From: Candidatus Gastranaerophilales bacterium
GTDB lineage: Bacteria; Cyanobacteriota; Vampirovibrionia; Gastranaerophilales; Gastranaerophilaceae
NCBI GenBank assembly: GCA_017461425.1
Contig: JAFTXY010000001.1
Span: forward strand, 1 to 64,000
Length of the DNA: 64,000 nucleotides
Direction of reading: 5' to 3'
In this document: one piece after another, positions 1-64,000 of the stretch
How the letters are laid out: each line of letters opens with the position of its first letter
Numbering within the stretch: the stretch's first letter is position 1
Program-made: the position numbers and the translations under genes
Notes under the pieces: model-generated
What the model saw: only the letters and a program-made list of their open reading frames with translations
The model's database searches: none
Told to the model about the DNA's origin: nothing

Positions 1-428
1 TTCTGCACTAAGTCACTGTCCAATTGTTGTTTCTTAAAAAATCAACAGGTATTTGTCGTTTGTATAAGCATCAATTACTATTGGTTGATTTTAGTTTTAC
101 TAAAAAAGAATTTGTTTTAATTAACTCTATCTTTTGTCAACATAATAATCGATAGATATGATATTCTATTTTCAATGTGCAAGTTAAATTAAACTTGATT
201 TAGAGCAAAAAAAATATGTTATTTAATAGCTCTCTTGGCACTTTAATTAATTGTCTAACTTGTTGCCGTATTTTCTAAATTATCACTTCAATTTTTATTG
301 TCAACCAATTTTTATTTTTGATAATTTAGTCGCTAAAAGTCCTAACCGGACCTTCTATATAATCGTATTACATAAATAATTTATTTCAACATTGTTTTAA
401 TATATTTTACAAAACTTAACCATAAATT
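1..428. other. Gene-free left edge
   Basis: No convincing reading frame lies in the 428 bases before the ruvB stop codon. The stretch is very AT-rich. It holds a 9-bp inverted repeat (AAAATCAAC at 38-46, GTTGATTTT at 84-92) and the terminator-like hairpin listed separately. I see no tRNA or other recognisable RNA. The gene to the left is outside the window. Confidence 0.5.
336..354 (-). terminator. Possible ruvB terminator
   Basis: Read on the minus strand, a 7-bp stem (AAGGTCC with GGACTTT, one G-U pair) and a short loop are followed by a T run. It lies about 75 bases downstream of the ruvB stop. The stem is short and the T run is brief, so this is a moderate call. Confidence 0.4.
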
Positions 429-1502
429 TTATTCAAATAATGACATTTGAGAAATATCGATTTTTAGCCCCAGATGCTGGTATGCTAATTTTGTAACTTT
501 TCTTCCACGAGGAGTTCTAGAAATAAATCCTTTTTGAATTAAATAAGGTTCATAAACATCTTCTATTGTTCTAATATCTTCGCCTAATGCTACGGCTAAT
601 GTTTCAATTCCAACAGGTCCGCCATTAAATGATTCAATCATTAATTTAAGCATGTTTCTATCTGTAATATCTAATCCCAACTCATCGATATCTAGCGCAT
701 TTAATGCGTCCATGACGATTTCTTTTATAATAATTCCATCTGCTTTAACTATTGCCCAATCAGCACATCTTTTAACTAATCTATTTGCAATACGAGGAGT
801 GCAACGTGATCTTTGCGCAATTTCCAATGCCGCAAAATCATCTATTTTAAATTGTAAAATTTGAGCTGTTCTTTTAATAATTGTTGATAATTCTTCCGGG
901 GTATAGAATTCCAAACGATGAATAATACCAAATCTATCTCTTAATGGTCCTGACAGCGCCCCGGCTTTTGTTGTTGCGCCAATAAGAGTAAATTTTGGCA
1001 TTGGAATTCTCATTGTTTTAACGGTTTGAGATTTGCCCGTAGTCAAGTCTATTGAAAAATCTTCCATTGCGGGATATAAAATTTCTTCTGCAATTTTATT
1101 TAATCGATGAATTTCATCTATAAATAAAACATCACCTTCTTTTAATTGCATTAGAATACCAACAATATCACGAGGGCGTTCAATAGAAGGAGCGGATGTT
1201 ATTTTAATATTTGCATTTAATTCGTTGGCAATAATATTAGCTAAAGTAGTTTTCCCGAGACCAGGAGGACCATAAAATAGAAGATGGTCTAATGTTGTAT
1301 TTCTTTTTTTACATGCTTCAATTGAAATTTTCAATGTTTCTTTAATTGAAGCTTGCCCAATATAATCATCGAAATTTGAAGGGCGAATATTTTTTTCATA
1401 GCATTCTTCGCAATTCATACAAGAAGCACTCAAATCAGGGTTTTGTTCCTGTTTGAGTGCTTTTTGATTTTTAATATTTTCGTTATTATCAGAAATTATC
1501 AT
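429..1502 (-). CDS. ruvB: RuvB, Holliday junction branch-migration ATPase
   Basis: RuvB is the hexameric AAA+ motor that drives Holliday-junction branch migration with RuvA in recombination repair. The 357-residue length fits the family. Walker [10 protein letters not shown] is at about residue 78, the Walker B stretch FIDEIHR at about 127, and the sensor/arginine-finger segment GPLRDRFG at about 185. A winged-helix C-terminus ends in a region of the form [10 protein letters not shown]. The first ~38 residues form an unusual Cys-containing extension (CMNCEEC) ahead of the normal RuvB start, so a later start cannot be excluded. The start codon overlaps the stop of the upstream transporter gene as TAATG, which suggests translational coupling. 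No ruvA or ruvC is in the window. Confidence 0.95.
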
Positions 1503-2824
1503 TAATTATGCAAATATCTTAAATATACATATGCTGTTGATATCAATAAAGATATCATAGTAACGATTATACCATATTTTAAGAAATACATAAATGAAAT
1601 TTTATATCCCGCTTTATTAGCATTTTCAGTAACAATAACATTTGCAGCAGCACCAATCATTGTCATGTTTCCACCTAAACATGCACCCAATGCCAATGAC
1701 CACCATAATGGAGTAACGAAGTCTACGCCTTTTGTAGCTTCTATTGTTGCAATCATAGGAGCCATTGTAGCAGTATATGGGATATTATCAATGATTCCAG
1801 ACAATATACCTGATGCCCATAAAATAACCATTGAGGTAATTGATTGATCGCCAGCAGTTACTTCTAATAACTTATTTGCCATCAATTCAATACCACCAGC
1901 ATGTTCAAAGCCACCAATGATAATAAACAATCCAATAAAGAAGAATATTGTATTCCATTCAACTTCAACCAAGATTTTTTCAGGTTTTTCAAAAATCAAT
2001 AAAACAGCAGCGCCTATCATTGCTACAAGGAATGTTGGAATATGAGTAGCATCATGTGTAACAAAGCCTAAAACTACTAATAACAAAACAATGCCAGCTC
2101 GAATTGCTAATGCTTTATCTGTAATTGTATTTGAATTATCTAATTTTGAAACAAGCTCCATTTTTTCTGGAGAAGATTTTAAATCATTTCTATAAATAAA
2201 CACTAACAAAGCAACAACAACTAGCATTATCGCACAAACTGGCAATGTTAGCTCTCTAACGAAATCCATAAAAGAAAATCCAGCAGCTGAACCAATAATG
2301 ATGTTTGGAGGATCTCCAATTAATGTAGCAGTACCGCCAATATTAGAACAGAACACTTCTGTTATCAAGAATGGAATTGGATTAATTTCTAATAATTTAC
2401 AAGCAGCAAAAGTAATAGGCATTATAAGAATGACCGTTGTAACATTATCTAAAAAAGCAGATGCAACAGCAGTAAATACAGCCAATGCAGCCAATACTAG
2501 TTTTGGTTTACCTTTTGTTTGCTTTAATATTTCATTTGCAACCCAAGTAAACATACCTGATTGAGCGGCAATATGAACAACAATCATCATTGAAACAAGT
2601 AAAAATATTACATTAAAATCAACAAATGAAATAAAATATTGTGCTAAATTATCATTTGTTTTTTCAGTAGCCAATAAACCTAAAAACAAAGTTAAAGAAC
2701 CACCTAAAAGCGCAATGGTAACTTTTGATATTTTTTCCCAAGCAATAAAAATATACGCAACAATAAGAATTATTGAAGATATTATAATTGCATTTTGAGA
2801 AACTAAACTATGCAAGTTTTCCAT
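1502..2824 (-). CDS. ArsB/NhaD-family ion transporter
   Basis: This is a 440-residue polytopic inner-membrane protein with roughly 10-12 hydrophobic segments. It has features of the ArsB/NhaD (SLC13-like, P-protein) ion-transporter superfamily: a duplicated helical-hairpin fold, an FLDNVTTV motif near residue 125, a [12 protein letters not shown] motif near residue 163, and the matching second-half motifs DNIPYTATM and [12 protein letters not shown]. The family moves arsenite, Na+/H+ or organic anions; substrate cannot be read from sequence. No arsR or arsC is nearby, so an arsenite role is unsupported. GGGAG five bases before the ATG supports the start. The gene is joined to ruvB by a one-base overlap and is divergent from hisG. 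Confidence 0.85.
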
Positions 2825-2909
2825 ACTATCTCCCTAATAAACTACAATATTGTTAATTTTATATTAAAAAAGATTTTAGTAAAGTAACAAAAACCTCGTT
2901 TTATGTTAA

Positions 2910-2936
2910 TATAATTGATACAAAATGAGGTTAACT
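2910..2936 (+). promoter_or_regulatory. hisG -10 box and start-deciding RBS
   Basis: A perfect TATAAT lies at 2910-2915, with no clear -35 hexamer 16-18 bases upstream. GAGG at 2927-2930 sits six bases before the ATG at 2937. The in-frame ATG at 2925 has no such site and falls at about the predicted transcription start. The ATG at 2937 is therefore preferred for hisG. Confidence 0.45.
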
Positions 2937-3809
2937 ATGGAAAATGAAATTTTAAAAATAGCACTACCAAACAAAGGTAGATTATCTCAAAAAATTTATG
3001 AATTATTAAATGATGCAGGTTTAAATCTAGATTCAAAAGATGATAGATGTTTAAAACTAGATACTAAAGATAAAAAATTTCAATTAATATTTGTAAGAGC
3101 TGCAGACATTCCAAACTTTTTAGATTCAAAAGTTGCTGATATTGGTTTTACAGGAAAAGATATTATTGTTGAAAAAGAAATCGAATTAGATATAGTTAAA
3201 GAATTTTCTTTTGGCAAATGCGATATGGTTGTAGCTCTACCAGAAGAAAAAAACATAGACGATGTTTCGCAATTACCAGACGAAATCAGAGTTGCTACTT
3301 CTTTTCCAAATATAGCAAAAAGTTATTTTGAAAAAATTGGCAAAAAAGCAAAAATTTCAGAAATTATGGGGGCGGTTGAAATAACTCCATCTCTAGGTTT
3401 TTGCGATTGCATAATTGATATTACATCATCAGGCACAACCCTAAAATCAAATAGATTAAAAATTATTGATAAAATCCTTTCTTCTTCAACTGTTTTGTGT
3501 GCAAGAAAAGATTTAACACCAGAAAAACAATTAAAATTGCGTTCGTTAATCAGGGCAATAGATTCTGTTTTAGATGCAAAAGCAAAAAAATATTTAATGG
3601 TGCATATTCCAAAAGACAAAATTGAAGAAGTAAAACAATTTTTACCAGGGCTTTCATCGCCAACAGTTATTCCTTTACATAATAATCAAGACAAAGTTGT
3701 AATTCATGTTGTTGTAGATGAAGATAAAATTTTTGATGCAATTGATAATTTAAAACAAATCGGCGGCGAAGGAATTTTAATTCTAAGCGTCGATCAAATG
3801 GTGAAATAA
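2937..3809 (+). CDS. hisG: HisG, ATP phosphoribosyltransferase (long form)
   Basis: HisG catalyses the first committed step of histidine biosynthesis, condensing ATP with PRPP. The N-terminus (ENEILKIALPNKGRLS) is the standard catalytic-domain opening, and the PRPP-binding stretch DITSSGTTLKSN lies near residue 165. The last ~75 residues form the ACT-like regulatory domain of long-form HisG, ending in a segment of the form GGEGILILSV. At 290 residues it is the long, self-sufficient type that does not need HisZ. Histidine feedback inhibition is expected from the C-terminal domain. The stop overlaps the mazG start (TAATG). An alternative start at 2925 would add four residues. Confidence 0.95.
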   Translation: MENEILKIALPNKGRLSQKIYELLNDAGLNLDSKDDRCLKLDTKDKKFQLIFVRAADIPNFLDSKVADIGFTGKDIIVEKEIELDIVKEFSFGKCDMVVALPEEKNIDDVSQLPDEIRVATSFPNIAKSYFEKIGKKAKISEIMGAVEITPSLGFCDCIIDITSSGTTLKSNRLKIIDKILSSSTVLCARKDLTPEKQLKLRSLIRAIDSVLDAKAKKYLMVHIPKDKIEEVKQFLPGLSSPTVIPLHNNQDKVVIHVVVDEDKIFDAIDNLKQIGGEGILILSVDQMVK

Positions 3810-4567
3810 TGAATTATTTAAACGAATTAATTAAAACGGTTGAAATTCTTCGCTCTCCTGAAGGATGCGAATGGGATAGACAACAAACTCATCAAACAAT
3901 AAGACAAAACATGCTTGAAGAGGCATACGAAGCTGTTGAAGCAATTGATGAAAACAATATTGAACATTTAAAAGAAGAGCTTGGCGATGTTTTATTACAA
4001 GTTGTTTTACATTCTCAAATTGCAGATGACAATAAAGAATTCAATATTCAAGATGTAGCAAAGATGCTCAATGACAAATTAATTCATAGACATCCGCATG
4101 TTTTCGGAGAAAACAAAACTACTGACACAAAAGAAATTCTTGCAAACTGGGAAAAATTAAAATCAAAAGAAAAACAAGAAAGAAAAAGAATATTAGATGG
4201 CATTCCAAAAACACTTCCTGCTTTATTAATGGCAATGAAAATATCCAAAAAAGCAGTTAGAGCAGGTTTTGAATGGCAAAATTACGAACAATTACTAGAA
4301 TGTTTTTATTCAGAAATAAAAGAATTTCAACAGGCTCAAACCCAAGAAGAAAAAGAAGATGAATTTGGAGATATTTTGTTTTCCTTGGTTAATATTGCAA
4401 GATGGAATAATATTGACCCAGAATTAGCTTTGGCAAAAGCAAATATGAAATTCAAAAAAAGATTTGATAAATTGGAAGAAATGTGCGATAAGTCATTGTC
4501 TGATTTAACTTTTGAAGAATATGATTCTTTATGGAAAAAAGCTAAAAAGCTTACTTCCCAAGAATAA
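3809..4567 (+). CDS. mazG: MazG, nucleoside triphosphate pyrophosphohydrolase
   Basis: MazG hydrolyses (d)NTPs to NMPs and pyrophosphate, clearing aberrant nucleotides and lowering alarmone levels. The 252-residue protein has the two-domain MazG layout. The first domain opens with LRSPEGCEWDRQQTHQT and has the EEAYEAVEAID / EELGDVLLQVVLH metal-binding helices at about residues 36-70. The second repeats the pattern with EEKEDEFGDILFSLVNIARW near residue 180. It is translationally coupled to hisG. The related MazG-fold enzyme HisE performs histidine step 2, so the coupling is suggestive, but the sequence itself is MazG rather than HisE. Its 3' end overlaps the convergent HD-protein gene by 17 bases. 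Confidence 0.93.
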   Translation: MNYLNELIKTVEILRSPEGCEWDRQQTHQTIRQNMLEEAYEAVEAIDENNIEHLKEELGDVLLQVVLHSQIADDNKEFNIQDVAKMLNDKLIHRHPHVFGENKTTDTKEILANWEKLKSKEKQERKRILDGIPKTLPALLMAMKISKKAVRAGFEWQNYEQLLECFYSEIKEFQQAQTQEEKEDEFGDILFSLVNIARWNNIDPELALAKANMKFKKRFDKLEEMCDKSLSDLTFEEYDSLWKKAKKLTSQE

Positions 4568-7181
4568 AAATAGGCAAGCTATTTTCATAAGCAAAGTCTA
4601 AATACTCTTGTGGGATATCTTCAAAATGCTTAACTTTTGCAACAAGTGCATTAGGTTTAGATTTATATAAATTAGCTTCATTTTGAAAATGATTAACTAA
4701 TTTATTGCCCATATTTTTTATTAAATTTTTTAATTCAAAGCCATTAATAATTCTAAATCTTGTTTGATAAATATCATCATCACGCACTTGGGATAATGTT
4801 TTATAATCTGCAATAGATTTATAAATATCCGCATAGTCCCTACTTGTTATTCTTGCGCAACTCATAAAACAATCTGGTAAATATCTGCGATAATCACTCT
4901 CAGGATGATACATACCTCTTAAACGAGCATCACCTTTTCTTTTTCCTGAAAATTGATTAGTATAATACGAATTAACAATGTTTTCTGGTTTCACATCTAA
5001 ACTTAAGCCAAAAGCATAATTCTGATAAGTTTTCTTTTGAACCAAAGAAACATAAGATGCGCATAAAACAGAATTTACATCAAGTTCAGATAATCGCATA
5101 ACAGAATCTAGGTCTTTTTTAGAACTAGCCATATGAATAAAAAATCTTAAATTATCTTTTGTTGTATTAGGCTCAAAACCTATTTTCGCTAAATCTTCAT
5201 TTGATTTATAATCAGAAAAATTTATAACTTTGTATTTTCTTCCTTGATATTCAATTTCTGGTATTAATTGAGGTTTAACTATTTTTGAAGAAAAAAGTAC
5301 TTGCCCAGTTGAATTATATTTTTCAATCAATGCGGGGATTTTTGATTCTTTTGCATTTTTCAAATCGCTCACATGTGAATTATAAAATTTTTCATTAACA
5401 GCTTTTAAATCAGCATCTGTAAAAATACAAGCCAATTCAAACATATCTTTATTTTTTAAATCAAAAGCAATTTCTTCTTCGTTTTTTATTTTATTTGATA
5501 AATCCGCAAGCCAGTGGTGTTTTGAAATTAATTCAACAATTTGACTGCTATAATTTTTATTTAGGTTTAATTTTGATATTATTGCTTTTGCATAACTTGA
5601 AGAATTTATCGGATGAGAACTATCTTTTATAAATTCTTTTTTAGAAATATCATGTAATAATGCAGCAAATTTTAAAACGATTTTATTTTTATTTGTTTGA
5701 TTTTTATATTCTGGATTTTTTAATATATTCCTTAAAACCATAAAACTATGAATATCAAGGGTTTGTTTTCTATGTTGATGTTTACCAATAATATTAACAA
5801 ATTCAGGAACTGCTTTAATTAAAGAATTTATAATTTGATTAAATTCAAAATTATCGGTTAATATTTCATTATCATTAATAAATTTATTTGAAATTTCAAA
5901 AACTCTTTTTTCAATTTCATCATCTGTATTTAAATTATTTAATGCAATAACTCCATCATACCCAATTTTATCATCAGAACTTACAGGAGTAATCTCAAGT
6001 TTTTTATATATTTCTTGTTTTTTTATATCGTCACAGCTAGATAAAATTAAATTTAAATCTTTTAAATAATTTTCTCTTGAATATTTGAGAGGGAAACCAG
6101 TTTGTACATATTTCTCATAATCAAAATTGGCAATAGTTTTTTCAATTTTGGGATTATTGTTTGCCATAAAATTTTTCATAAATTCAGCAATTTTTATTTT
6201 ACTAACAGGAATTATAGTAATAGGATTTAGCAAAGAATAATGCAATTTTTCAAGGCATTTTTGCGTTCCAATTTTAGTTTGTTCATCATTTTTGAACCTA
6301 TTTTTATTATTTAAAAAATCTAAAAGCTCAAAATAAAGATTAATTTTATCTTCAATTTTATATTCTCTTAAATCAACATCTTTTATCTTAAAAAATTCAT
6401 TCAATAAAAAATCATACGGACCATACGAAAGTTCATCTTGAATATAATATTTATTATAAGATTTATCCTTAAAACCAAAAGCCTTATTATATTTATATAC
6501 TTCTTGAAAAATTGGCTTTATTTGTTTATATTCTGATGAATTTAAAATTTCATTTTTTTTACCACTTCTTAAAATATCTGCAATAATTCTTGGAGTAAAA
6601 ATTTCTTCTTTTGCTAATGTTTCAACGTCTTTTTTATCAAAATTATTTTCAATAATTTGTTTTGAAAAATACAAAGATTCATCAGGAGAAAAACCTCCAA
6701 AAGAAAATACTAACGAAGCTTGCAGAATTTCATTTTTAGGTATATTTTTAATTAAATCTGGTATTAAATCTGGTTTAAAACCCATATTTAAAAGTACAAC
6801 CGCAATATTATATTCATCATCAGACATTTGAAAAAAATCTTCATGGAAATTACTTGGAATAAATTTATGTTGCAAAAACTCATATCTATCATACAAGCCT
6901 CTTGATGCAATATCTTTTATTTTTTGATACATTGCATCATTATATCCAGCAAGCAAAGTTGCATTATCAATAGTTAAACCATAATCCAATAATTCCTTAA
7001 CCTTAAAAGGATATTCAATACTGGGATTATTTAATCTATTTTTAATTTTATCTTCATCACTAGAGCTCATTAAATCTTGTCTTAGAGAATTTGATAATTT
7101 AATTTTTTCAAATTTTAAACAAAGTTTATCTTTAATATTGCCCTTATATGATATTGGATTATTTTCAATTACATATTGCAT
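4551..7181 (-). CDS. Large HD-domain protein, function unknown
   Basis: This 876-residue cytoplasmic protein is not recognised as a named family. An HD phosphohydrolase core is visible in the middle: a conserved His at ~478 (DIHS), ALLHDISK at ~508, SHP at ~523 and KHHW at ~555. That pattern fits a metal-dependent HD domain like those attached to tRNA nucleotidyltransferases and HDc phosphodiesterases. No nucleotidyltransferase domain is present. The first ~450 residues are helical and repeat-like. Near the N-terminus is PISYKG, resembling a motif in the 903-residue protein at 9485-12196. The ATG at 7181 is preferred over a TTG at 7217; neither has a clear ribosome-binding site. Function is not assigned. 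Confidence 0.7.
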   Translation of the reverse strand: MQYVIENNPISYKGNIKDKLCLKFEKIKLSNSLRQDLMSSSDEDKIKNRLNNPSIEYPFKVKELLDYGLTIDNATLLAGYNDAMYQKIKDIASRGLYDRYEFLQHKFIPSNFHEDFFQMSDDEYNIAVVLLNMGFKPDLIPDLIKNIPKNEILQASLVFSFGGFSPDESLYFSKQIIENNFDKKDVETLAKEEIFTPRIIADILRSGKKNEILNSSEYKQIKPIFQEVYKYNKAFGFKDKSYNKYYIQDELSYGPYDFLLNEFFKIKDVDLREYKIEDKINLYFELLDFLNNKNRFKNDEQTKIGTQKCLEKLHYSLLNPITIIPVSKIKIAEFMKNFMANNNPKIEKTIANFDYEKYVQTGFPLKYSRENYLKDLNLILSSCDDIKKQEIYKKLEITPVSSDDKIGYDGVIALNNLNTDDEIEKRVFEISNKFINDNEILTDNFEFNQIINSLIKAVPEFVNIIGKHQHRKQTLDIHSFMVLRNILKNPEYKNQTNKNKIVLKFAALLHDISKKEFIKDSSHPINSSSYAKAIISKLNLNKNYSSQIVELISKHHWLADLSNKIKNEEEIAFDLKNKDMFELACIFTDADLKAVNEKFYNSHVSDLKNAKESKIPALIEKYNSTGQVLFSSKIVKPQLIPEIEYQGRKYKVINFSDYKSNEDLAKIGFEPNTTKDNLRFFIHMASSKKDLDSVMRLSELDVNSVLCASYVSLVQKKTYQNYAFGLSLDVKPENIVNSYYTNQFSGKRKGDARLRGMYHPESDYRRYLPDCFMSCARITSRDYADIYKSIADYKTLSQVRDDDIYQTRFRIINGFELKNLIKNMGNKLVNHFQNEANLYKSKPNALVAKVKHFEDIPQEYLDFAYENSLPIFILGK

Positions 7182-7264
7182 ACATTTAAAAAACGTATAA
7201 ATAAAATATCTGAACAAGAAAATAAAATTGAAAAAATTATTTTATCAAATATAATAAAATCAAT

Positions 7265-7354
7265 AGAGATGTGTCCGAGTGGTTTAAGGTGCAGTCCTGG
7301 AACGACTGTGTGGGGGCGACTCCACCAAGGGTTCGAATCCCTTCATCTCTGCCA
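7265..7354 (+). tRNA. tRNA-Ser(GGA)
   Basis: The acceptor stem is AGAGATG (7265-7271) with CATCTCT (7344-7350), followed by G and an encoded CCA. The anticodon stem CAGTC/GACTG encloses the loop CTGGAAC, giving anticodon GGA. The GTTCGAATC T-loop and a long variable arm are present, as expected for a class II serine tRNA. Confidence 0.97.
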
Positions 7355-7355
7355 T

Positions 7356-7380
7356 AAAACCCGCTTAACTGGCGGGTTTT
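7356..7380. terminator. Terminator after tRNA-Ser and the MFS gene
   Basis: A 9-bp stem AAAACCCGC/GCGGGTTTT with a 7-base loop is followed on the plus strand by ATTTTTG. It sits directly after the tRNA CCA and overlaps the stop of the convergent exporter gene, so it can serve both strands. Very similar CCATAAAACCC...GGGTTTTAT hairpins follow tRNA-Ile and occur at 48090-48118. Confidence 0.85.
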
Positions 7381-8932
7381 ATTTTTGTTTCATATTATAT
7401 TTTTTCAATATAAAAGTTAAAGGCAAGACAAATAAAACCGCAAAAGCATATACTTTATATGCTGACATATAAGCACAAATCATAGATTGTTTTATTAATT
7501 GATGATAAATATTACCTAAGGCCATTTGCTGTGCAGTAATAAAATCATGTCCCATTTGCATAAAATTTGAACTTAAAACGTGGATTTTTTCAGCAAAAAC
7601 AGGGTTTGTCATAGTTAATTTATCAACAAGATGCGATTGATGAACTTGAGAATATCTAGAAACTAACACCCCAACAGAAGATGTTCCAATTGCACAACCA
7701 ACGTTTTTAACAAGATTTTGCAAAGCTGAAGCATTTGTCATTTCATTTTTAGCTACGTAAGAAAAAATAATTGTTGTAGTAGGAATAATAACAGATGTCA
7801 TTCCAATACCAAGAACAATATTAGGTAAAACCACATTTCCCATAGAAATTGCCAGATTTAAATTTGAAAACATATAACATCCTATAGAAAATATAACTAT
7901 GCCAATAAAAATCTGCGCTCTAAGACCAAGTTTTTCGGATATAACAGACCAAACTGTTCCCAAACATGTGCCAAAACCCATAGGAGCAGCAGCAATTCCG
8001 CTTAAAAATGAAGTATAACCAAGCATGGCTTGCAAAAATTGAGGCAAAATTGCAATGGAACCATATGCAATACCAAAAACCATAGTTATAATTGTTGTTC
8101 CAAAGGTATAATTCCAATTTTTAAATATTTTTAAATCAACCAATGGGTTTTTACATTTTAATTCCCACCAAACAAAAAGCACAAAAGCAATCAAGCTAAT
8201 AAATCCCAAGCGGCAAATATAATCAGAATCAAACCAGCCATTTTTTTGACCATTATCAACCATGACCTGAAAACATGAAATCCAAACAATTAATAAAATA
8301 AAACCAAAAGAATCAAACTTAACAGCTTGTCTTGATTGCATGTATGGAGGATCTTCAATAAATTTAGCACTCATTATAATTGATGCCAAACAAAATGGAA
8401 TACTGACAAAAAATACATAATTCCAAGAGTAATTAGTTGTAAGCCAACCACCCAACACAGGACCGATAATCGGTGCAATGGTAACGCCTGTTGAAAATAT
8501 TGCCATGGCTTCGCCTTGACGTTCACGAGGATAGCTTTCCAATAATATTGCTTGCGATAATGGCAACAAACAACCGCCTCCCAAACCTTGGCATATTCTT
8601 CCTAAAAGCATTATTTCAAAATTTGGAGCAAGTCCGCAAACAACAGCAGATATTGCAAAAATTGATAAACAAAATATTAAAAACTTTTTTCTGCCAAATG
8701 TAGCACAACACCAATCCGTTGCAGGTAATAAAACACTAGACGCAATAAGAAACAAAGTTACAATCCATAAACTTTCATCATCAGAAATCGAAAAACTGCC
8801 TGCTATAGTTTTTAAGGCAACGTTTGCAATAGAAGAATTTAACACTTCAACAAATGTTGCAAGCATAACTGCGATTGTAATCATTAAAAGACTAGATTTA
8901 GGTCTCCATTCTTGTTGTTGCGCTTCAGACAT
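7379..8932 (-). CDS. DHA2-family MFS drug:H+ antiporter (EmrB/QacA type)
   Basis: A 517-residue inner-membrane protein with about 14 hydrophobic segments, the layout of the DHA2 branch of the major facilitator superfamily. Visible landmarks are the helix-1 stretch FVEVLNSSIANVAL (family form LDxTIVNVAL), an ATFGRKKF loop 2-3 motif, GRICQGLGGG in TM4, and the antiporter motif C region GVTIAPIIGPVLGGWL in TM5. EmrB-type exporters expel hydrophobic toxins, often with an EmrA adaptor; no EmrA or TolC homologue is adjacent. The ATG at 8932 with AAGGA six bases upstream is chosen over an upstream in-frame codon. It is divergent from a MarR regulator, the usual pairing for toxin-induced export. Substrate is unknown. 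Confidence 0.9.
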   Translation of the reverse strand: MSEAQQQEWRPKSSLLMITIAVMLATFVEVLNSSIANVALKTIAGSFSISDDESLWIVTLFLIASSVLLPATDWCCATFGRKKFLIFCLSIFAISAVVCGLAPNFEIMLLGRICQGLGGGCLLPLSQAILLESYPRERQGEAMAIFSTGVTIAPIIGPVLGGWLTTNYSWNYVFFVSIPFCLASIIMSAKFIEDPPYMQSRQAVKFDSFGFILLIVWISCFQVMVDNGQKNGWFDSDYICRLGFISLIAFVLFVWWELKCKNPLVDLKIFKNWNYTFGTTIITMVFGIAYGSIAILPQFLQAMLGYTSFLSGIAAAPMGFGTCLGTVWSVISEKLGLRAQIFIGIVIFSIGCYMFSNLNLAISMGNVVLPNIVLGIGMTSVIIPTTTIIFSYVAKNEMTNASALQNLVKNVGCAIGTSSVGVLVSRYSQVHQSHLVDKLTMTNPVFAEKIHVLSSNFMQMGHDFITAQQMALGNIYHQLIKQSMICAYMSAYKVYAFAVLFVLPLTFILKKYNMKQK

Positions 8933-8949
8933 TAATTTTCCTTGTTGTG

Positions 8950-8988
8950 TTGTATTTACAATATAATGCAAATACAATATTTTGTAAA
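8950..8988. promoter_or_regulatory. Candidate MarR operator between exporter and regulator
   Basis: In the 84-base gap between the divergent starts there are two nested inverted repeats: TTGTATTT (8950-8957) with AAATACAA (8970-8977), and TTTACAA (8955-8961) with TTGTAAA (8982-8988). Dyads of this size are what dimeric MarR proteins bind. A TATAAT at 9004-9009 lies just downstream on the regulator side. The regulatory role is inferred from position and symmetry only. Confidence 0.5.
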
Positions 8989-9016
8989 TGATGAATTTTT
9001 ATGTATAATAAATAAT

Positions 9017-9484
9017 ATGGGAAATAATAATAAAGACGAATTAGCAAATTCAATAATTTACAATCTTGAAAACACGACAAGAATTGCAAAAGTTTTAGCT
9101 TGTCGTTATTTTGAAAATAATTTTGACATAACTTTTTCTGAACATATTATCTTAAATGCTCTATATTTTAATCCAAAAATCCACCAAAGAGATTTAGCAA
9201 AATTAATCTACAAAGGCACTGCAAACCTTAGCAGGGATTTAGAAAAACTTGAAAAAAGAGGACTAATTAAAAGAAATATAGAAACCAAAGAAAAAAGAAT
9301 AGTAAAAACTCTTGTTCTTACAAAAAAGGGGTTAAAAACTTGCGAAAAAATAAACATTAAAACCCAAACCCATCTGGAACAAATGGAAAATATTTTCACA
9401 CAAGAAGAACATCAACAATTTATAAATTTACTTGAAAAACTAAGAAATCGTTTAACCGAATCTCATGATATGATTTTTGAATAA
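9017..9484 (+). CDS. MarR-family transcriptional regulator
   Basis: A 155-residue winged-helix protein of the MarR family. Recognition-helix features are in the middle: the HQRDLAKLIYKGTANLSRDL stretch reads as helix-turn-helix, followed by EKRGLIKRN and the wing (KEKRIVKTLVLTKKG). Long N- and C-terminal helices would form the dimer interface. It probably represses the divergent DHA2 exporter and itself, released by a ligand; this is inferred from layout. The start at 9017 gives a normal MarR length. It has no Shine-Dalgarno site but a TATAAT seven bases upstream, so the message may be leaderless. It ends one base before the convergent next gene. Confidence 0.9.
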   Translation: MGNNNKDELANSIIYNLENTTRIAKVLACRYFENNFDITFSEHIILNALYFNPKIHQRDLAKLIYKGTANLSRDLEKLEKRGLIKRNIETKEKRIVKTLVLTKKGLKTCEKINIKTQTHLEQMENIFTQEEHQQFINLLEKLRNRLTESHDMIFE

Positions 9485-12196
9485 TTAAACACTGTCATCT
9501 ACCAACATATATTTATCCATCAGTGTAACTAATTTGCCTTGATTTGTGAAAACAGCTGAGATTGGTCTATTTTCATATTTATAATACACTGCTATTTTTT
9601 CATTTTTCATAGGAATGATATTTGTAGGTTTTTCAAAATAAATTGTATGCAAAATTGATTTAATTTTTTCAATAGTTTCTTTTGAAGATAATTTATTTAT
9701 GCTTCCAGGTTCTTGCAAAATAAATCTATCAATAAGACGTAATTTAGCATGAGTTGATAAATTAGCAATTCTATTTTCTAGTTCAATATTCCATTCGTCG
9801 TTATTTAAAAAATCAATAAATTCATCTGGCATTGCATGTAATATTCTTGATGAGTTTTCTTTTTCCTCTTGAGAATCGCAAGCCACAAAAGAAGATTTAT
9901 CCAACCCAAGTTCTCTAAAGGTATTAGCGTATGATTCACCTGATTTTGTACAATGATCTAATAATTCCATTGCAATTTGAATTTTCGGAATTCTTCTGTG
10001 CTTTGTTTTGGTTGAATCAGACAAATAAGGAAAATAATTTTCAAAGTCTTGTTTATTTAATAATGCCAAAATTGCAGTATTAGCATTTGTTGAAGCTTTT
10101 TTAGTAGCGAATATTTTATCAAAATTAAGATTTAAAATATTTTGATTATCAATTTTGACCCCTTTAGCATAACTTACAATTAGTTTTCTAGTATCCCTTA
10201 ATTTTCGTAAATACTTTTGAAAATCATAATTTTCTGGCATTGAATTAAGATGAGCTAAAACATTATCAAATTCACCATTTTTATCGGAATATCTTTTTAA
10301 GACAGCTAATATAGAAGATATTTTTGGTATTTTTCTATCAAGCATTGTGTTGATAATTTTTATTAAAGTATCCTCTTCTGTTGATTCTACAAAATCTGCA
10401 AGAGAAGATTTTGAATTTTTTAATATTCCGCTATCAGATAACTGTGTTAATTTTTGCTTTGAAAATTCTAAATCATCTTTATTGCATAAAGCTTTTACGA
10501 CAGCCAAACAAGCCTGCAAATATCTTTCACTTTTTTCATCTGTATCAAAATTAATCTGGTTTTGCGCAAAAAATTCTTTCAATTCTTCATCTGAAGAAAA
10601 ATATGAAGAAAATAAATTTAATTTTTCACGACGATTTTTATATTCTTGGGTATCTCCTTCGGTTTCAATCAAAGCATCTAAAAGAGCAGGTATGTTATTC
10701 ATATTTTCTTGGATTAAATTTCTATATTTTTCAAAAATATCAAAAGCATCTAAGCCAATATAAAAACTTGATTTAGTATCAGCTAGATATTTTGCAATAA
10801 CAGGTTCTACTGTTTCAAATAAAACTTTTTGTTCAAATAAAATATCTTTAACAGGAGTTTTTGTTTTTCGTGAAATATCAATAACATTAATGCTTCTTGA
10901 AAATCTATTAAGCTCAATAAATTCTTTAATTTCATCAGGAGAGTATGTTTTTTTATTAACTCCCATATGTTTAGAATAAAAACTACAGAATGAATCAGAA
11001 TTTTTTATTCCATATTTTTGTACCATAGATGTTATCGTTTTATATGCTTCGATTTCAGATGTTTCATCATCTTGTTTTGCCAAGGCAAATATTTGTGCAA
11101 AATCTTGATATAATTTGCTTGCCTCATGGGGTTTAATGTTTCCGATGAAATCTAATTTTTCTAAAGCTGCATTTTTGTTTTTTATTAAAGCAATTATGCT
11201 TGTATTATCAAGTATTGAAGTTTTGCAAAATTGATTAAACTCATTTATTGAAACATTAGATTTTGCAAGCAGTTTACAAAATTCAATCTGTTCAATAAAA
11301 TCATCACTAGCGTTAAAATATTCGAGGCACTCTGTCGGATATCTTTTAACATCCTTTAACTTTAAGACTAAAGGCGCAATTTCTGAAAATTCCCCTATAC
11401 TTTCGCCATTATTTAATTCATACAAATAATCAATGATGGGTCTTGCTTTTAAGTAAAGCTCTTGCGGTGTGCATTTTAAATCTTTATTTTTATGTATAAC
11501 GTCTTTTAATAACTCAATTTTTTGAGGATATGTATCAATTAGATATTCGGCAGCTTCAATAAAATCAAAACCCGAGTTAAAATCACCGAATTTAGGCATT
11601 AAAAAACGACAACCCATATAAAAATCTGTTGCATCTTGCGCATTACAAGTTTCATACATAAAATTAGCAACACGATTTATTCTTGAAAAATCAGGGCTGG
11701 AAGATTCTTGTTCGGAACGATAAATGTAAAATAAGATTTCAGGATATTTTGATAAACAACTTTTATGCTCTAATTGAGCATATACATCAACAAGTCCTAT
11801 ATAATCATCATGCATGTTTTCAGAAACTTTAGGCTTGCTAACCTCCCTTATAAACATTTCTAAAGATTTAAATGAAGTAATACCAGCTTGCCGTAAAATA
11901 TCTACAATGGTATCTTTCATATAATCTTTATCCATAACTTCGCAAACTGTTTGACACAAATCAGGAATACCATACACCTTTGCAAGTTTTGGAAAATCTT
12001 TTAAATGTTTTTTAGAAAAATAAACAAGCTGATGCAAAATAGAATCAATAGTCTCTTCATTTGATTGAGCTTCACCACAAAATGATACAGGTGTTTTAAC
12101 AAACACGTCAGTAACATTTTCATTTCTAAAATATGTTTGTTTTTGTTTTTCTATTTTATTTTGATAAATAATATTATTTAATGCAGCAATTTTCAT
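9485..12196 (-). CDS. Large helical protein, function unknown
   Basis: This 903-residue protein has no recognised domain. It is strongly helical throughout, with Glu/Lys/Leu-rich segments that could form an alpha-solenoid, and it lacks a signal peptide and membrane segments. The last ~45 residues look beta-rich (a KIAVYYKYENRPISAVF segment, then LVTLMDKYM). Near residue 36 is TPVSFCGEAQ, matching in position and shape the PISYKG motif of the HD protein at 4551-7181. GGATG lies about 10 bases upstream of the ATG, a weak ribosome-binding site. It lies downstream of tcdA on the same strand with a 51-base gap. I cannot assign a role. Confidence 0.6.
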   Translation of the reverse strand: MKIAALNNIIYQNKIEKQKQTYFRNENVTDVFVKTPVSFCGEAQSNEETIDSILHQLVYFSKKHLKDFPKLAKVYGIPDLCQTVCEVMDKDYMKDTIVDILRQAGITSFKSLEMFIREVSKPKVSENMHDDYIGLVDVYAQLEHKSCLSKYPEILFYIYRSEQESSSPDFSRINRVANFMYETCNAQDATDFYMGCRFLMPKFGDFNSGFDFIEAAEYLIDTYPQKIELLKDVIHKNKDLKCTPQELYLKARPIIDYLYELNNGESIGEFSEIAPLVLKLKDVKRYPTECLEYFNASDDFIEQIEFCKLLAKSNVSINEFNQFCKTSILDNTSIIALIKNKNAALEKLDFIGNIKPHEASKLYQDFAQIFALAKQDDETSEIEAYKTITSMVQKYGIKNSDSFCSFYSKHMGVNKKTYSPDEIKEFIELNRFSRSINVIDISRKTKTPVKDILFEQKVLFETVEPVIAKYLADTKSSFYIGLDAFDIFEKYRNLIQENMNNIPALLDALIETEGDTQEYKNRREKLNLFSSYFSSDEELKEFFAQNQINFDTDEKSERYLQACLAVVKALCNKDDLEFSKQKLTQLSDSGILKNSKSSLADFVESTEEDTLIKIINTMLDRKIPKISSILAVLKRYSDKNGEFDNVLAHLNSMPENYDFQKYLRKLRDTRKLIVSYAKGVKIDNQNILNLNFDKIFATKKASTNANTAILALLNKQDFENYFPYLSDSTKTKHRRIPKIQIAMELLDHCTKSGESYANTFRELGLDKSSFVACDSQEEKENSSRILHAMPDEFIDFLNNDEWNIELENRIANLSTHAKLRLIDRFILQEPGSINKLSSKETIEKIKSILHTIYFEKPTNIIPMKNEKIAVYYKYENRPISAVFTNQGKLVTLMDKYMLVDDSV

Positions 12197-12247
12197 ACTT
12201 TATTCATCCGGCAAGCATACAAAACAGCTGAAATAAATTAATTGCTT

Positions 12248-12925
12248 TTAAGTTAAATTTTTAACTACAAAAGAAGCAATAATTAACCCCGCCACAGATG
12301 GGCAGAATGAAATTGAACTAACCGTATTATCATTATTTTTAACAGGATTTTCTTTTGAATATAAAACATCTAATTTTTTAATATTTCTTTTCTTTAATTC
12401 ATTTCGCATAACACGAGCCAATGGACAAACTGATGTTTTATAAATATCAGATATTTCAAATTTTGTTGGATCAAGCTTATTTCCAGTACCCATAGAAGAA
12501 ATAATTTTTTTATTTAATTTATTTGCAAGCTCGATTAATAACAATTTGCTTTTTGTTGAATCTATTGCATCAATAATATAATCATACCCAGATAAATCAA
12601 TTTCTTCTTTTGTATTTTCATCATAAAATAGATTATATTTTTTAATATTGATTTTTGGATTAATATCTAAAATTCTTTTTTCAATAACATCAACTTTATT
12701 TTCGCCAATTGTTGAATGAAGAGCTATAATTTGTCTATTAATATTTGATATTGAAACTTTATCATTATCAACTACATCAATATTTTCAATTCCGCATCTT
12801 GCCAATGCTTCAACAATATATCCTCCAACACCACCAACCCCGAAAACAATAATCTTTTTTGCTTTTAATTTTTCAAAAGCATATAGCCCTATAAGATTAA
12901 TTGTTCTGATGAATTCTTGTTGCAT
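12248..12925 (-). CDS. tcdA: TcdA-like tRNA threonylcarbamoyladenosine dehydratase
   Basis: TcdA (CsdL/YgdL) is an E1-like enzyme that uses ATP to cyclise t6A37 to ct6A37 in ANN-decoding tRNAs. The 225-residue protein shows the Rossmann glycine motif VFGVGGVGGYIVEAL at ~29, the ATP/adenylation residues DNDKVSISNINRQ at ~52-64, DAIDSTKSK at ~120, and the family-typical segment KTSVCPLARVMRNELKK around residue 165. The length is slightly under the E. coli protein. No ThiS/MoaD-like partner is nearby, arguing against a ThiF or MoeB role. Its start is two bases after the upstream acyltransferase stop, so the two are probably cotranslated. Confidence 0.85.
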   Translation of the reverse strand: MQQEFIRTINLIGLYAFEKLKAKKIIVFGVGGVGGYIVEALARCGIENIDVVDNDKVSISNINRQIIALHSTIGENKVDVIEKRILDINPKINIKKYNLFYDENTKEEIDLSGYDYIIDAIDSTKSKLLLIELANKLNKKIISSMGTGNKLDPTKFEISDIYKTSVCPLARVMRNELKKRNIKKLDVLYSKENPVKNNDNTVSSISFCPSVAGLIIASFVVKNLT

Positions 12926-12927
12926 TG

Positions 12928-14043
12928 TTAAATTCCAAAAAATTTCCTTGTATTGATATCTTTATTGAATTTCAAAAGAATATTTTTTGCAACAAACAAA
13001 GAAAGCAAAGATATAATAGCAACAGAAATAAATCTAGCACAAATAACCATAAAAGTGGTCAAATAACTATTATTGATAATGGGAGCAACGGTTGGCAAAT
13101 TAAAAATTTGGTTATATGCATAAAACCAATACCAATGAACAAAAAATAACCCAAAGCTATATTTTGCAATGAAATCCAATGTAGCGTTTGTTTTTTTATG
13201 AGAAAGAATAAAATCATCATAATGCTTCAAATAAGCTAAAACTAGCATGGTCAAAAATATTTTTGAAATTGTGAAATTTGAATATTGATATTTATATTGC
13301 GCATATATATCAAGAACCGACAAACCAATCATCAAAATCCATAACAAAAATCTTTTATCATAAAATTTGTCAATAATATTTTTATTAGCACTACAATACA
13401 TTCCAAATACATAAAGTGCTAAAAAATGAACAAAATTCAACAAAATATAGCGAACATACACCCAATATTTTGTTAAATAATCAAGTCCGATAGTGCTTTC
13501 ATATTCCGCAACTCCTCTTGGAACAAGAATTGTTATTAAAAATAATACAGGTAATAACTTATATAAAATTCCTTTTTTTTCTAACTTTAAAAATAACCAA
13601 GAAAACAAGAAGAAAATAATTATCATTGGAATAAACCAAGTTGGAACATTATGAACTCTGCCTATTGTAATATGCAAAGGAATTTGAATTAAAGCGCCCA
13701 ACCCTGCAAAAGAATTTTTATATGAAACAGGACACAATAAACACAAAATAATACCAGGTATTGAAACAATTAAATAAGGCATTATAACATTAGTCCATTT
13801 TTTAGACATATAATTTTTAAATTCATATTTTGCGGATAAATGTTGAAACAAAAAACCAGAAATAAAAATAAACAAAGCTGTTCCACCACATATAATTTCG
13901 CAATTTACAATATGAGCCAAGCTCTTTGCTTCGCCAAATTGCATTGTATGTCCCATAATAATTAATAAAATCGCCAGCCCACGAAAAACATTAATGTAAT
14001 TTAAAATTTTTGTTTTTTTAATTTGTTGAGTATTGTTTTCCAT
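12928..14043 (-). CDS. Acyltransferase-3 family membrane protein
   Basis: A 371-residue integral membrane protein with about ten hydrophobic helices. The N-terminal YINVFRGLAILLIIMGHT carries the R...H signature of the acyltransferase-3 (OafA/NodX/WecH) family, and LFIFISGFLF follows at residues ~75-84. Family members transfer acyl groups to sugars of surface polysaccharide or peptidoglycan at the inner membrane. Acceptor and donor cannot be read here. GAGGAAAA before the ATG supports the start. It follows the GH13 gene by nine bases on the same strand, so the glycan-related genes from 18 kb down to 12.9 kb may be one transcript. Confidence 0.85.
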   Translation of the reverse strand: MENNTQQIKKTKILNYINVFRGLAILLIIMGHTMQFGEAKSLAHIVNCEIICGGTALFIFISGFLFQHLSAKYEFKNYMSKKWTNVIMPYLIVSIPGIILCLLCPVSYKNSFAGLGALIQIPLHITIGRVHNVPTWFIPMIIIFFLFSWLFLKLEKKGILYKLLPVLFLITILVPRGVAEYESTIGLDYLTKYWVYVRYILLNFVHFLALYVFGMYCSANKNIIDKFYDKRFLLWILMIGLSVLDIYAQYKYQYSNFTISKIFLTMLVLAYLKHYDDFILSHKKTNATLDFIAKYSFGLFFVHWYWFYAYNQIFNLPTVAPIINNSYLTTFMVICARFISVAIISLLSLFVAKNILLKFNKDINTRKFFGI

Positions 14044-14052
14044 TTTTCCTCA

Positions 14053-16074
14053 CTATAATTCAAGCCATAAAACTTGATAAGGCGCAACTCTAAGGTGCAT
14101 TGTTCTATTTTGCAGAGAAATATTCACTTTTATATTATCGTTATTTACCAAATTTTTAAGCGTTGTAATTTTGCCTTTGTTTTTAAAAATAATATTTGGT
14201 GACAAACTTATTTCGGCAACTATTTTTTCTGAAGACAGATTATTTATAACAAGAATTTGTTGTTCTTTATTTTTTCTTAAATATGCGAAATTGCTTTTGT
14301 GTTTTGTTTTTAATATTTCAAAATCACCATCAGACATAACAGGAAGTTTTTTTCTTAAAGCTATTAAGTTTCTAACTTTTTTATAAACTTTAGAATTAAA
14401 TTCATAATAGCCTTTTGTTGAACCATAAAACAATTTTTCAGGAACGCTTCCTCTGTGTATATCTCTTGAATCAAAAGCAGATAAAAGATTTGATAAACCT
14501 TTTGACTTTTCTCTTAATTTTGCTGATTGTTTTGCATTTTCATAATTATTTGCAACTCCAACTTCATCCCCATAGTATATAATTGGGATACCTTTCATAG
14601 ATAATAATATTGAAAATGCTGTTTCAATTCTATTTGGATTTTTATCTAGAAAATTTGCTAATCGCCCAGAAACACCAAAACCTTTTCTAAAACTAGCACC
14701 CTTAGAAACTAAGTCATCAAAAATAATTTCTCTAATTTCTGGAGTCACCATTTCAAGAGTTAATTCATCATGGACCCTTAAAAATACGCCCCAAGTAGCA
14801 GTTTTAGGAATATCAGGGGTGTTTTTATACGCATCAATAAAATATTTTTTATCTTCAGTAATTAAACTTGCCCAAATAGCAGGCATTAAAGGAAAATGAT
14901 ATGCAATTTGAGCCTCTGATGTTCTTATTAGATTTTTATTTTGATTATCAATTAAAACATCAACTTCTCTTTCTTTTCCAAAATAAGGAAGGATATCTTT
15001 TGGAGTTTGACAAGCCTCAACCTGAATTACGCTTGATGGTGCTGTTAATTGAATATAATTACTTAATAAAGTTATTATTTTATGGGTATTTGGTTGATTT
15101 TCTGCGTTTGTGCCAGCATCTTTAGATAAATATGGAATCGCATCCATTCTAAAAATATCTATTCCAAGATTTGTCCATTTAGAAATCGTTTCTAATTCAT
15201 AATATAAAACTTCAGGATTATACCAATTTATGTCCAGTTGAAACGGATAAAATGTATGGTATAAATAATATTCTTTGTTATTTACAACAACTTTTCTGTA
15301 GTTTGTTTCTGTATTTTCAGGAAAAATTATTCTTCTTTTTGAAATACTTCCATCATCTTCTTTATATTCAACAACAGTGCCTAATTTTTCATCCTGATAT
15401 CTTTTATATTCAGGCATTTTTTCTTTGTATATAAAATATTCAAGAGCGCTTTCATCCCCTTGTTCAAGTTTTTTAAACCAATTATGATTGTCTGATAAAT
15501 GATTTAAAACCAAATCTGCTTTTATTTTAAATTTTCTGCTTTTAGCTTGTTTGACAAACTCTCTAAATTCGACCATTCCGCCTAAATCATTTCTGACACT
15601 TTGAGGATTTTTTACATCAAAACCAGCATCTTTCATTGGGCTATCAGCAAATGGCAGCATATATAAAGTTGTTACACCTAAATCTTCAAGATAATCAAGC
15701 ATTTTTGTAACATCTTTAAATGTGTTTTTTTCTTCATCAGTTACCACACCAAACTGATCAACATAAAACATATAGATAATTTCATCTTTATACCAGTCAT
15801 CTTTTCTTGTTTTATCTTGGTCAATTAAATTTTGAGGTCTTGAAGAAATAGCATTTTGCGCTAATAAAAGAACTTTTTCATATATTTCTTGTGCGCCAAT
15901 TTTGCCATATTGTTTTGAATATAAATCAAAAATCGACTCTTTTATTTCTTTTTTAATTTTTGAAGTTGTTTCAATATTTTGCGTTTGAATAATATTTTTA
16001 TCTTTATCAACTTGCGCATATACTGGAAAAACAAATATTATGAACGCAAACAAAAATAAGAACATTTTTTTCAT
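14053..16074 (-). CDS. Secreted GH13 alpha-amylase-family enzyme, trehalose-synthase-like
   Basis: A 673-residue glycoside hydrolase family 13 protein. The ATG at 16074 gives a clean Sec signal peptide (MKKMFLFLFAFIIFVFPVYA, cleavage after AYA-like VYA), so it is probably periplasmic. The four GH13 regions are visible: ADLVLNH (~186-192), FRMDA with the nucleophile Asp ~311, QVEA with the acid/base Glu ~353, and FLRVHDELTLE with the transition-state Asp ~436. The FLR-HDELTLE form and the GIPIIYYGDEVG stretch are closest to trehalose synthase/amylosucrase-like members. A small beta domain ends the protein. Transglycosylation versus hydrolysis cannot be decided. A -10-like TATAAT lies nine bases upstream. 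Confidence 0.85.
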   Translation of the reverse strand: MKKMFLFLFAFIIFVFPVYAQVDKDKNIIQTQNIETTSKIKKEIKESIFDLYSKQYGKIGAQEIYEKVLLLAQNAISSRPQNLIDQDKTRKDDWYKDEIIYMFYVDQFGVVTDEEKNTFKDVTKMLDYLEDLGVTTLYMLPFADSPMKDAGFDVKNPQSVRNDLGGMVEFREFVKQAKSRKFKIKADLVLNHLSDNHNWFKKLEQGDESALEYFIYKEKMPEYKRYQDEKLGTVVEYKEDDGSISKRRIIFPENTETNYRKVVVNNKEYYLYHTFYPFQLDINWYNPEVLYYELETISKWTNLGIDIFRMDAIPYLSKDAGTNAENQPNTHKIITLLSNYIQLTAPSSVIQVEACQTPKDILPYFGKEREVDVLIDNQNKNLIRTSEAQIAYHFPLMPAIWASLITEDKKYFIDAYKNTPDIPKTATWGVFLRVHDELTLEMVTPEIREIIFDDLVSKGASFRKGFGVSGRLANFLDKNPNRIETAFSILLSMKGIPIIYYGDEVGVANNYENAKQSAKLREKSKGLSNLLSAFDSRDIHRGSVPEKLFYGSTKGYYEFNSKVYKKVRNLIALRKKLPVMSDGDFEILKTKHKSNFAYLRKNKEQQILVINNLSSEKIVAEISLSPNIIFKNKGKITTLKNLVNNDNIKVNISLQNRTMHLRVAPYQVLWLEL

Positions 16075-16127
16075 AACAAAAAAATTATATATTAAACCCA
16101 AATTATAACAACCTTATGTTAAGTTTT

Positions 16128-17984
16128 TTAATCCTCAATATATATCAATGACTTATCTGAAATTATCCCACCAATTACACTTGGATATATATTTTTAATT
16201 TTTTGCCTAATAGCATAAATTGTTAATGGGGCATACAGATACACAAGCGGATTTTGTTGAGCAATAATTTCTTGATACCTGTCATAATATTTTTTTCTTT
16301 TATTAAAATCTAATTCAAGAGCACCTTTTTTGAATATTTCTTCTAATTCAATTTCAAAATCCAAAACTTTATCAGAAGATTTTAAATCATTCGGAGTTCT
16401 TTTATTGAAAATATGTAATGCTCCATTTGGAGTCCAGACATTATAACCAGAATTTGGCTCAAGTATATTTGATGTTAAAGCTAAAATTATACAATCAAAA
16501 TTAACTTCATTTGTAATTTTATTTACAAGACTATTAAATTCAATTGGTTTAAAATTGATTTTTATCCCTAATTTTTCTAAATCTTGTTTTATAGAAACGC
16601 CAGCTGCCTCTCTTTGGGTGTTGCCAGCGTTGGTTAAAAGCTCTAGCTCAACTTTGTTTCCATATTTATCAAAAAGCTGATCATTTTTATAATAAAAACC
16701 ACTTTTTTTAAGTAAAGATTTAGCATAATCAAGATTTTGCGAATGCCCTTTTGCAACTTTTTGATTTAAAAACCTACTTAATATTGGTTCAGAGCTATGT
16801 AAAGGACTTGCAAGTCCAGAAAAAACATTTAAAATTAAATCCTGTCTATCAATAGCCCAATCTATCGCACTTCTAAAGTTTTTATCTTGAAGCCATTTTT
16901 GTTTTATTGGATTAACATAATATTTTCCATCTTTATTTTTTCTATTATTTAAATTGAAAAGCATAAAAGTCGTATTAGTAGATGGTCCAAGATTATATAA
17001 ATCAAAATCACTATGTTTTTTTAATTCTCTATAACGATTTAATAATGAACCATTTACAGCTAATAAATCAATTTCGCCAGACTCAAATTTTAGAGTTTGA
17101 TTATTTAAATCTCCAGTAATAATATTTACCCATTTATCAATATAAGGAAGATGTTCATTATTTTTATTTAATAAATAATAATTTGGATTTTTAACAAAAA
17201 CAACCCTTTGAGATGGCACATATTCTTTTAATTTAAATGCACCAGATATAACTAATTTTTCAGGCTTTACATCAACTCCCTGAAAAGAAAGAAAATAGTT
17301 AGCGCCTTTTTTGGTAACAGGTTCAAAAATATGCTTTGGCAATATTGAAGCAGATAAATTTCTTAAAAATGGCGCAAATGGTTTTGGAGTTGTAAATTTT
17401 ATAGTGTATTTATCAATTTTTTCAATTTTAGGCAATTTTCCATCTATTAACAACACATCTCTTGAAGAACCATCACCAAATCCTTCAAAAATAACCGTGT
17501 TATATGTAAAATAGACATCATCAGCTGTTATCTCTTTACCATCTGACCATTTCAGTCCTTTGCGTAATTTTATAATATATGTTTTTTTGTCTTCTTTTAT
17601 TTTGAAACTTTTAGCAAGTTTTGGAATAACTTCACCATTAAACGGATTTGTTGTTAATAAGCCATCATACATAATAGAAGCAAGTTCACTACTTGTGGCA
17701 TCATTTGAGTTATACGGGTTAAAAGTTTTTGGATCACCCATAATACTATCTTTTAAAACTCCGCCAAATTTTCCAATCGGTGCTTGAGTTTGAAGATAAT
17801 CGATTCCGTTAATTGTAATATTTTTAGGAGAATCTAATTCTTGATTAGGCGTCAATAATTCTTCATAATTTTGAGTATTAACCGTGTCAAAACCGTAATC
17901 TTTTTTAAATACTAATTTTAATAATAAAAACAATAATAAAAGAGAGAAAATTATTATTAAGATATTGTAAGCATGTTTTTTCAT
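16128..17984 (-). CDS. ABC-type peptide/oligosaccharide substrate-binding protein (SBP_bac_5)
   Basis: A 618-residue extracytoplasmic solute-binding protein of the cluster-C (OppA/DppA/NikA) family. After a hydrophobic N-terminal segment (ILIIIFSLLLLFLLLKLVF) with no lipobox Cys, the mature domain has GGVLKDSIMGDPKTFNPYNS, ASIMYDGLL, the signature KLRKGLKWSDGKEITADDVYFT at about residue 155-176, and an NNRKNKDGK...FRSAIDWAIDRQ stretch. The N-terminus therefore acts as an uncleaved anchor or noncanonical signal. The ATG at 17984 is chosen because the 81 codons upstream run through the divergent rfbD promoter and start. No permease or ATPase genes are adjacent. The GH13 gene follows after 53 bases. 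Confidence 0.88.
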   Translation of the reverse strand: MKKHAYNILIIIFSLLLLFLLLKLVFKKDYGFDTVNTQNYEELLTPNQELDSPKNITINGIDYLQTQAPIGKFGGVLKDSIMGDPKTFNPYNSNDATSSELASIMYDGLLTTNPFNGEVIPKLAKSFKIKEDKKTYIIKLRKGLKWSDGKEITADDVYFTYNTVIFEGFGDGSSRDVLLIDGKLPKIEKIDKYTIKFTTPKPFAPFLRNLSASILPKHIFEPVTKKGANYFLSFQGVDVKPEKLVISGAFKLKEYVPSQRVVFVKNPNYYLLNKNNEHLPYIDKWVNIITGDLNNQTLKFESGEIDLLAVNGSLLNRYRELKKHSDFDLYNLGPSTNTTFMLFNLNNRKNKDGKYYVNPIKQKWLQDKNFRSAIDWAIDRQDLILNVFSGLASPLHSSEPILSRFLNQKVAKGHSQNLDYAKSLLKKSGFYYKNDQLFDKYGNKVELELLTNAGNTQREAAGVSIKQDLEKLGIKINFKPIEFNSLVNKITNEVNFDCIILALTSNILEPNSGYNVWTPNGALHIFNKRTPNDLKSSDKVLDFEIELEEIFKKGALELDFNKRKKYYDRYQEIIAQQNPLVYLYAPLTIYAIRQKIKNIYPSVIGGIISDKSLIYIED

Positions 17985-18063
17985 ATTATTGATTTTATCA
18001 TAATTAAATGATATAAAAAGTCTTAAGTAGATTAATTTTCTATATAATGAGGATGAATTATTA

Positions 18064-18882
18064 ATGAGAATTTTGGTTACAGGCTCGTCGGGTTTATTGG
18101 GTAAATCATTATGCCCAATGCTGGACAACGAAGGATGGCAATATTGGGCCTGCAATTCAAAAATTTTTGATATAACAAACACAAAAATGGTTAATGAAAT
18201 TATGAATAAAATTTCATTAGATTTCATTATTCATTTAGCAGGATATACAAATATAGACCAAGCAGAAGACAATCCCGAACTTGCTTTTAATGTTAATCAA
18301 TTAGGTACAAGAAATATTGCACACATTGCAAAAAAACATAACATTCCTATTTTATACGTTAGCACAGACAATGTTTTTGATGGCACATCAGAAACACCAT
18401 ATAAACCAACAGATGCAACAAATCCTATAAACACATATGGAAAATCAAAACTTGCAGGTGAAAAAGAAATTATAAAAGCCACTAAAAAACATTATATTCT
18501 AAGAACATCTTGGCTATATGGTGCTGGCGGATACGTTGATGCAATGCTAACTTTTTCTAACTTCAGAAAAGAGATTTCTGTTGTAAATGATCAAATTGGA
18601 TGTCCCACTTGGACAGATGATATCTCAAGAAAAATTGTTGAAATTATAAAAGAAAATAAACCATACGGAATTTATCATGTTAGCTCTTCTGGAAGCGCTT
18701 CTTGGGCTGATTTCACAAAGAAAATATTTGAAATCAAAAAAAGAAACGTAGAAGTTTTATCTATAGATAAAAGTGATTTCCCTCGCCCTGCCTTGCGTCC
18801 AAAATATTGTGTTTTAGATAGTGAAAATGCATTACCAAATTGGGAAAATTCCCTAGAAGAATATTTAACAAATAAAAACTAA
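18064..18882 (+). CDS. rfbD: RfbD-like dTDP-4-dehydrorhamnose reductase
   Basis: A 272-residue extended-SDR enzyme of the RmlD type, which reduces dTDP-4-keto-rhamnose with NAD(P)H to dTDP-L-rhamnose for surface polysaccharide. The N-terminus has the Rossmann motif VTGSSGLLGKSL. STDNVFDG at ~98 matches the family STDYVFDG with Asn for Tyr, and the catalytic YGKSK is at ~128. The C-terminus holds RPALRPKYCVLD, the usual RmlD sugar-binding end. GAGGA 10 bases upstream supports the ATG. rfbA, rfbB and rfbC are not in the window. A different 4-keto sugar reductase is possible. It is divergent from the solute-binding protein gene and followed by manC. Confidence 0.85.
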   Translation: MRILVTGSSGLLGKSLCPMLDNEGWQYWACNSKIFDITNTKMVNEIMNKISLDFIIHLAGYTNIDQAEDNPELAFNVNQLGTRNIAHIAKKHNIPILYVSTDNVFDGTSETPYKPTDATNPINTYGKSKLAGEKEIIKATKKHYILRTSWLYGAGGYVDAMLTFSNFRKEISVVNDQIGCPTWTDDISRKIVEIIKENKPYGIYHVSSSGSASWADFTKKIFEIKKRNVEVLSIDKSDFPRPALRPKYCVLDSENALPNWENSLEEYLTNKN

Positions 18883-18912
18883 TTGTCATGCCTTTTTACT
18901 TTATTGTATAAT
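18883..18912 (+). promoter_or_regulatory. Sigma-70-type promoter of manC
   Basis: TTGTCA at 18883-18888 and TATAAT at 18907-18912 are separated by 18 bases, starting at the rfbD stop codon. A strong Shine-Dalgarno sequence GTGGAGG lies eight bases before the manC ATG. manC therefore has its own promoter even though it follows rfbD closely. Confidence 0.7.
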
Positions 18913-18943
18913 TAACACATCAAATAATTGTGGAGGTTAATTT

Positions 18944-20332
18944 ATGCACGGAATAATATTGGCAGGCGGTTCAGGTTCAAGACTTTGGCCTTTATCTCGT
19001 GAACTTTATCCTAAACAATTATTAAAATTAAACTCCGATAAGAGCTTACTAGAAAGAACTTATGAGCGCTTAATGGGAATTATGGATGTCGATAACATTC
19101 TTGCAATAACAAATGCAAAACATGCTGGCGATGTTAAAATTCAACTTGGTGAATATTCTAAAAATACAATTGTTTTAGCAGAGCCCGCAGCTAAAAATAC
19201 AGCCCCAGCTATTGCTATATCAACAAAATATCTTCTTGATTTTGGTCACGATGATATTATTGTTGTTGTTCCATCTGATCATCTAATTGAAGATAATGAA
19301 AAATTTAGAGCAACAATCGAAGAGGCGCAAAAACTAGCAAAAGAAGGTTATATTGTAACTTTAGGAATAAAACCAACTAACGCTGGTACTGGTTTTGGAT
19401 ATATTAAAACTGGCGAAAAATTAGAAACAGGTTACAAGGTTGAATGTTTCAAAGAAAAACCAGATGCAAAAACTGCTCAAGAATATTTTGAAAGCTCTGA
19501 ATATTACTGGAATTCAGGAATGTTTGTTTTTAGGGCATCAGTATTCATGAATGCCTTAAAAGAATATGCTCCAGAAATTTATGAAATTACTCAAAGATTT
19601 GATTTTACAAAACAAGACGATATAGATTATATGACATTTGACCAATACCCATCAATTTCAGTTGATTATGCCGTAATGGAATATGCTAAAAATATAGCTA
19701 TGGTTAAAATGCAATCTGACTGGAGCGACTTAGGTTCTTGGGATGCGGTTTATGACATTAATAAAAAAGATGAAAATAATAACGTAAAAATAGGAAATGT
19801 TATTGAAAAAAATTGCAAAAACTCAATGTTATATTCCTCAGAAAGACTTGTAGCAGGGGTTGGCTTAAAAGATGTTATCATCATTGAAACTCCTGATGCA
19901 ATTTTAGCTTGCGACAAAAATGATACCCAAGGTGTTAAACAAGTTTTTGAACAACTAAAAGAAACTCAAGATGACACTCATAAAGTTCATACTACCGTAT
20001 ATCGTCCATGGGGATATTACACGGTATTAAATCAAGGCGATGGATATTTGACAAAATTAATTTGTGTTTCAAGAAAGGGACAATTAAGTTTACAATCACA
20101 CAATCATCGCTCAGAACATTGGGTTGTTTTATCAGGTATTGCTAGAGTAACTCTTGATGATAAAGTATTTATGCTAAAAGCAGGTTCTTCTATCGACATC
20201 CCAATAAGAGCAATTCATTCTCTTGCAAACCCTTATGACACAGAATTAAAAATAATAGAAGTTCAAAAAGGCGACAAATTAATCGAAGAAGATATTATAA
20301 GATACAAAGATATCTACGGCAGAGCAAATTAA
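18944..20332 (+). CDS. manC: ManC/CpsB, mannose-1-phosphate guanylyltransferase / mannose-6-phosphate isomerase
   Basis: A 462-residue bifunctional type II enzyme that makes GDP-mannose from mannose-1-phosphate and GTP and interconverts fructose-6-P and mannose-6-P. The N-terminal nucleotidyltransferase domain has ILAGGSGSRLWPLSRELYPKQ at residues 4-24, GTGFGYI at ~142 and VECFKEKPD at ~158. The C-terminal cupin isomerase domain has RPWGYYTVL at ~346 and the metal-binding run QSHNHRSEHWVVLSGIARV at ~377-395. Length and both domains are intact. GDP-mannose would feed glycosylation of LPS or capsule, in line with rfbD next door. It has its own promoter. Confidence 0.95.
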   Translation: MHGIILAGGSGSRLWPLSRELYPKQLLKLNSDKSLLERTYERLMGIMDVDNILAITNAKHAGDVKIQLGEYSKNTIVLAEPAAKNTAPAIAISTKYLLDFGHDDIIVVVPSDHLIEDNEKFRATIEEAQKLAKEGYIVTLGIKPTNAGTGFGYIKTGEKLETGYKVECFKEKPDAKTAQEYFESSEYYWNSGMFVFRASVFMNALKEYAPEIYEITQRFDFTKQDDIDYMTFDQYPSISVDYAVMEYAKNIAMVKMQSDWSDLGSWDAVYDINKKDENNNVKIGNVIEKNCKNSMLYSSERLVAGVGLKDVIIIETPDAILACDKNDTQGVKQVFEQLKETQDDTHKVHTTVYRPWGYYTVLNQGDGYLTKLICVSRKGQLSLQSHNHRSEHWVVLSGIARVTLDDKVFMLKAGSSIDIPIRAIHSLANPYDTELKIIEVQKGDKLIEEDIIRYKDIYGRAN

Positions 20333-20336
20333 ACTT

Positions 20337-22655
20337 CTAACAAGAATAATTATTAATATATTCTTTGGCTTTATCTATGATTTGATTTGGCATTTCAGCA
20401 AGAATAGCTGTATTTATTGCTAAGCTTGTATCGACAATTCCACGTTTAATTTTTCTGTCAAAAGAATACGCTTGCGCAGATGAATTTAAACCTATTACAT
20501 AATTATAGACGCTGCCAGAATATTGTTTTTCCAATTTCGTTAATTCTAAGTTATGAGTTGATATAATCATCTTTGGTTTATTATTTTGCAAAAGGTATTC
20601 GCAATATGCTCTTGCAATAGCGCCACCCTCTTTTGCATTTGTGCTTTTAGCGGGTTCATCCAACATTACAAGAGAATTATCTGTTGCATGGTCTAATATA
20701 AATTTTAAATCATTCATTTCAACCATAAAACTTGAATTGTTATTAATTATATCATCACTAACCGCTTGACGTACAAAAATTCTATCTGTTATTGTTAAAT
20801 CAGCACTTTTAGCAGGAACAAATGAGCCAATTTGCGACAACAAACAAATAATGGCATTATATTTAAGATAAGTTGATTTGCCACTCATATTAGCACCAGT
20901 CAAAATAATTGTTGAACAATTTTTTAACTCAGTATCATTTTTAATAATTTCATTATTTAATTTAATCAAACTTGGATGATAACCATCCTTTATTTCAATT
21001 ATTTCTTTATTAAATTTTGGTCTTGAAAATTTATTTTCATAAGCACACCTTGCCAATGATACCAAAACATCTACCAAGGCGATATCTTTAGCCAAATTTC
21101 TAATTGAATCAACAAAGCCTAAAGCCATTTTTCTTAATTCGCAAAATAATCCATATTCAAGTTCATTTATTTTATACTGTAATTCATAAATATCAGATTC
21201 GTATTGCTTTAAAATATCTGTAGTGTAGCGAATTTTGTTTGATAAAACTTGTTTTACAAAATATTCTTTTGAGAATTGATTTCTAGATGATAAAGGTGCT
21301 TCAATATAATAGCCAACAACATTAAGATAAGAAATTTTTAAACCTTGAACTTTGATTTTATTTTGTATTTTTTTCTCGTAATTTAAAATTTCATTTTTTA
21401 TTTTATTTAATTCACTTCTTAAATAATCAAGATTTGCGTTATACCCGTCATTTATAATATTTCCAACTCTTATTTCACTTGAAGCATCAATTTTTAATGC
21501 TTGAGTAATTTTATTTGAAAATAAAGTCACTTTTTCCTTTTCTTCATTATTTATCGATAATAATGGAGATTTTAAACTCAAACATAGATTATAAACAACC
21601 TCGACAGCAGCAGAATCTGAAATTATTTTAAATAATTCCTTAGGATAAATTGTAGAATTTGAAATTTTAGCTGCCATCCTAGATAAATCATTGAAATTTT
21701 GAAGTTGTTTTTCAAATTCATCTAATTTATGAGGATTATTTACCAATTCTTCAACTGCGTCTAGTCGATTATTAATCTCTACAAGATTTATCAAAGGTTC
21801 ATCAATAAATTTTTTCAAAAGACGCATACCCATTGGAGTTTTTGTATAATTTAAAAACCACAACAAACTGCCTTTCTTTTTAAGAGAATATTTTGTTCTG
21901 GTTAATTCAAGATTTTGCCTTGTTATATTATCCATAATCATATATATTTCAGGCTTATATTCTTTTATATCGTCCAATTTTATGCAATATTTCTTTTGCA
22001 TTTTTTTACAATACAAAAGAATCATTTCTTCAGGACTTAAATCATATTCACTATCCAAAAATACTATATTATATTTATCGATTAAATTTTTAAAATATTG
22101 TTCTTGTTCTTTTAATATTAAAATCTCATTTGGTGAAATTTTTTCAATTTCCAAAAGAATTATTGGTAAAATTTCAATAGTTTTATAAAACTGCCCAGTA
22201 GAAACATCTGCATATGACATTAAAATTTTATTATTATCATACCTAAGAGATAATATATAATTATTTTCACTACTATCTAAAAACTCTTCTTCGATTATTG
22301 TGCCACGAGTATAAGTTCTTATAGCTTCTCTATGACAAATATTGTTTTCATCTTTGAATTGTTCACAAAAACAAACCTTATAATTATTATTTAATAATTT
22401 TTTAATATATAAATTTAAAGAGCCTTTTGGAACTCCTGCCATCGCAACATGTCCAAGCTCTTTAAAGTATCTTGAAGTCAAAGTAATTCCAGTAACCTCT
22501 GAAACTATTTTTGCATCATTGAAATACGTTTCACAGAAATCTCCAATTTGAAAAAATAAAATGCAATCTTTGTTTTCATCTTTAAAAGAAGAATATTCTT
22601 TTAACATCTTACTTTTTGTAGTATTCAAATTAATTAAAGAGTAATCAAAAAGCAT
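20337..22655 (-). CDS. mutS: MutS-family mismatch repair ATPase with divergent Walker B region
   Basis: MutS recognises mismatches and recruits MutL. The 772-residue protein has the N-terminal mismatch-binding domain with GDFCETYF, keeping the F-x-E wedge at ~40-42, followed by MAGVPKGSLNLYIKKLL. The connector, lever and clamp domains follow. The ATPase has Walker A TGANMSGKST near residue 588 and SSFMVEMND. The Walker B/D-loop reads LVMLDEPAKSTNAKEG where MutS1 usually has DEIGRGTST, so this segment is divergent. It is shorter than typical MutS (~850), with no C-terminal tetramerisation tail. The ATG at 22655 is preferred over a GTG at 22661. A TATAAT complement lies at 22683-22688. mutL is not in the window. 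Confidence 0.85.
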   Translation of the reverse strand: MLFDYSLINLNTTKSKMLKEYSSFKDENKDCILFFQIGDFCETYFNDAKIVSEVTGITLTSRYFKELGHVAMAGVPKGSLNLYIKKLLNNNYKVCFCEQFKDENNICHREAIRTYTRGTIIEEEFLDSSENNYILSLRYDNNKILMSYADVSTGQFYKTIEILPIILLEIEKISPNEILILKEQEQYFKNLIDKYNIVFLDSEYDLSPEEMILLYCKKMQKKYCIKLDDIKEYKPEIYMIMDNITRQNLELTRTKYSLKKKGSLLWFLNYTKTPMGMRLLKKFIDEPLINLVEINNRLDAVEELVNNPHKLDEFEKQLQNFNDLSRMAAKISNSTIYPKELFKIISDSAAVEVVYNLCLSLKSPLLSINNEEKEKVTLFSNKITQALKIDASSEIRVGNIINDGYNANLDYLRSELNKIKNEILNYEKKIQNKIKVQGLKISYLNVVGYYIEAPLSSRNQFSKEYFVKQVLSNKIRYTTDILKQYESDIYELQYKINELEYGLFCELRKMALGFVDSIRNLAKDIALVDVLVSLARCAYENKFSRPKFNKEIIEIKDGYHPSLIKLNNEIIKNDTELKNCSTIILTGANMSGKSTYLKYNAIICLLSQIGSFVPAKSADLTITDRIFVRQAVSDDIINNNSSFMVEMNDLKFILDHATDNSLVMLDEPAKSTNAKEGGAIARAYCEYLLQNNKPKMIISTHNLELTKLEKQYSGSVYNYVIGLNSSAQAYSFDRKIKRGIVDTSLAINTAILAEMPNQIIDKAKEYINNYSC

Positions 22656-22693
22656 AAACACAACATAAATTATTACAAAGAAATTATAACAAA

Positions 22694-22727
22694 AAAATAT
22701 GCCCCGTAAAAGAACGGAGCATATTTT
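22694..22727 (-). terminator. Terminator of the rpoBC1C2 operon
   Basis: A long hairpin, AAAATATGC with GCATATTTT plus an inner CCGT/ACGG separated by one mismatch, is followed on the minus strand by a run of T. It begins 17 bases after the rpoC2 stop codon and precedes the mutS promoter region. Confidence 0.88.
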
Positions 22728-22743
22728 GATATTTTTATGCTAA

Positions 22744-25700
22744 TTAAAATTGCATATCAGAATCAACTACACCAAACATGCCTTCAATTTCTTCTAAAAT
22801 TGCAGACGGTTTTCTTGCTTGATGTTTTTGAGCAGCTCTTTTTTGAGCTTCTTTTTCTTTTTCTTCAGAAGCATTTATCAAATGGTAGTAACCAGTACCT
22901 GCTGGAATTAATCTACCAATAATAACGTTTTCTTTAAGACCTCTTAATAAGTCTTTTTTGCCTTCAACAGCAGCTTCTGTAAGAATTCTTGTTGTTTCTT
23001 GGAATGAAGCGGCAGAAATGAATGATTCAGTATTCAATGAAGCTTTTGTAATACCAAGCAACAATGCTTCGTATGTAGCTTCTTGACCATTATTTTCTCT
23101 AGCTTCTGCATTTTGTGCTTCAATTACTTTAAGTTCAACTAATTCACCAGGTAATAATTTTGTGGTACCTGAATCAACTACTTTAACTTTTTTAATCATT
23201 TGACGAACAATAACTTCAACGTGTTTATCAGAAATTTCAACACCTTGAGAACGGTATACTCTTTGTACTTCGTCTACAAGATATTGTTGCGCTGCATTAG
23301 CACCTCTTAATCTGATAACGTCGTGCGGATTCATTGGACCAGATGTTAAAGCGTCACCTTTTTTGATTTTTTGTTTATCGTTAACAATAACAGTTGCTTC
23401 GATTGGATATTTAATTTCAACTCTACCGTTTTCATTTTCAATATACAATCTTGGAATATCTTCTTCGTATTCGATTACTGCAACACCGTCTTCTTCAGCT
23501 GCAATAGCAGAATCTTTTGGTTTTCTTGCTTCTAATAATTCTTCTACACGAGGAAGACCTTGAACGATATCCCCTGTTTTTTGTCTTTCAAATACCAATG
23601 TTGCTAATAAATCACCTCTTAAAATAAGAGCAGAATTATCAACTTGAAGTAATGCACCAGGAGAGATTAAGTGAGGACGACCTACACGAATTGTTACAGC
23701 TTTGGAATCAGCTTTAACAACTTTTCCTGAGAATGGAGTTACTTCTTTTTCAGATATTAGTTGATCAACTGTTACATAATCGCCAGCTTTTACTTTTGAT
23801 TTTGATGTAATAGCAATTGTTTCTTCATAATTATCAGAAACTAGCAATAATCTTCTTAATTCAGAATCTTTAGAATTAATAGAAGCAACGGAATCATTAA
23901 CAGCTAATACTTGTGTTTTTGTAACTGCTGTTTTTGGTTCAATTGTTTGACCGTTTTCAACTAATAATTCAGTTTGAGTTGAAGAAAGACCTCTTGAAGA
24001 ATCTTCTGATTCACGTCTTACGATTAATGTTTCCAATACAACAATTTTTAGGTCGCCTTTAGAATCTAGTTCTACCATACCTTTTAAGTGTGAGATATAA
24101 CCAGACATAGATAATACTAATGAAGTTCTAGTTAATACAGCACCGTCAAGGTTTCTTACTCTAGCACCATCTTTGAATTGAACTTGAGTGATTGGAACTA
24201 GTTCAATAGCATCATCTGTGGCATTAAATTTAATTGAAACATCTCTTTGTTCAATATCAAATGCTTGAATTGGTCTAATTAATATTTGAACAGGTTTTCC
24301 ATCAAGAGTTTCATCTTCCATAGAATCATCTGATAATTCTTCATCAAGATCATCTAATTCCATTAAATCAGATTCGTTTTCAACAATTGTTACTATAGAA
24401 TCAACTTTTGCTTTGATTTTGCCAGCAACAACAGTTCCAGCTTTAATTACTTCACCTTCGCCAACTTTTAAGTCGTTAATTGAATCAAGTGTATGTAATT
24501 CACCAGGACGAACAACGATTTCATGAATGATATCATTGAATTCTTTAATTTCAACAATACCAGCAATGTGTGTATAAATATCTTTAACTACTTCTGTACC
24601 AGCTTCAACAAATGTACCTGATTCAACAAGTTTTAAAGATGCATCTTTAGAGATTTGATGAATTTCTTCAGGAATAAATACCAATTGACCTGGCTTAATA
24701 ACAACTTGATTTTCATCAACTTCAAGTCCGTTGTATCTAATTTCACCTGAAGATTCAACTTTATATGTATCATCTATTAATTCAGCGATAATCATACCGT
24801 TTTCAACAGTAGTATCTACTGGAGATTTAACGATGTATTTTTCGTTGGTTTCAGCGACTGTCCAAATTTGTTCTTTTTTAGTTTGTTCAAACACCGCATT
24901 TGATGCTTGGATAGAAGCAATTACGATTGTAAGTTCTTTACCAGAAACAATTTTCTTGATTTTCTTACCTTCAAATTTAACTTCTTCAATTTCTAAGCTG
25001 TCATTTACACGAACTTCACCGCCATGTTCAGAAACAATTAAAGTTTCAGCAAGTTTTTCGCCTTTTTTAATTTTTTGGCCATCTTCAACTAAAACTTTGG
25101 AACCAGCTGGAAGAGCATAAACATCTCCGCCTAAAACCCAAACAATACCTTGTTTGTTAGCAATTCTAGAAATATTGCCTTGTCTATCTTTTCTTTCATC
25201 AGCAGTAAAGTCTTGGAATACAACTTCGCCACTGATATCAGAAGTAATATCTTTTAAAGCTTTTTCTGTTAAACGAGAACCATCACCTTTAGAAGCTGGG
25301 TCAAATTCAGCGATTGCTTGTCCTGCAATAACTTTATCGCCTTTTTTAACTAAAACTCTAGCACCCATAGGAATGTGAACTTTTTCAGAATCTTTAGCGC
25401 CTTTGATTTCAACATCAGCTTCTTTGATTGCAATTTGTACAACATCCCCATGACGTGTTCTTTGTTCACGAGTTTTAACTTCTGTATTAACAGTACCATC
25501 AATAATTGTTTTAGCTTGACGAGTAACACCAGAACCTTTAAATACACCACCTGTGTGGAATGTTCTCATTGTTAATTGCGTACCAGGTTCCCCGATTGAT
25601 TGAGCAGCAATAATACCAATTGCTTCACCGATATCAACAGGTTTTTGAGTTGTCATAGACCAGCCATAACATTTTTGACAAATACCATATTCTAATTCGC

Positions 25701-26592
25701 AAGTTAATGTTGATCTAACTTTAACTTCTTTAAGATTTACTGATTTAATTTTTTCCAAATCATCTCTATCAACTGTTGTATTTTTAGCTACTAATACATT
25801 GCCATCAGCATCTAAAACATCTTGAGCAACAGTTCTACCTAATAATCTATCTTCTAATGGAACGATAACATCTTCACCATCAGTAATAGCTGTTAAGTTG
25901 ATGAATTTTTCAGTATGACAGTCTTCATCTCTGATAATTACATCTTGTGCAACGTCAACAAGACGTCTTGTTAAGTAACCAGAGTCAGCTGTTTTAAGAG
26001 CAGTATCTACAAGACCTTTTCTTGCACCATATGATGAAATAACGTATTCTGTACAAGATAGACCTTCTTTAAAGTTAGATTTAATAGGTAAGTCGATGAT
26101 TTGACCTTGTGCATCAGCCATCAAACCACGCATACCAACTAATTGTGATACCTGAGATAAGTTACCTCTCGCACCTGAGAATGCCATCATGTAAACTGGA
26201 TTTAACCTGTTGAAACCTTCAACAACTTTTTCAGTTAATTTAGCAGTTGTTTCAGACCAAGTATCAATAACTTTTGTATATCTTTCAACTTCTGTGATTT
26301 CACCTTTCAAGTAGCGGCGAGTTGATTTTTCAATTTCATCTTGAGCTTCTTGAAGAAGTTGTCTCTTTTCTTTTGGAACTTCTAAGTCTTTGATAGAAAT
26401 AGTTGTACCAGATTTTGTAGCATATTTATAACCTAAATCTTTAAGATTATTTGCAAGCTCAGCAGTTTTTGCACCACCCCATTCAAGATAAACTTGAGAT
26501 AAAAGTTGGTTAAGAGCTTTTTTATTCATTACCTTATTGATAAACTCAACATGTTTTTTCTTTTTTGAGCTTTCAGGAGTTAATGTAGTCAT
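22744..26592 (-). CDS. rpoC2: RpoC2, RNA polymerase beta' C-terminal half
   Basis: This 1282-residue subunit is the C-terminal part of bacterial beta'. It opens with the cyanobacterial-type N-terminus and the block [20 protein letters not shown] at ~141-160. It carries the second zinc site (C225, then [11 protein letters not shown] at ~298-308) and the bridge-helix/trigger-loop segment ending in TMRTFHTGG at ~349. The polymerase core resumes at about residue 1001 with [20 protein letters not shown]. The ~650 residues between are an SI3-like insertion rich in beta repeats with recurrent GxxVxxGxxL/I patterns (sandwich-barrel hybrid motifs). A split beta' with this insertion is characteristic of Cyanobacteriota. 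It starts 49 bases after the rpoC1 stop, with its own ATG. Confidence 0.97.
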
Positions 26593-26641
26593 ATATTTTA
26601 TTTACCTCTTATTTTTGTTTAATTTTTAACTATTTACAAAG

Positions 26642-28354
26642 TTACGATAAAACAGATTTTCTAACAGCTTCATTGAAGATAATTCTTCCAGGAGTTGTTT
26701 CAATTCTGTGTCCGTTTTCATCTCTAACGATTACTTTATCGTGTAATTTTAGAACACCTGTTGCATGTGCTGCCATTACATCGGTAAAGTCATGGAAGTA
26801 TCCTTTAACTTGCGCATTTGCATCTTTGATAATAGTTAAATAATACATACCAAGAACCATATCTTGAGTTGGAGTAATAATTGGTTTACCTGTTGCAGGA
26901 GCCAATATATTATTTGTAGCAAGCATCAACATTCTAGCTTCTGCTTGAGCTTCAATAGATAATGGAACGTGAACAGCCATTTGGTCACCATCGAAGTCAG
27001 CGTTGAATGCTGTACATACTAATGGATGCAATTGAATTGCTCTACCTTCAACAAGAACTGGTTCAAATGCTTGAATACCAAGTCTGTGTAGGGTTGGAGC
27101 ACGGTTCAACATAACTGGGTGTCCATCTACTACCTCTTCTAAAATATCCCAAACGATTGCTTCTGAACGTTCGATTTTCTTTTTAGCAGATTTAATATTT
27201 TGAACAAGACCACGTTCGATTAATTTATTAACTACAAATGGTTTAAATAATTCAATTGCCATTTCTTTTGGAAGACCACATTGATTTAATTGTAATTGTG
27301 GACCAACAACGATAACTGAACGACCAGAGTAGTCAACACGTTTACCTAATAAGTTTTGACGGAAACGACCTTGTTTACCTTCGATAATGTTAGATAAAGA
27401 TTTTAATGGACGAGAGTTTGGACCAACAACTGTTCTTCCTCTTCTGCCATTATCGATAAGAGCATCAACTGCTTCTTGTAACATACGTTTTTCGTTTCTT
27501 ACAATAATTTCAGGAGCGCCCATTTCTAACAATCTTAATAAACGGTTGTTTCTGTTGATAACACGTCTGTATAAATCATTTAAATCAGATGTTGCAAAAC
27601 GACCACCATCTAATTGAACCATTGGACGTAAATCAGGAGGTGTAACAGGTAGAATATCCATTACAAACCAAGTTGGTTCTGTGCCAGATTCCAATAAAGA
27701 TTCAACTAATCTTAAACGTTTGATTAATTTTGCTCTTTTTTGAACTGAACCACCTGCGTTATCAAGTTCTGTTCTAATTTCATTAGCTAATTCTTCTAAA
27801 TTAATTTCAGCTAATAATTCTTTTATTACTTCTGCGCCAATACCAACTTTTAATTTAGTATCTTCGTTTTCCATAATAAAATCTTCATATTCTTCTTCTG
27901 TTAAAAGTTGGAATTTTTTAAATGGACTATCTGCACCATCCACAACAACATAGTTGTTGAAGTAAATAATTTGTTCCAAATCTTTTAAAGTCATATCCAA
28001 AAGTAAACCAAGATAAGATGGAATACCTTTTAAGAACCAAATATGAGATACAGGAGCAGCCAATTTAATATGACCCATTCTGTGACGTCTTACTTTTGAA
28101 TCTGTAACTTCAACTCCGCAACGTTCACAAATGATGCCTTTATGACGTACTCTTTTATATTTTCCACAAAAACATTCCCAGTCCTTTGTTGGGCCAAAGA
28201 TTTTTTCGCAGAATAAACCATCTCTTTCAGGTTTAAGTGTTCTATAGTTAATTGTTTCGGGTTTTGTAACTTCCCCGTATGACCATTTTAGAATTCTTTC
28301 GGGCGATGCGATTGAAATTCTTATATAATCAAAATAATCAATACTTGTAGACAT
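26642..28354 (-). CDS. rpoC1: RpoC1, RNA polymerase beta' N-terminal half (gamma)
   Basis: This 570-residue protein is the N-terminal part of beta'. The zinc finger [20 protein letters not shown] is at residues 61-80. The lid, rudder and clamp helices follow. The catalytic magnesium triad NADFDGDQM is at ~451-459, so the active-site aspartates are intact. It ends cleanly at a TAA about 110 residues after the catalytic motif, where cyanobacterial RpoC1 ends. With rpoB upstream (19-base gap) and rpoC2 downstream it forms one operon. The break is a real gene boundary: both halves have proper termini, and 49 bases with stop codon and start separate them. Confidence 0.97.
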
Positions 28355-28373
28355 TTATTCTCCTTTGATTTAA

Positions 28374-31300
28374 TTAATCTTTAAAACTAGCGCTTGTGTC
28401 AAAAAAGTCGATATTCAATAATTCCGAATCGATATCAGAAAGAACTCTTTTTGGAGCAGACTTTCTTAAATCGTCTGTATCAGACATTAAGTCAACTTCT
28501 TCACCACCACGTTTTGAAACAGCGATATCTAGACCAATACTTTGTAATTCACGAACCAATACTTTGAATGATTCTGGAATACCAGGTCTTGGAATATTAT
28601 CACCTTTAACAATCGCTTCGTAAGCGCGTGATCTACCATTAACATCATCCGATTTAATTGTTAACATTTCTTGTAGAGTATAAGCAGCACCATATGCTTC
28701 AAGTGCCCAAACTTCCATCTCACCGAATCTTTGACCACCGAATTGTGCTTTACCACCTAATGGTTGTTGAGTAACTAATGAGTATGGACCAGTTGAACGT
28801 GCGTGGATTTTATCATCAACTAAGTGAACAAGTTTTAAGATGTAAGAAATACCAACAGCAATTGGCTCATCAAATGGTTCACCTGTTCTACCATCATATA
28901 ATGTTACTTTACCATCTTCTCTAACCCAATCAATTCCTCTTTCTTTAATACCTTTCAATAATTCTTCTTTAGTATTAATTTCTGATTGGTTAGCTCCGTA
29001 CATTTCATCGAACAGCGGAGATTCATAGTGGTTACCAGTTAAGTATGCTGCCATACCTAACAAGTGTTCATATGTTTGTCCAACGTTCATACGTGAAGGT
29101 ACGCCTAGTGGATTTAATACGATATCAACCGGAGTACCGTCTGGTAAGAATGGCATATCTTCTTTAGGAAGAATTCTTGAAACAATACCTTTGTTACCAT
29201 GACGACCAGATAATTTATCCCCAACAGATACTTTACGTTTTTGAGCAATATAAACTCTAATAACTGTATTAGCACCTGGTGGAAGCTCATCACCTTTTTC
29301 TCTATCAAATACTTTAACGTCGACTACACGTCCACCTTCACCATGAGGAACTCTTAGAGAATTATCTTTAACATCTCTTGCTTTTTCAGCGAAGATTGCA
29401 CGAAGAAGCTTTTCTTCTGGCGGATGTTCAGATTCACCTTTTGGTGTAATCTTACCAACTAATACGTCATCAGCATAAACTCTAGCACCGATACGAACAA
29501 TACCACGTTCATCCAAGTGTCTGATAGAATCTTCAGAAACGTTTGGAATTTCACGAGTAATTTCTTCTGGCCCAAGTTTAGTTTGACGAGCATCAATTTC
29601 TAATTTTTCAATATGTAATGATGTAAATACATCGTCATATACTAATCTTTCGTTAAGTAAAATAGCATCCTCGTAGTTATAACCTTCCCAAGGCATATAT
29701 GCAACAAGCACGTTTTTACCTAATGATAATTCGCCACAATTTGTAGAAGCACCGTCTGCGATAACATCGCCTGCTTTAACCTTATCACCCTCTTTTACGA
29801 TTGGTCTTTGGTTAATACAAGTGTCTTGGTTTGAGCGAACATATTTCAATAATTGATATTGGTGAATATTGCCTTCTTTATCTTTAACGTGAATTTCTTC
29901 ACCCATAACTTTAACAACTTCACCATCGACAGTTGATACAGCAACCATACCAGAGTCTTTAGCAACACGACCTTCTAAACCAGTACCAACAACAGGACGT
30001 TGTGTAACTAATAAAGGAACGGCTTGACGTTGCATGTTTGAACCCATCAATGCACGGTTCGCATCATCGTGTTCTATAAATGGAATTAAAGATGTCGCAA
30101 CAGAAATGATTTGGATTGGTGATACACCGACATAGTCAACTTTTTTAGAATCGCCCATTGTAAATTCGGAACGATATCTAACAGCAACATATTCATCTTT
30201 AATTTTTCTATCTTTTGTTAACTCGATATCTGCAGGAGCTACACGATAGTTTTCATCTTCGTCTGCAGTTAAGTAGTGTACTTCATCTGTAACTTGTCCG
30301 TCTTTTACAACAAAGAATGGGGTTTCAATGAAGCCATAATCATTAACTCTAGCATGAGTTGCTAATGAGTTAATCAAACCTGCGTTAGGTCCTTCAGGAG
30401 TTTCTACTGGACATAAACGACCATAATGAGATGGGTGAATATCACGAACAGCAAAACCAGCTCTTTCTCTCATCAAACCGCCAGGACCAAGAGCTGAAAT
30501 ACGACGCTTGTGTGTTAATTCAGCCAATGGGTTAGTTTGGTCCATAAATTGTGACAATTGTGATGAACCAAAGAATTCTTTTAAAGACGCAACTAATGGT
30601 TTTGTATTTAAAAGATTTAATGGAGTTAAGGTTTCAGAATCTTGAAGAGTCATTCTTTCTTTAACTATTCTTTCAATTCTTGATAAACCAACTCTGAATT
30701 GGTTTTGTAATAATTCACCAACTGAACGGATACGACGGTTTCCTAAGTGGTCGATATCATCTAATTGACCTTCGTCATATGTTAGATTAATTAAATATTC
30801 AATACCTGCAACGATATCTTGAATTGTAATTGTTCTTTGTGTTTCAGGTAAATTTAAACCTAATTTTTTGTTTAATTTATAACGACCTACACGTCCAATA
30901 TCATATTTCTTTTCATCAAAGAAACGAGCTTCTAAAATTGAACGACCACCAGCAGGTGTAGCAGGATCGCCAGGTCTTAATTTTTTATAAACTTCAACTA
31001 AAGCTTCATCAGTTGTAGCTGCTGTATCTTTATCTAATGTTTTCTTTAAGAAATCGAAGTGTGTAAATAAAGATTCCATTTCAGCAGGTGTAATACCTAA
31101 AGCTTTTAATAATGTTGTAGCTAAGATTTTTCTGTTTTTATCAATTTTTACATAAACAAGGTCGTTAGAATCTGTTTCGATTTTTAACCAAGCACCTCTG
31201 TTAGGTATCAAAGTTGCATTATAAAGACGTTTTCCGGTTGGAGAAACTTCTTTTTTGTAATAAATACCAGGTGAACGAACAATTTGAGAAACAATAACAC

Positions 31301-31688
31301 GTTCAGCACCGTTTACAATAAAAGTACCTTTGTCTGTCATTGTAGGAATGTCACCGATATAAACTTCTTGTTCTTTGATTTCACCACTATCACGGTTAAC
31401 TAAACGCATCATAACTCTTAATTGTTTTGCATAAGTTGCGTCATGGATGCGAGCTTCTTCGATAGTATACTTTGGCTTATCAAATGTATAATTCGGTAAG
31501 AAATGTAACTCTAATCTGCCTGTGTAATCTTTAATAGGGCTGAATGATAGTAATTCCTCTTTTAAGCCTTCTTTTAAGAATTGCTCAAAAGACTTCTTTT
31601 GTACTTCAATCAAGTCAGGTAAATCGGTAAGACGAGTACCCGGAATCCCTTGAGGAGTAACACGGCTTGCTTTTTTTGTTGTTGTCAT
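28374..31688 (-). CDS. rpoB: RpoB, RNA polymerase beta subunit
   Basis: Beta subunit of RNA polymerase, 1104 residues, close to the compact cyanobacterial length. Landmarks include the rifampicin-region stretch [20 protein letters not shown] around residue 375-395, [20 protein letters not shown], and [20 protein letters not shown]. The C-terminal switch and clamp segments include [23 protein letters not shown] and [20 protein letters not shown]. Rifampicin-site residues look like the sensitive form, though that is only a reading of the motif. It is the first gene of the rpoB-rpoC1-rpoC2 operon. GAGGT seven bases before the ATG is a good ribosome-binding site. No ribosomal protein genes precede it. 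Confidence 0.98.
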
Positions 31689-31985
31689 CTAAATACCTCT
31701 AATATATGTAATTACAATTATGTTTTAAAATAGTGCAAAGTGGCTCTCTTGTTTGATTTTAAGGTGCTTTAAATTTTAAAGCGATTTTTTGCCATAATGC
31801 AACATTTTATTAGACTCTTTTAATTATATTGGCTGAATTACAAGGGTCAAGATTTTAGCTTAACAAAATTTTACAAAACACTTGAAATTTTTAAAAAATC
31901 GTGTAAAATAAGGAGCCACTTAGAAAAACAGTCATTTTTTATTAAGTTCGCTATCTTTAAAAAAATAATTTATATACTTTTTATA
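31689..31985. other. rpoB leader and intergenic region
   Basis: There is no gene in these 297 bases. They hold the rpoB promoter (31823-31850), giving a leader of about 125 bases. Inside the leader is a 17-base palindrome (GCTTTAAA-T-TTTAAAGC, 31766-31782). A 9-bp inverted repeat AAGTGGCTC (31738-31746) / GAGCCACTT (31913-31921) spans the promoter. The leader could fold, but I cannot assign a known regulatory RNA. Confidence 0.45.
31823..31850 (-). promoter_or_regulatory. Sigma-70-type promoter of rpoB-rpoC1-rpoC2
   Basis: On the minus strand TTGACC (complement of 31845-31850) and TATAAT (complement of 31823-31828) are spaced by 16 bases. This is the best promoter match in the window and points at rpoB, about 135 bases downstream of the -10 box. 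Confidence 0.75.
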
Positions 31986-34900
31986 TTATTCTTTTAAATT
32001 CCATTTAAAATATTTTACCGAAGAAGAATTTTTTAATACCCCCTCGATAAACACAATAAATTCTCTTGTATCAATATCTTCTGATTGATTTACAAGACTT
32101 GGAATATTATTAATTTCATCATTAGGAATAGCAACGCTAAGCTTTTTTTCAAATGGAGAAGCTGTAATTGTTTTTATCATTTGCTGTGCTTCTTCATTCA
32201 TTTTATCAACAAGTTTATTTGTGGAAAAATTACCAATATTACCCATAACTTTAACAACAGATGATGGAATTTTGCCTAAAACTTTAATATCACAATATTG
32301 CGAAAGCAAGTTGAATTTTCCCGTTAAATATAAACTCATATTTGTACCTTGGGATTTTAAATAATTTATTTCAGCCCAAGAATTTTTAACTCTAACATTT
32401 CCCTCAAGCAATTTAAAATATCCAGTATTTTGTTTTGATAAAGCAGAAACAACTGAATTTAAACTTAATTTTAAAAAACTTTGAGATAAAATATTTCCAG
32501 CTTGCAAAAATCTTTCCAATTTTGCAAATTGGTTCAATTCGCCGTCATTAATATTAAATTTTAAATACCCATCCAAAGTTCTAATCATATTTTCATAATC
32601 AAAACCAAAAAACTGTGCATCAATAACAGCATTTAATCTGCCGCTGGCAGCAATTGATAATTCTTTTAATTCGTTTGATATATGTCTAACATTAATATTC
32701 TTTAAAATAATTCCTGCATCCGTTATTTTTTTTCTAATATCAATTTTAAATGTACCGCTAATATCACCATCAAAAACATTTGAACTAAAAGAAGAAATAT
32801 TCAATAAATCATTTTTCAATTCACCTTTAAAATTAACATTATTGAATAATATATTCATTGCTTCAAGAGTTGCTATGTTTCCTCTTAAGTTGTTAATTTC
32901 AAATAAGTTATTTTTTGATGTTGTATTTGTTTGCAATTTCGTGAAGATATCAGTATTTATATATGGAGAAGCTATCTCAAGAAAATCAAAAATAATTTTG
33001 TTTGAAACGTATCTAATTTGCGAAACTAAATCAAAATTATAATCAGCAATTTGCCCATTTGTTATATTTAAATAAGCGACAGAATTTTTTAAATTAAGAA
33101 TAATGTCTTTAACAAAAATATTTAATTCAGGATATTTTAAATTATCTATTATCAAATTGCCGTTTAATTTTGGGGTATTAATCAAACCAGATAATATAAT
33201 ATTTCCTTGCATATTAAATTTTAAGTTATTAGATTTTGGAATTAAAATACCAATTTTATCAGGGATTAAAATTCTTAAATTATCAAACTCTGGTTTAGAA
33301 TAAATATTTAAAATATTGCCATTTACTTTTGCTAATTCTTTTACATTGTCTTTTAATAAACCATTGCTTATACGCAATTTATTTTGTGCAACTTGTGCAT
33401 CTAATATTAATTTTACATTTTTATTATTTAAGGTAAAAAATTTATTTTTCTCAATATCAATAAGTTCTAATAATATATTAGCCGCAAGGGTTTTAGAATT
33501 ATAATTTTTTATTTTAGCTTGTATAAAACCATTTGCATTAAAAATATTTAAAGAAGTTTTTGGAATGATAATATCCGTTTTATTAATTAAAACATCCATT
33601 TTTGGAATAAATGCATCTATGTTTTTATTAAAAAATTTTGTTTTAAATAAAGTTATATCAATACTATCAACTTTTGATTGGACCGGATTAGCTGTTATCA
33701 AGGCTTCATCAATTAAGATATGAAAATCATTTTTTATCACATCAAATTTTTGCAATTTTGAATTTGTTGTAATTACAGGATTTTTAATCGTGCCTTTAAC
33801 TTCAGCCAATATCTTTAACATGCCAGAATTAAATTTATATTCATTTAATTCATCTTTAAAAGAACTTGCAAATTTAAGTTGCTCCAATAACTTGATAATT
33901 TGGGCAATATTTAATAAATCTGAATTTATTTTTAATGATAAATTAGCATTATTATCAATTTGACCCGAAAGATAGAATTTAGCATTATCAATAAAAGCTG
34001 TTGTATTTAAAATATCTATTTTATTATTAGCCAAATTAATATTAGAATTAATTCTATCTAATTTAATTCCAATTTTTCTATGTGAAAGAATTGCATTTTT
34101 AATATTCAATCTTCCATTAGAAACAATTGTTTTAAAATTGCTTTTTAAATATATATCAGCATCCAAAAAGCCAGATAAAGAGAATTCTTCTGTTTGAATT
34201 TTAGAATTAAAAATTTTCAAAAAAGCATCTAATACGATTTTTAAATCAGAAAGATTTACACTATTGGCTTTTAAACTTAGTTCTATAAATTTATTCTTTG
34301 AAATATTTGCATTAGTTTTAATTTTTATAAATTGTTCTTTTATAAGATTAAAATCACAATCCGTAATAATTTTATCACCCTTAAACAAAACCAAAAGATT
34401 ATTTTCAGGCAATCTTTGATTATTTATATCAAAAGAAAATTTGTTTAATTTAACAAAGCCTGTTATATTTTTTGTTTTACTTGAAGAAATTATTTTTAAA
34501 TTAGCTTCAGTCTTTGAATACATTTTATATTTATCCGCATGTATTAAAGGGTTGTAATTTAGGTTATAAAGTTTTTCTTTAAATTTTGAAACTTTTGTTT
34601 TATAAGGCTTAAATTCTAGATTCAAAATAAAATCAGAAATTTTATGATTTGATGAAGAGATGACACCATTTGTAGAAATAATAAAAGGTTTATCAATATC
34701 ATTTAAATTTAATTTGAATTTATTTGTTTTTACACTAAAATTTTTCGAAATATTTTCATCATATAAATTGAATACAAATTTTTGCGCAACAAGATTGACT
34801 CTTCTCAATTTGAATTTTGAATTATTTTTACTTGTTATAAAAAATTCCTTATCAATATAATCAAAACAAGAGTACCTTTTTGTCTTAGTGAAGTTGGTGT

Positions 34901-35255
34901 TTAGATAAACACTATCAGCTTTAATTTTATTTAAATCAATATTACTTTTAATCAAAGATAACAAGCTCACATCAATTACTGGATTATTTAAAACCAACAT
35001 ATCTTTTTTAGTTGGATACTTTAGTTTTAACTCATCAGCTTTTAAAACAATATCGAATTTATAATTAGGATAAATTTTTAAATTGGTAGCATCAAAAGAA
35101 AATTTTGTATTTTTTGCAAGCTGGATATTAATTAAATCTTCAATTTTTTTCTCATCAATAATTTTTGGCAAATATATTAAATATAAAACATATAAAAAAC
35201 CTAATGATATACATAAGAAAGAAGCCAAGATTTTAAATAACTTAAAAGAAGGCAT
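31986..35255 (-). CDS. AsmA/TamB-like envelope protein (first of two paralogues)
   Basis: A 1089-residue protein with one N-terminal membrane anchor (LASFLCISLGFLYVLYLIYLP) and a very long beta-rich, Asn/Lys/Ile-rich periplasmic body. The C-terminal ~200 residues have the AsmA-like block: KLERFLQAGNILSQ, LEGNVRVKNSWAEI, and a SLYLTGKFNLLSQYCDIKVLG stretch. The family forms bridge-like proteins implicated in phospholipid transport to the outer membrane. Its C-terminus matches the protein at 39264-43646 block by block. The start at 35255 has an AGAAGGTG site; an ATG at 35330 would add 25 residues. It is the last gene of the tonB-exbB-exbD-exbD run. The AsmA family assignment is inferred from pattern. 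Confidence 0.75.
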   Translation of the reverse strand: MPSFKLFKILASFLCISLGFLYVLYLIYLPKIIDEKKIEDLINIQLAKNTKFSFDATNLKIYPNYKFDIVLKADELKLKYPTKKDMLVLNNPVIDVSLLSLIKSNIDLNKIKADSVYLNTNFTKTKRYSCFDYIDKEFFITSKNNSKFKLRRVNLVAQKFVFNLYDENISKNFSVKTNKFKLNLNDIDKPFIISTNGVISSSNHKISDFILNLEFKPYKTKVSKFKEKLYNLNYNPLIHADKYKMYSKTEANLKIISSSKTKNITGFVKLNKFSFDINNQRLPENNLLVLFKGDKIITDCDFNLIKEQFIKIKTNANISKNKFIELSLKANSVNLSDLKIVLDAFLKIFNSKIQTEEFSLSGFLDADIYLKSNFKTIVSNGRLNIKNAILSHRKIGIKLDRINSNINLANNKIDILNTTAFIDNAKFYLSGQIDNNANLSLKINSDLLNIAQIIKLLEQLKFASSFKDELNEYKFNSGMLKILAEVKGTIKNPVITTNSKLQKFDVIKNDFHILIDEALITANPVQSKVDSIDITLFKTKFFNKNIDAFIPKMDVLINKTDIIIPKTSLNIFNANGFIQAKIKNYNSKTLAANILLELIDIEKNKFFTLNNKNVKLILDAQVAQNKLRISNGLLKDNVKELAKVNGNILNIYSKPEFDNLRILIPDKIGILIPKSNNLKFNMQGNIILSGLINTPKLNGNLIIDNLKYPELNIFVKDIILNLKNSVAYLNITNGQIADYNFDLVSQIRYVSNKIIFDFLEIASPYINTDIFTKLQTNTTSKNNLFEINNLRGNIATLEAMNILFNNVNFKGELKNDLLNISSFSSNVFDGDISGTFKIDIRKKITDAGIILKNINVRHISNELKELSIAASGRLNAVIDAQFFGFDYENMIRTLDGYLKFNINDGELNQFAKLERFLQAGNILSQSFLKLSLNSVVSALSKQNTGYFKLLEGNVRVKNSWAEINYLKSQGTNMSLYLTGKFNLLSQYCDIKVLGKIPSSVVKVMGNIGNFSTNKLVDKMNEEAQQMIKTITASPFEKKLSVAIPNDEINNIPSLVNQSEDIDTREFIVFIEGVLKNSSSVKYFKWNLKE

Positions 35256-35334
35256 TATAAAATTACACCTTCTTTCATTAATGAAATTTGCTATTTTCTT
35301 AAACAGACTTCTTTTTTTGTAAAATATCATTTCT

Positions 35335-35718
35335 TTATAATTCTACAATAGAAATGCTTTGAACACCTGCATTTCTTGCATTATCCATTAATCTGACAAC
35401 GCTTTCGTGATTTGATTCTCCGCTTGCTTGTATTAATAAACCGTCGGTTTTTTCTTGTGATAATTCTTTTATTTTATGATATAACTCACTGCTATCTACT
35501 TCAATTTCATCGAGAAAATATTTATTATCTTCTGTGATTGTAGCTTTTATTAATTTTTGATCAGTTTGAAGATTTTGTTTTTCAACATACTCTGGAATTG
35601 CTAAAGACAAACCTTGTTGATCCAAAATTGGAGCAATAACCATCATTATAATTAACAAAACAAGAAAAATATCTGTCAAAGGCGTAATATTAATTTCATT
35701 GAAAGTTTGTCTTTTCAT
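35335..35718 (-). CDS. exbD: ExbD/TolR-family protein, second copy
   Basis: A 127-residue inner-membrane protein: short cytoplasmic N-terminus, one transmembrane helix and a periplasmic domain. The helix carries the ion-channel Asp in INITPLTDIFLVLL at about residue 16, the residue that couples proton flow to TonB/TolA energisation. The periplasmic part differs strongly from the neighbouring ExbD, while the transmembrane coding DNA is nearly identical to it. The start codon overlaps the previous exbD stop (TAATG). The AsmA-like gene follows. It likely forms the stator with the ExbB at 36199, alone or mixed with the first ExbD. Confidence 0.92.
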   Translation of the reverse strand: MKRQTFNEINITPLTDIFLVLLIIMMVIAPILDQQGLSLAIPEYVEKQNLQTDQKLIKATITEDNKYFLDEIEVDSSELYHKIKELSQEKTDGLLIQASGESNHESVVRLMDNARNAGVQSISIVEL

Positions 35719-36185
35719 TATTCTTTGACCTCATCGGAATTTTTCTCTAAATCTTTTTGTTCTTTTGCGCTTAATGGTTCACCAGCGACAACCAATTTTT
35801 CAAAACCTGCATCTTGTGCCGCTTTCATAACTTTCATTATTTCGCAACTTTTTGTTTCTTTATCTGCGCGCACAACTACTTCTTTTTTTTCAAGATTACC
35901 AACAATAGACGCAAGTTTATTTTCTAAATTATCATAGCCTACTTTTATTTCATTAACATACATGGAACCATCTTTAGAAATAGAAACAGTGGCATTTTTT
36001 TCTTCTATAGCAAGTCCAGAATTTATTTCGGGCATTTTTATAGAATTATCAATCGATTGAAAACTTGGAGCAATAACCATCATTATAATCAACAAGACAA
36101 GAAAAATATCTGTCAAAGGCGTAATATTTATCTCGTTAAATGTGGTTCTTCTTCCGTCGTTATTTTTATTGCTGGTAAAATTCAT
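35718..36185 (-). CDS. exbD: ExbD/TolR-family protein, first copy
   Basis: A 155-residue ExbD/TolR protein with the same cytoplasmic opening FNEINITPLTDIFLVLL and channel Asp at about residue 27, then a periplasmic domain with KKEVVVRADKETKSCEIMKV, the usual ExbD fold pattern (VxIxADkxxxyxxvxxvm). A charged C-terminal tail (KEQKDLEKNSDEVKE) is absent from the second copy. It sits 13 bases after exbB. With ExbB it would convert proton-motive force into movement of the TonB-like protein at 36869. Confidence 0.93.
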   Translation of the reverse strand: MNFTSNKNNDGRRTTFNEINITPLTDIFLVLLIIMMVIAPSFQSIDNSIKMPEINSGLAIEEKNATVSISKDGSMYVNEIKVGYDNLENKLASIVGNLEKKEVVVRADKETKSCEIMKVMKAAQDAGFEKLVVAGEPLSAKEQKDLEKNSDEVKE

Positions 36186-36198
36186 TTTCTTTCCTTAA

Positions 36199-36846
36199 TT
36201 ACAAAGCAATTGAACTATTTTTATCAACATTAACTTCTTCATCAGAATCAATAAAGCTCAAGAAAACTAATTTAATTATTTTAAAATCAGATTCAAAACG
36301 AGCAACAACTGTTTGAAAATAGTTAAATACAACAACCGCAACAATCGCAACACCAAGACCTAAAGCCGTAGCAATAAGAGCTGATGCAATACCAGTTGCA
36401 ACAGCAGCAGATTGGTTACCTTGTGTTGCCAAGTCTTGGAAAGTATATAAAATTCTAACTACTGTGCCAAACAATCCTAAAAATGGAGCAACACCTCCAA
36501 TGGTACCAAGAATTGTCAAATGACGTTCCAGTTTTCTTGTTGCTAATGAAGAAGAAATATCATAAGCACGGGAAAAACCAGCCTTTTGTTCTGTATAAAT
36601 TCTTAAAGCTTCGTCAACCATTTCAGAAATAACTCCGCCTAATTGAACAGAAATTCTTTGTGCAGCGCCAATATTGTTTTTAACTAATGCTTTTTGCAAG
36701 TTTGGAATAAACTCAGAAATATTTCGTTCATTTTTTTTGTAATAAATCATACGATTTATCGCAACATACACAACCAAGATTGAACAAATAAAGATAGGTG
36801 TCAAAACCGCCCAATCTTGAATAATTGCCTTTAACATTAAATCCAT
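36199..36846 (-). CDS. exbB: ExbB/TolQ-family proton channel
   Basis: A 215-residue inner-membrane protein of the MotA/TolQ/ExbB family. There are three hydrophobic segments: near residues 13-33, and a paired set around 110-135 and 145-175. The pair includes LTILGTIGGVAPFLGLFGTV, the hallmark of the family (T-A-P-x-LGLLGTV form), and GIASALIATALGLGVAI. It pentamerises around ExbD to form the proton-driven motor. The gene lies between tonB (22-base gap) and exbD (13-base gap), a classic operon order. The outer-membrane receptor served is not in the window. Confidence 0.95.
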   Translation of the reverse strand: MDLMLKAIIQDWAVLTPIFICSILVVYVAINRMIYYKKNERNISEFIPNLQKALVKNNIGAAQRISVQLGGVISEMVDEALRIYTEQKAGFSRAYDISSSLATRKLERHLTILGTIGGVAPFLGLFGTVVRILYTFQDLATQGNQSAAVATGIASALIATALGLGVAIVAVVVFNYFQTVVARFESDFKIIKLVFLSFIDSDEEVNVDKNSSIAL

Positions 36847-36868
36847 TTTTTTATCCTCATTTTCTAAA

Positions 36869-38038
36869 TTATCTTATTACACTATTTAAAACGTTGTAAT
36901 CAAACGTAAATTCAATCGGAACAGAGTTTCCACGATATTCAGGTGGAAGCGGTCTAAATGGTGCTGTTAATTCAATTGCACTCATTGCTGCTCTGTCTGC
37001 CAATGGAGATCCTGAAGTTTTTGTAACTCTATGAGATATCAATCTGCCATCTCTTCCAATTTCAAATGTTATTACAACACGTTTTGAACTATCACCTTTT
37101 GGCGGATTCCAATTTCTTTTAATGCGCTGTTCTAAATCACGCATGTATGGACCCCAGTTTGGTTGCCTAATTGCATCAATTCCTGGTGCACCATTAGGAT
37201 TTCCTGGACTTGGATTACCACTTGAGCCATACCCGCCAGAAGACCCTCTTGAAGCATAGCGTCCGGATGAACCAGATGCTCCAGATGAACCTGATGAAGC
37301 ACCGCTAGTACTAAATTTTGGACTAGGGGCACCACTAGATTTACCGCTAGCTGATGAGCTTGATGGAACTCCTTGGGGTTTATATGTATTTCCAACAGGC
37401 GCCTTTGATGTCGGAGCGCTAACAGTAAAAGGGCTCTTTGGCGCTGTTGCGATTTTTGGTGCAGATGGCTTTGCAACTCCAGTTGGTTTTGATTGCGGTT
37501 TAACTGACGGTTTCACAGAAGGAGCTGTTATAGGAGTAGGCTTTTTAGGTGCCTGAACAACTTTTTGCTTAGGTTGAGGTTGTTGTTTAACAACTGGTTT
37601 TTGGGGTTGTTTTACAACAGGTTTTTGCTGAACTTTAGGTTTTTGTGCAACAGCAGGCTTGGATGGTGCTGCTGGCTTTGGAGAAGGTTCAGCTATTGGT
37701 TTTTTAGGATCATGTTTACCGCCAGCTTGCGAATCTCTATCTGAACGGATTTTTGTGTTTTTATTTATTGGCGGTTTAGACTCATTTTGAACCAATTTAA
37801 ATTCAATATTTTGCTTTGCAAGTTCAGGTTTTGGCAAATGAGGAAAAATTATTCCGTGTATAAAAAATAACAATAACGAAAAACAAACAAATACAATATG
37901 AGATAAAACAGATAACAAAAGTCCTGATAAGGGGCTTATTTCATCTTGCTCATCAAAAAAGTTAGGCAATCTCTTTTTTAATGAAAGCTCTTCATTTATT
38001 GAATCTTGTATTTCGAATTTATTTCTAATTTGTGCCAT
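36869..38038 (-). CDS. TonB/TolA-like energy-transducing protein
   Basis: A 389-residue envelope protein. Residues ~1-42 are cytoplasmic, and ~43-68 form a membrane anchor (LLLSVLSHIVFVCFSLLLFF). Residues ~90-200 are Lys/Pro/Gln-rich (repeated KPVVKQ-, QPKQK-type runs), able to span the periplasm. Residues ~210-285 are a Ser/Gly-rich linker. The last ~100 residues are the TonB/TolA C-terminal domain: YMRDLEQRIKRNWNPPKG, VVITFEIGRDGRLISHRV, AAMSAIELTAPFRPLP and VPIEFTFDYNV. TonB and TolA share this domain; the NWNPPKG form and lack of a typical YPxxA motif leave both open. It heads the exbB-exbD-exbD operon. Confidence 0.88.
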   Translation of the reverse strand: MAQIRNKFEIQDSINEELSLKKRLPNFFDEQDEISPLSGLLLSVLSHIVFVCFSLLLFFIHGIIFPHLPKPELAKQNIEFKLVQNESKPPINKNTKIRSDRDSQAGGKHDPKKPIAEPSPKPAAPSKPAVAQKPKVQQKPVVKQPQKPVVKQQPQPKQKVVQAPKKPTPITAPSVKPSVKPQSKPTGVAKPSAPKIATAPKSPFTVSAPTSKAPVGNTYKPQGVPSSSSASGKSSGAPSPKFSTSGASSGSSGASGSSGRYASRGSSGGYGSSGNPSPGNPNGAPGIDAIRQPNWGPYMRDLEQRIKRNWNPPKGDSSKRVVITFEIGRDGRLISHRVTKTSGSPLADRAAMSAIELTAPFRPLPPEYRGNSVPIEFTFDYNVLNSVIR

Positions 38039-38106
38039 ATTTTTATTTTTCTCAGATAAATTATTGTTTAATTAATAATTTTTATAAATTCCCCATAAGT
38101 ATAATT

Positions 38107-38562
38107 TTAGTATGTTTTAAGTGTAATAGGCTGATTGAAAACAATTTCAATTTCACTATTTGCATCAATTAAAACACCATGCCCAATAACTAATTCACCA
38201 ATATTGCCATCTAAATCGTCTGTTTTTATAACGGCATTAATAGGAACAACATTGTTATATAGTGTTCTAATTGTTGTGAATTTTATTTGAACATTAGAAT
38301 TGTCATTAACGACATTATCGCTATGTGCAACAATAGAACCAATTATAGTACTTTCTTTTGGAATGATTATTTTATCATTGTTCTTAATATCTTCTATTAA
38401 AATTGCAGTAATTGGCTGACCTACTATTGCATTTTTAGAATTAATCTCTTGTGCTAAAATAGCTTTTATTGAAGTGTTTGCAGGAACTAATATTTCTGCG
38501 TTTGCAGCAAAATTAAAGCAAAGTAAGCATATTAAAAAAAGAATATTGAATGCTTTAAACAT
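38107..38562 (-). CDS. Small exported beta-rich protein, function unknown
   Basis: A 151-residue protein with a Sec signal peptide (FNILFLICLLCFNFAANA, cleavage after ANA). The mature part is predicted beta-rich, with PANTSIKAILAQEINSKNAI at its start and KIIIPKESTIIGSIVAH at ~65-81. The pattern (stabilising resistant edge, then 'I-PK-S-I-G-') recalls the next protein upstream at 38632-39174 and beta-barrel domains of VirB10/TrbI type, but similarity is weak. It sits 68 bases upstream of the tonB-like start on the same strand, so it may be co-regulated with the envelope operon. No function is assigned. Confidence 0.65.
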   Translation of the reverse strand: MFKAFNILFLICLLCFNFAANAEILVPANTSIKAILAQEINSKNAIVGQPITAILIEDIKNNDKIIIPKESTIIGSIVAHSDNVVNDNSNVQIKFTTIRTLYNNVVPINAVIKTDDLDGNIGELVIGHGVLIDANSEIEIVFNQPITLKTY

Positions 38563-38631
38563 ATAATCCTCACCGCAAATAATTTCTATGTCATTTTAAC
38601 ACGCTAAAACTTTTTTTTACAAATTTATTTA

Positions 38632-39174
38632 TTAAATGTAATAATCTTCGTCTATTTGCACAAAAATATTATCTCTAGAATTTATGCCAACATGATGACC
38701 AAATTCATATTCTCCGCTTGGCACATATTGCAATGAACCGCCCCAAATATTTCCATAGACTTTCCTTGGGTGAATTGTTGTATTGTATGATGCTGGATTA
38801 GTAAGATTACCACCCAAAATATCAGAATTTGAAAATATCAATCTTCCTTTTACATTATAGTTTTGCCCATCGGTTTTTATAATATTTGTAATTGTGATAC
38901 TCATTGCAGCATTAACACCTTGAACAGGCATTTTCAACATGCTTACATACCCCTCAAAAATATCACCTTTTTCTATAGCCTTTTGTTCTAATACCCAAAC
39001 ATCACTCGGAACGATAAAATATACACGAGAACCTTCTTCAAGTTGTTCTGTGGTTATCGGAATTCTTGTATAAACTTTTATCAAAGAACCCTTTGGTAAA
39101 TATGGTTCATATGCTAAACAAAAAGTTTTTGTAACAATTATTGTAAATATTATTAATAAGATTTTTTTAAGCAT
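38632..39174 (-). CDS. Small exported protein, function unknown
   Basis: A 180-residue protein with a signal peptide (ILLIIFTIIVTKTFCLAYE; cleavage probably after CLA). The mature domain begins LPKGSLIKVYTRIPITTEQL and has KGDIFEGYVSMLKMPVQGVN in the middle, the same order of features as the 151-residue neighbour: resistant edge strand, G-S-V loop, then K-GD-x-x-G-x-V. A C-terminal part rich in Tyr, Gly and Asn follows. The two may be diverged paralogues. It lies 69 bases upstream of that neighbour and is divergent from the giant AsmA-like gene. I do not recognise the family. Confidence 0.6.
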   Translation of the reverse strand: MLKKILLIIFTIIVTKTFCLAYEPYLPKGSLIKVYTRIPITTEQLEEGSRVYFIVPSDVWVLEQKAIEKGDIFEGYVSMLKMPVQGVNAAMSITITNIIKTDGQNYNVKGRLIFSNSDILGGNLTNPASYNTTIHPRKVYGNIWGGSLQYVPSGEYEFGHHVGINSRDNIFVQIDEDYYI

Positions 39175-39263
39175 AATTCAATATTAATAGTTTTTTTAAT
39201 AATTTCAAGTAGAAATTGTATGAATTTTTAGCCCATTTAATTTAAAAAAAATATAATATGTAT

Positions 39264-42200
39264 ATGCAGAATTTTTTCAAAAAAATAAACTCTACAAAAT
39301 TTTTAAAAAATATCGCTATTATTTTCTTTAGCATTCTTTTTATATTTTTTGTTTTAGCGATATTTCTTAAACATTTTTTATCTTATTCGTTAATTGAAAA
39401 TCACTTTAACAAATTAACTAATCTTACAATTGAATTTAAAAATCCCAAAACAATATTAAGCCCAAATTTAAATCTAACAACAACTGCAGATTTTATAAAT
39501 ATCTATGATACAAATAAAAAAACACAATTTGTAAAATTAGAAAACCCCAAAATAACAATCAAGCCATTAAATCTAATTTTTAAGAAAATCAACATCAAAA
39601 ACCTAAATGCTAAAAATATAGAATTTTATTTCAATAGAAATACCAAAGGACAAATCGATATCATAACCTCAATTATGAATAAGGATTGGTCATTTTTGGA
39701 AAACAAAAATTTTCATTTAACAAGATTAAATTCAAAAATCGATAAAATCAAAATAATATTCAATGATGAATATAAGATAAAATCCCAAACAAAATTAACA
39801 TTAAACAATTCAGAAATAAACATTTCAAAACGCAAAAAAAATCTTTATATAAATCAAGAAGGAACAATTGAAACAAATATATATAATAAAAAACAAATTT
39901 CAGATTTATCTATTAATATAAATTCTCATTACCCAATTGCAAATTTCAATTCCAAACATTTAGCATTAAATATTGATTTAAATAATACCAATCTTTATAT
40001 TTTTAACGATATATTCAAAAATTATATTTCAAAAGATATAAATTCAATCAATGGAACTCTTGATTTATCAATTAAATCAGCCCTTGATTCAGATAACAGT
40101 CAAAACGTTAATTTAACAATTAAAAATCCCGTTATTAAATTAAACGATAATAAAACAATAATTCCATATAAAAAACCAATCAATGCAAATATAAAATTTA
40201 ATGCAAATAAAAACACTATTTCGATTGATGAATTAAAACTTGTTTCCAATGATTTAAATATTTTTTCACAAGGCGAAATCACAAAACCTTTTTCAAAAAA
40301 ACCAAATGTTAATATAAAAACAAAAATCACAAATACGCAACTTAATAACTTTTTATATCTATTACCTGATAATTTAATTTTCTATCGTCCAAAAGGAATA
40401 CCAAGCCTTAAAAAATCAAATTTCTATGCAACCTTAAATGGTGAAATCACAACAAAAACTTTTCCTTTAGATATGAGCGGGGATTTAAAAGCATCAAACA
40501 TCTATATCCCTAATTATCCAAAACCATCAAAACAAAATGATGTCTCTGCTCGCTTCATGAAAGATAAATTAAGAATTTACACAAGAGTATACACTCCTGA
40601 TAATGAATATGTCACAGTTGATGGAATTTCAAATCTTGACGATTCCTTATATGGTAAATATTCTGTATCATCAACTCCTAAAATAGATCTTGAATTTGCT
40701 CAATTATATCTTGTCCCAATACAACAAATTATAGGTTTTAATATTGGACCTGTTCCAATTATGGATATTTCAGGATATGGAAATATCAATATAAAAACAC
40801 AAGGCACTCTTGAAGACGCACAAATTTTTGGCGAATTTAATGCTTATAATGCAAGCGCTAAAATAAATGGACTTAACGCAACATTAAAAAACGGAGATTG
40901 CAAACTTGTTTTTGATGATAGAAATTTACATTTCAAAGAAATAAAAGGAAAACTTGATGGCGCAGATTTTCTTTTGACAGGAATGAGTAATACAAAAGGA
41001 AACGCCAACTTAAATGCAGATATAAAAAATGCTTCAATGCATAATATTTTAAATATTTTTAACAACAGCATCATAACAAAACCATACATAAATCTAACTA
41101 AGAATATAGCAGCGACATCAGGAAAATTATTTGCAAATATTAATCTAAAAGGAACAATAAAAAATTGGGAAGATAAATCATTCTTAAATTCATTAACTCC
41201 ATCAGGCTCGATAAGTTTTATGGATAACAAAATTATCCTAAATAACAAATTAAAAGCACAAAATATAAAAGGTGTGGTTAATTTTGGAGAAAAATTATCA
41301 GGAGCAATTGATTTTTATATCGGAAATACAAATTTAAAAACTTCATTCATATCAAAAGATTCAATTGATAAAATTTCAAAAGGTGAAGATTTTGAAATTA
41401 AAAACGAATTACATTCTAATAAAATTAACTCATTAGATATCCTTGATGCATTAATTAATTCTGCATTATTTAATTCAAAAAGCAATATTTCAAAAGAAAA
41501 ATTGAAAGACTTAACATTTTACACAAAATTATATGTAAAATCACAAGGAAAACTTAATATTAATAATATAGCTTTAGATAATTTTACCCATGATGGTTAC
41601 ATTAGCGGATTAAACAGCTCAAGCAATCAAAATGTTAAATTTAATTCAGGAATAATTAAAATCAATAACAAAAAACTAATTTTTGATAATTTTGATACGA
41701 CAATCTTAAAAGGAAGATTGAAAATCAAAGGACATATTGATAACTTCCTATCAATAAAACCACAAGGTGATTTAAAAATAGATTTAGAAAATATCGACCT
41801 AGCAAAATTTGACAACATTATTCCAAAAACAAACTTTTCATCTAGCTATATAAAAAATGGAAATATAACATTCAAAAATAATGACATCAAATTTAATTCA
41901 ATGAGTATGAATTACGAAACAATGCCATTATTTTTCAATGCGCAAATAAAAGATATCTATTCTGCAAAAAATTTAAGTGCAGATTTTTCTGCAATATTAA
42001 ATGAAAAATCAACAGACAGTATAATAAATCCATACCTAACATATCCAATTAAAATTAAAGAAGAAATACCTATAAAAGGATATTTCAAAGGAAACTCTGA
42101 TAAATATTTAATTGATGCAATCGCTACATTTCCAATAAATTCAGATATTTATTATAGCGGCGCAAATCTTGGCGATATAAATCACAAAAGAGAATTACAA

Positions 42201-43646
42201 GCAAAAATCGAAGTTAATCAAAATATTGCCTCAGTGCATAATTTGAAATTAATCAAATTTATTACAAATCAAAATAATAAAACCAATCCAATTATAGCCT
42301 TAAAAGCTAATGGACAAGCAATAGAAAATAATGGCGAAATAAATTACAATAACTTCAAAATTTCAACAAATTCACCAATAAGCGTCAAAATTTTAAATCT
42401 AATATTCAAAAAATCTTTACTAAAACAGGGTAATTTTGAATGCGATTTAACATTGAATGGAAATATAAAAAACCCAAAACCAATTGGGAAAATCAATTTG
42501 CAAGACTTAGACATTCCTTTATATGATATTCAAATCAGAAACATAGATATAGATATTTTAGATAAAATTATTAACGCAAAAATCTTTGCTAAAAATAAGC
42601 AAAGCGATGTAAAAGTATCTCTAAAAGCACAAAATGATTTTAATTTACCTTATATAATAGATAATTTAAATATAACATCTAATAATCTAGATATTTTAGA
42701 CTTTTTATCTCTAACTTATCCACAAACACAAAAAACAGATATAAATAAAAAACAAGATATTATTATTAAACCACAAGATATTATTATTAAAAATGGTAGT
42801 TTTAATTTTAAAGACGTCCAATACGAAAATATAATTGCAAAAAATCTTATAGGACATTTTAATTATAGTGACAATTTATTCAAATTAAGCAATACAAACA
42901 TCGATATTGCTGATGGAAAATTATTCGTTAAAGGAGATTATAATTTAACATCAACAAAACTAAACCTAGATGCAAAAATGGAAAATTGCGATTCAAACAT
43001 TCTAACAAAAGATTTCTTAAAATTACCTGACCAAATTTTTGGAAAAATGAATGGCTCAGTTAAACTTCAAGCAAAAAATATAAATACTCCGCAAGGAATA
43101 AAAAATGTTAAATCTGATGTAACTTTTGCTATAAATAATGGAAAAATGCCAAAACTTGGCTCATTGGAATCATTATTAAGAGCAGGAAACTTAATCAAAA
43201 ATGGATTATTGGGGTTATCTTTGAATAACATAATACAAATTCTAACACCATATAAAACAGGGGAATTTGAAAAAATTTCAGGCACATTATCTATAAACAA
43301 AGGCGAAATAGATAATATAGAAATTATGTCACAAGGAAAAAATTTAAGTTTATATTTAAATGGTTCATACAGCATTTTAGAAAACTTTGCAGATATTGAT
43401 ATTTACGGAAAACTATCACAAAATATCTCAAACGCATTAGGCGCTGTTGGCAATGCTTCAATAAATCAAATCATACAATCATTAACCTCGAACAAAAATA
43501 AATCAGCAAAAGATAAAGAACTTTTATCAAAATTAAATAAAATTCCGCCAATAGAAATCGAAAATCCTGAACCAAGATTTTTTAAATCTAAAGTCCTTGG
43601 TGATATCAACAAAGATAATTATATAAAAAGCTTTAGTTGGGAATAA
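39264..43646 (+). CDS. Giant AsmA/TamB-like envelope protein (second paralogue)
   Basis: A 1460-residue protein with one N-terminal membrane anchor (IAIIFFSILFIFFVLAIFLK) and a very long periplasmic beta-rich region made of repeated strands with Asn/Lys/Ile bias. An AsmA-like domain occupies the last ~250 residues: KLGSLESLLRAGNLIKNG, ISGTLSINKGEI, SLYLNGSYSILENFADIDIYG, and a C-terminal IKSFSWE. The paralogue at 31986-35255 has the same order and ends in YFKWNLKE. A bridge between inner and outer membrane for lipid movement is the family-level expectation. TATAAT at 39252-39257 abuts the ATG at 39258 and lies six bases before the ATG at 39264; with no Shine-Dalgarno site the message may be leaderless. 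The earlier ATG adds two residues. Confidence 0.75.
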   Translation: MQNFFKKINSTKFLKNIAIIFFSILFIFFVLAIFLKHFLSYSLIENHFNKLTNLTIEFKNPKTILSPNLNLTTTADFINIYDTNKKTQFVKLENPKITIKPLNLIFKKINIKNLNAKNIEFYFNRNTKGQIDIITSIMNKDWSFLENKNFHLTRLNSKIDKIKIIFNDEYKIKSQTKLTLNNSEINISKRKKNLYINQEGTIETNIYNKKQISDLSININSHYPIANFNSKHLALNIDLNNTNLYIFNDIFKNYISKDINSINGTLDLSIKSALDSDNSQNVNLTIKNPVIKLNDNKTIIPYKKPINANIKFNANKNTISIDELKLVSNDLNIFSQGEITKPFSKKPNVNIKTKITNTQLNNFLYLLPDNLIFYRPKGIPSLKKSNFYATLNGEITTKTFPLDMSGDLKASNIYIPNYPKPSKQNDVSARFMKDKLRIYTRVYTPDNEYVTVDGISNLDDSLYGKYSVSSTPKIDLEFAQLYLVPIQQIIGFNIGPVPIMDISGYGNINIKTQGTLEDAQIFGEFNAYNASAKINGLNATLKNGDCKLVFDDRNLHFKEIKGKLDGADFLLTGMSNTKGNANLNADIKNASMHNILNIFNNSIITKPYINLTKNIAATSGKLFANINLKGTIKNWEDKSFLNSLTPSGSISFMDNKIILNNKLKAQNIKGVVNFGEKLSGAIDFYIGNTNLKTSFISKDSIDKISKGEDFEIKNELHSNKINSLDILDALINSALFNSKSNISKEKLKDLTFYTKLYVKSQGKLNINNIALDNFTHDGYISGLNSSSNQNVKFNSGIIKINNKKLIFDNFDTTILKGRLKIKGHIDNFLSIKPQGDLKIDLENIDLAKFDNIIPKTNFSSSYIKNGNITFKNNDIKFNSMSMNYETMPLFFNAQIKDIYSAKNLSADFSAILNEKSTDSIINPYLTYPIKIKEEIPIKGYFKGNSDKYLIDAIATFPINSDIYYSGANLGDINHKRELQAKIEVNQNIASVHNLKLIKFITNQNNKTNPIIALKANGQAIENNGEINYNNFKISTNSPISVKILNLIFKKSLLKQGNFECDLTLNGNIKNPKPIGKINLQDLDIPLYDIQIRNIDIDILDKIINAKIFAKNKQSDVKVSLKAQNDFNLPYIIDNLNITSNNLDILDFLSLTYPQTQKTDINKKQDIIIKPQDIIIKNGSFNFKDVQYENIIAKNLIGHFNYSDNLFKLSNTNIDIADGKLFVKGDYNLTSTKLNLDAKMENCDSNILTKDFLKLPDQIFGKMNGSVKLQAKNINTPQGIKNVKSDVTFAINNGKMPKLGSLESLLRAGNLIKNGLLGLSLNNIIQILTPYKTGEFEKISGTLSINKGEIDNIEIMSQGKNLSLYLNGSYSILENFADIDIYGKLSQNISNALGAVGNASINQIIQSLTSNKNKSAKDKELLSKLNKIPPIEIENPEPRFFKSKVLGDINKDNYIKSFSWE

Positions 43647-43647
43647 A

Positions 43648-43677
43648 AAAAGAGCCTTTTTCAAAAAAGGCTCTTTT
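43648..43677. terminator. Bidirectional terminator
   Basis: A 14-bp stem (AAAAGAGCCTTTTT with AAAAAGGCTCTTTT) has almost no loop and lies between the convergent giant AsmA-like gene and tpiA. A-rich and T-rich flanks on both sides let it work in both directions. Confidence 0.9.
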
Positions 43678-43692
43678 AATTATATATTTAAA

Positions 43693-44463
43693 TTACATAG
43701 CACCTTTGATAAGGTCAACAAAACTATCAGCTTGTAATGAAGCACCACCGATTAAGCCACCGTCGATTTCTGGTTGTGCCATTTGCTCAACAATTGTTGA
43801 AGGTTTAACAGAACCACCATAAAGAATTCTGATTGCATCAGCAACATCTGCAGAATATAATTTAGCAACAACTTTTCTGATTTCACCAATGGTTCTATTT
43901 GCTTCAACAGCATCACAAGATTTTCCTGTACCAATTGCCCAAATTGGTTCATATGCAATAACTGATTTTTTAACATCGTCAGCAGATATACCTTTTAGAG
44001 CTTTTGTAATTTGTTCTTCTAAGTGAGCATCTGTAACACCTGCTTCTCTTTGTTCTAAAGTTTCACCACAACAAATAATTGGGATTAATCCTTTTTCTAA
44101 AATTGCCACTGCTTTTTGGTTGATAAATTCATCGGTTTCACCAAACATTTGACGGCGTTCAGAGTGACCAATGATTACAAATTTTACATTGAAATCTGCT
44201 AACATATCTAATGAAACTTCACCAGTATATGCGCCAGATGGGTTTGGATTAACATTTTGTGCACTAAGTGCAATTTTTGGTTCATTTTTAATTAAATCAT
44301 AAACTTGCCATAATGCGGTATAAGTTGGAGCTACAACAACTTCAGGCATTTTTGATGCATCAAGTTGGCTTACACCATACATAATTCCGTCAATTAATTC
44401 TTTAGCTTGCGCTTTATTGTTGTGCATTTTCCAGTTTCCAGCAATAATAGGTCTTCTTGCCAT
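43693..44463 (-). CDS. tpiA: TpiA, triosephosphate isomerase
   Basis: A 256-residue glycolytic enzyme interconverting dihydroxyacetone phosphate and glyceraldehyde-3-phosphate. The TIM-barrel signatures are intact: GNWKMHN at the N-terminus (catalytic Lys), the catalytic His stretch VIIGHSERR at ~96-104, the catalytic Glu in VIAYEPIWAIGTGKSC at ~167, and the phosphate-binding GGSVKPS and DGGLIGGASL at the end. GGAG eight bases before the ATG supports the start. It follows the sigma-factor gene by 69 bases on the same strand. Confidence 0.98.
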   Translation of the reverse strand: MARRPIIAGNWKMHNNKAQAKELIDGIMYGVSQLDASKMPEVVVAPTYTALWQVYDLIKNEPKIALSAQNVNPNPSGAYTGEVSLDMLADFNVKFVIIGHSERRQMFGETDEFINQKAVAILEKGLIPIICCGETLEQREAGVTDAHLEEQITKALKGISADDVKKSVIAYEPIWAIGTGKSCDAVEANRTIGEIRKVVAKLYSADVADAIRILYGGSVKPSTIVEQMAQPEIDGGLIGGASLQADSFVDLIKGAM

Positions 44464-44532
44464 ATTAATAACTCCTTTAATTTATTCTTACAGGAGTAAT
44501 TTTAACACAAAATAAAGTTAAAAAATTAAAAT

Positions 44533-45357
44533 TTAAACAATTGTTTTATTTAATCTTTCAGATCTATTAACAGAAAGTATGTTTCTTAATTTCATAATAG
44601 CTTGAGCATGAAGTTGACAAACTCTTGATTCAGATACATTTATCGCTTCACCAATTTCTTTAAGAGTCATATTTTCATGATAATAGAATACTAATAATGT
44701 TCTCTCTCTTTCAGGAAGTTTTTTAAGAGCTTGTTCTAATTCTTTTTTTGCATCTGTTTTTTCAATTTCTTCTTCTGGTTTAGATGAATTTTCATCTTCA
44801 ATAGTATCTATAATTTCAACACTATCATCACCAGTACCTTTTTTATCATAAATTGAATTAATTGTTACATCACAAGAAATTATCTCAACAACTTTTTCTT
44901 CAGGAATTTCCATTACTTCTGCAATTTCACGAGTTGTTGGAGCTCTTCCAATTTGCTGTTTTAGTCTTTCAGTTGCTATTTTAACTTCTTTTATTTTACG
45001 ACGCAAAGTTCTTGGAAGCCAATCAGAAGAACGAATTCTATCTATAATAGAACCTCTTATTCTCATAAGTGCATATGATTCAAATTTTGCACCTTTGCTT
45101 GGATGGTATTTTTCAATTGCATCAATTAAGCCTTCAATACCAAAAGAAACAATATCTTCAAATGAAAAACTTGGAGGTAAATTAACTTTTACCCTTCCAA
45201 CAACATAACGTGCAAGATAAATATATTGTACAATTAATTTATCTCTTACTTTTTTATTTGTCCTATCTTCCAGATATTGTTGCCATAGCTCACATAATTC
45301 TTCGTCTGAAAGTTTTGCTATTTTTTTATATGAATCAATGTCTGCTGTCTGACTCAT
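44533..45357 (-). CDS. FliA/WhiG-family (sigma-28 type) RNA polymerase sigma factor
   Basis: A 274-residue group 3 sigma factor. Region 2 includes FEDIVSFGIEGLIDAIEKYHPSKG and FESYALMRIRGSIIDRIRSSDWLPRTLRRK; the DWLPR-R-R segment is the FliA/WhiG hallmark. Region 3 lies at ~110-165. Region 4 ends with LPERERTLLVFYYHENMTLKEIGEAINVSESRVCQLHAQAI, the -35-binding helix-turn-helix. In motile bacteria this type drives late flagellar genes; in others it runs stress or developmental regulons. No flagellar or anti-sigma (flgM) gene is in the window, so the regulon is open. A 20-residue acidic linker joins regions 3 and 4. Confidence 0.9.
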   Translation of the reverse strand: MSQTADIDSYKKIAKLSDEELCELWQQYLEDRTNKKVRDKLIVQYIYLARYVVGRVKVNLPPSFSFEDIVSFGIEGLIDAIEKYHPSKGAKFESYALMRIRGSIIDRIRSSDWLPRTLRRKIKEVKIATERLKQQIGRAPTTREIAEVMEIPEEKVVEIISCDVTINSIYDKKGTGDDSVEIIDTIEDENSSKPEEEIEKTDAKKELEQALKKLPERERTLLVFYYHENMTLKEIGEAINVSESRVCQLHAQAIMKLRNILSVNRSERLNKTIV

Positions 45358-45414
45358 TTTATTTTCTTGTATTCCCCAATGTGTCGTAGTTTGTAATTTA
45401 TACTAAGTATTGTC

Positions 45415-45434
45415 TAAAAAAAACGCATTTGCGT
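45415..45434 (-). terminator. Terminator of the exported coiled-coil gene
   Basis: Read on the minus strand, ACGCA-AA-TGCGT is followed by eight or more T. It lies 24 bases after the stop of the gene at 45458 and upstream of the sigma-factor gene. The stem is only 5 bp, but the T run is strong. Confidence 0.6.
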
Positions 45435-45457
45435 CATCATCTAAATACATGAATGCA

Positions 45458-45865
45458 CTACTGTGCGGTTTGAAGATTTTTATTAATCATTTTTTTAGAC
45501 TTTTCAACATTTTTCATTTTTTTGTTGATTTCTTTCATTTCAGCTTTTAATGCTTTGCAGTTAGCAATAACTTTTGCTTTTTCGTTTAAAGCTTCATTAT
45601 ATTTAGCGCTAACAACAGCTAATTCTTGTCTTAATTCAACTTGAGCATCATCAAGGTTTGTTAAAGCTGAATTAAATTTTTGTTCTTTAATTGATGTTTT
45701 ATAAACTGAATTAACATTTTGTGTGTTTTGAGTTGTACTTGTTTTAATTGCTGGAGCAAGTTTTACTTCTGTTGCTTTATCCATAGAATCAAAAACTGTA
45801 TCCATTGCGTATGCGGCTTGCAAGCTAATCATCAAAGCAGCAGTATATATAAAAAACTTTTTCAT
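45458..45865 (-). CDS. Small exported coiled-coil protein, function unknown
   Basis: A 135-residue protein. The ATG at 45865 has GGAGA six bases upstream and starts a clean signal peptide (MKKFFIYTAALMISLQAAYA). The mature protein is Lys/Glu/Ala-rich. From about residue 65 to the end it forms a continuous coiled coil (heptads through AKVIANCKALKAEMKEINKK), with one Cys that could cross-link dimers. A periplasmic or outer-membrane-attached structural role is possible, but the family is not recognised. It is upstream of the sigma-factor gene, with a terminator between. Confidence 0.65.
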   Translation of the reverse strand: MKKFFIYTAALMISLQAAYAMDTVFDSMDKATEVKLAPAIKTSTTQNTQNVNSVYKTSIKEQKFNSALTNLDDAQVELRQELAVVSAKYNEALNEKAKVIANCKALKAEMKEINKKMKNVEKSKKMINKNLQTAQ

Positions 45866-45986
45866 TATTAATCTCCATAAACAAATTATTCTATCTATAA
45901 TAATTTTACTTAAGCAAATTATCTCCGTCAAACGATATTGAAATAATTACTCTTTTTATTTGATATGTTTTATGTATAATTTTTTT

Positions 45987-46832
45987 ATGGATAAAACATA
46001 TTTAATAGCATTACTATTATCTACTCTTGCCGGATTATCAACTGTTCTTGGCGGTTTTGTGACGTTTTTTATCAAAAAAAATTCACTAAAATTCTTATCT
46101 TTTGGACTAGGATTATCTGCAGGAGTTATGTTATTCATTTCTTTAGTTGACCTATACCCTCACGCAAATGAAATTATAGAAAAACAATTTGGCGAAAATT
46201 TTGCTTGGTTAACTATTTTATTTTTTGCAATTGGTATTTTAACAGCAATCCTTATCGACTATTTCATTCCAGACCATATTCAAGCGCAAATGTTTACAAA
46301 ACAAATTGGCGCAAATGAACAGCATATTGATAGTACCGACTGTATTGAAAATGAAAATGCGGTTATATCAATTGGAAAAATTAAAAAAGCAGGTATTTTA
46401 ACAGCAATCGTTGTAGCAGTTCATAATTTACCAGAAGGCTTGGCGACATTTTTTCTTACAACACAAAATGTCATGCTTGGTTTAGGTATAGTTATTGCAA
46501 TTGCAATTCATAATATCCCAGAGGGTATGGCTATTTCAATTCCTGTTTATCAGGCAACTCATTCAAAAAGAAAAGCTTTTCTGTACTCATTTTTATCAGG
46601 AATGGCAGAACCAATTGGTGGTATAATTGGATTTATCACAATAAAAACCTTATTCCCAAATCTTTGCACTGGTTTATTATTTGCAATAGTTGCTGGAATT
46701 ATGACATACATTTCCCTTGATACATTATTGCCATTATCAAAAGATTATGATACAGGACATTATTCTATTAGTGGAGTTGTTTTAGGTTTATTATTAATGG
46801 GATTTGCTCTTAGTATTTTACATGTTCATTAA
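45987..46832 (+). CDS. zupT: ZIP-family divalent metal transporter (ZupT-like)
   Basis: A 281-residue inner-membrane protein of the ZIP family, importing Zn2+ and often Fe2+ or Mn2+. About eight hydrophobic helices flank a His-containing cytoplasmic loop (~95-120). The two metal-site helices are explicit: VAVHNLPEGLATFF (~145) and IAIHNIPEGMAISIPVY (~175), each with the H-N-x-P-E-G signature, and SGMAEPIGG follows. The ATG at 45987 is chosen because the preceding nine codons contain the TATAAT (45975-45980). With no Shine-Dalgarno site and a -10 box six bases away, the message may be leaderless. The 3' end overlaps the convergent HNH gene by four bases. Confidence 0.9.
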   Translation: MDKTYLIALLLSTLAGLSTVLGGFVTFFIKKNSLKFLSFGLGLSAGVMLFISLVDLYPHANEIIEKQFGENFAWLTILFFAIGILTAILIDYFIPDHIQAQMFTKQIGANEQHIDSTDCIENENAVISIGKIKKAGILTAIVVAVHNLPEGLATFFLTTQNVMLGLGIVIAIAIHNIPEGMAISIPVYQATHSKRKAFLYSFLSGMAEPIGGIIGFITIKTLFPNLCTGLLFAIVAGIMTYISLDTLLPLSKDYDTGHYSISGVVLGLLLMGFALSILHVH

Positions 46833-47875
46833 TTTTTCTTTTTATATTTTGCCCATCTTTCATCAAACTCACGTACCATAAAAATAGCATCTTCTTGTGA
46901 ATATTTATAGCTAGACAAACTTATCAATATTCTTCCGTGTGATTCATCAAAAAGCTTTTGTTTTATTTTATACGGATATGTTTCATTGCCTTGCATAGAA
47001 CCATTATGTATTTGTTCTATAACGCAATCAATATAGTTTTGAATATATTGAGGAATCTTTGGATGTCTTTTAATATAATCGACTAATGGCATATTTTCTC
47101 TATATCTATTTCCACTAGCGCAAGTCAATAAAAAATTACCAATAGAATTAACACCGCCCAATGAAGCAGGAGTTATATGTTCTATTGTTCCTGTTGAAGC
47201 AATAAATAATCTTCTTGTAATTTCTGTTTGTGTTCTTTTTGAATATTTAACAATAAACGCATTTCTACTACTTTCAGAAGTAGGCAAAAACAAGGCTTTG
47301 TTTTTTATTTCAGCAAAAATTTCTTTTTCATTTTCTTTTGGAATAATCCCCTCTAGAGAATTTAAGAATATTTTTCGCTTGAAAAAATCTCTTTCATTAT
47401 CAGAAATAATTATTTGACGGCATTTTGTAGTTTTAGCTCTTAATTCTAAAGCTGTCTTAGTACATAATTTATGAGTTAATAAATCAACTTCATCCAAAAC
47501 CTCTAGTTCTTCTAATTTTAATTTCATAAGAGCATTTGTTCTAATCATCTCAAGACAATTTTTTAAATTATCATCTGGATTTATTTGAACAAAATCTTTA
47601 AAGATTGCATATATTTGTTTTTCTGTAGGCAAAAAATTATCATAATACATACTCAATAATTCAAATGCTTCATGTGCAACCTTGCATTTTGATAATTTTT
47701 TTTCAAAATCTTTTATTCCATCACTTGAAATAATTTTGATTCCACGATAAGGACAAACAATGTTTTTTAGTTTGCGCAAAGGTTTTCCAGCAGAGGTGCT
47801 ACCCTCGTATGGTATATCATAGTAATATTTCAAATAATCTTGTGGAGATATTTTTTTATTCTTACTTAATGGCAT
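46829..47875 (-). CDS. HNH-domain protein (putative nuclease)
   Basis: A 348-residue protein. The C-terminal third has an HNH-type signature, IEHITPASLGGVNSIGNFLL at ~231-250 followed by CASGNRYRENMPL, which matches the E-H-x-x-P-x-S-x-GG-x-N...N-R pattern of HNH endonucleases. An N-terminal CPYRG at ~41 resembles a zinc knuckle that has lost its second Cys. The middle is helical. AAGGCG before the ATG supports the start. It lies between zupT and tRNA-Val at the edge of the accessory region. A defence or homing role is possible but unsupported. Nuclease activity is inferred from the motif. Confidence 0.65.
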   Translation of the reverse strand: MPLSKNKKISPQDYLKYYYDIPYEGSTSAGKPLRKLKNIVCPYRGIKIISSDGIKDFEKKLSKCKVAHEAFELLSMYYDNFLPTEKQIYAIFKDFVQINPDDNLKNCLEMIRTNALMKLKLEELEVLDEVDLLTHKLCTKTALELRAKTTKCRQIIISDNERDFFKRKIFLNSLEGIIPKENEKEIFAEIKNKALFLPTSESSRNAFIVKYSKRTQTEITRRLFIASTGTIEHITPASLGGVNSIGNFLLTCASGNRYRENMPLVDYIKRHPKIPQYIQNYIDCVIEQIHNGSMQGNETYPYKIKQKLFDESHGRILISLSSYKYSQEDAIFMVREFDERWAKYKKKN

Positions 47876-47934
47876 ATTCGCCTTAAAAATGCTATTCTAT
47901 ACACATGATAGCAAATTAAATCACCTTTCGCAAT

Positions 47935-47964
47935 AAAAAACCACTCATGCAAGAGTGGTTTTTT
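47935..47964 (-). terminator. Terminator after tRNA-Val
   Basis: A 12-bp stem AAAAAACCACTC/GAGTGGTTTTTT with a six-base loop immediately follows the encoded CCA of tRNA-Val on the minus strand and ends in T. Confidence 0.9.
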
Positions 47965-48039
47965 GGTGGGCGATGCGGGACTTGAACCCACGACCCCCAC
48001 AATGTCAATGTGATGCGCTACCAACTGCGCTAATCGCCC
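47964..48039 (-). tRNA. tRNA-Val(GAC)
   Basis: On the minus strand the acceptor stem is GGGCGAT (from 48039) with ATCGCCC, followed by A and an encoded CCA ending at 47964. The anticodon stem TCACA/TGTGG holds loop TTGACAT, giving anticodon GAC. The D-arm (GCGCAGTTGGTAGCGC) and T-arm (GTGGGTTCAAGTCCCGC) are normal. Confidence 0.97.
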
Positions 48040-48089
48040 ATAGATGCATTATATAATAAAATGACAATTTTTCCAAAATAATACAAAAT

Positions 48090-48118
48090 AAAACCCAGTG
48101 ATTTAATCACTGGGTTTT
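48090..48118 (-). terminator. tRNA-style terminator without a tRNA
   Basis: A 12-bp stem AAAACCCAGTGA/TCACTGGGTTTT with a five-base loop. The sequence before it on the minus strand is CCACCAT, exactly as after tRNA-Ile at 62688, but no tRNA precedes it here. It is either the tail displaced from a tRNA by integration or the end of an unrecognised RNA. Confidence 0.7.
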
Positions 48119-48125
48119 ATGGTGG
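48109..48125. repeat. Left copy of 17-bp flanking direct repeat (attachment-site candidate)
   Basis: ACTGGGTTTTATGGTGG occurs here and again at 62677-62693, where it covers the CCA end of tRNA-Ile and the start of its terminator. The two copies are perfect, in the same orientation and 14.6 kb apart, enclosing both recombinase genes. The alternative is that both are members of one tRNA-terminator sequence family. Confidence 0.5.
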
Positions 48126-48184
48126 TAGCCGCTGTGGAGTTTGCTTCTGCCTTTCCAGATTTCTGAAGCATAAAAACACGGAAG

Positions 48185-48206
48185 TAACAGTGAATTAACA
48201 GTGAAT
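48185..48206. repeat. Tandem 11-bp repeat
   Basis: TAACAGTGAAT occurs twice back to back without mismatch, 60 bases inside the left 17-bp repeat. Short direct repeats beside an attachment core are typical arm-type integrase sites. That role is inferred from position. Confidence 0.5.
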
Positions 48207-48271
48207 TTTTCTTTTTTTGATAGCCTAAAGATAGAGTAATAGACGACAAAAGATATTCTTTTTCTCGCTAA

Positions 48272-48460
48272 TTAAGCAATTTTGGGGTATGGCTTAGCTA
48301 TGGAAAACGATTATTATTATTTCAAATTTATTTTATAAAAAATAGTTTACCAATAATTGATGCTAGTGCTTTATTTGTATTGACCCTTTTAATTGCAAAA
48401 AGTAAGCCTGATGAGATGGATGTTATGAAACAGATTGTGGTTAGCGTTTTAAATAAATAA
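48272..48460 (+). pseudogene. Coding remnant of a small membrane protein
   Basis: A 62-codon open frame without a usable start reads as a hydrophobic stretch (LLLLFQIYFIK, then ASALFVLTLLIAKS) followed by KPDEMDVMKQIVVSVLNK and a stop. The composition looks like protein-coding sequence rather than random AT-rich DNA. It may be the 3' end of a gene cut off by insertion. Identity is unknown. Confidence 0.3.
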
Positions 48461-48521
48461 TTTTATTTCATAGTAACTTTATTTTAAAAAGCTTAAAATT
48501 TTCAAAACTCAATTTCTGCAT

Positions 48522-48744
48522 ATTTAATTAAAAAATTAAATATGCGTTTTTGAAATCTTTTTTATTTTATTTTCAATTTTTCTTAAAAGCTCTTGTAAAT
48601 TTTTTAATTAAATTAAAAGAGGCTTTTAAAAGTTTCTAAAATTTTTAATTAAATCAAAGATTATTTTAAAAAAACTTATTTTGAAATTTTTAATTAAATA
48701 AAAAAATTAAATTTTAAAGTTGCAAGCAAAATTTTTAATTAAAT
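48522..48744. repeat. Iteron-like 13-bp repeats
   Basis: TTTTTAATTAAAT occurs at 48601, 48642, 48687 and 48732 (start positions), spaced 41, 45 and 45 bases. An exact reverse-complement copy is at 48522-48534, inside a larger palindrome (CATATTTAATT...AATTAAATATG). Spacing near four helical turns puts the copies on nearly the same face of DNA. The set ends 31 bases before the ATG of the first gene of the phage-like module. Possible roles are a replication or partition site or an operator array. Confidence 0.6.
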
Positions 48745-48775
48745 AAAAGTAGCAAAAAATAGAAAGGATAAAAAT

Positions 48776-49054
48776 ATGATTGAGAACTTGGATTCACTAA
48801 ACAAAAAATTTGCAGACATGAAAGTGCGCCACAATAGAGAAAGGGAACACATGGAAAAACAAATTGCACAAGAAAAAGAGCGCCAAAAGCGCGATCGCGA
48901 ACGTGAAAAAGCGAAAAAAGAAAAAGAAAAAACTTCTTACGATTATTATGTTGAAGAATCAAAAAACTACAAAGACCCGTTGCCCGAAAGGAAAATGACA
49001 CTAAGAGAGCTTATTAATGAATTGAAAAAATTGTTAAAGGAGGTTGAGTATTAA
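48776..49054 (+). CDS. Small highly charged coiled-coil protein
   Basis: A 92-residue protein preceded by AAAGGAT. Residues 10-55 are almost entirely charged (Arg/Glu/Lys) and form one helix or coiled coil. A short C-terminal segment, MTLRELINELKKLLKEVEY, is amphipathic. It is the first gene of a plus-strand module and ends one base before the methyltransferase start, so the two are coexpressed. It may be a phage structural or DNA-associated accessory protein; the family is not recognised. Confidence 0.6.
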   Translation: MIENLDSLNKKFADMKVRHNREREHMEKQIAQEKERQKRDREREKAKKEKEKTSYDYYVEESKNYKDPLPERKMTLRELINELKKLLKEVEY

Positions 49055-49055
49055 A

Positions 49056-50333
49056 ATGAAAAAATTAAACACGAACGATATTAAGCTAAGTGAAAAATTA
49101 AAATTAAACTTTTCACAAAACGAAATTGCAATTAGCGTTAAATTTATTAAAAAATTTGGACTAAAGATGCCAATTTTAATTAATACTGAAAATGAAGTTG
49201 TTGTAGGTGAGAATTTATTCTTGGCCTCGCAAGAACTCGGTTTAAAAGAAGTTCCGGTTGTTTACATTGAAAACTTATCTAAAAAAGAACTTAAAGCATT
49301 TAAAATTGCGTCAAAAAGAATCTTATCTTTTGGAGAATTTAATGAAGAAGAGTTGAAATTTGAACTAAAAGATTTGCTCTTAGATGTAAATTTTAATTTT
49401 GATTGTGAAGAGCTTGGTTTTACTTCAATCGAGTTTGATAACTTACTTTTTGTTGATGAAATTCAAGAAACAAAAGAAAAAGAAGAAAAACTCGAGTTAA
49501 ACAATATCAAAGAGCTTGTTAAATATGGTGACATTATTCAGCTTGGTAAGCACAAATTATTGTGCGGCGATTCATTGAATCCAAAAACTTATGAAGCATT
49601 AATGGGCGAAAAAAAGGCAGATATTATAATTTCAGACCCGCCCTACAATCTAAAAATCCAAGGTAACGTTACTTCAAGAAGCTACCACAATGAATTTCAA
49701 AATGCATCTGGCGAAATGAGTGAAATTCAATTTCAAACATTTTTGAATAACGCATTTAATAATGTAAAAGATTTTTCAAAAGAAAACTCCTTACATTACA
49801 TATTCATAGATTGGCGCCATTGCCTTGATTTGCAGCTTGCATTCAAAGATATTTATCCAAAACTTTTAAATGTCTGCATTTGGGATAAAACAAAAGCAGG
49901 AATGGGTTCTTTTTATCGAAGTCAACATGAATTTTGTTTTGTTTATCAAAATGGAAGCGGAGCATATTCAAATAACATCCAGCTAGGCAAAAATGGCAGA
50001 AATAGAAGTAATATATGGCAATATCAAGGAATGAATTTATCAACTAAACAAGCAAATAAATTAGGTAAGTTACATCCAACTGTTAAAAGCACTGCAATGA
50101 TAGCTGATATTATACTAGACACCACAAAACAAGGTGATTTGATTTTGGATAATTTTGGTGGAAGTGGAACTACTTTAATTGCAGCCGAGCAAACAAATAG
50201 AGTTGCAAATTTAATTGAAATTTCACCAAGTTATTGTGATGTAATTATTTACCGTTGGGAAGAATTAACAGGACTTAAGCATACCAAAATAGGGAGAATA
50301 AAATATGGCGAAGAAAAAGAAAAGCAAGAGTAA
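49056..50333 (+). CDS. ParB-like/DNA methyltransferase fusion protein
   Basis: A 425-residue protein. Residues ~1-130 look like the ParB/sulfiredoxin-type N-terminal domain found on phage methylases (LKMPILINTENEVVVGENLFLASQ with a VGE-x-x-x-A core). Residues ~155-420 are a beta-class amino-methyltransferase: DPPYNLK at 194-200 precedes the SAM motif NFGGSGTT at ~366-373, and a GKLHPTVKS stretch lies between. The class methylates adenine N6 or cytosine N4. Phage copies often act as orphan methylases that protect or regulate. No restriction enzyme is adjacent. AAAGGAGG lies 12 bases upstream of the ATG. Confidence 0.87.
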   Translation: MKKLNTNDIKLSEKLKLNFSQNEIAISVKFIKKFGLKMPILINTENEVVVGENLFLASQELGLKEVPVVYIENLSKKELKAFKIASKRILSFGEFNEEELKFELKDLLLDVNFNFDCEELGFTSIEFDNLLFVDEIQETKEKEEKLELNNIKELVKYGDIIQLGKHKLLCGDSLNPKTYEALMGEKKADIIISDPPYNLKIQGNVTSRSYHNEFQNASGEMSEIQFQTFLNNAFNNVKDFSKENSLHYIFIDWRHCLDLQLAFKDIYPKLLNVCIWDKTKAGMGSFYRSQHEFCFVYQNGSGAYSNNIQLGKNGRNRSNIWQYQGMNLSTKQANKLGKLHPTVKSTAMIADIILDTTKQGDLILDNFGGSGTTLIAAEQTNRVANLIEISPSYCDVIIYRWEELTGLKHTKIGRIKYGEEKEKQE

Positions 50334-50787
50334 TTATAAAATTGGCTACAAAAAACCACCTGAAGAATGTAAATGGAAAAAGGGTTGCAAAAGCCCTAAT
50401 CCAAAAGGCAGACCTAAAAAAATAACAAGCATCAAGGAAGCTTTGCAGGTCAACCTTGGTAAAGAAATTTCATCAAAAAATGAAAATGGTGAGACTTGCA
50501 AAATTTCTTGCGCTGATGCTTTGGTTAAAAAAACACTTGCCGATGCAATTCAAAAAGATGGACCAACAAGAAGAATGCTATATAGGCTTGATTTGATGAA
50601 TTTGCAAGCAAAAGAGCAGGAATTTGAATACGATGAAAATCAAGAAAATTTAATCAAATTTGAGAAAAAATATCAGGACTTTATAAAAACTTGGGCGAAC
50701 ACCCCTGATAATTTAACTGAGATTGCTACAAAAATATTTAGCGAAATTTTACGCAATCAAATAAACAAGCAAGCATATGATAATTAA
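50305..50787 (+). CDS. DUF5681-family phage-associated protein
   Basis: A 160-residue protein with the signature of DUF5681: a basic N-terminus leading to CKWKKGCKSPNPKGRPKKIT (family form F-K-G-S-G-NPKGRP). A helical region with KTLADAIQKDGPTRRMLYRL follows. Members usually sit just before the large terminase in prophages and gene-transfer-agent-like clusters. No terminase follows here, so the module looks truncated. It overlaps the methyltransferase gene by 29 bases, with GGGAG upstream of its ATG. It is followed by a strong terminator. Confidence 0.75.
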   Translation: MAKKKKSKSNYKIGYKKPPEECKWKKGCKSPNPKGRPKKITSIKEALQVNLGKEISSKNENGETCKISCADALVKKTLADAIQKDGPTRRMLYRLDLMNLQAKEQEFEYDENQENLIKFEKKYQDFIKTWANTPDNLTEIATKIFSEILRNQINKQAYDN

Positions 50788-50798
50788 ATGAATTCAAT

Positions 50799-50827
50799 TT
50801 TCTAGCGCAAGTTACTTGCGCTAGAAA
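50799..50827 (+). terminator. Terminator of the methyltransferase/DUF5681 module
   Basis: A perfect 13-bp stem TTTCTAGCGCAAG/CTTGCGCTAGAAA with a TTA loop is followed by GTTATTTTAGTTTTT. It lies 12 bases after the DUF5681 stop and ends the three-gene plus-strand unit. Confidence 0.88.
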
Positions 50828-50908
50828 GTTATTTTAGTTTTTAGTTGTGCAAAATTATAATAATCAAATCGAAATATTCAATGAAAAATTTATCTACGCA
50901 TTTTATGT

Positions 50909-51142
50909 TTAAATTTCAACAATAAACCAACTTGAATTACTTAGATGGTTAAAGTTCCATTGCAAATTAAAATAAAAGTCATTCTCTAATTCAGCTTTGT
51001 TTCTTTTTAAATATAGCTTTTTATTTTGCTCGATTTTAATATAAGCAAAAAGCGCATCTTGGATTTCGTTATAATATTTTTCAAAAAATTCCTTTTGGCT
51101 CAAGCTTAATTTTTCCATTGTTCTTTTGTTTTGAATTATCAT
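50909..51142 (-). CDS. Small protein of the phage-like module, function unknown
   Basis: A 77-residue protein on the opposite strand to its neighbours. The ATG has a near-perfect Shine-Dalgarno sequence (AAAGGAGGTAAG), which argues it is real. It is helical and aromatic-rich (FEKYYNEIQDALFAYIKIEQ; NLQWNFNHLSNSSWF) with no signal peptide. Position and size fit a small phage regulator or accessory protein. No family is recognised. Confidence 0.55.
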   Translation of the reverse strand: MIIQNKRTMEKLSLSQKEFFEKYYNEIQDALFAYIKIEQNKKLYLKRNKAELENDFYFNLQWNFNHLSNSSWFIVEI

Positions 51143-51273
51143 CTTACCTCCTTTGAAAATTAGTCACTCAAGGGTTTTAATAATCAATTAATTGTGTTCT
51201 TTTGATAACTTTTTTTGCTAAAGACTCGATATATTCTTCGTTTGGAGTGATAAATGATAAAAAGGATAAAAAA

Positions 51274-51594
51274 ATGAAAGAAAATAGTTATCAAATTAAA
51301 ATTAATAATTGGCATAAAAAATATGGTCAATTTTCAAAACCAATACAAGATAAGTTAAAACAATTGGTTGAAGATTATGATAAAAATCAAGAAATCAATA
51401 TAAATAAAAATGCAATCAAAATTACGCCAGGTACAAGAATAATTAGAGAATACAAAGGCAAGAAATATAGCATAACAGTATTGGTTGATGGCTATGAATT
51501 TGAAGGGAAAGAATATAAGACACTAACTACAATTGCAAATAAAATAACGGGCACAAAATGGAATGGCAAAAAATTCTTTGGAGTAAATCAATGA
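51274..51594 (+). CDS. DUF2924-family protein
   Basis: A 106-residue protein. The C-terminal half matches the DUF2924 pattern: PGTRIIREYKGKKYSITVLV, then GYEFEGKEYKTLTTIANKIT and GTKWNGKKFFG. DUF2924 genes typically precede serine recombinases in proteobacterial prophages and are thought to be accessory DNA-binding proteins. The ATG at 51274 has AAAGGAT upstream and is preferred to an earlier in-frame codon. Its stop overlaps the recombinase start as ATGA, so the two are translationally coupled. Confidence 0.8.
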   Translation: MKENSYQIKINNWHKKYGQFSKPIQDKLKQLVEDYDKNQEININKNAIKITPGTRIIREYKGKKYSITVLVDGYEFEGKEYKTLTTIANKITGTKWNGKKFFGVNQ

Positions 51595-53156
51595 AAAAAG
51601 TAAGATGCGCTATTTATACAAGAAAATCAACTGAAGAAGGACTTGAACAAGATTTTAATTCGCTAGATGCTCAAAAAGAAGCGTGTCTATCATATATTAA
51701 TTCTCAAAAACACGAAGGTTGGGTTTATGTTGATAAAGAATATAATGATGGCGGGTTCTCTGGTGGGAATATGGATAGACCTGCTTTTCAAGAACTTTTA
51801 AAAGACATCAAAGAAAATAAAATTGATATCGTTGTTGTTTATAAAGTTGATAGGTTAACTCGCTCTATTATGGACTTTGCAAAAATCATTGAAATTTTTG
51901 ATTCTAATAATGCAAGCTTTGTTTCGATAACTCAGCATTTTAATACAACAACTTCAATGGGGCGGTTAACTTTAAACATCTTGCTTTCATTTGCTCAATT
52001 TGAAAGAGAAGTAACGGGCGAAAGGATAAGAGATAAATTTGAAGCATCAAGAAAGAAGGGTCTTTGGCTGACAGGCAACGCGCCATTTGGATATTTAATT
52101 GATAAACATCACGTTTTACAGCCAATTCCAGAGCAAGTTGAAATCTTGAATTATATTTTTGAAACATATTTAAAACTAAAAAGCGTTATGAAATTAAGAA
52201 GATTTTTAATTGAAAAGAAAATATTAAATGGATTTAAGCGAAATTTTTCAAAAGGCGGATTATATAATATGCTTCAAAGCAAGGTTTATTTAGGAAAAAT
52301 CGTGTATAAAGATAAACTTTATGAAGGCTTACATGAAGCTATTGTTGATGAAGAATTATTCAATAAAGTTCAAGAACAATTAAGGCAAAGCGCTTATGAA
52401 TCAAAATATAAAATAAATGTAAAACATCCTTCTTTGTTGTCAGGCATTTTATATAATGAAAAAGATTTTAAAATGACAACAACATCAAGCAGCTCAAAAA
52501 CTAAAAAATATCGTTATTATCACATTGAAAGCAAAGAGCTTGCGAAAAAAGGAAAAATCAATAAAATTTCTGCCGGCGAAATTGAAGAATTTACTAAAGC
52601 AAAATTAAAAGAATTTATTGAAAATATTATAAATAATAAAACTTTTGAAACTATATTTATTAAACAAAAAATTGAAGTTCAAAATGATATTTTAGAAAAA
52701 ATTAAAAATATAAAAATTGACAACGTTCTAATTTTAAAATCAATTCCAAAAATCCAATTAAAATTAGATGAAATTATAATTCACTATGACTTGGCTGCTA
52801 TTTTTAATTACTTAACTGGATTAAATTTTGAAGCTGAAAGTACACAAAATTATATCTATGAAGAAGTTTATGATGCAAAAGTTTCAACCATAAAACAAAT
52901 GAAGAATAAAATAATTTTAGCTAATAAAAGAAGATATAATGAAAAGCTGATTCAAGCCATTGTTAAAAGTTTTTGGTATAACGACTTGGGTGCACAGGGC
53001 AAAATGACAGCTGAAATTCGAAATGGAAGCTGTAAGAAGGTAAAGAACTTGAGGTTTTTACCAAAAGATTTGATTGAGGATATTTTAAACGGCGTTCAAG
53101 ATCCTGAGTTGAATATTAATAGATTAATTAAACAGGGAGAAAAAACTATGTTGTAA
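51591..53156 (+). CDS. Large serine recombinase
   Basis: A 521-residue site-specific recombinase. The N-terminal resolvase domain has the catalytic Ser in YTRKSTEEGLEQDFNSLDAQ (Ser13), the DGGFSGGNMDRPAF loop, VYKVDRLTRS and QFEREVTGERIRDK. The recombinase domain with GNAPFGY follows. The zinc-ribbon region SGILYNEKDFKMTTT lacks the Cys pairs of phage integrases, as in DUF2924-associated relatives. A helical C-terminus completes it. It would integrate, excise or invert the module. The 3' end overlaps the convergent ABC-exporter gene by 11 bases, so the element's right end lies at or inside that gene's end. Confidence 0.93.
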   Translation: MKKVRCAIYTRKSTEEGLEQDFNSLDAQKEACLSYINSQKHEGWVYVDKEYNDGGFSGGNMDRPAFQELLKDIKENKIDIVVVYKVDRLTRSIMDFAKIIEIFDSNNASFVSITQHFNTTTSMGRLTLNILLSFAQFEREVTGERIRDKFEASRKKGLWLTGNAPFGYLIDKHHVLQPIPEQVEILNYIFETYLKLKSVMKLRRFLIEKKILNGFKRNFSKGGLYNMLQSKVYLGKIVYKDKLYEGLHEAIVDEELFNKVQEQLRQSAYESKYKINVKHPSLLSGILYNEKDFKMTTTSSSSKTKKYRYYHIESKELAKKGKINKISAGEIEEFTKAKLKEFIENIINNKTFETIFIKQKIEVQNDILEKIKNIKIDNVLILKSIPKIQLKLDEIIIHYDLAAIFNYLTGLNFEAESTQNYIYEEVYDAKVSTIKQMKNKIILANKRRYNEKLIQAIVKSFWYNDLGAQGKMTAEIRNGSCKKVKNLRFLPKDLIEDILNGVQDPELNINRLIKQGEKTML

Positions 53157-54921
53157 TTTTTGATTTTTTAAATTGCATATCATATAGTGCTTTATATTGC
53201 CCATTTTCTATTTGTATTAATTCGTCATGCCTGCCAAGCTCAACGAGCCTTCCTTCGTTAATAACGGCAATTCTATCAGCATTTTGAATTGTTGAAAGCC
53301 TATGTGCAATTACAAAAACTGTTTTATCTTTCATTAGGTTATCAATTGCCTTTTGAACAATAGCTTCTGATTTATTATCAAGCGCAGAAGTGGCCTCATC
53401 CAAAATAACAATTGGTGCATTCTTTATAAAAGCTCTTGCAATTGCCACACGTTGTTTTTGCCCACCTGATAAAAGAATTCCTCTTTCTCCAATTTGAGTA
53501 TCTAAACCTTTTTCTAATGTAGAAATAAATTCATCTAAATATGCCATCTTTAAAGCATTATTAATTTCTTCTTCGGTTGCTTCTTGTTTGCCTAATAAAA
53601 TATTTTCTCTAATTGTTCCTGAAAATAAAAAATTATCTTGGAAAACAACTGATATATTTTGCCTTAAACTCTCTAAAGTATACTCTCTAATATCTATGCC
53701 ATCAATTAAAATGCCACCTGATTTTACATCATAAAATCTTGGAATTAAACTTACAATTGTAGATTTCCCGCCACCAGAATTTCCGACAAATGCTATAGTT
53801 TCGCCTTTTTGAATGTCTAAATTAATATTATTTAAAACCAATTTGTTTTTAACATATTCAAAACAAACGTCTTTTATTTGAACATTATTTTTAATACCTT
53901 GTAATTCAATTGCATTATCTTTGTTTGTAATTTTAGGTTTTGATTCCAAAACGCTAAATACGCGCTCAATTGCCATAAAAGACATTTGAACAGCATTAAA
54001 ATTATTGCCTAAATTTTTAATTGGGGTATATAGCATAATTAAAGCCGTGATAAAAGAAACAAAGTTACCGCTTGTGATTTGCTTTGTTAATATCAAGTGA
54101 GAACCATAACCAATAGCTAACCCTATTCCAATTGACACAATTACGTGCATCATCGGAGAAAGCCAACTTGTCCTTTGAACCATTTTTATTCTTAATTTAA
54201 ATATATTTCCCAAAATATCTTTAAATTTATTTTCTTGTAACTTGGCAAGGTTATATGAAATAATAGTTTTATTTCCTGCGAACGATTCATTATAAGCTGT
54301 AATTACGGCACTGCCAGCTGTTACTGATTTATCCATAACAGATTTAATTCTTTTTCTTATATTTGCCAATGGAGCGAAAGCACACCCTAATACAACAATT
54401 GCAATTAATGCCAGTTGCCAAGAATTATAAAATAAAACCCCAATTAACGATAACGAAGAAAACAATCTAGATGTAAATGTTTTTAAATTTTCCAATAAAC
54501 CATTACAAGCTGATTCTGCATCATTATTAAATCTAAAAACTATGTCTCCTGATTTCTTCTTATCAAAATATCCGGTTTCAAATGTAAGCATTTTTTTATA
54601 AAGAGAAAATTTTAAATCGTTTGTAATTTTCCCGCCTACCCAAGTATTTAAATATGTTGCAAGATAATTTAATCCTCCTTGAACGCTTGTAAAAGCAACA
54701 ATTCCAAAAGGAATATACCAAGGAGATTCAACTGTTTTTTCAACCATAACTAAATCCATATATGGTTTTAAAGACAACGCTATAACAGCATCTAGTGAAC
54801 CAATTGGAATACAAACCAACACTGCCAACAATGCTCTAAACCAATATGGTTTTACATAAGGAAGTATTTTTGAATAATTTATATATGCTTGTGTTTGCTT
54901 AATTTTATCTATTAAAATCAT
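53146..54921 (-). CDS. msbA: MsbA-like ABC exporter
   Basis: A 591-residue half-transporter with an N-terminal six-helix membrane domain (~20-330) and a C-terminal ATPase. Walker A is GNSGGGKST (~382), the Q-loop VFQDN, the signature LSGGQKQR (~487), Walker B VILDEATSALD (~511) and the H-loop IAHRLST. MsbA homodimers flip lipid A core or other glycolipids across the inner membrane; related exporters carry peptides or drugs. The polysaccharide gene upstream on the same strand favours a glycolipid substrate. AGGA six bases before the ATG supports the start. The C-terminal tail after YDMQF is only eight residues, and the gene end abuts the recombinase. Confidence 0.9.
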   Translation of the reverse strand: MILIDKIKQTQAYINYSKILPYVKPYWFRALLAVLVCIPIGSLDAVIALSLKPYMDLVMVEKTVESPWYIPFGIVAFTSVQGGLNYLATYLNTWVGGKITNDLKFSLYKKMLTFETGYFDKKKSGDIVFRFNNDAESACNGLLENLKTFTSRLFSSLSLIGVLFYNSWQLALIAIVVLGCAFAPLANIRKRIKSVMDKSVTAGSAVITAYNESFAGNKTIISYNLAKLQENKFKDILGNIFKLRIKMVQRTSWLSPMMHVIVSIGIGLAIGYGSHLILTKQITSGNFVSFITALIMLYTPIKNLGNNFNAVQMSFMAIERVFSVLESKPKITNKDNAIELQGIKNNVQIKDVCFEYVKNKLVLNNINLDIQKGETIAFVGNSGGGKSTIVSLIPRFYDVKSGGILIDGIDIREYTLESLRQNISVVFQDNFLFSGTIRENILLGKQEATEEEINNALKMAYLDEFISTLEKGLDTQIGERGILLSGGQKQRVAIARAFIKNAPIVILDEATSALDNKSEAIVQKAIDNLMKDKTVFVIAHRLSTIQNADRIAVINEGRLVELGRHDELIQIENGQYKALYDMQFKKSKITT

Positions 54922-55071
54922 CTTTTTTCCTATGTGAATGTAATCAATTTATTTTTTATTTTGAATTGTATTTTTAGATTCAGCTTAAGGCTTTGGTAAG
55001 TATAAGCAATTTTTTTGAACGTATTTTGCCTTTAGTGTTTAAATAAACCAATATTGAAATAAGTCACGTGT

Positions 55072-58000
55072 TTACTGTTGTGCTATAAGCAGTGTTTCGT
55101 TTTTAATTGTTCCATCAACAGGTTTAGTGATTTTGAATTTGTAGCCCAGATCCCAAGATTCAATCATAGGTTTAATATCAAAGAAATCACTCGCATTATG
55201 ATATATGCTAATCAATAAAGTCGGCTTTTGTTCTTCGATTGTATTAATCGCACCCTTTAAAAACTCTTGCTCAAAACCTTCAATATCAACCTTAATTAAG
55301 CCAACATTGATGTTACCTTCTTTTACATATCTATCTAAAGTAGTTACTTCTATGTCTTCATAATTATCACTTCTTTTATCAACTAAACCACTGGCACCAC
55401 CATACAAATTACATTGAAGAATTTCATCTTTTGAACCCAAACCTTTATTTACCGGAACGACATTTTTTAAATTATTCATCTCAATGGTTTGACATAAAAA
55501 CTTATAGTTTTGACTAGTCGGCTCAAACACATGCACCTTATTATTAGTATATTTAGAAAATAATATAGCACTATCTCCAACATAAGCACCTACATCAATA
55601 ATATCTGCATTCTTTATTCTGCTTATATCAGCAAGCATATCTAATTGATAACTATAATAAAATACATTTACCTCAAAAACATTTCTTGGCAAAAATATTT
55701 CTTTGTACGCATAACATTCATCACTAATTTTTACAATCTTATCATACAATTCGTGTCTTATTTTTTGAACAATTTCTCTTTCTTCCTTAGTTAAAATATT
55801 ATTATATTGTACTTTTTTATTTGCTATTCTTTCAATCCTTGCAAGTATATCAGAAACACAATCTATACTTTTATTATCAAGACCATTTATAAGTTTTTTA
55901 TATTTTTCAAAATAAATGTCTTTATTTATATCATTATACATTCTTATACATTGCTTAATTTGGGTTTCTGTTTGCTCGGCAAAATAAACCTTATCAAAAT
56001 CTTTTTTGATCTCAGTTAACTTCATTGCAAGATTTTCACCTATATTATCAATTTTGCAATTTAAGCCCTCGATGATATTTTTTATATTTTTGGTTTCTTT
56101 ATTTTGTTCTTCAATGGTATTTTTCTGGCTTTCGATAGCTTTTCTTTGATATTCAAGGTTTTTTCTTAAAGTTAAATCTTTATTTTTAAATTTAAATTTA
56201 ATCCCTAAAATAGCAATAACTTTATACCATTTATTATTTTTTGATTCTTTATTTTTTATTGAAAACATCTTTTCAATAAAGCTATATTCGCCTTTTTGTT
56301 TGCGTTTCATTTTTATTTTTACCCCCAAAACTGTTAAAATTTTATGCTTTTTATTTGAATGATTTTTTAGCGAAAAAATACTTTGTAAAAATCTTCTCAA
56401 TTTATAATTTGGTAATTTATAATATTCACCTGTGTCAACATTATATGCAAGTTTTGGAAGTTTGATCATTCTACCCAATTTCAAATCTATTTTACTTGGA
56501 AATTTTAAAGTTCCACTTGCGGGGGTAAAAGTCACTTCCCCGAAATATATTTTATTTTCAACTATATAAAAGTCCACTCGAACAAAGTTAAATTCTTTAG
56601 AAATTTTCAGCACTAAATTCTTTAACTCATTTAAACAAAGTGGCTTTGGGATACCTTCGGGTATCATTGGAAAATCAGAAAAATTTTGCAAATTCCAATT
56701 TTTATCATAGATATTACGCTTATGGCTATTGTATCTATCCGAATCAACTAGTATCAATTCTATTTTTCCGTTAAAACACATGAACTTGTAATCTTGCAAA
56801 TTTCCTTTTGTGTTTTCTATGTATTTTTCTATGATAATTTTTCTTGGAATACTTGAATAATGCAATTCGTAGCCAAATTTAAATGCGAAATTTTCATTCA
56901 TCCACTTATTTATTTTACTTCTTGCATCTTCTATATCAAAAATTTTCTTATCTTGCACAATTATATTATATGCGCAACCGTGATTGCATTTAATTACAAA
57001 TTGATTTGGTAATTTTTCAAAATCAATTTCATCAAAAGAATCATATACACCTAAAAGTGGGATTAAATATTCTTCTCCAATTTTTTCTTTTACCCAATCC
57101 CTAACAAGATATTTGTCAGCAAGGCGAGTTTTTATTGGGGTGGAATCATAGATTTTCATCCATTGTATTTTTTCATTAAAAGTTTGTGGGTTTTCTAAAT
57201 CTAAATCTTTTTTAGTGACCTTTTTATACCAAATTTCTAAATCTTTTTTATACTTATCAATGGTTCCATTGTTTTTATTTTTCATTTTTTTGGCTTCCTT
57301 TAATAAGATATTTTTAAGTTTAGGATAATATTCCAATAACCTATGAAAATCTTTCCAAAATAACTTCTCCCCTTTATCATTAATATTTGTAAGTCCATAC
57401 TGCTGAGTTCCTTCGGCGTAATTTGCCTTAATTTCAGGATTTTCAACAACTCGAATTTTTGTACCATTCAACACTGCTTGAAACCAAAACCACTGGTCAT
57501 CATTTGTAGGCGCAAGTTTCATGAATAGTTCTTCATTTAAGATGTCTTTGTAAAAACAATTCGGTGGATAAAGTACACCACCAAGACCAACAAGTTTATT
57601 TAAATAGCTTGGTTTTTTATAATAATCTTGTCCGCCGGCAATAACTTCAAAACCATGTTTATAGAAAAATTTTGTTATTCTATGAGCTTGAATATCTTTT
57701 GGATATTTTAAATAACTATCATATAGTTTTTGTAACCATTGTTTTGGATAAATATTGTCATCATCAGCGGTTACAATAATTGAATTTGGATATTTTTTTA
57801 GAGTCGGTATAAGTTTTTTATAAGACCTAATATCTTTATACCAATCTATAGTCAATCCTCGTCCTTTTAAATTCAACAAACTTTGCGGTAAATCAGCTTC
57901 TTTATTTGGGAATTGCTCCTCGGCAAGCCAAAGAATAATCTTGTCTGCATGTAATGATTGGTCCAACAAGCTTTCAATCGTTTCATGTACAGTATCAATT

Positions 58001-59058
58001 CTTGCAGGAAAAGATGTGAGAGATACAATTATGTCGTAATTTAGCAAAGTTTTTAATTTTTCATATAAATATTCTGGTATATATTTTTTGTTTTTATCCA
58101 GAAGAGAAAACTCCGGAATTATCTGTTCTTTTATAATTTTTTTTATAAAAGCTCTTTTTTCTCGAGTGTGATTTAAAGTCCATATACTGGTTGAAACTAA
58201 TGCTTTAAAAAAACAAGTTTTAAAACTTGAGAAAATATTGTTTCTTTGCAAATGATTATACAATGCCTTATAAGCAAAATAATAACTTGTTGGATGCTTA
58301 TCCCTAGTATTCTTTAAAGAATCGGCTCGGTTATATCTATAATTAATTAATGGTTCTAAAATTAAAGTAAACTTATTACACAAAGACATAGAAAGTAATG
58401 AAAAGTATATATCATTTGAAGAAATCAAAGATTGAAAACGAATACAATTTTCCTCAATAAATTTTCGAGAAATGACTTTATTCCATGGCATTGGATTGCT
58501 GATACTGTATAGATTATCAATCAAATCTTCCTTTTTAAAAGTTTGAGGTTCATTATTTTTAAATTTACAATTTATTCCTCTTATTTCTTCGAATTTGTTT
58601 TTTAATTCATTAAAATTTCTATATTGACAACAGCAGAGCTCACTGTCGGTTTCTTTTAATATTTTTGTAGTTTCTTCTAGTATTTTAAGCTCAAACCAAT
58701 CATCGGAATCTAAAAAGCTTACATATTCTCCTTTTGCTACAGCAAGTCCTGCATTTCTTGCTACACCAGCGTGTAGATTTTGTTGAGTGATAATAGTAAA
58801 TCTATTATCTTTATTTGCGTATTCTTTTAAAATTTCTAATGATGAATCAGTCGAACCATCATCAACACATATTATTTCAATTTCTTTTAAAGTTTGGTTA
58901 ATAACTGAATCTAAACATTCACGTAAGTATTTTTCAGTATTATAAACAGGAATAATTACAGATACTTTTGGTGTGTAATCAATATTATTTTGATGAATAA
59001 TAGTTGCTTTTGTATCTAAATCGCCTTGCGCATTTTTAACATCTATAATTTTATCCAT
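55072..59058 (-). CDS. Four-domain glycosyltransferase / ATP-grasp / FkbM methyltransferase fusion
   Basis: A 1328-residue cytoplasmic protein. (1) GT2 glycosyltransferase, ~30-240: VSVIIPVYNTEKYLRECLDS, VDDGSTDSS and the DxD-type SFLDSDDWFE. (2) A second glycosyltransferase-like domain, ~340-580: SLTSFPARIDTV, TADDDNIYPKQW, and DDQWFWFQAV. (3) A TupA-like ATP-grasp, ~605-870: VIKCNHGCAYNII and FNFVRVDFYIV with FGEVTFTPASG. (4) A coiled-coil linker, ~965-1030, preceded by two ILGVKIKMK-like repeats. (5) FkbM-type SAM methyltransferase, ~1120-1328: IIDVGAYVGDSA, VHVFEP, LIKVDIEGFE. All parts are polysaccharide-modifying types. The ATG at 59058 with GGAGAG is preferred to a TTG at 59088. Product glycan is unknown. 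Confidence 0.85.
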   Translation of the reverse strand: MDKIIDVKNAQGDLDTKATIIHQNNIDYTPKVSVIIPVYNTEKYLRECLDSVINQTLKEIEIICVDDGSTDSSLEILKEYANKDNRFTIITQQNLHAGVARNAGLAVAKGEYVSFLDSDDWFELKILEETTKILKETDSELCCCQYRNFNELKNKFEEIRGINCKFKNNEPQTFKKEDLIDNLYSISNPMPWNKVISRKFIEENCIRFQSLISSNDIYFSLLSMSLCNKFTLILEPLINYRYNRADSLKNTRDKHPTSYYFAYKALYNHLQRNNIFSSFKTCFFKALVSTSIWTLNHTREKRAFIKKIIKEQIIPEFSLLDKNKKYIPEYLYEKLKTLLNYDIIVSLTSFPARIDTVHETIESLLDQSLHADKIILWLAEEQFPNKEADLPQSLLNLKGRGLTIDWYKDIRSYKKLIPTLKKYPNSIIVTADDDNIYPKQWLQKLYDSYLKYPKDIQAHRITKFFYKHGFEVIAGGQDYYKKPSYLNKLVGLGGVLYPPNCFYKDILNEELFMKLAPTNDDQWFWFQAVLNGTKIRVVENPEIKANYAEGTQQYGLTNINDKGEKLFWKDFHRLLEYYPKLKNILLKEAKKMKNKNNGTIDKYKKDLEIWYKKVTKKDLDLENPQTFNEKIQWMKIYDSTPIKTRLADKYLVRDWVKEKIGEEYLIPLLGVYDSFDEIDFEKLPNQFVIKCNHGCAYNIIVQDKKIFDIEDARSKINKWMNENFAFKFGYELHYSSIPRKIIIEKYIENTKGNLQDYKFMCFNGKIELILVDSDRYNSHKRNIYDKNWNLQNFSDFPMIPEGIPKPLCLNELKNLVLKISKEFNFVRVDFYIVENKIYFGEVTFTPASGTLKFPSKIDLKLGRMIKLPKLAYNVDTGEYYKLPNYKLRRFLQSIFSLKNHSNKKHKILTVLGVKIKMKRKQKGEYSFIEKMFSIKNKESKNNKWYKVIAILGIKFKFKNKDLTLRKNLEYQRKAIESQKNTIEEQNKETKNIKNIIEGLNCKIDNIGENLAMKLTEIKKDFDKVYFAEQTETQIKQCIRMYNDINKDIYFEKYKKLINGLDNKSIDCVSDILARIERIANKKVQYNNILTKEEREIVQKIRHELYDKIVKISDECYAYKEIFLPRNVFEVNVFYYSYQLDMLADISRIKNADIIDVGAYVGDSAILFSKYTNNKVHVFEPTSQNYKFLCQTIEMNNLKNVVPVNKGLGSKDEILQCNLYGGASGLVDKRSDNYEDIEVTTLDRYVKEGNINVGLIKVDIEGFEQEFLKGAINTIEEQKPTLLISIYHNASDFFDIKPMIESWDLGYKFKITKPVDGTIKNETLLIAQQ

Positions 59059-59088
59059 ATTTTTACTCTCCAGCACTCCTGTTGCCAA

Positions 59089-59474
59089 TTTTTAACATCA
59101 CATTTTATTCATTTTGTGACAATGCGAAATTCCAAATCACTTAAACCTATATTATCACAAACAATTCATATTCTACTATTTGTTAAATTATGTTATGTTC
59201 TTTTGTATTTTTAAGATATCAACATCCTCAAACTCCGTAATTTCGGCATTCTATACTTACATCACATTTTGAATAAAAGTTGACATTAAATTTTCCGAAG
59301 TTCATACAAAAATCGGAGTTAAAAAAGAAATATTTTATTGAATTGATTTAACAAATAAGTAGAATATAATTTTATTTGTGTTAAAATTAAAGTTGGAAGA
59401 GCTTCCATAACACAATGAATACACTGTTATGTAGATTAAATGTTATGTTCTTCCTTGTGTGGTGAGGGTTTTAA
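59089..59474. repeat. Gene-free stretch with a 13-bp direct repeat
   Basis: There is no gene between the glycosyltransferase fusion start and the integrase stop. ATGTTATGTTCTT occurs at 59190-59202 and 59440-59452, same orientation, 250 bases apart; the second copy ends 22 bases before the integrase stop. The repeat could be integrase-binding or an attachment core of the integrase/CBASS segment. Otherwise the sequence is AT-rich and unremarkable. Confidence 0.4.
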
Positions 59475-60017
59475 TTAAAGAATGAAGTTTGAATAACTTT
59501 CATCAATTTGGTCTTGTTCTATCCCAATATATCTTAAAGTTATCTGTGGGCTTGAATGATTAAATATTTTTTGAAGCATAGCTACGTCTTTGAATTTTTG
59601 ATAATGATGATAGCCGAAAGTTTTCCTTAACGTATGAGTTCCGACATGTTCTTCTAGGCCAGCTTCCGCGCAGGCTTCTTTTATTATTCTATAAGCACTA
59701 AATCTATCTAATCTATTTTGAAATTTTGATGTAAATAATGGCTCATCTAATCTTTTGCCTTTAATATGTTCTTCAAACATCGGCATTAATTTTGAATTAA
59801 TTGGAAATTTTTTAAATTTGCCAGTTTTTTTCTCTGTAATCTGAATATGAGTTTTTCCTCTAACATCTTTTACGTTAAGTGCCACAATATCTGATATTCT
59901 TAGTCCGCAATTTGTCCCGATTGTAAAAAATAGAGCATTTCTCATATTTTGGCGCATTAAAATACTTTCAACCTTTTTAATGTCCTTTAACTTTCTAATG
60001 GGTTCAACAGTAGTCAT
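59475..60017 (-). CDS. Short tyrosine recombinase (catalytic domain only)
   Basis: A 180-residue phage-integrase-family protein with all catalytic residues: Arg40 in CGLRISD, the beta-hairpin Lys in TEKKTGK, His128/Arg131 in THTLRKTFG, His154 in FNHSSPQ and the nucleophile Tyr163 in TLRYIG. It lacks the N-terminal core-binding and arm-binding domains of full integrases, a form seen in many Firmicutes and mobile islands. The ATG at 60017 with AAAGGAG upstream is chosen over an earlier in-frame codon. It follows the CD-NTase gene on the same strand after an 87-base gap containing a 10-bp dyad. It could mobilise the CBASS segment. Confidence 0.9.
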   Translation of the reverse strand: MTTVEPIRKLKDIKKVESILMRQNMRNALFFTIGTNCGLRISDIVALNVKDVRGKTHIQITEKKTGKFKKFPINSKLMPMFEEHIKGKRLDEPLFTSKFQNRLDRFSAYRIIKEACAEAGLEEHVGTHTLRKTFGYHHYQKFKDVAMLQKIFNHSSPQITLRYIGIEQDQIDESYSNFIL

Positions 60018-60044
60018 ATTTTCTCCTTTCATACTTTGTGCAAC

Positions 60045-60073
60045 ATATAACAATATAATAAAAATTGTTATAT
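60045..60073. promoter_or_regulatory. 10-bp dyad between CD-NTase and integrase
   Basis: ATATAACAAT (60045-60054) and ATTGTTATAT (60064-60073) are perfect inverted repeats around a nine-base spacer, 28 bases upstream of the integrase ATG. It could be an operator for the integrase gene or a weak terminator for the CBASS genes. No T run follows, which favours the operator reading. Confidence 0.5.
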
Positions 60074-60104
60074 TACTTGGTATGATAAGAGATGTGTTAA
60101 ATAA

Positions 60105-61427
60105 TTAACGAATGTTGACTATAATTTCATTGCTTTTGCCGATACATTTTTCATCTTGCACGGCAAATGCTTGAACTATGTGTGAACCACGATATGCTGT
60201 TGTTTCGGTCCTTATTAATTTTGAACTTCCGTTTGAATCCACATATCCACCCCTCAGACATTTGCTATCAGCCGCGCTTTTACCTGTATTTGTAATTTGC
60301 CATTTTATTTCACAATTATTTGCACATTGTTCGTTAATGTGTGCTTTAAAAAACAATTGTGCGCATTTGTTAAGTAATTCTTGTTTATAATCATAGCGTT
60401 TTGATGCGTTTTTGTTGTTTGAATATTTTGCTTTTATTTCGAATTGAATTTTGTTAGTAAATTCCCATGGTAATTTTTGTCTGTGATCTAATGAGCCATG
60501 CTCAAATAGCTGCTTATTCTTAACAATACAAATCCTATCACCAAATAATTCATTTAAAAGTGAATTGCGAATATTTTCTTGGATACCATCTTTATTTAGT
60601 TCTTTTGTAATTTCTTGTTGTTTTTTAATGAATTCAATTACCTTTTCTTTATCAGAATAATCTTTTTCACTCCATAAATCTTCATTGGTTGTTGGTTTTA
60701 ATAAAGGTTCATTGTTTTCCATTTTATTAATTATTTTTACCAAAAGTTCATCTAATGTTGTTTGATCATATTGATTAAGTTGTATGTTTTCCAATGCATT
60801 ACAACAAAATAATGTTATTTCAAACCCAGATAATGGTATTTTAGTTTCGTTTTTGTGGCAGTAATTATCTTTTATTGCCTTTAAGTAAACTATCATTTTA
60901 GTTAAAACTTCGCCATATTTTTTCTTGTGTTCTAAATAAAATTGTGTATTTTTTAAAGGATCGCTTTTAATCCATCCATCCTTAGTTGCAAGGTAGGGAA
61001 TTCCATCTTTTTGAAAGTTTTTGATATAAATTGGAAAATCTATATGATAATTATTTGCATACACTACTCTTATACAATTCTTTTTGTCGATTACAGTTCT
61101 GTTGTATGCGCTACAGGCGTCTTTTAAAATCTTATGAGCTTTTTCTGGTGTTGGCCAAGAATCCATATTGTCATAATCAATATCTTTACAATCAAGATAA
61201 ACACCATCATCAATATCAAATTCATCATTCAATGGTTTTATTGTTGTTCCCATAGCCATAGAACCTTGTATATAAAACTTGGGAATGTTGTATTCGTCTA
61301 AATCTTTAAAATATTTTTTTATATTTTCTCTGATGATGTTTCTAGAATTTCTTAAATCATTTTTTTTGGATTCTGACAATTTTATTTTTTTATAATACTC
61401 AACCATTAAATTATGCGTTTTGTTCAA
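60105..61427 (-). CDS. CBASS CD-NTase with C-terminal AGS-C-type sensor domain
   Basis: A 440-residue cGAS/DncV-like nucleotidyltransferase that would make a cyclic oligonucleotide on phage infection. The polymerase-beta fold signature is clear: QGSMAMGT (Gly55-Ser56), the metal ligands in DEFDIDDG (Asp71, Asp73) and the third Asp in YHIDFPIYI (Asp130). The C-terminal ~120 residues (ANNCEIKWQITNTG, CLRGGYVDS, ETTAYRGSHIVQAF, GKSNEIIVNI) match the AGS-C sensor-domain pattern described for SMODS nucleotidyltransferases. The start is TTG, supported by AAAGGAT; an unsupported ATG lies at 61406. It overlaps the effector gene by 17 bases. There are no Cap2/Cap3 or HORMA/TRIP13 genes, so the layout is type I. 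Confidence 0.87.
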   Translation of the reverse strand: MNKTHNLMVEYYKKIKLSESKKNDLRNSRNIIRENIKKYFKDLDEYNIPKFYIQGSMAMGTTIKPLNDEFDIDDGVYLDCKDIDYDNMDSWPTPEKAHKILKDACSAYNRTVIDKKNCIRVVYANNYHIDFPIYIKNFQKDGIPYLATKDGWIKSDPLKNTQFYLEHKKKYGEVLTKMIVYLKAIKDNYCHKNETKIPLSGFEITLFCCNALENIQLNQYDQTTLDELLVKIINKMENNEPLLKPTTNEDLWSEKDYSDKEKVIEFIKKQQEITKELNKDGIQENIRNSLLNELFGDRICIVKNKQLFEHGSLDHRQKLPWEFTNKIQFEIKAKYSNNKNASKRYDYKQELLNKCAQLFFKAHINEQCANNCEIKWQITNTGKSAADSKCLRGGYVDSNGSSKLIRTETTAYRGSHIVQAFAVQDEKCIGKSNEIIVNIR

Positions 61428-62388
61428 TTGTTATCCTTTCCTTAAAAATATCTTGAATAAATGGTGAATTTTTTAATGCAACTGCTGTAGAATGACCTAT
61501 GTTAACTAATGTATTTAGCGTTTTTTCGTTCGCATCATCCAATTTAATATTTTGAATATGGCCTAATGGTTCTGCTCTAAAATAATTTTCAGCCAAGATA
61601 AATTCTGCAATATGGTTGTTGATTTGAGTTGTTGCATGTAATGTTGTTTCAATAAGTTCTTCGCCCCATCCTGTTAGAAACCCTCTTCTTGGCTTTGAGT
61701 CTGCTTTTTTGCGAAATTTGCTTTCAGTTGGAATCGAAAGCATTTTTATTTCTTTTACATTTTTTTGAAGATGTTTAACTGCTTCTGTGATTGCGCAAAC
61801 CCCTGGATTGTTTGCAAAAAGACCCCCATCGCAAAAATATTCTTTAGAATCTGTATTTGGTTTGGATATACCGCAAGTTTTAAAATATGTAGGAGCTGAA
61901 GAACTTGCTAATGCAATATCACATAGTTTGTATGTATTGTGTTCGTTAAATTCTTTCTTGTAATCTGTTTTAAAAATCCTTGTTACCAATGGACCAGATA
62001 AATTCGTTGCTGGAATTATAATGTATTTGTTGTTATTCATAACATCTTGAACTGTCTTTTGTTTAAATATTTGCTCTAAGCTTCTTTTTAGGTTATTAGC
62101 ATTGTGTTTAGCGAATAAAATATTCCATAAAGATGGTTTTTTTGTAAAAATTTTGGGACCAATATCCTGATAAAATTTTTGAATTTCTGAAGCAGTCATA
62201 CCAGAAGCTAAACCCAGGGCTATAATTGAACCAGTACTTGTACCAGCAAACATATCAAAAATATCTGTACACTTTACATTAAATTCCTGTTCAAGTTTTG
62301 CTAAAAGTGAAATACTGAATAATCCTCTAATCCCACCGCCATCCAAACTTAAAATTTTAAAAGTTTCATTTTCTTTTTTTGCTTCCAT
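61411..62388 (-). CDS. CapV-like patatin phospholipase, CBASS effector
   Basis: A 325-residue patatin-family lipase. The oxyanion motif DGGGIRG is at ~16-22, the nucleophile elbow GTSTG at 49-53 (Ser51), and the dyad Asp in CDGGLFANNP at ~187. In CBASS, CapV proteins are switched on by the cyclic nucleotide and degrade the inner membrane, killing the infected cell. Coupling with the CD-NTase directly downstream identifies it as the effector. The ATG at 62388 follows GGGGAG and is preferred to one at 62412. It is the first gene of the operon and lies 300 bases from tRNA-Ile. Confidence 0.9.
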   Translation of the reverse strand: MEAKKENETFKILSLDGGGIRGLFSISLLAKLEQEFNVKCTDIFDMFAGTSTGSIIALGLASGMTASEIQKFYQDIGPKIFTKKPSLWNILFAKHNANNLKRSLEQIFKQKTVQDVMNNNKYIIIPATNLSGPLVTRIFKTDYKKEFNEHNTYKLCDIALASSSAPTYFKTCGISKPNTDSKEYFCDGGLFANNPGVCAITEAVKHLQKNVKEIKMLSIPTESKFRKKADSKPRRGFLTGWGEELIETTLHATTQINNHIAEFILAENYFRAEPLGHIQNIKLDDANEKTLNTLVNIGHSTAVALKNSPFIQDIFKERITIEQNA

Positions 62389-62657
62389 ATAGCTCCCCTT
62401 GTTGGACTTCATGTTTATTTTATATTTATTTTTTAAAAATATTAGCTAAATTAACAAAAAATTAATTATTTTTCTAATAAAGCTCGATTTTTAGATCGTT
62501 TTTGTATGCAAAAAACCTACAGAGATAGTGCCCATGGACCTTTTAATTGCATTCGGAGAATTTGGCATATAATCGAGCATATCTGTCGTTAATTCTCCAA
62601 ACTAAATTTCTCCCAACCCCTAAACTCCCGCGCTGCGTGGGGAAAAATGGCAAAAAT
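62389..62657. other. Gene-free stretch between CBASS and tRNA-Ile
   Basis: No gene is seen. There is an 8-bp inverted repeat (GGAGAATT and AATTCTCC about 30 bases apart, within 62550-62605) and a short GC-rich patch near 62625-62645 unlike the AT-rich surroundings. The CBASS promoter should lie at the left end, but I see no convincing hexamer pair. Confidence 0.4.
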
Positions 62658-62686
62658 AAAACCCAGTAGATAAACTACTGGGTTTT
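62658..62686 (-). terminator. Terminator after tRNA-Ile
   Basis: A 12-bp stem AAAACCCAGTAG/CTACTGGGTTTT with a five-base loop directly follows the tRNA CCA on the minus strand and ends in TATTTTTG. Confidence 0.9.
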
Positions 62687-62693
62687 ATGGTGG
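62677..62693. repeat. Right copy of 17-bp flanking direct repeat (attachment-site candidate)
   Basis: ACTGGGTTTTATGGTGG covers the last bases and CCA of tRNA-Ile plus the first arm of its terminator. It is identical to 48109-48125. The 3' ends of tRNA genes are the usual targets of tyrosine integrases. Confidence 0.5.
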
Positions 62694-62764
62694 GCCATCC
62701 TGGACTCGAACCAGGGACCTCACCCTTATCAGGGGTGCGCTCTAGCCACCTGAGCTAATAGCCC
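62688..62764 (-). tRNA. tRNA-Ile(GAT)
   Basis: On the minus strand GGGCTAT (from 62764) pairs with ATGGCCC with one G-U pair, followed by A and an encoded CCA ending at 62688. The anticodon stem CACCC/GGGTG holds loop CTGATAA, giving anticodon GAT. The T-arm contains GGTTCGAGTCC. It is not in an rRNA operon here. Confidence 0.97.
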
Positions 62765-62833
62765 TTATGCAATTGATTTCATTCCGTAACCTTTTGCATA
62801 ATCTAGGTTAACAAGAACAAAATATAAAGTCAA

Positions 62834-64000
62834 CTACATTTTTTCAACAGCATTAACGCCTATTAAACCAAGCATTGTAGCCATTATAATTCTAAAGCAA
62901 TTTACTAATGACAACTTCATTAAACTATCTTTTTTATCATCAGATAAAACTCTTGTAAAATTATAAAAATGATGGAATGAATTTGCTAATTCTGTTAAAT
63001 ATTTACAAATCATATATGGCGCACGATATTTAACTGCATTTGCCAATAATGATTTTCCTTCTTCTAATTTTAAAATTAATGACTTTGTAGCCTCATATGA
63101 TTCATCCGATAAACCATTAAACAGAGTAATAATGTCGGCATTATTATAAAAATCATCAATTTCATTTTGGGTAAAATAAGGCTCTAATTCAGTTTTATTA
63201 TCTATATCAATTCTTTTCTCAACAGCTTTTCTTAAAATTGAACAAGCTCTTGCATGTGCATATTGAACATAGAAAACCGGATTTTTATCTGATTGGGATT
63301 TTGCTAAATCAATGTCAAAATCGATAGTAGTATCAGAACTTCTCATCAACATCCAAAATCTTGTTGCGTCAACTCCAACTTCTTCAATTAAATCATCAAG
63401 AGTAACCATTTTTTTACGTTTACCCATGCGTTGTTGTTCGCCATCTTGAATTAAATTAACTAGTTGTCCTAATAAAACTTCCAATTTAGTTGAATCATAT
63501 CCTAAAGCGTCAATTGCAGCTTTCATTCTAGGAATATAACCATGGTGGTCAGCCCCCCAAATATTAATCAATCTTTCAAAACCTCTATCAAGTTTATTTT
63601 TGTGATATGCAATATCGGCTGTTAGATATGTATTTTTACCATCTGTTTTTATTAAAACTCTATCTTGATCGTCTTCGTAATCAGAACTTCTAAACCAAGT
63701 AGCACCATCTTTTTCATAAATTTTACCTGATTTTTTCAAAGTTTCCATGCAGCTTTCAACTTCTTTATTTTCATATAAAGAAAGTTCTGAGAAAAACAAG
63801 TCAAAATGAGTACCAAATTTTTCTAAAAGTTCTTTTTGTAATCTTAGCATATCCGCTTTTGCAAAATCTGCATAAGACATTGTGCTTTTTTGTTCAATAT
63901 ACCTTTTAGCACAATCAATTAAATATTCGCCAGGATACATATCTTCTTCAAGCTCTATATTTTCTCCTTGAAGCTGGCGTACTCTAACTTCTAAAGATTT
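62834..64000 (-). CDS. argS: ArgS, arginyl-tRNA synthetase (5' end beyond the window)
   Basis: The visible 388 codons are the C-terminal two thirds of a class I arginyl-tRNA synthetase. The open frame continues through position 64000 (QLQGENIELEEDMYPGEYLI), so the ATG at 63940 is internal. Landmarks are YLTADIAYHKNKLDRGFERL, WGADHHGYIPRMKAA, and the KMSKR-equivalent segment QQRMGKRKKMVTLDDLI, followed by VGVDATRFWMLMRS. The anticodon-binding helical domain follows (VQYAHARACSILRKA) and ends normally. The HIGH motif lies outside the window. It is upstream of tRNA-Ile on the same strand. Confidence 0.96.
   Translation of the reverse strand, partial: KSLEVRVRQLQGENIELEEDMYPGEYLIDCAKRYIEQKSTMSYADFAKADMLRLQKELLEKFGTHFDLFFSELSLYENKEVESCMETLKKSGKIYEKDGATWFRSSDYEDDQDRVLIKTDGKNTYLTADIAYHKNKLDRGFERLINIWGADHHGYIPRMKAAIDALGYDSTKLEVLLGQLVNLIQDGEQQRMGKRKKMVTLDDLIEEVGVDATRFWMLMRSSDTTIDFDIDLAKSQSDKNPVFYVQYAHARACSILRKAVEKRIDIDNKTELEPYFTQNEIDDFYNNADIITLFNGLSDESYEATKSLILKLEEGKSLLANAVKYRAPYMICKYLTELANSFHHFYNFTRVLSDDKKDSLMKLSLVNCFRIIMATMLGLIGVNAVEKM

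Follow-up and report, generated by a model that had tools for sequence, protein, structure and literature searches.

Multi-site operators of phages and mobile elements and silencer-bound AT-rich promoters form a general class of control region, and iteron-type replication origins carry several direct repeats of about 17-22 bp. Elements that combine a serine recombinase with such an origin have been described as well. Repeat 3 of the origin of the PLE satellite is bound by RepA (PMC7145576), and the origin of SCCmec is located downstream of cch2 and is accompanied by direct repeats (PMC7581432).

In the 64,000-nucleotide stretch of DNA analysed here (the window), several near-identical short boxes are found directly 5' of a mobile-element operon, as in the multi-site operators and silencer-bound promoters. 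Unlike the multi-site operators, the array comes without a cognate regulator that we could find, its boxes are nearly free of G and C, and it is out of helical phase. The element shares with PLE a serine recombinase and semi-palindromic direct repeats in a non-coding region, and with SCCmec a related kind of recombinase and direct repeats that adjoin element genes. However, PLE encodes its initiator RepA (PMC7145576) and the short SCC repeats are read by an encoded helicase (PMC7581432), whereas neither an initiator nor such a helicase was found in the window module. Our literature searches yielded no paper on the array or on DUF2924-recombinase elements in this bacterial order. The pattern is real, but of an ordinary kind.

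Composition of the array

The original prediction described four direct copies and one inverted copy of a 13-mer, TTTTTAATTAAAT. An exact search recovered all five at the positions given, the direct copies at 48601, 48642, 48687 and 48732 (steps of 41, 45 and 45) and the inverted one at 48522-48534. The features of the region are:

48517..48546, +, terminator-like hairpin with an AT-rich stem, followed by T-rich DNA; includes the inverted copy 48522-48534
48598..48617, +, Box 1, AATTTTTTAATTAAATTAAA, one mismatch to the consensus box
48639..48658, +, Box 2, AAATTTTTAATTAAATCAAA, no mismatch to the consensus box
48684..48703, +, Box 3, AAATTTTTAATTAAATAAAA, no mismatch to the consensus box
48729..48748, +, Box 4, AAATTTTTAATTAAATAAAA

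Although the 13-mer itself is genuine, both the repeat finder and the alignment show that the conserved unit is longer, namely a box of about 20 bp (AAATTTTTAATTAAATNAAA); the repeat finder reported a 22-nt family with four copies, at 48597, 48638, 48683 and 48728. When the four units were aligned, 19 of the 44 columns were invariant, and all except one of these fell inside a single 20-column box, AA-TTTTTAATTAAAT-AAA. The longest invariant run spans 13 columns, a length that was reached in none of 20,000 column permutations of the alignment. The linkers, in contrast, resemble each other no more than shuffled sequences do (six comparisons, p 0.11-0.73), so that the layout is one of boxes interleaved with unrelated linkers of 21-25 bp. 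Each box is centred on a 10-bp palindrome, TTTAATTAAA, and the boxes contain no G or C save at one variable position, within a local 316-bp stretch of 13.6% GC (about 87% A+T).

The composition bears directly on the main rival explanation, according to which the array is a functionless, decayed AT-rich tandem repeat with a period of about 41-45, generated by slippage, in which the 13-mer was kept by chance. Tandem Repeats Finder indeed fits a 41-bp unit to 48583-48704, with 2.8 copies, 75% matches and 10% indels, and the small sample together with the AT-richness keeps such an origin alive. A plain minisatellite would repeat the whole unit with evenly spread divergence; here, despite the gapped 41-bp unit at 75%, identity is confined to the box and the linkers look unrelated. 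Under even decay (overall invariance 0.43) a run of 13 has a probability of about 0.0003, and less at the rate of the linkers. We regard a decayed repeat as rather unlikely, yet as the strongest of the alternatives.

The spacing was predicted to be near-constant at four helical turns. The steps of 41, 45 and 45 stand, but at 10.5 bp per turn they correspond to 3.90, 4.29 and 4.29 turns; the four boxes do not lie on one face of the helix and strict phasing is absent, which weakens the argument for cooperative binding along one face. Regularity of the spacing by itself is mildly unusual (p 0.012).

The inverted copy is present exactly, and constitutes one arm of the hairpin at 48517-48546, which has a 13-bp stem, a folding energy of -11.6 kcal/mol and a z-score of -4.65, with none of 200 shuffles equally stable. 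The core TTTAATTAAA reads the same on both strands, so that the orientation of the 13-mer means little, and the inverted copy, which had been counted as a member of the array, adds little to it. To judge from its sequence, the hairpin is terminator-like and may serve whatever stands to its left. A PHROG search with the 54-aa frame to the left of the array gave no match.

At the other end, 31 bp separate the 13-mer core of Box 4 from the ATG of the first gene, ORF1, with a ribosome-binding-like GAAAGGA in between. A promoter scan returned 16 sites against 17.5 in shuffles, with the boxes directly 5' of ORF1. Two further ideas on the array were rejected. Intrinsic curvature is not a feature of it, as a wedge model shows it to be no more curved than the window is on average, and an RNA structure common to the units is not indicated, as the leftmost unit alone beats its shuffles (z -2.22; others -0.28 to 0.52).

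Occurrence within the window, the genome and related genomes

Chance does not account for the four-copy cluster. In 20,000 dinucleotide shuffles of the local 316 bp, four non-overlapping copies of any 13-mer never occurred, in agreement with the prediction that the array is non-random; 48 shuffles contained three copies, and 3 contained a 12-mer in four separate copies. These counts exclude simple-sequence words and overlaps and we regard them as the fair ones; a cruder count that retains both gave at least four copies in about 5% of 5,000 shuffles, owing to runs of A and T. The window as a whole contains 7 copies of the 13-mer, including 2 singles at 6745 and 44285, where 100 shuffles averaged 0.38 and never exceeded 2. 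Nowhere else in the window do three separate copies of one 12-mer fall within 300 bp, and the array also has the highest tandem-repeat score of the window (119). An additional 100 kb of the same contig held one other such place, a 21-bp repeat.

Across the 1.45-Mb genome (77.7% complete) the 13-mer is found 19 times, 5 times at the array and 14 times elsewhere, none of the 14 lying within 300 bp of another copy. The reversed control pattern has 3 copies in the genome. The isolated copies are near background, as the shuffle mean of the window scaled to the genome gives about 9. The 20-bp box behaves differently: its three exact occurrences in the genome are all in the array, as are 4 of the 5 places with at most one mismatch, while with up to two mismatches 13 places compare with 7 for the control. 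The genome-wide count that had been proposed as a check thus revealed scattered singles of the 13-mer, yet a box that occurs exactly at the array only, which is not the picture of a common and irregularly spaced word. The two 2-mismatch boxes of C10 (both inside a coding frame) and the 1-mismatch box of C8 (inside an 89-aa frame) were discarded as candidates for additional binding sites.

The other proposed check, conservation in related elements, turned out negative. In the regions 5' of the methyltransferase operon of 12 related modules, among them those of G174 and G217, which are nearly identical in sequence, the best match to the box is at shuffle level (p 0.10-0.81), and conservation of the spacing can hence not be demonstrated. 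As the nearest relatives are only about half identical in protein, this comparison has little power to date the origin of the array. Scans of other loci did not find one either, a search with 48121-48775 gave no similar DNA in plasmids or phages, and Rfam at a lax threshold returned only matches far below the family cut-offs. The array is private to this copy of the element, a point in favour of a decayed repeat.

In 289 genomes the paired pattern was found in 2, the own genome (three pairs) and G026 (a single pair). Three contigs in the genome collection, which all belong to Methanobrevibacter or Methanovirga, have the triple pattern, and no viral contig has it; records from the genome of the window may be left out of this search. 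Other arrays with a period of 30-60 and a score of at least 90 were not present in 184 loci (933,119 bases), apart from three Methanobrevibacter-type contigs; these loci overlap, include the array of the window eight times, and the three archaeal contigs had been fetched for matching the pattern.

The archaeal contigs carry long, near-perfect AT-rich arrays of 39- and 46-bp units with the same 13-mer (L116, 1964-2295; L117, 1247-1454; L118, 2381-2644). The presence of similar motifs as plain tandem repeats in these very AT-rich archaeal contigs speaks for a decayed repeat in the window too. The likeness lies in the 13-mer, which recurs there in intergenic DNA at steps of 39 or 46 bp; unlike the window array, however, these arrays repeat the whole unit at 92-96%, and the organisms are unrelated.

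The mobile module downstream

The array precedes a three-gene operon (ORF1, the ParB_N-methyltransferase and the DUF5681 gene), which belongs to a mobile module with a DUF2924 gene and a large serine recombinase:

48776..49054, +, ORF1, encodes a charged 92-aa protein without a family; its one clear homologue is in a like module of G182
49056..50333, +, ParB_N-like domain fused to an N6/N4 DNA methyltransferase (N6_N4_Mtase 1.3e-31; phrog_498 6.7e-96)
50305..50787, +, DUF5681 protein (7e-15)
50909..51142, -, 77-aa protein of a widespread small family, present in 47 of 193 genomes of relatives
51274..51594, +, DUF2924 protein (1e-27)
51588..53156, +, large serine recombinase, overlapping 3' end to 3' end with an ABC transporter gene (53146-54921, -)

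Relatives hold the same gene set in varying order. G008 and G056 have the gene order of the window, and ORF1 was not detected there; in G182 the ORF1 homologue (38% identity) is located after DUF5681. ORF1 had no match among the 145 other genomes of one set and three among the 382 of another; the match in G182 alone convinces, as the remaining two hit a long unrelated protein. The methyltransferases of G416, G385, G174 and G217 are about 35-66% identical by BLAST. In G174 and G217 the methyltransferase is split over two or three frames, and a short charged frame occupies the position of ORF1, without a significant BLAST match to it.

A partition site, to be bound by the ParB_N-methyltransferase as a ParB-type protein, had been proposed on account of the ParB-like domain in the second gene. 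A ParB_N match is there, and the N-terminal part has several PHROG ParB-like matches. The match (2.1e-5, 24.9 bits) is nevertheless below the Pfam cut-off of 26.3 and covers residues 17-81 only, methyltransferase sequence starts at residue 189, and the DNA-reading central domain of ParB is missing. As only this N-terminal part is matched, and as 48121-48775 contains no parS-like site at four mismatches or fewer, partition is disfavoured; the scanned module proteins also lack a ParA. We give this proposal almost no credence.

A replication site had been proposed as well. It would be an iteron-type origin that is used after excision, for which the host or a helper phage supplies the initiator. 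The direct-repeat layout and the four 20-bp boxes suit such an origin, and serine-recombinase elements with iteron origins exist (PLE, PMC7145576; SCCmec, PMC7581432), so that the idea keeps some weight. The evidence from the module itself points the other way: Pfam, PHROGs and NCBIfam revealed no initiator, primase or helicase among the scanned module proteins, the only DnaA-like site in 48121-48775 has one mismatch and lies beyond the array, at 48299, and the 12 related modules lack the box 5' of their methyltransferase operon. An origin is in our opinion improbable.

Alternatively, the serine recombinase or a directionality factor could use the array as an accessory site or attachment end. 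It lies close to the presumed non-recombinase end of the element, with an integration-end-like repeat at 48178. Against cassette-chromosome and XisF models the recombinase scores below the respective cut-offs (CcrB model 7.1e-38, also sub-cut-off). The overlap of its stop codon with the end of the ABC transporter gene suggests that this is the right end of the element. The left end was not found, nor was an empty site, as the ten stretches around the transporter gene from relatives contain no tRNA. Moreover, short att sites are normally all that serine integrases require. We consider a recombinase site very improbable.

A possible control region for the methyltransferase operon

Three features fit a multi-site, protein-binding control region: the place of the array 31 bp before the first start codon, its alternation of boxes and linkers, and the near-absence of such an array elsewhere in the genome. 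We tentatively favour, at somewhat less than even chances, a multi-box operator or silencer-type binding array that controls the ORF1-methyltransferase-DUF5681 operon. The four boxes would be occupied by a small DNA-binding protein, dimeric or AT-preferring and encoded by the element or the host, which would repress or silence transcription of the operon from a promoter within or beside the array, while the upstream hairpin might insulate the operon from read-through originating on the left. We infer that a protein binds, that it represses or silences, and where the promoter lies. Control is preferred over an origin because no initiator was found, because the one-mismatch site at 48299 is the only DnaA-like site near the array, and because an element that is integrated can do without its own origin.

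The cooperative operator that was originally predicted thus emerges as the best reading, with its weak points in the poor helical phasing and in the binder: Pfam, PHROGs and NCBIfam recognised no DNA-reading regulator domain among the module proteins. Further points against an operator are the shuffle-level matches in the relatives, the only mildly unusual spacing, and the AT-rich DNA, in which slippage generates repeats.

As to the small proteins of the module, the 77-aa protein has a confident structural model (pLDDT 93), for which no fold match was found in the PDB; its family shares an invariant WNFNH. The DUF2924 protein has a weak RAMA-like match (E 0.0084, below the cut-off), and the fold search with its model gave no match with an E-value below 0.4. 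One could imagine a methylation switch, in which the adenine methyltransferase of the element would mark A/T-only sites in the boxes (e.g. TTAA in TTTAATTAAA, a hypothetical target), and a reader, possibly DUF2924 with its RAMA-like part, would sense the marks and switch the operon upon entry into or exit from the cell. We deem such a switch extremely improbable.

Should the array be an operator, it would offer a defined handle on how mobile elements of one small but recurring, methyltransferase-carrying family are silenced in a bacterial order that has been little studied, and would provide a first cis-element to set against DUF2924, whose function is unknown and whose gene stands ahead of the recombinase gene in these modules. 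A neutral AT-rich repeat would be of little importance.

Putative defence genes and other side observations

The more interesting side finding is the cargo of the DUF2924-recombinase elements in relatives. The DUF2924-serine-recombinase pair adjoins type I restriction genes in G037 (L143, 7112-15269), and a type III-like methyltransferase and a DrmD-like helicase in G042 (L148, 1523-9590). On the basis of these neighbours, the recombinase module seems to carry varied defence cargo.

The window itself holds, at 59475-62412 (-), a tyrosine recombinase (Phage_integrase) and a CD-NTase (SMODS, DncV-like, AGS_C) with an adjoining patatin-like phospholipase, a CBASS-like defence pair. At 46829-47875 (-) a 348-aa protein with weak HNH endonuclease matches is encoded beside a tRNA-Val. 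Finally, the sequence ACGGAANTAACA, with direct repeats nearby, adjoins terminator or tRNA ends in three genomes (window, 48178; L155, 1555; L162, 7194) and is possibly an integration end.
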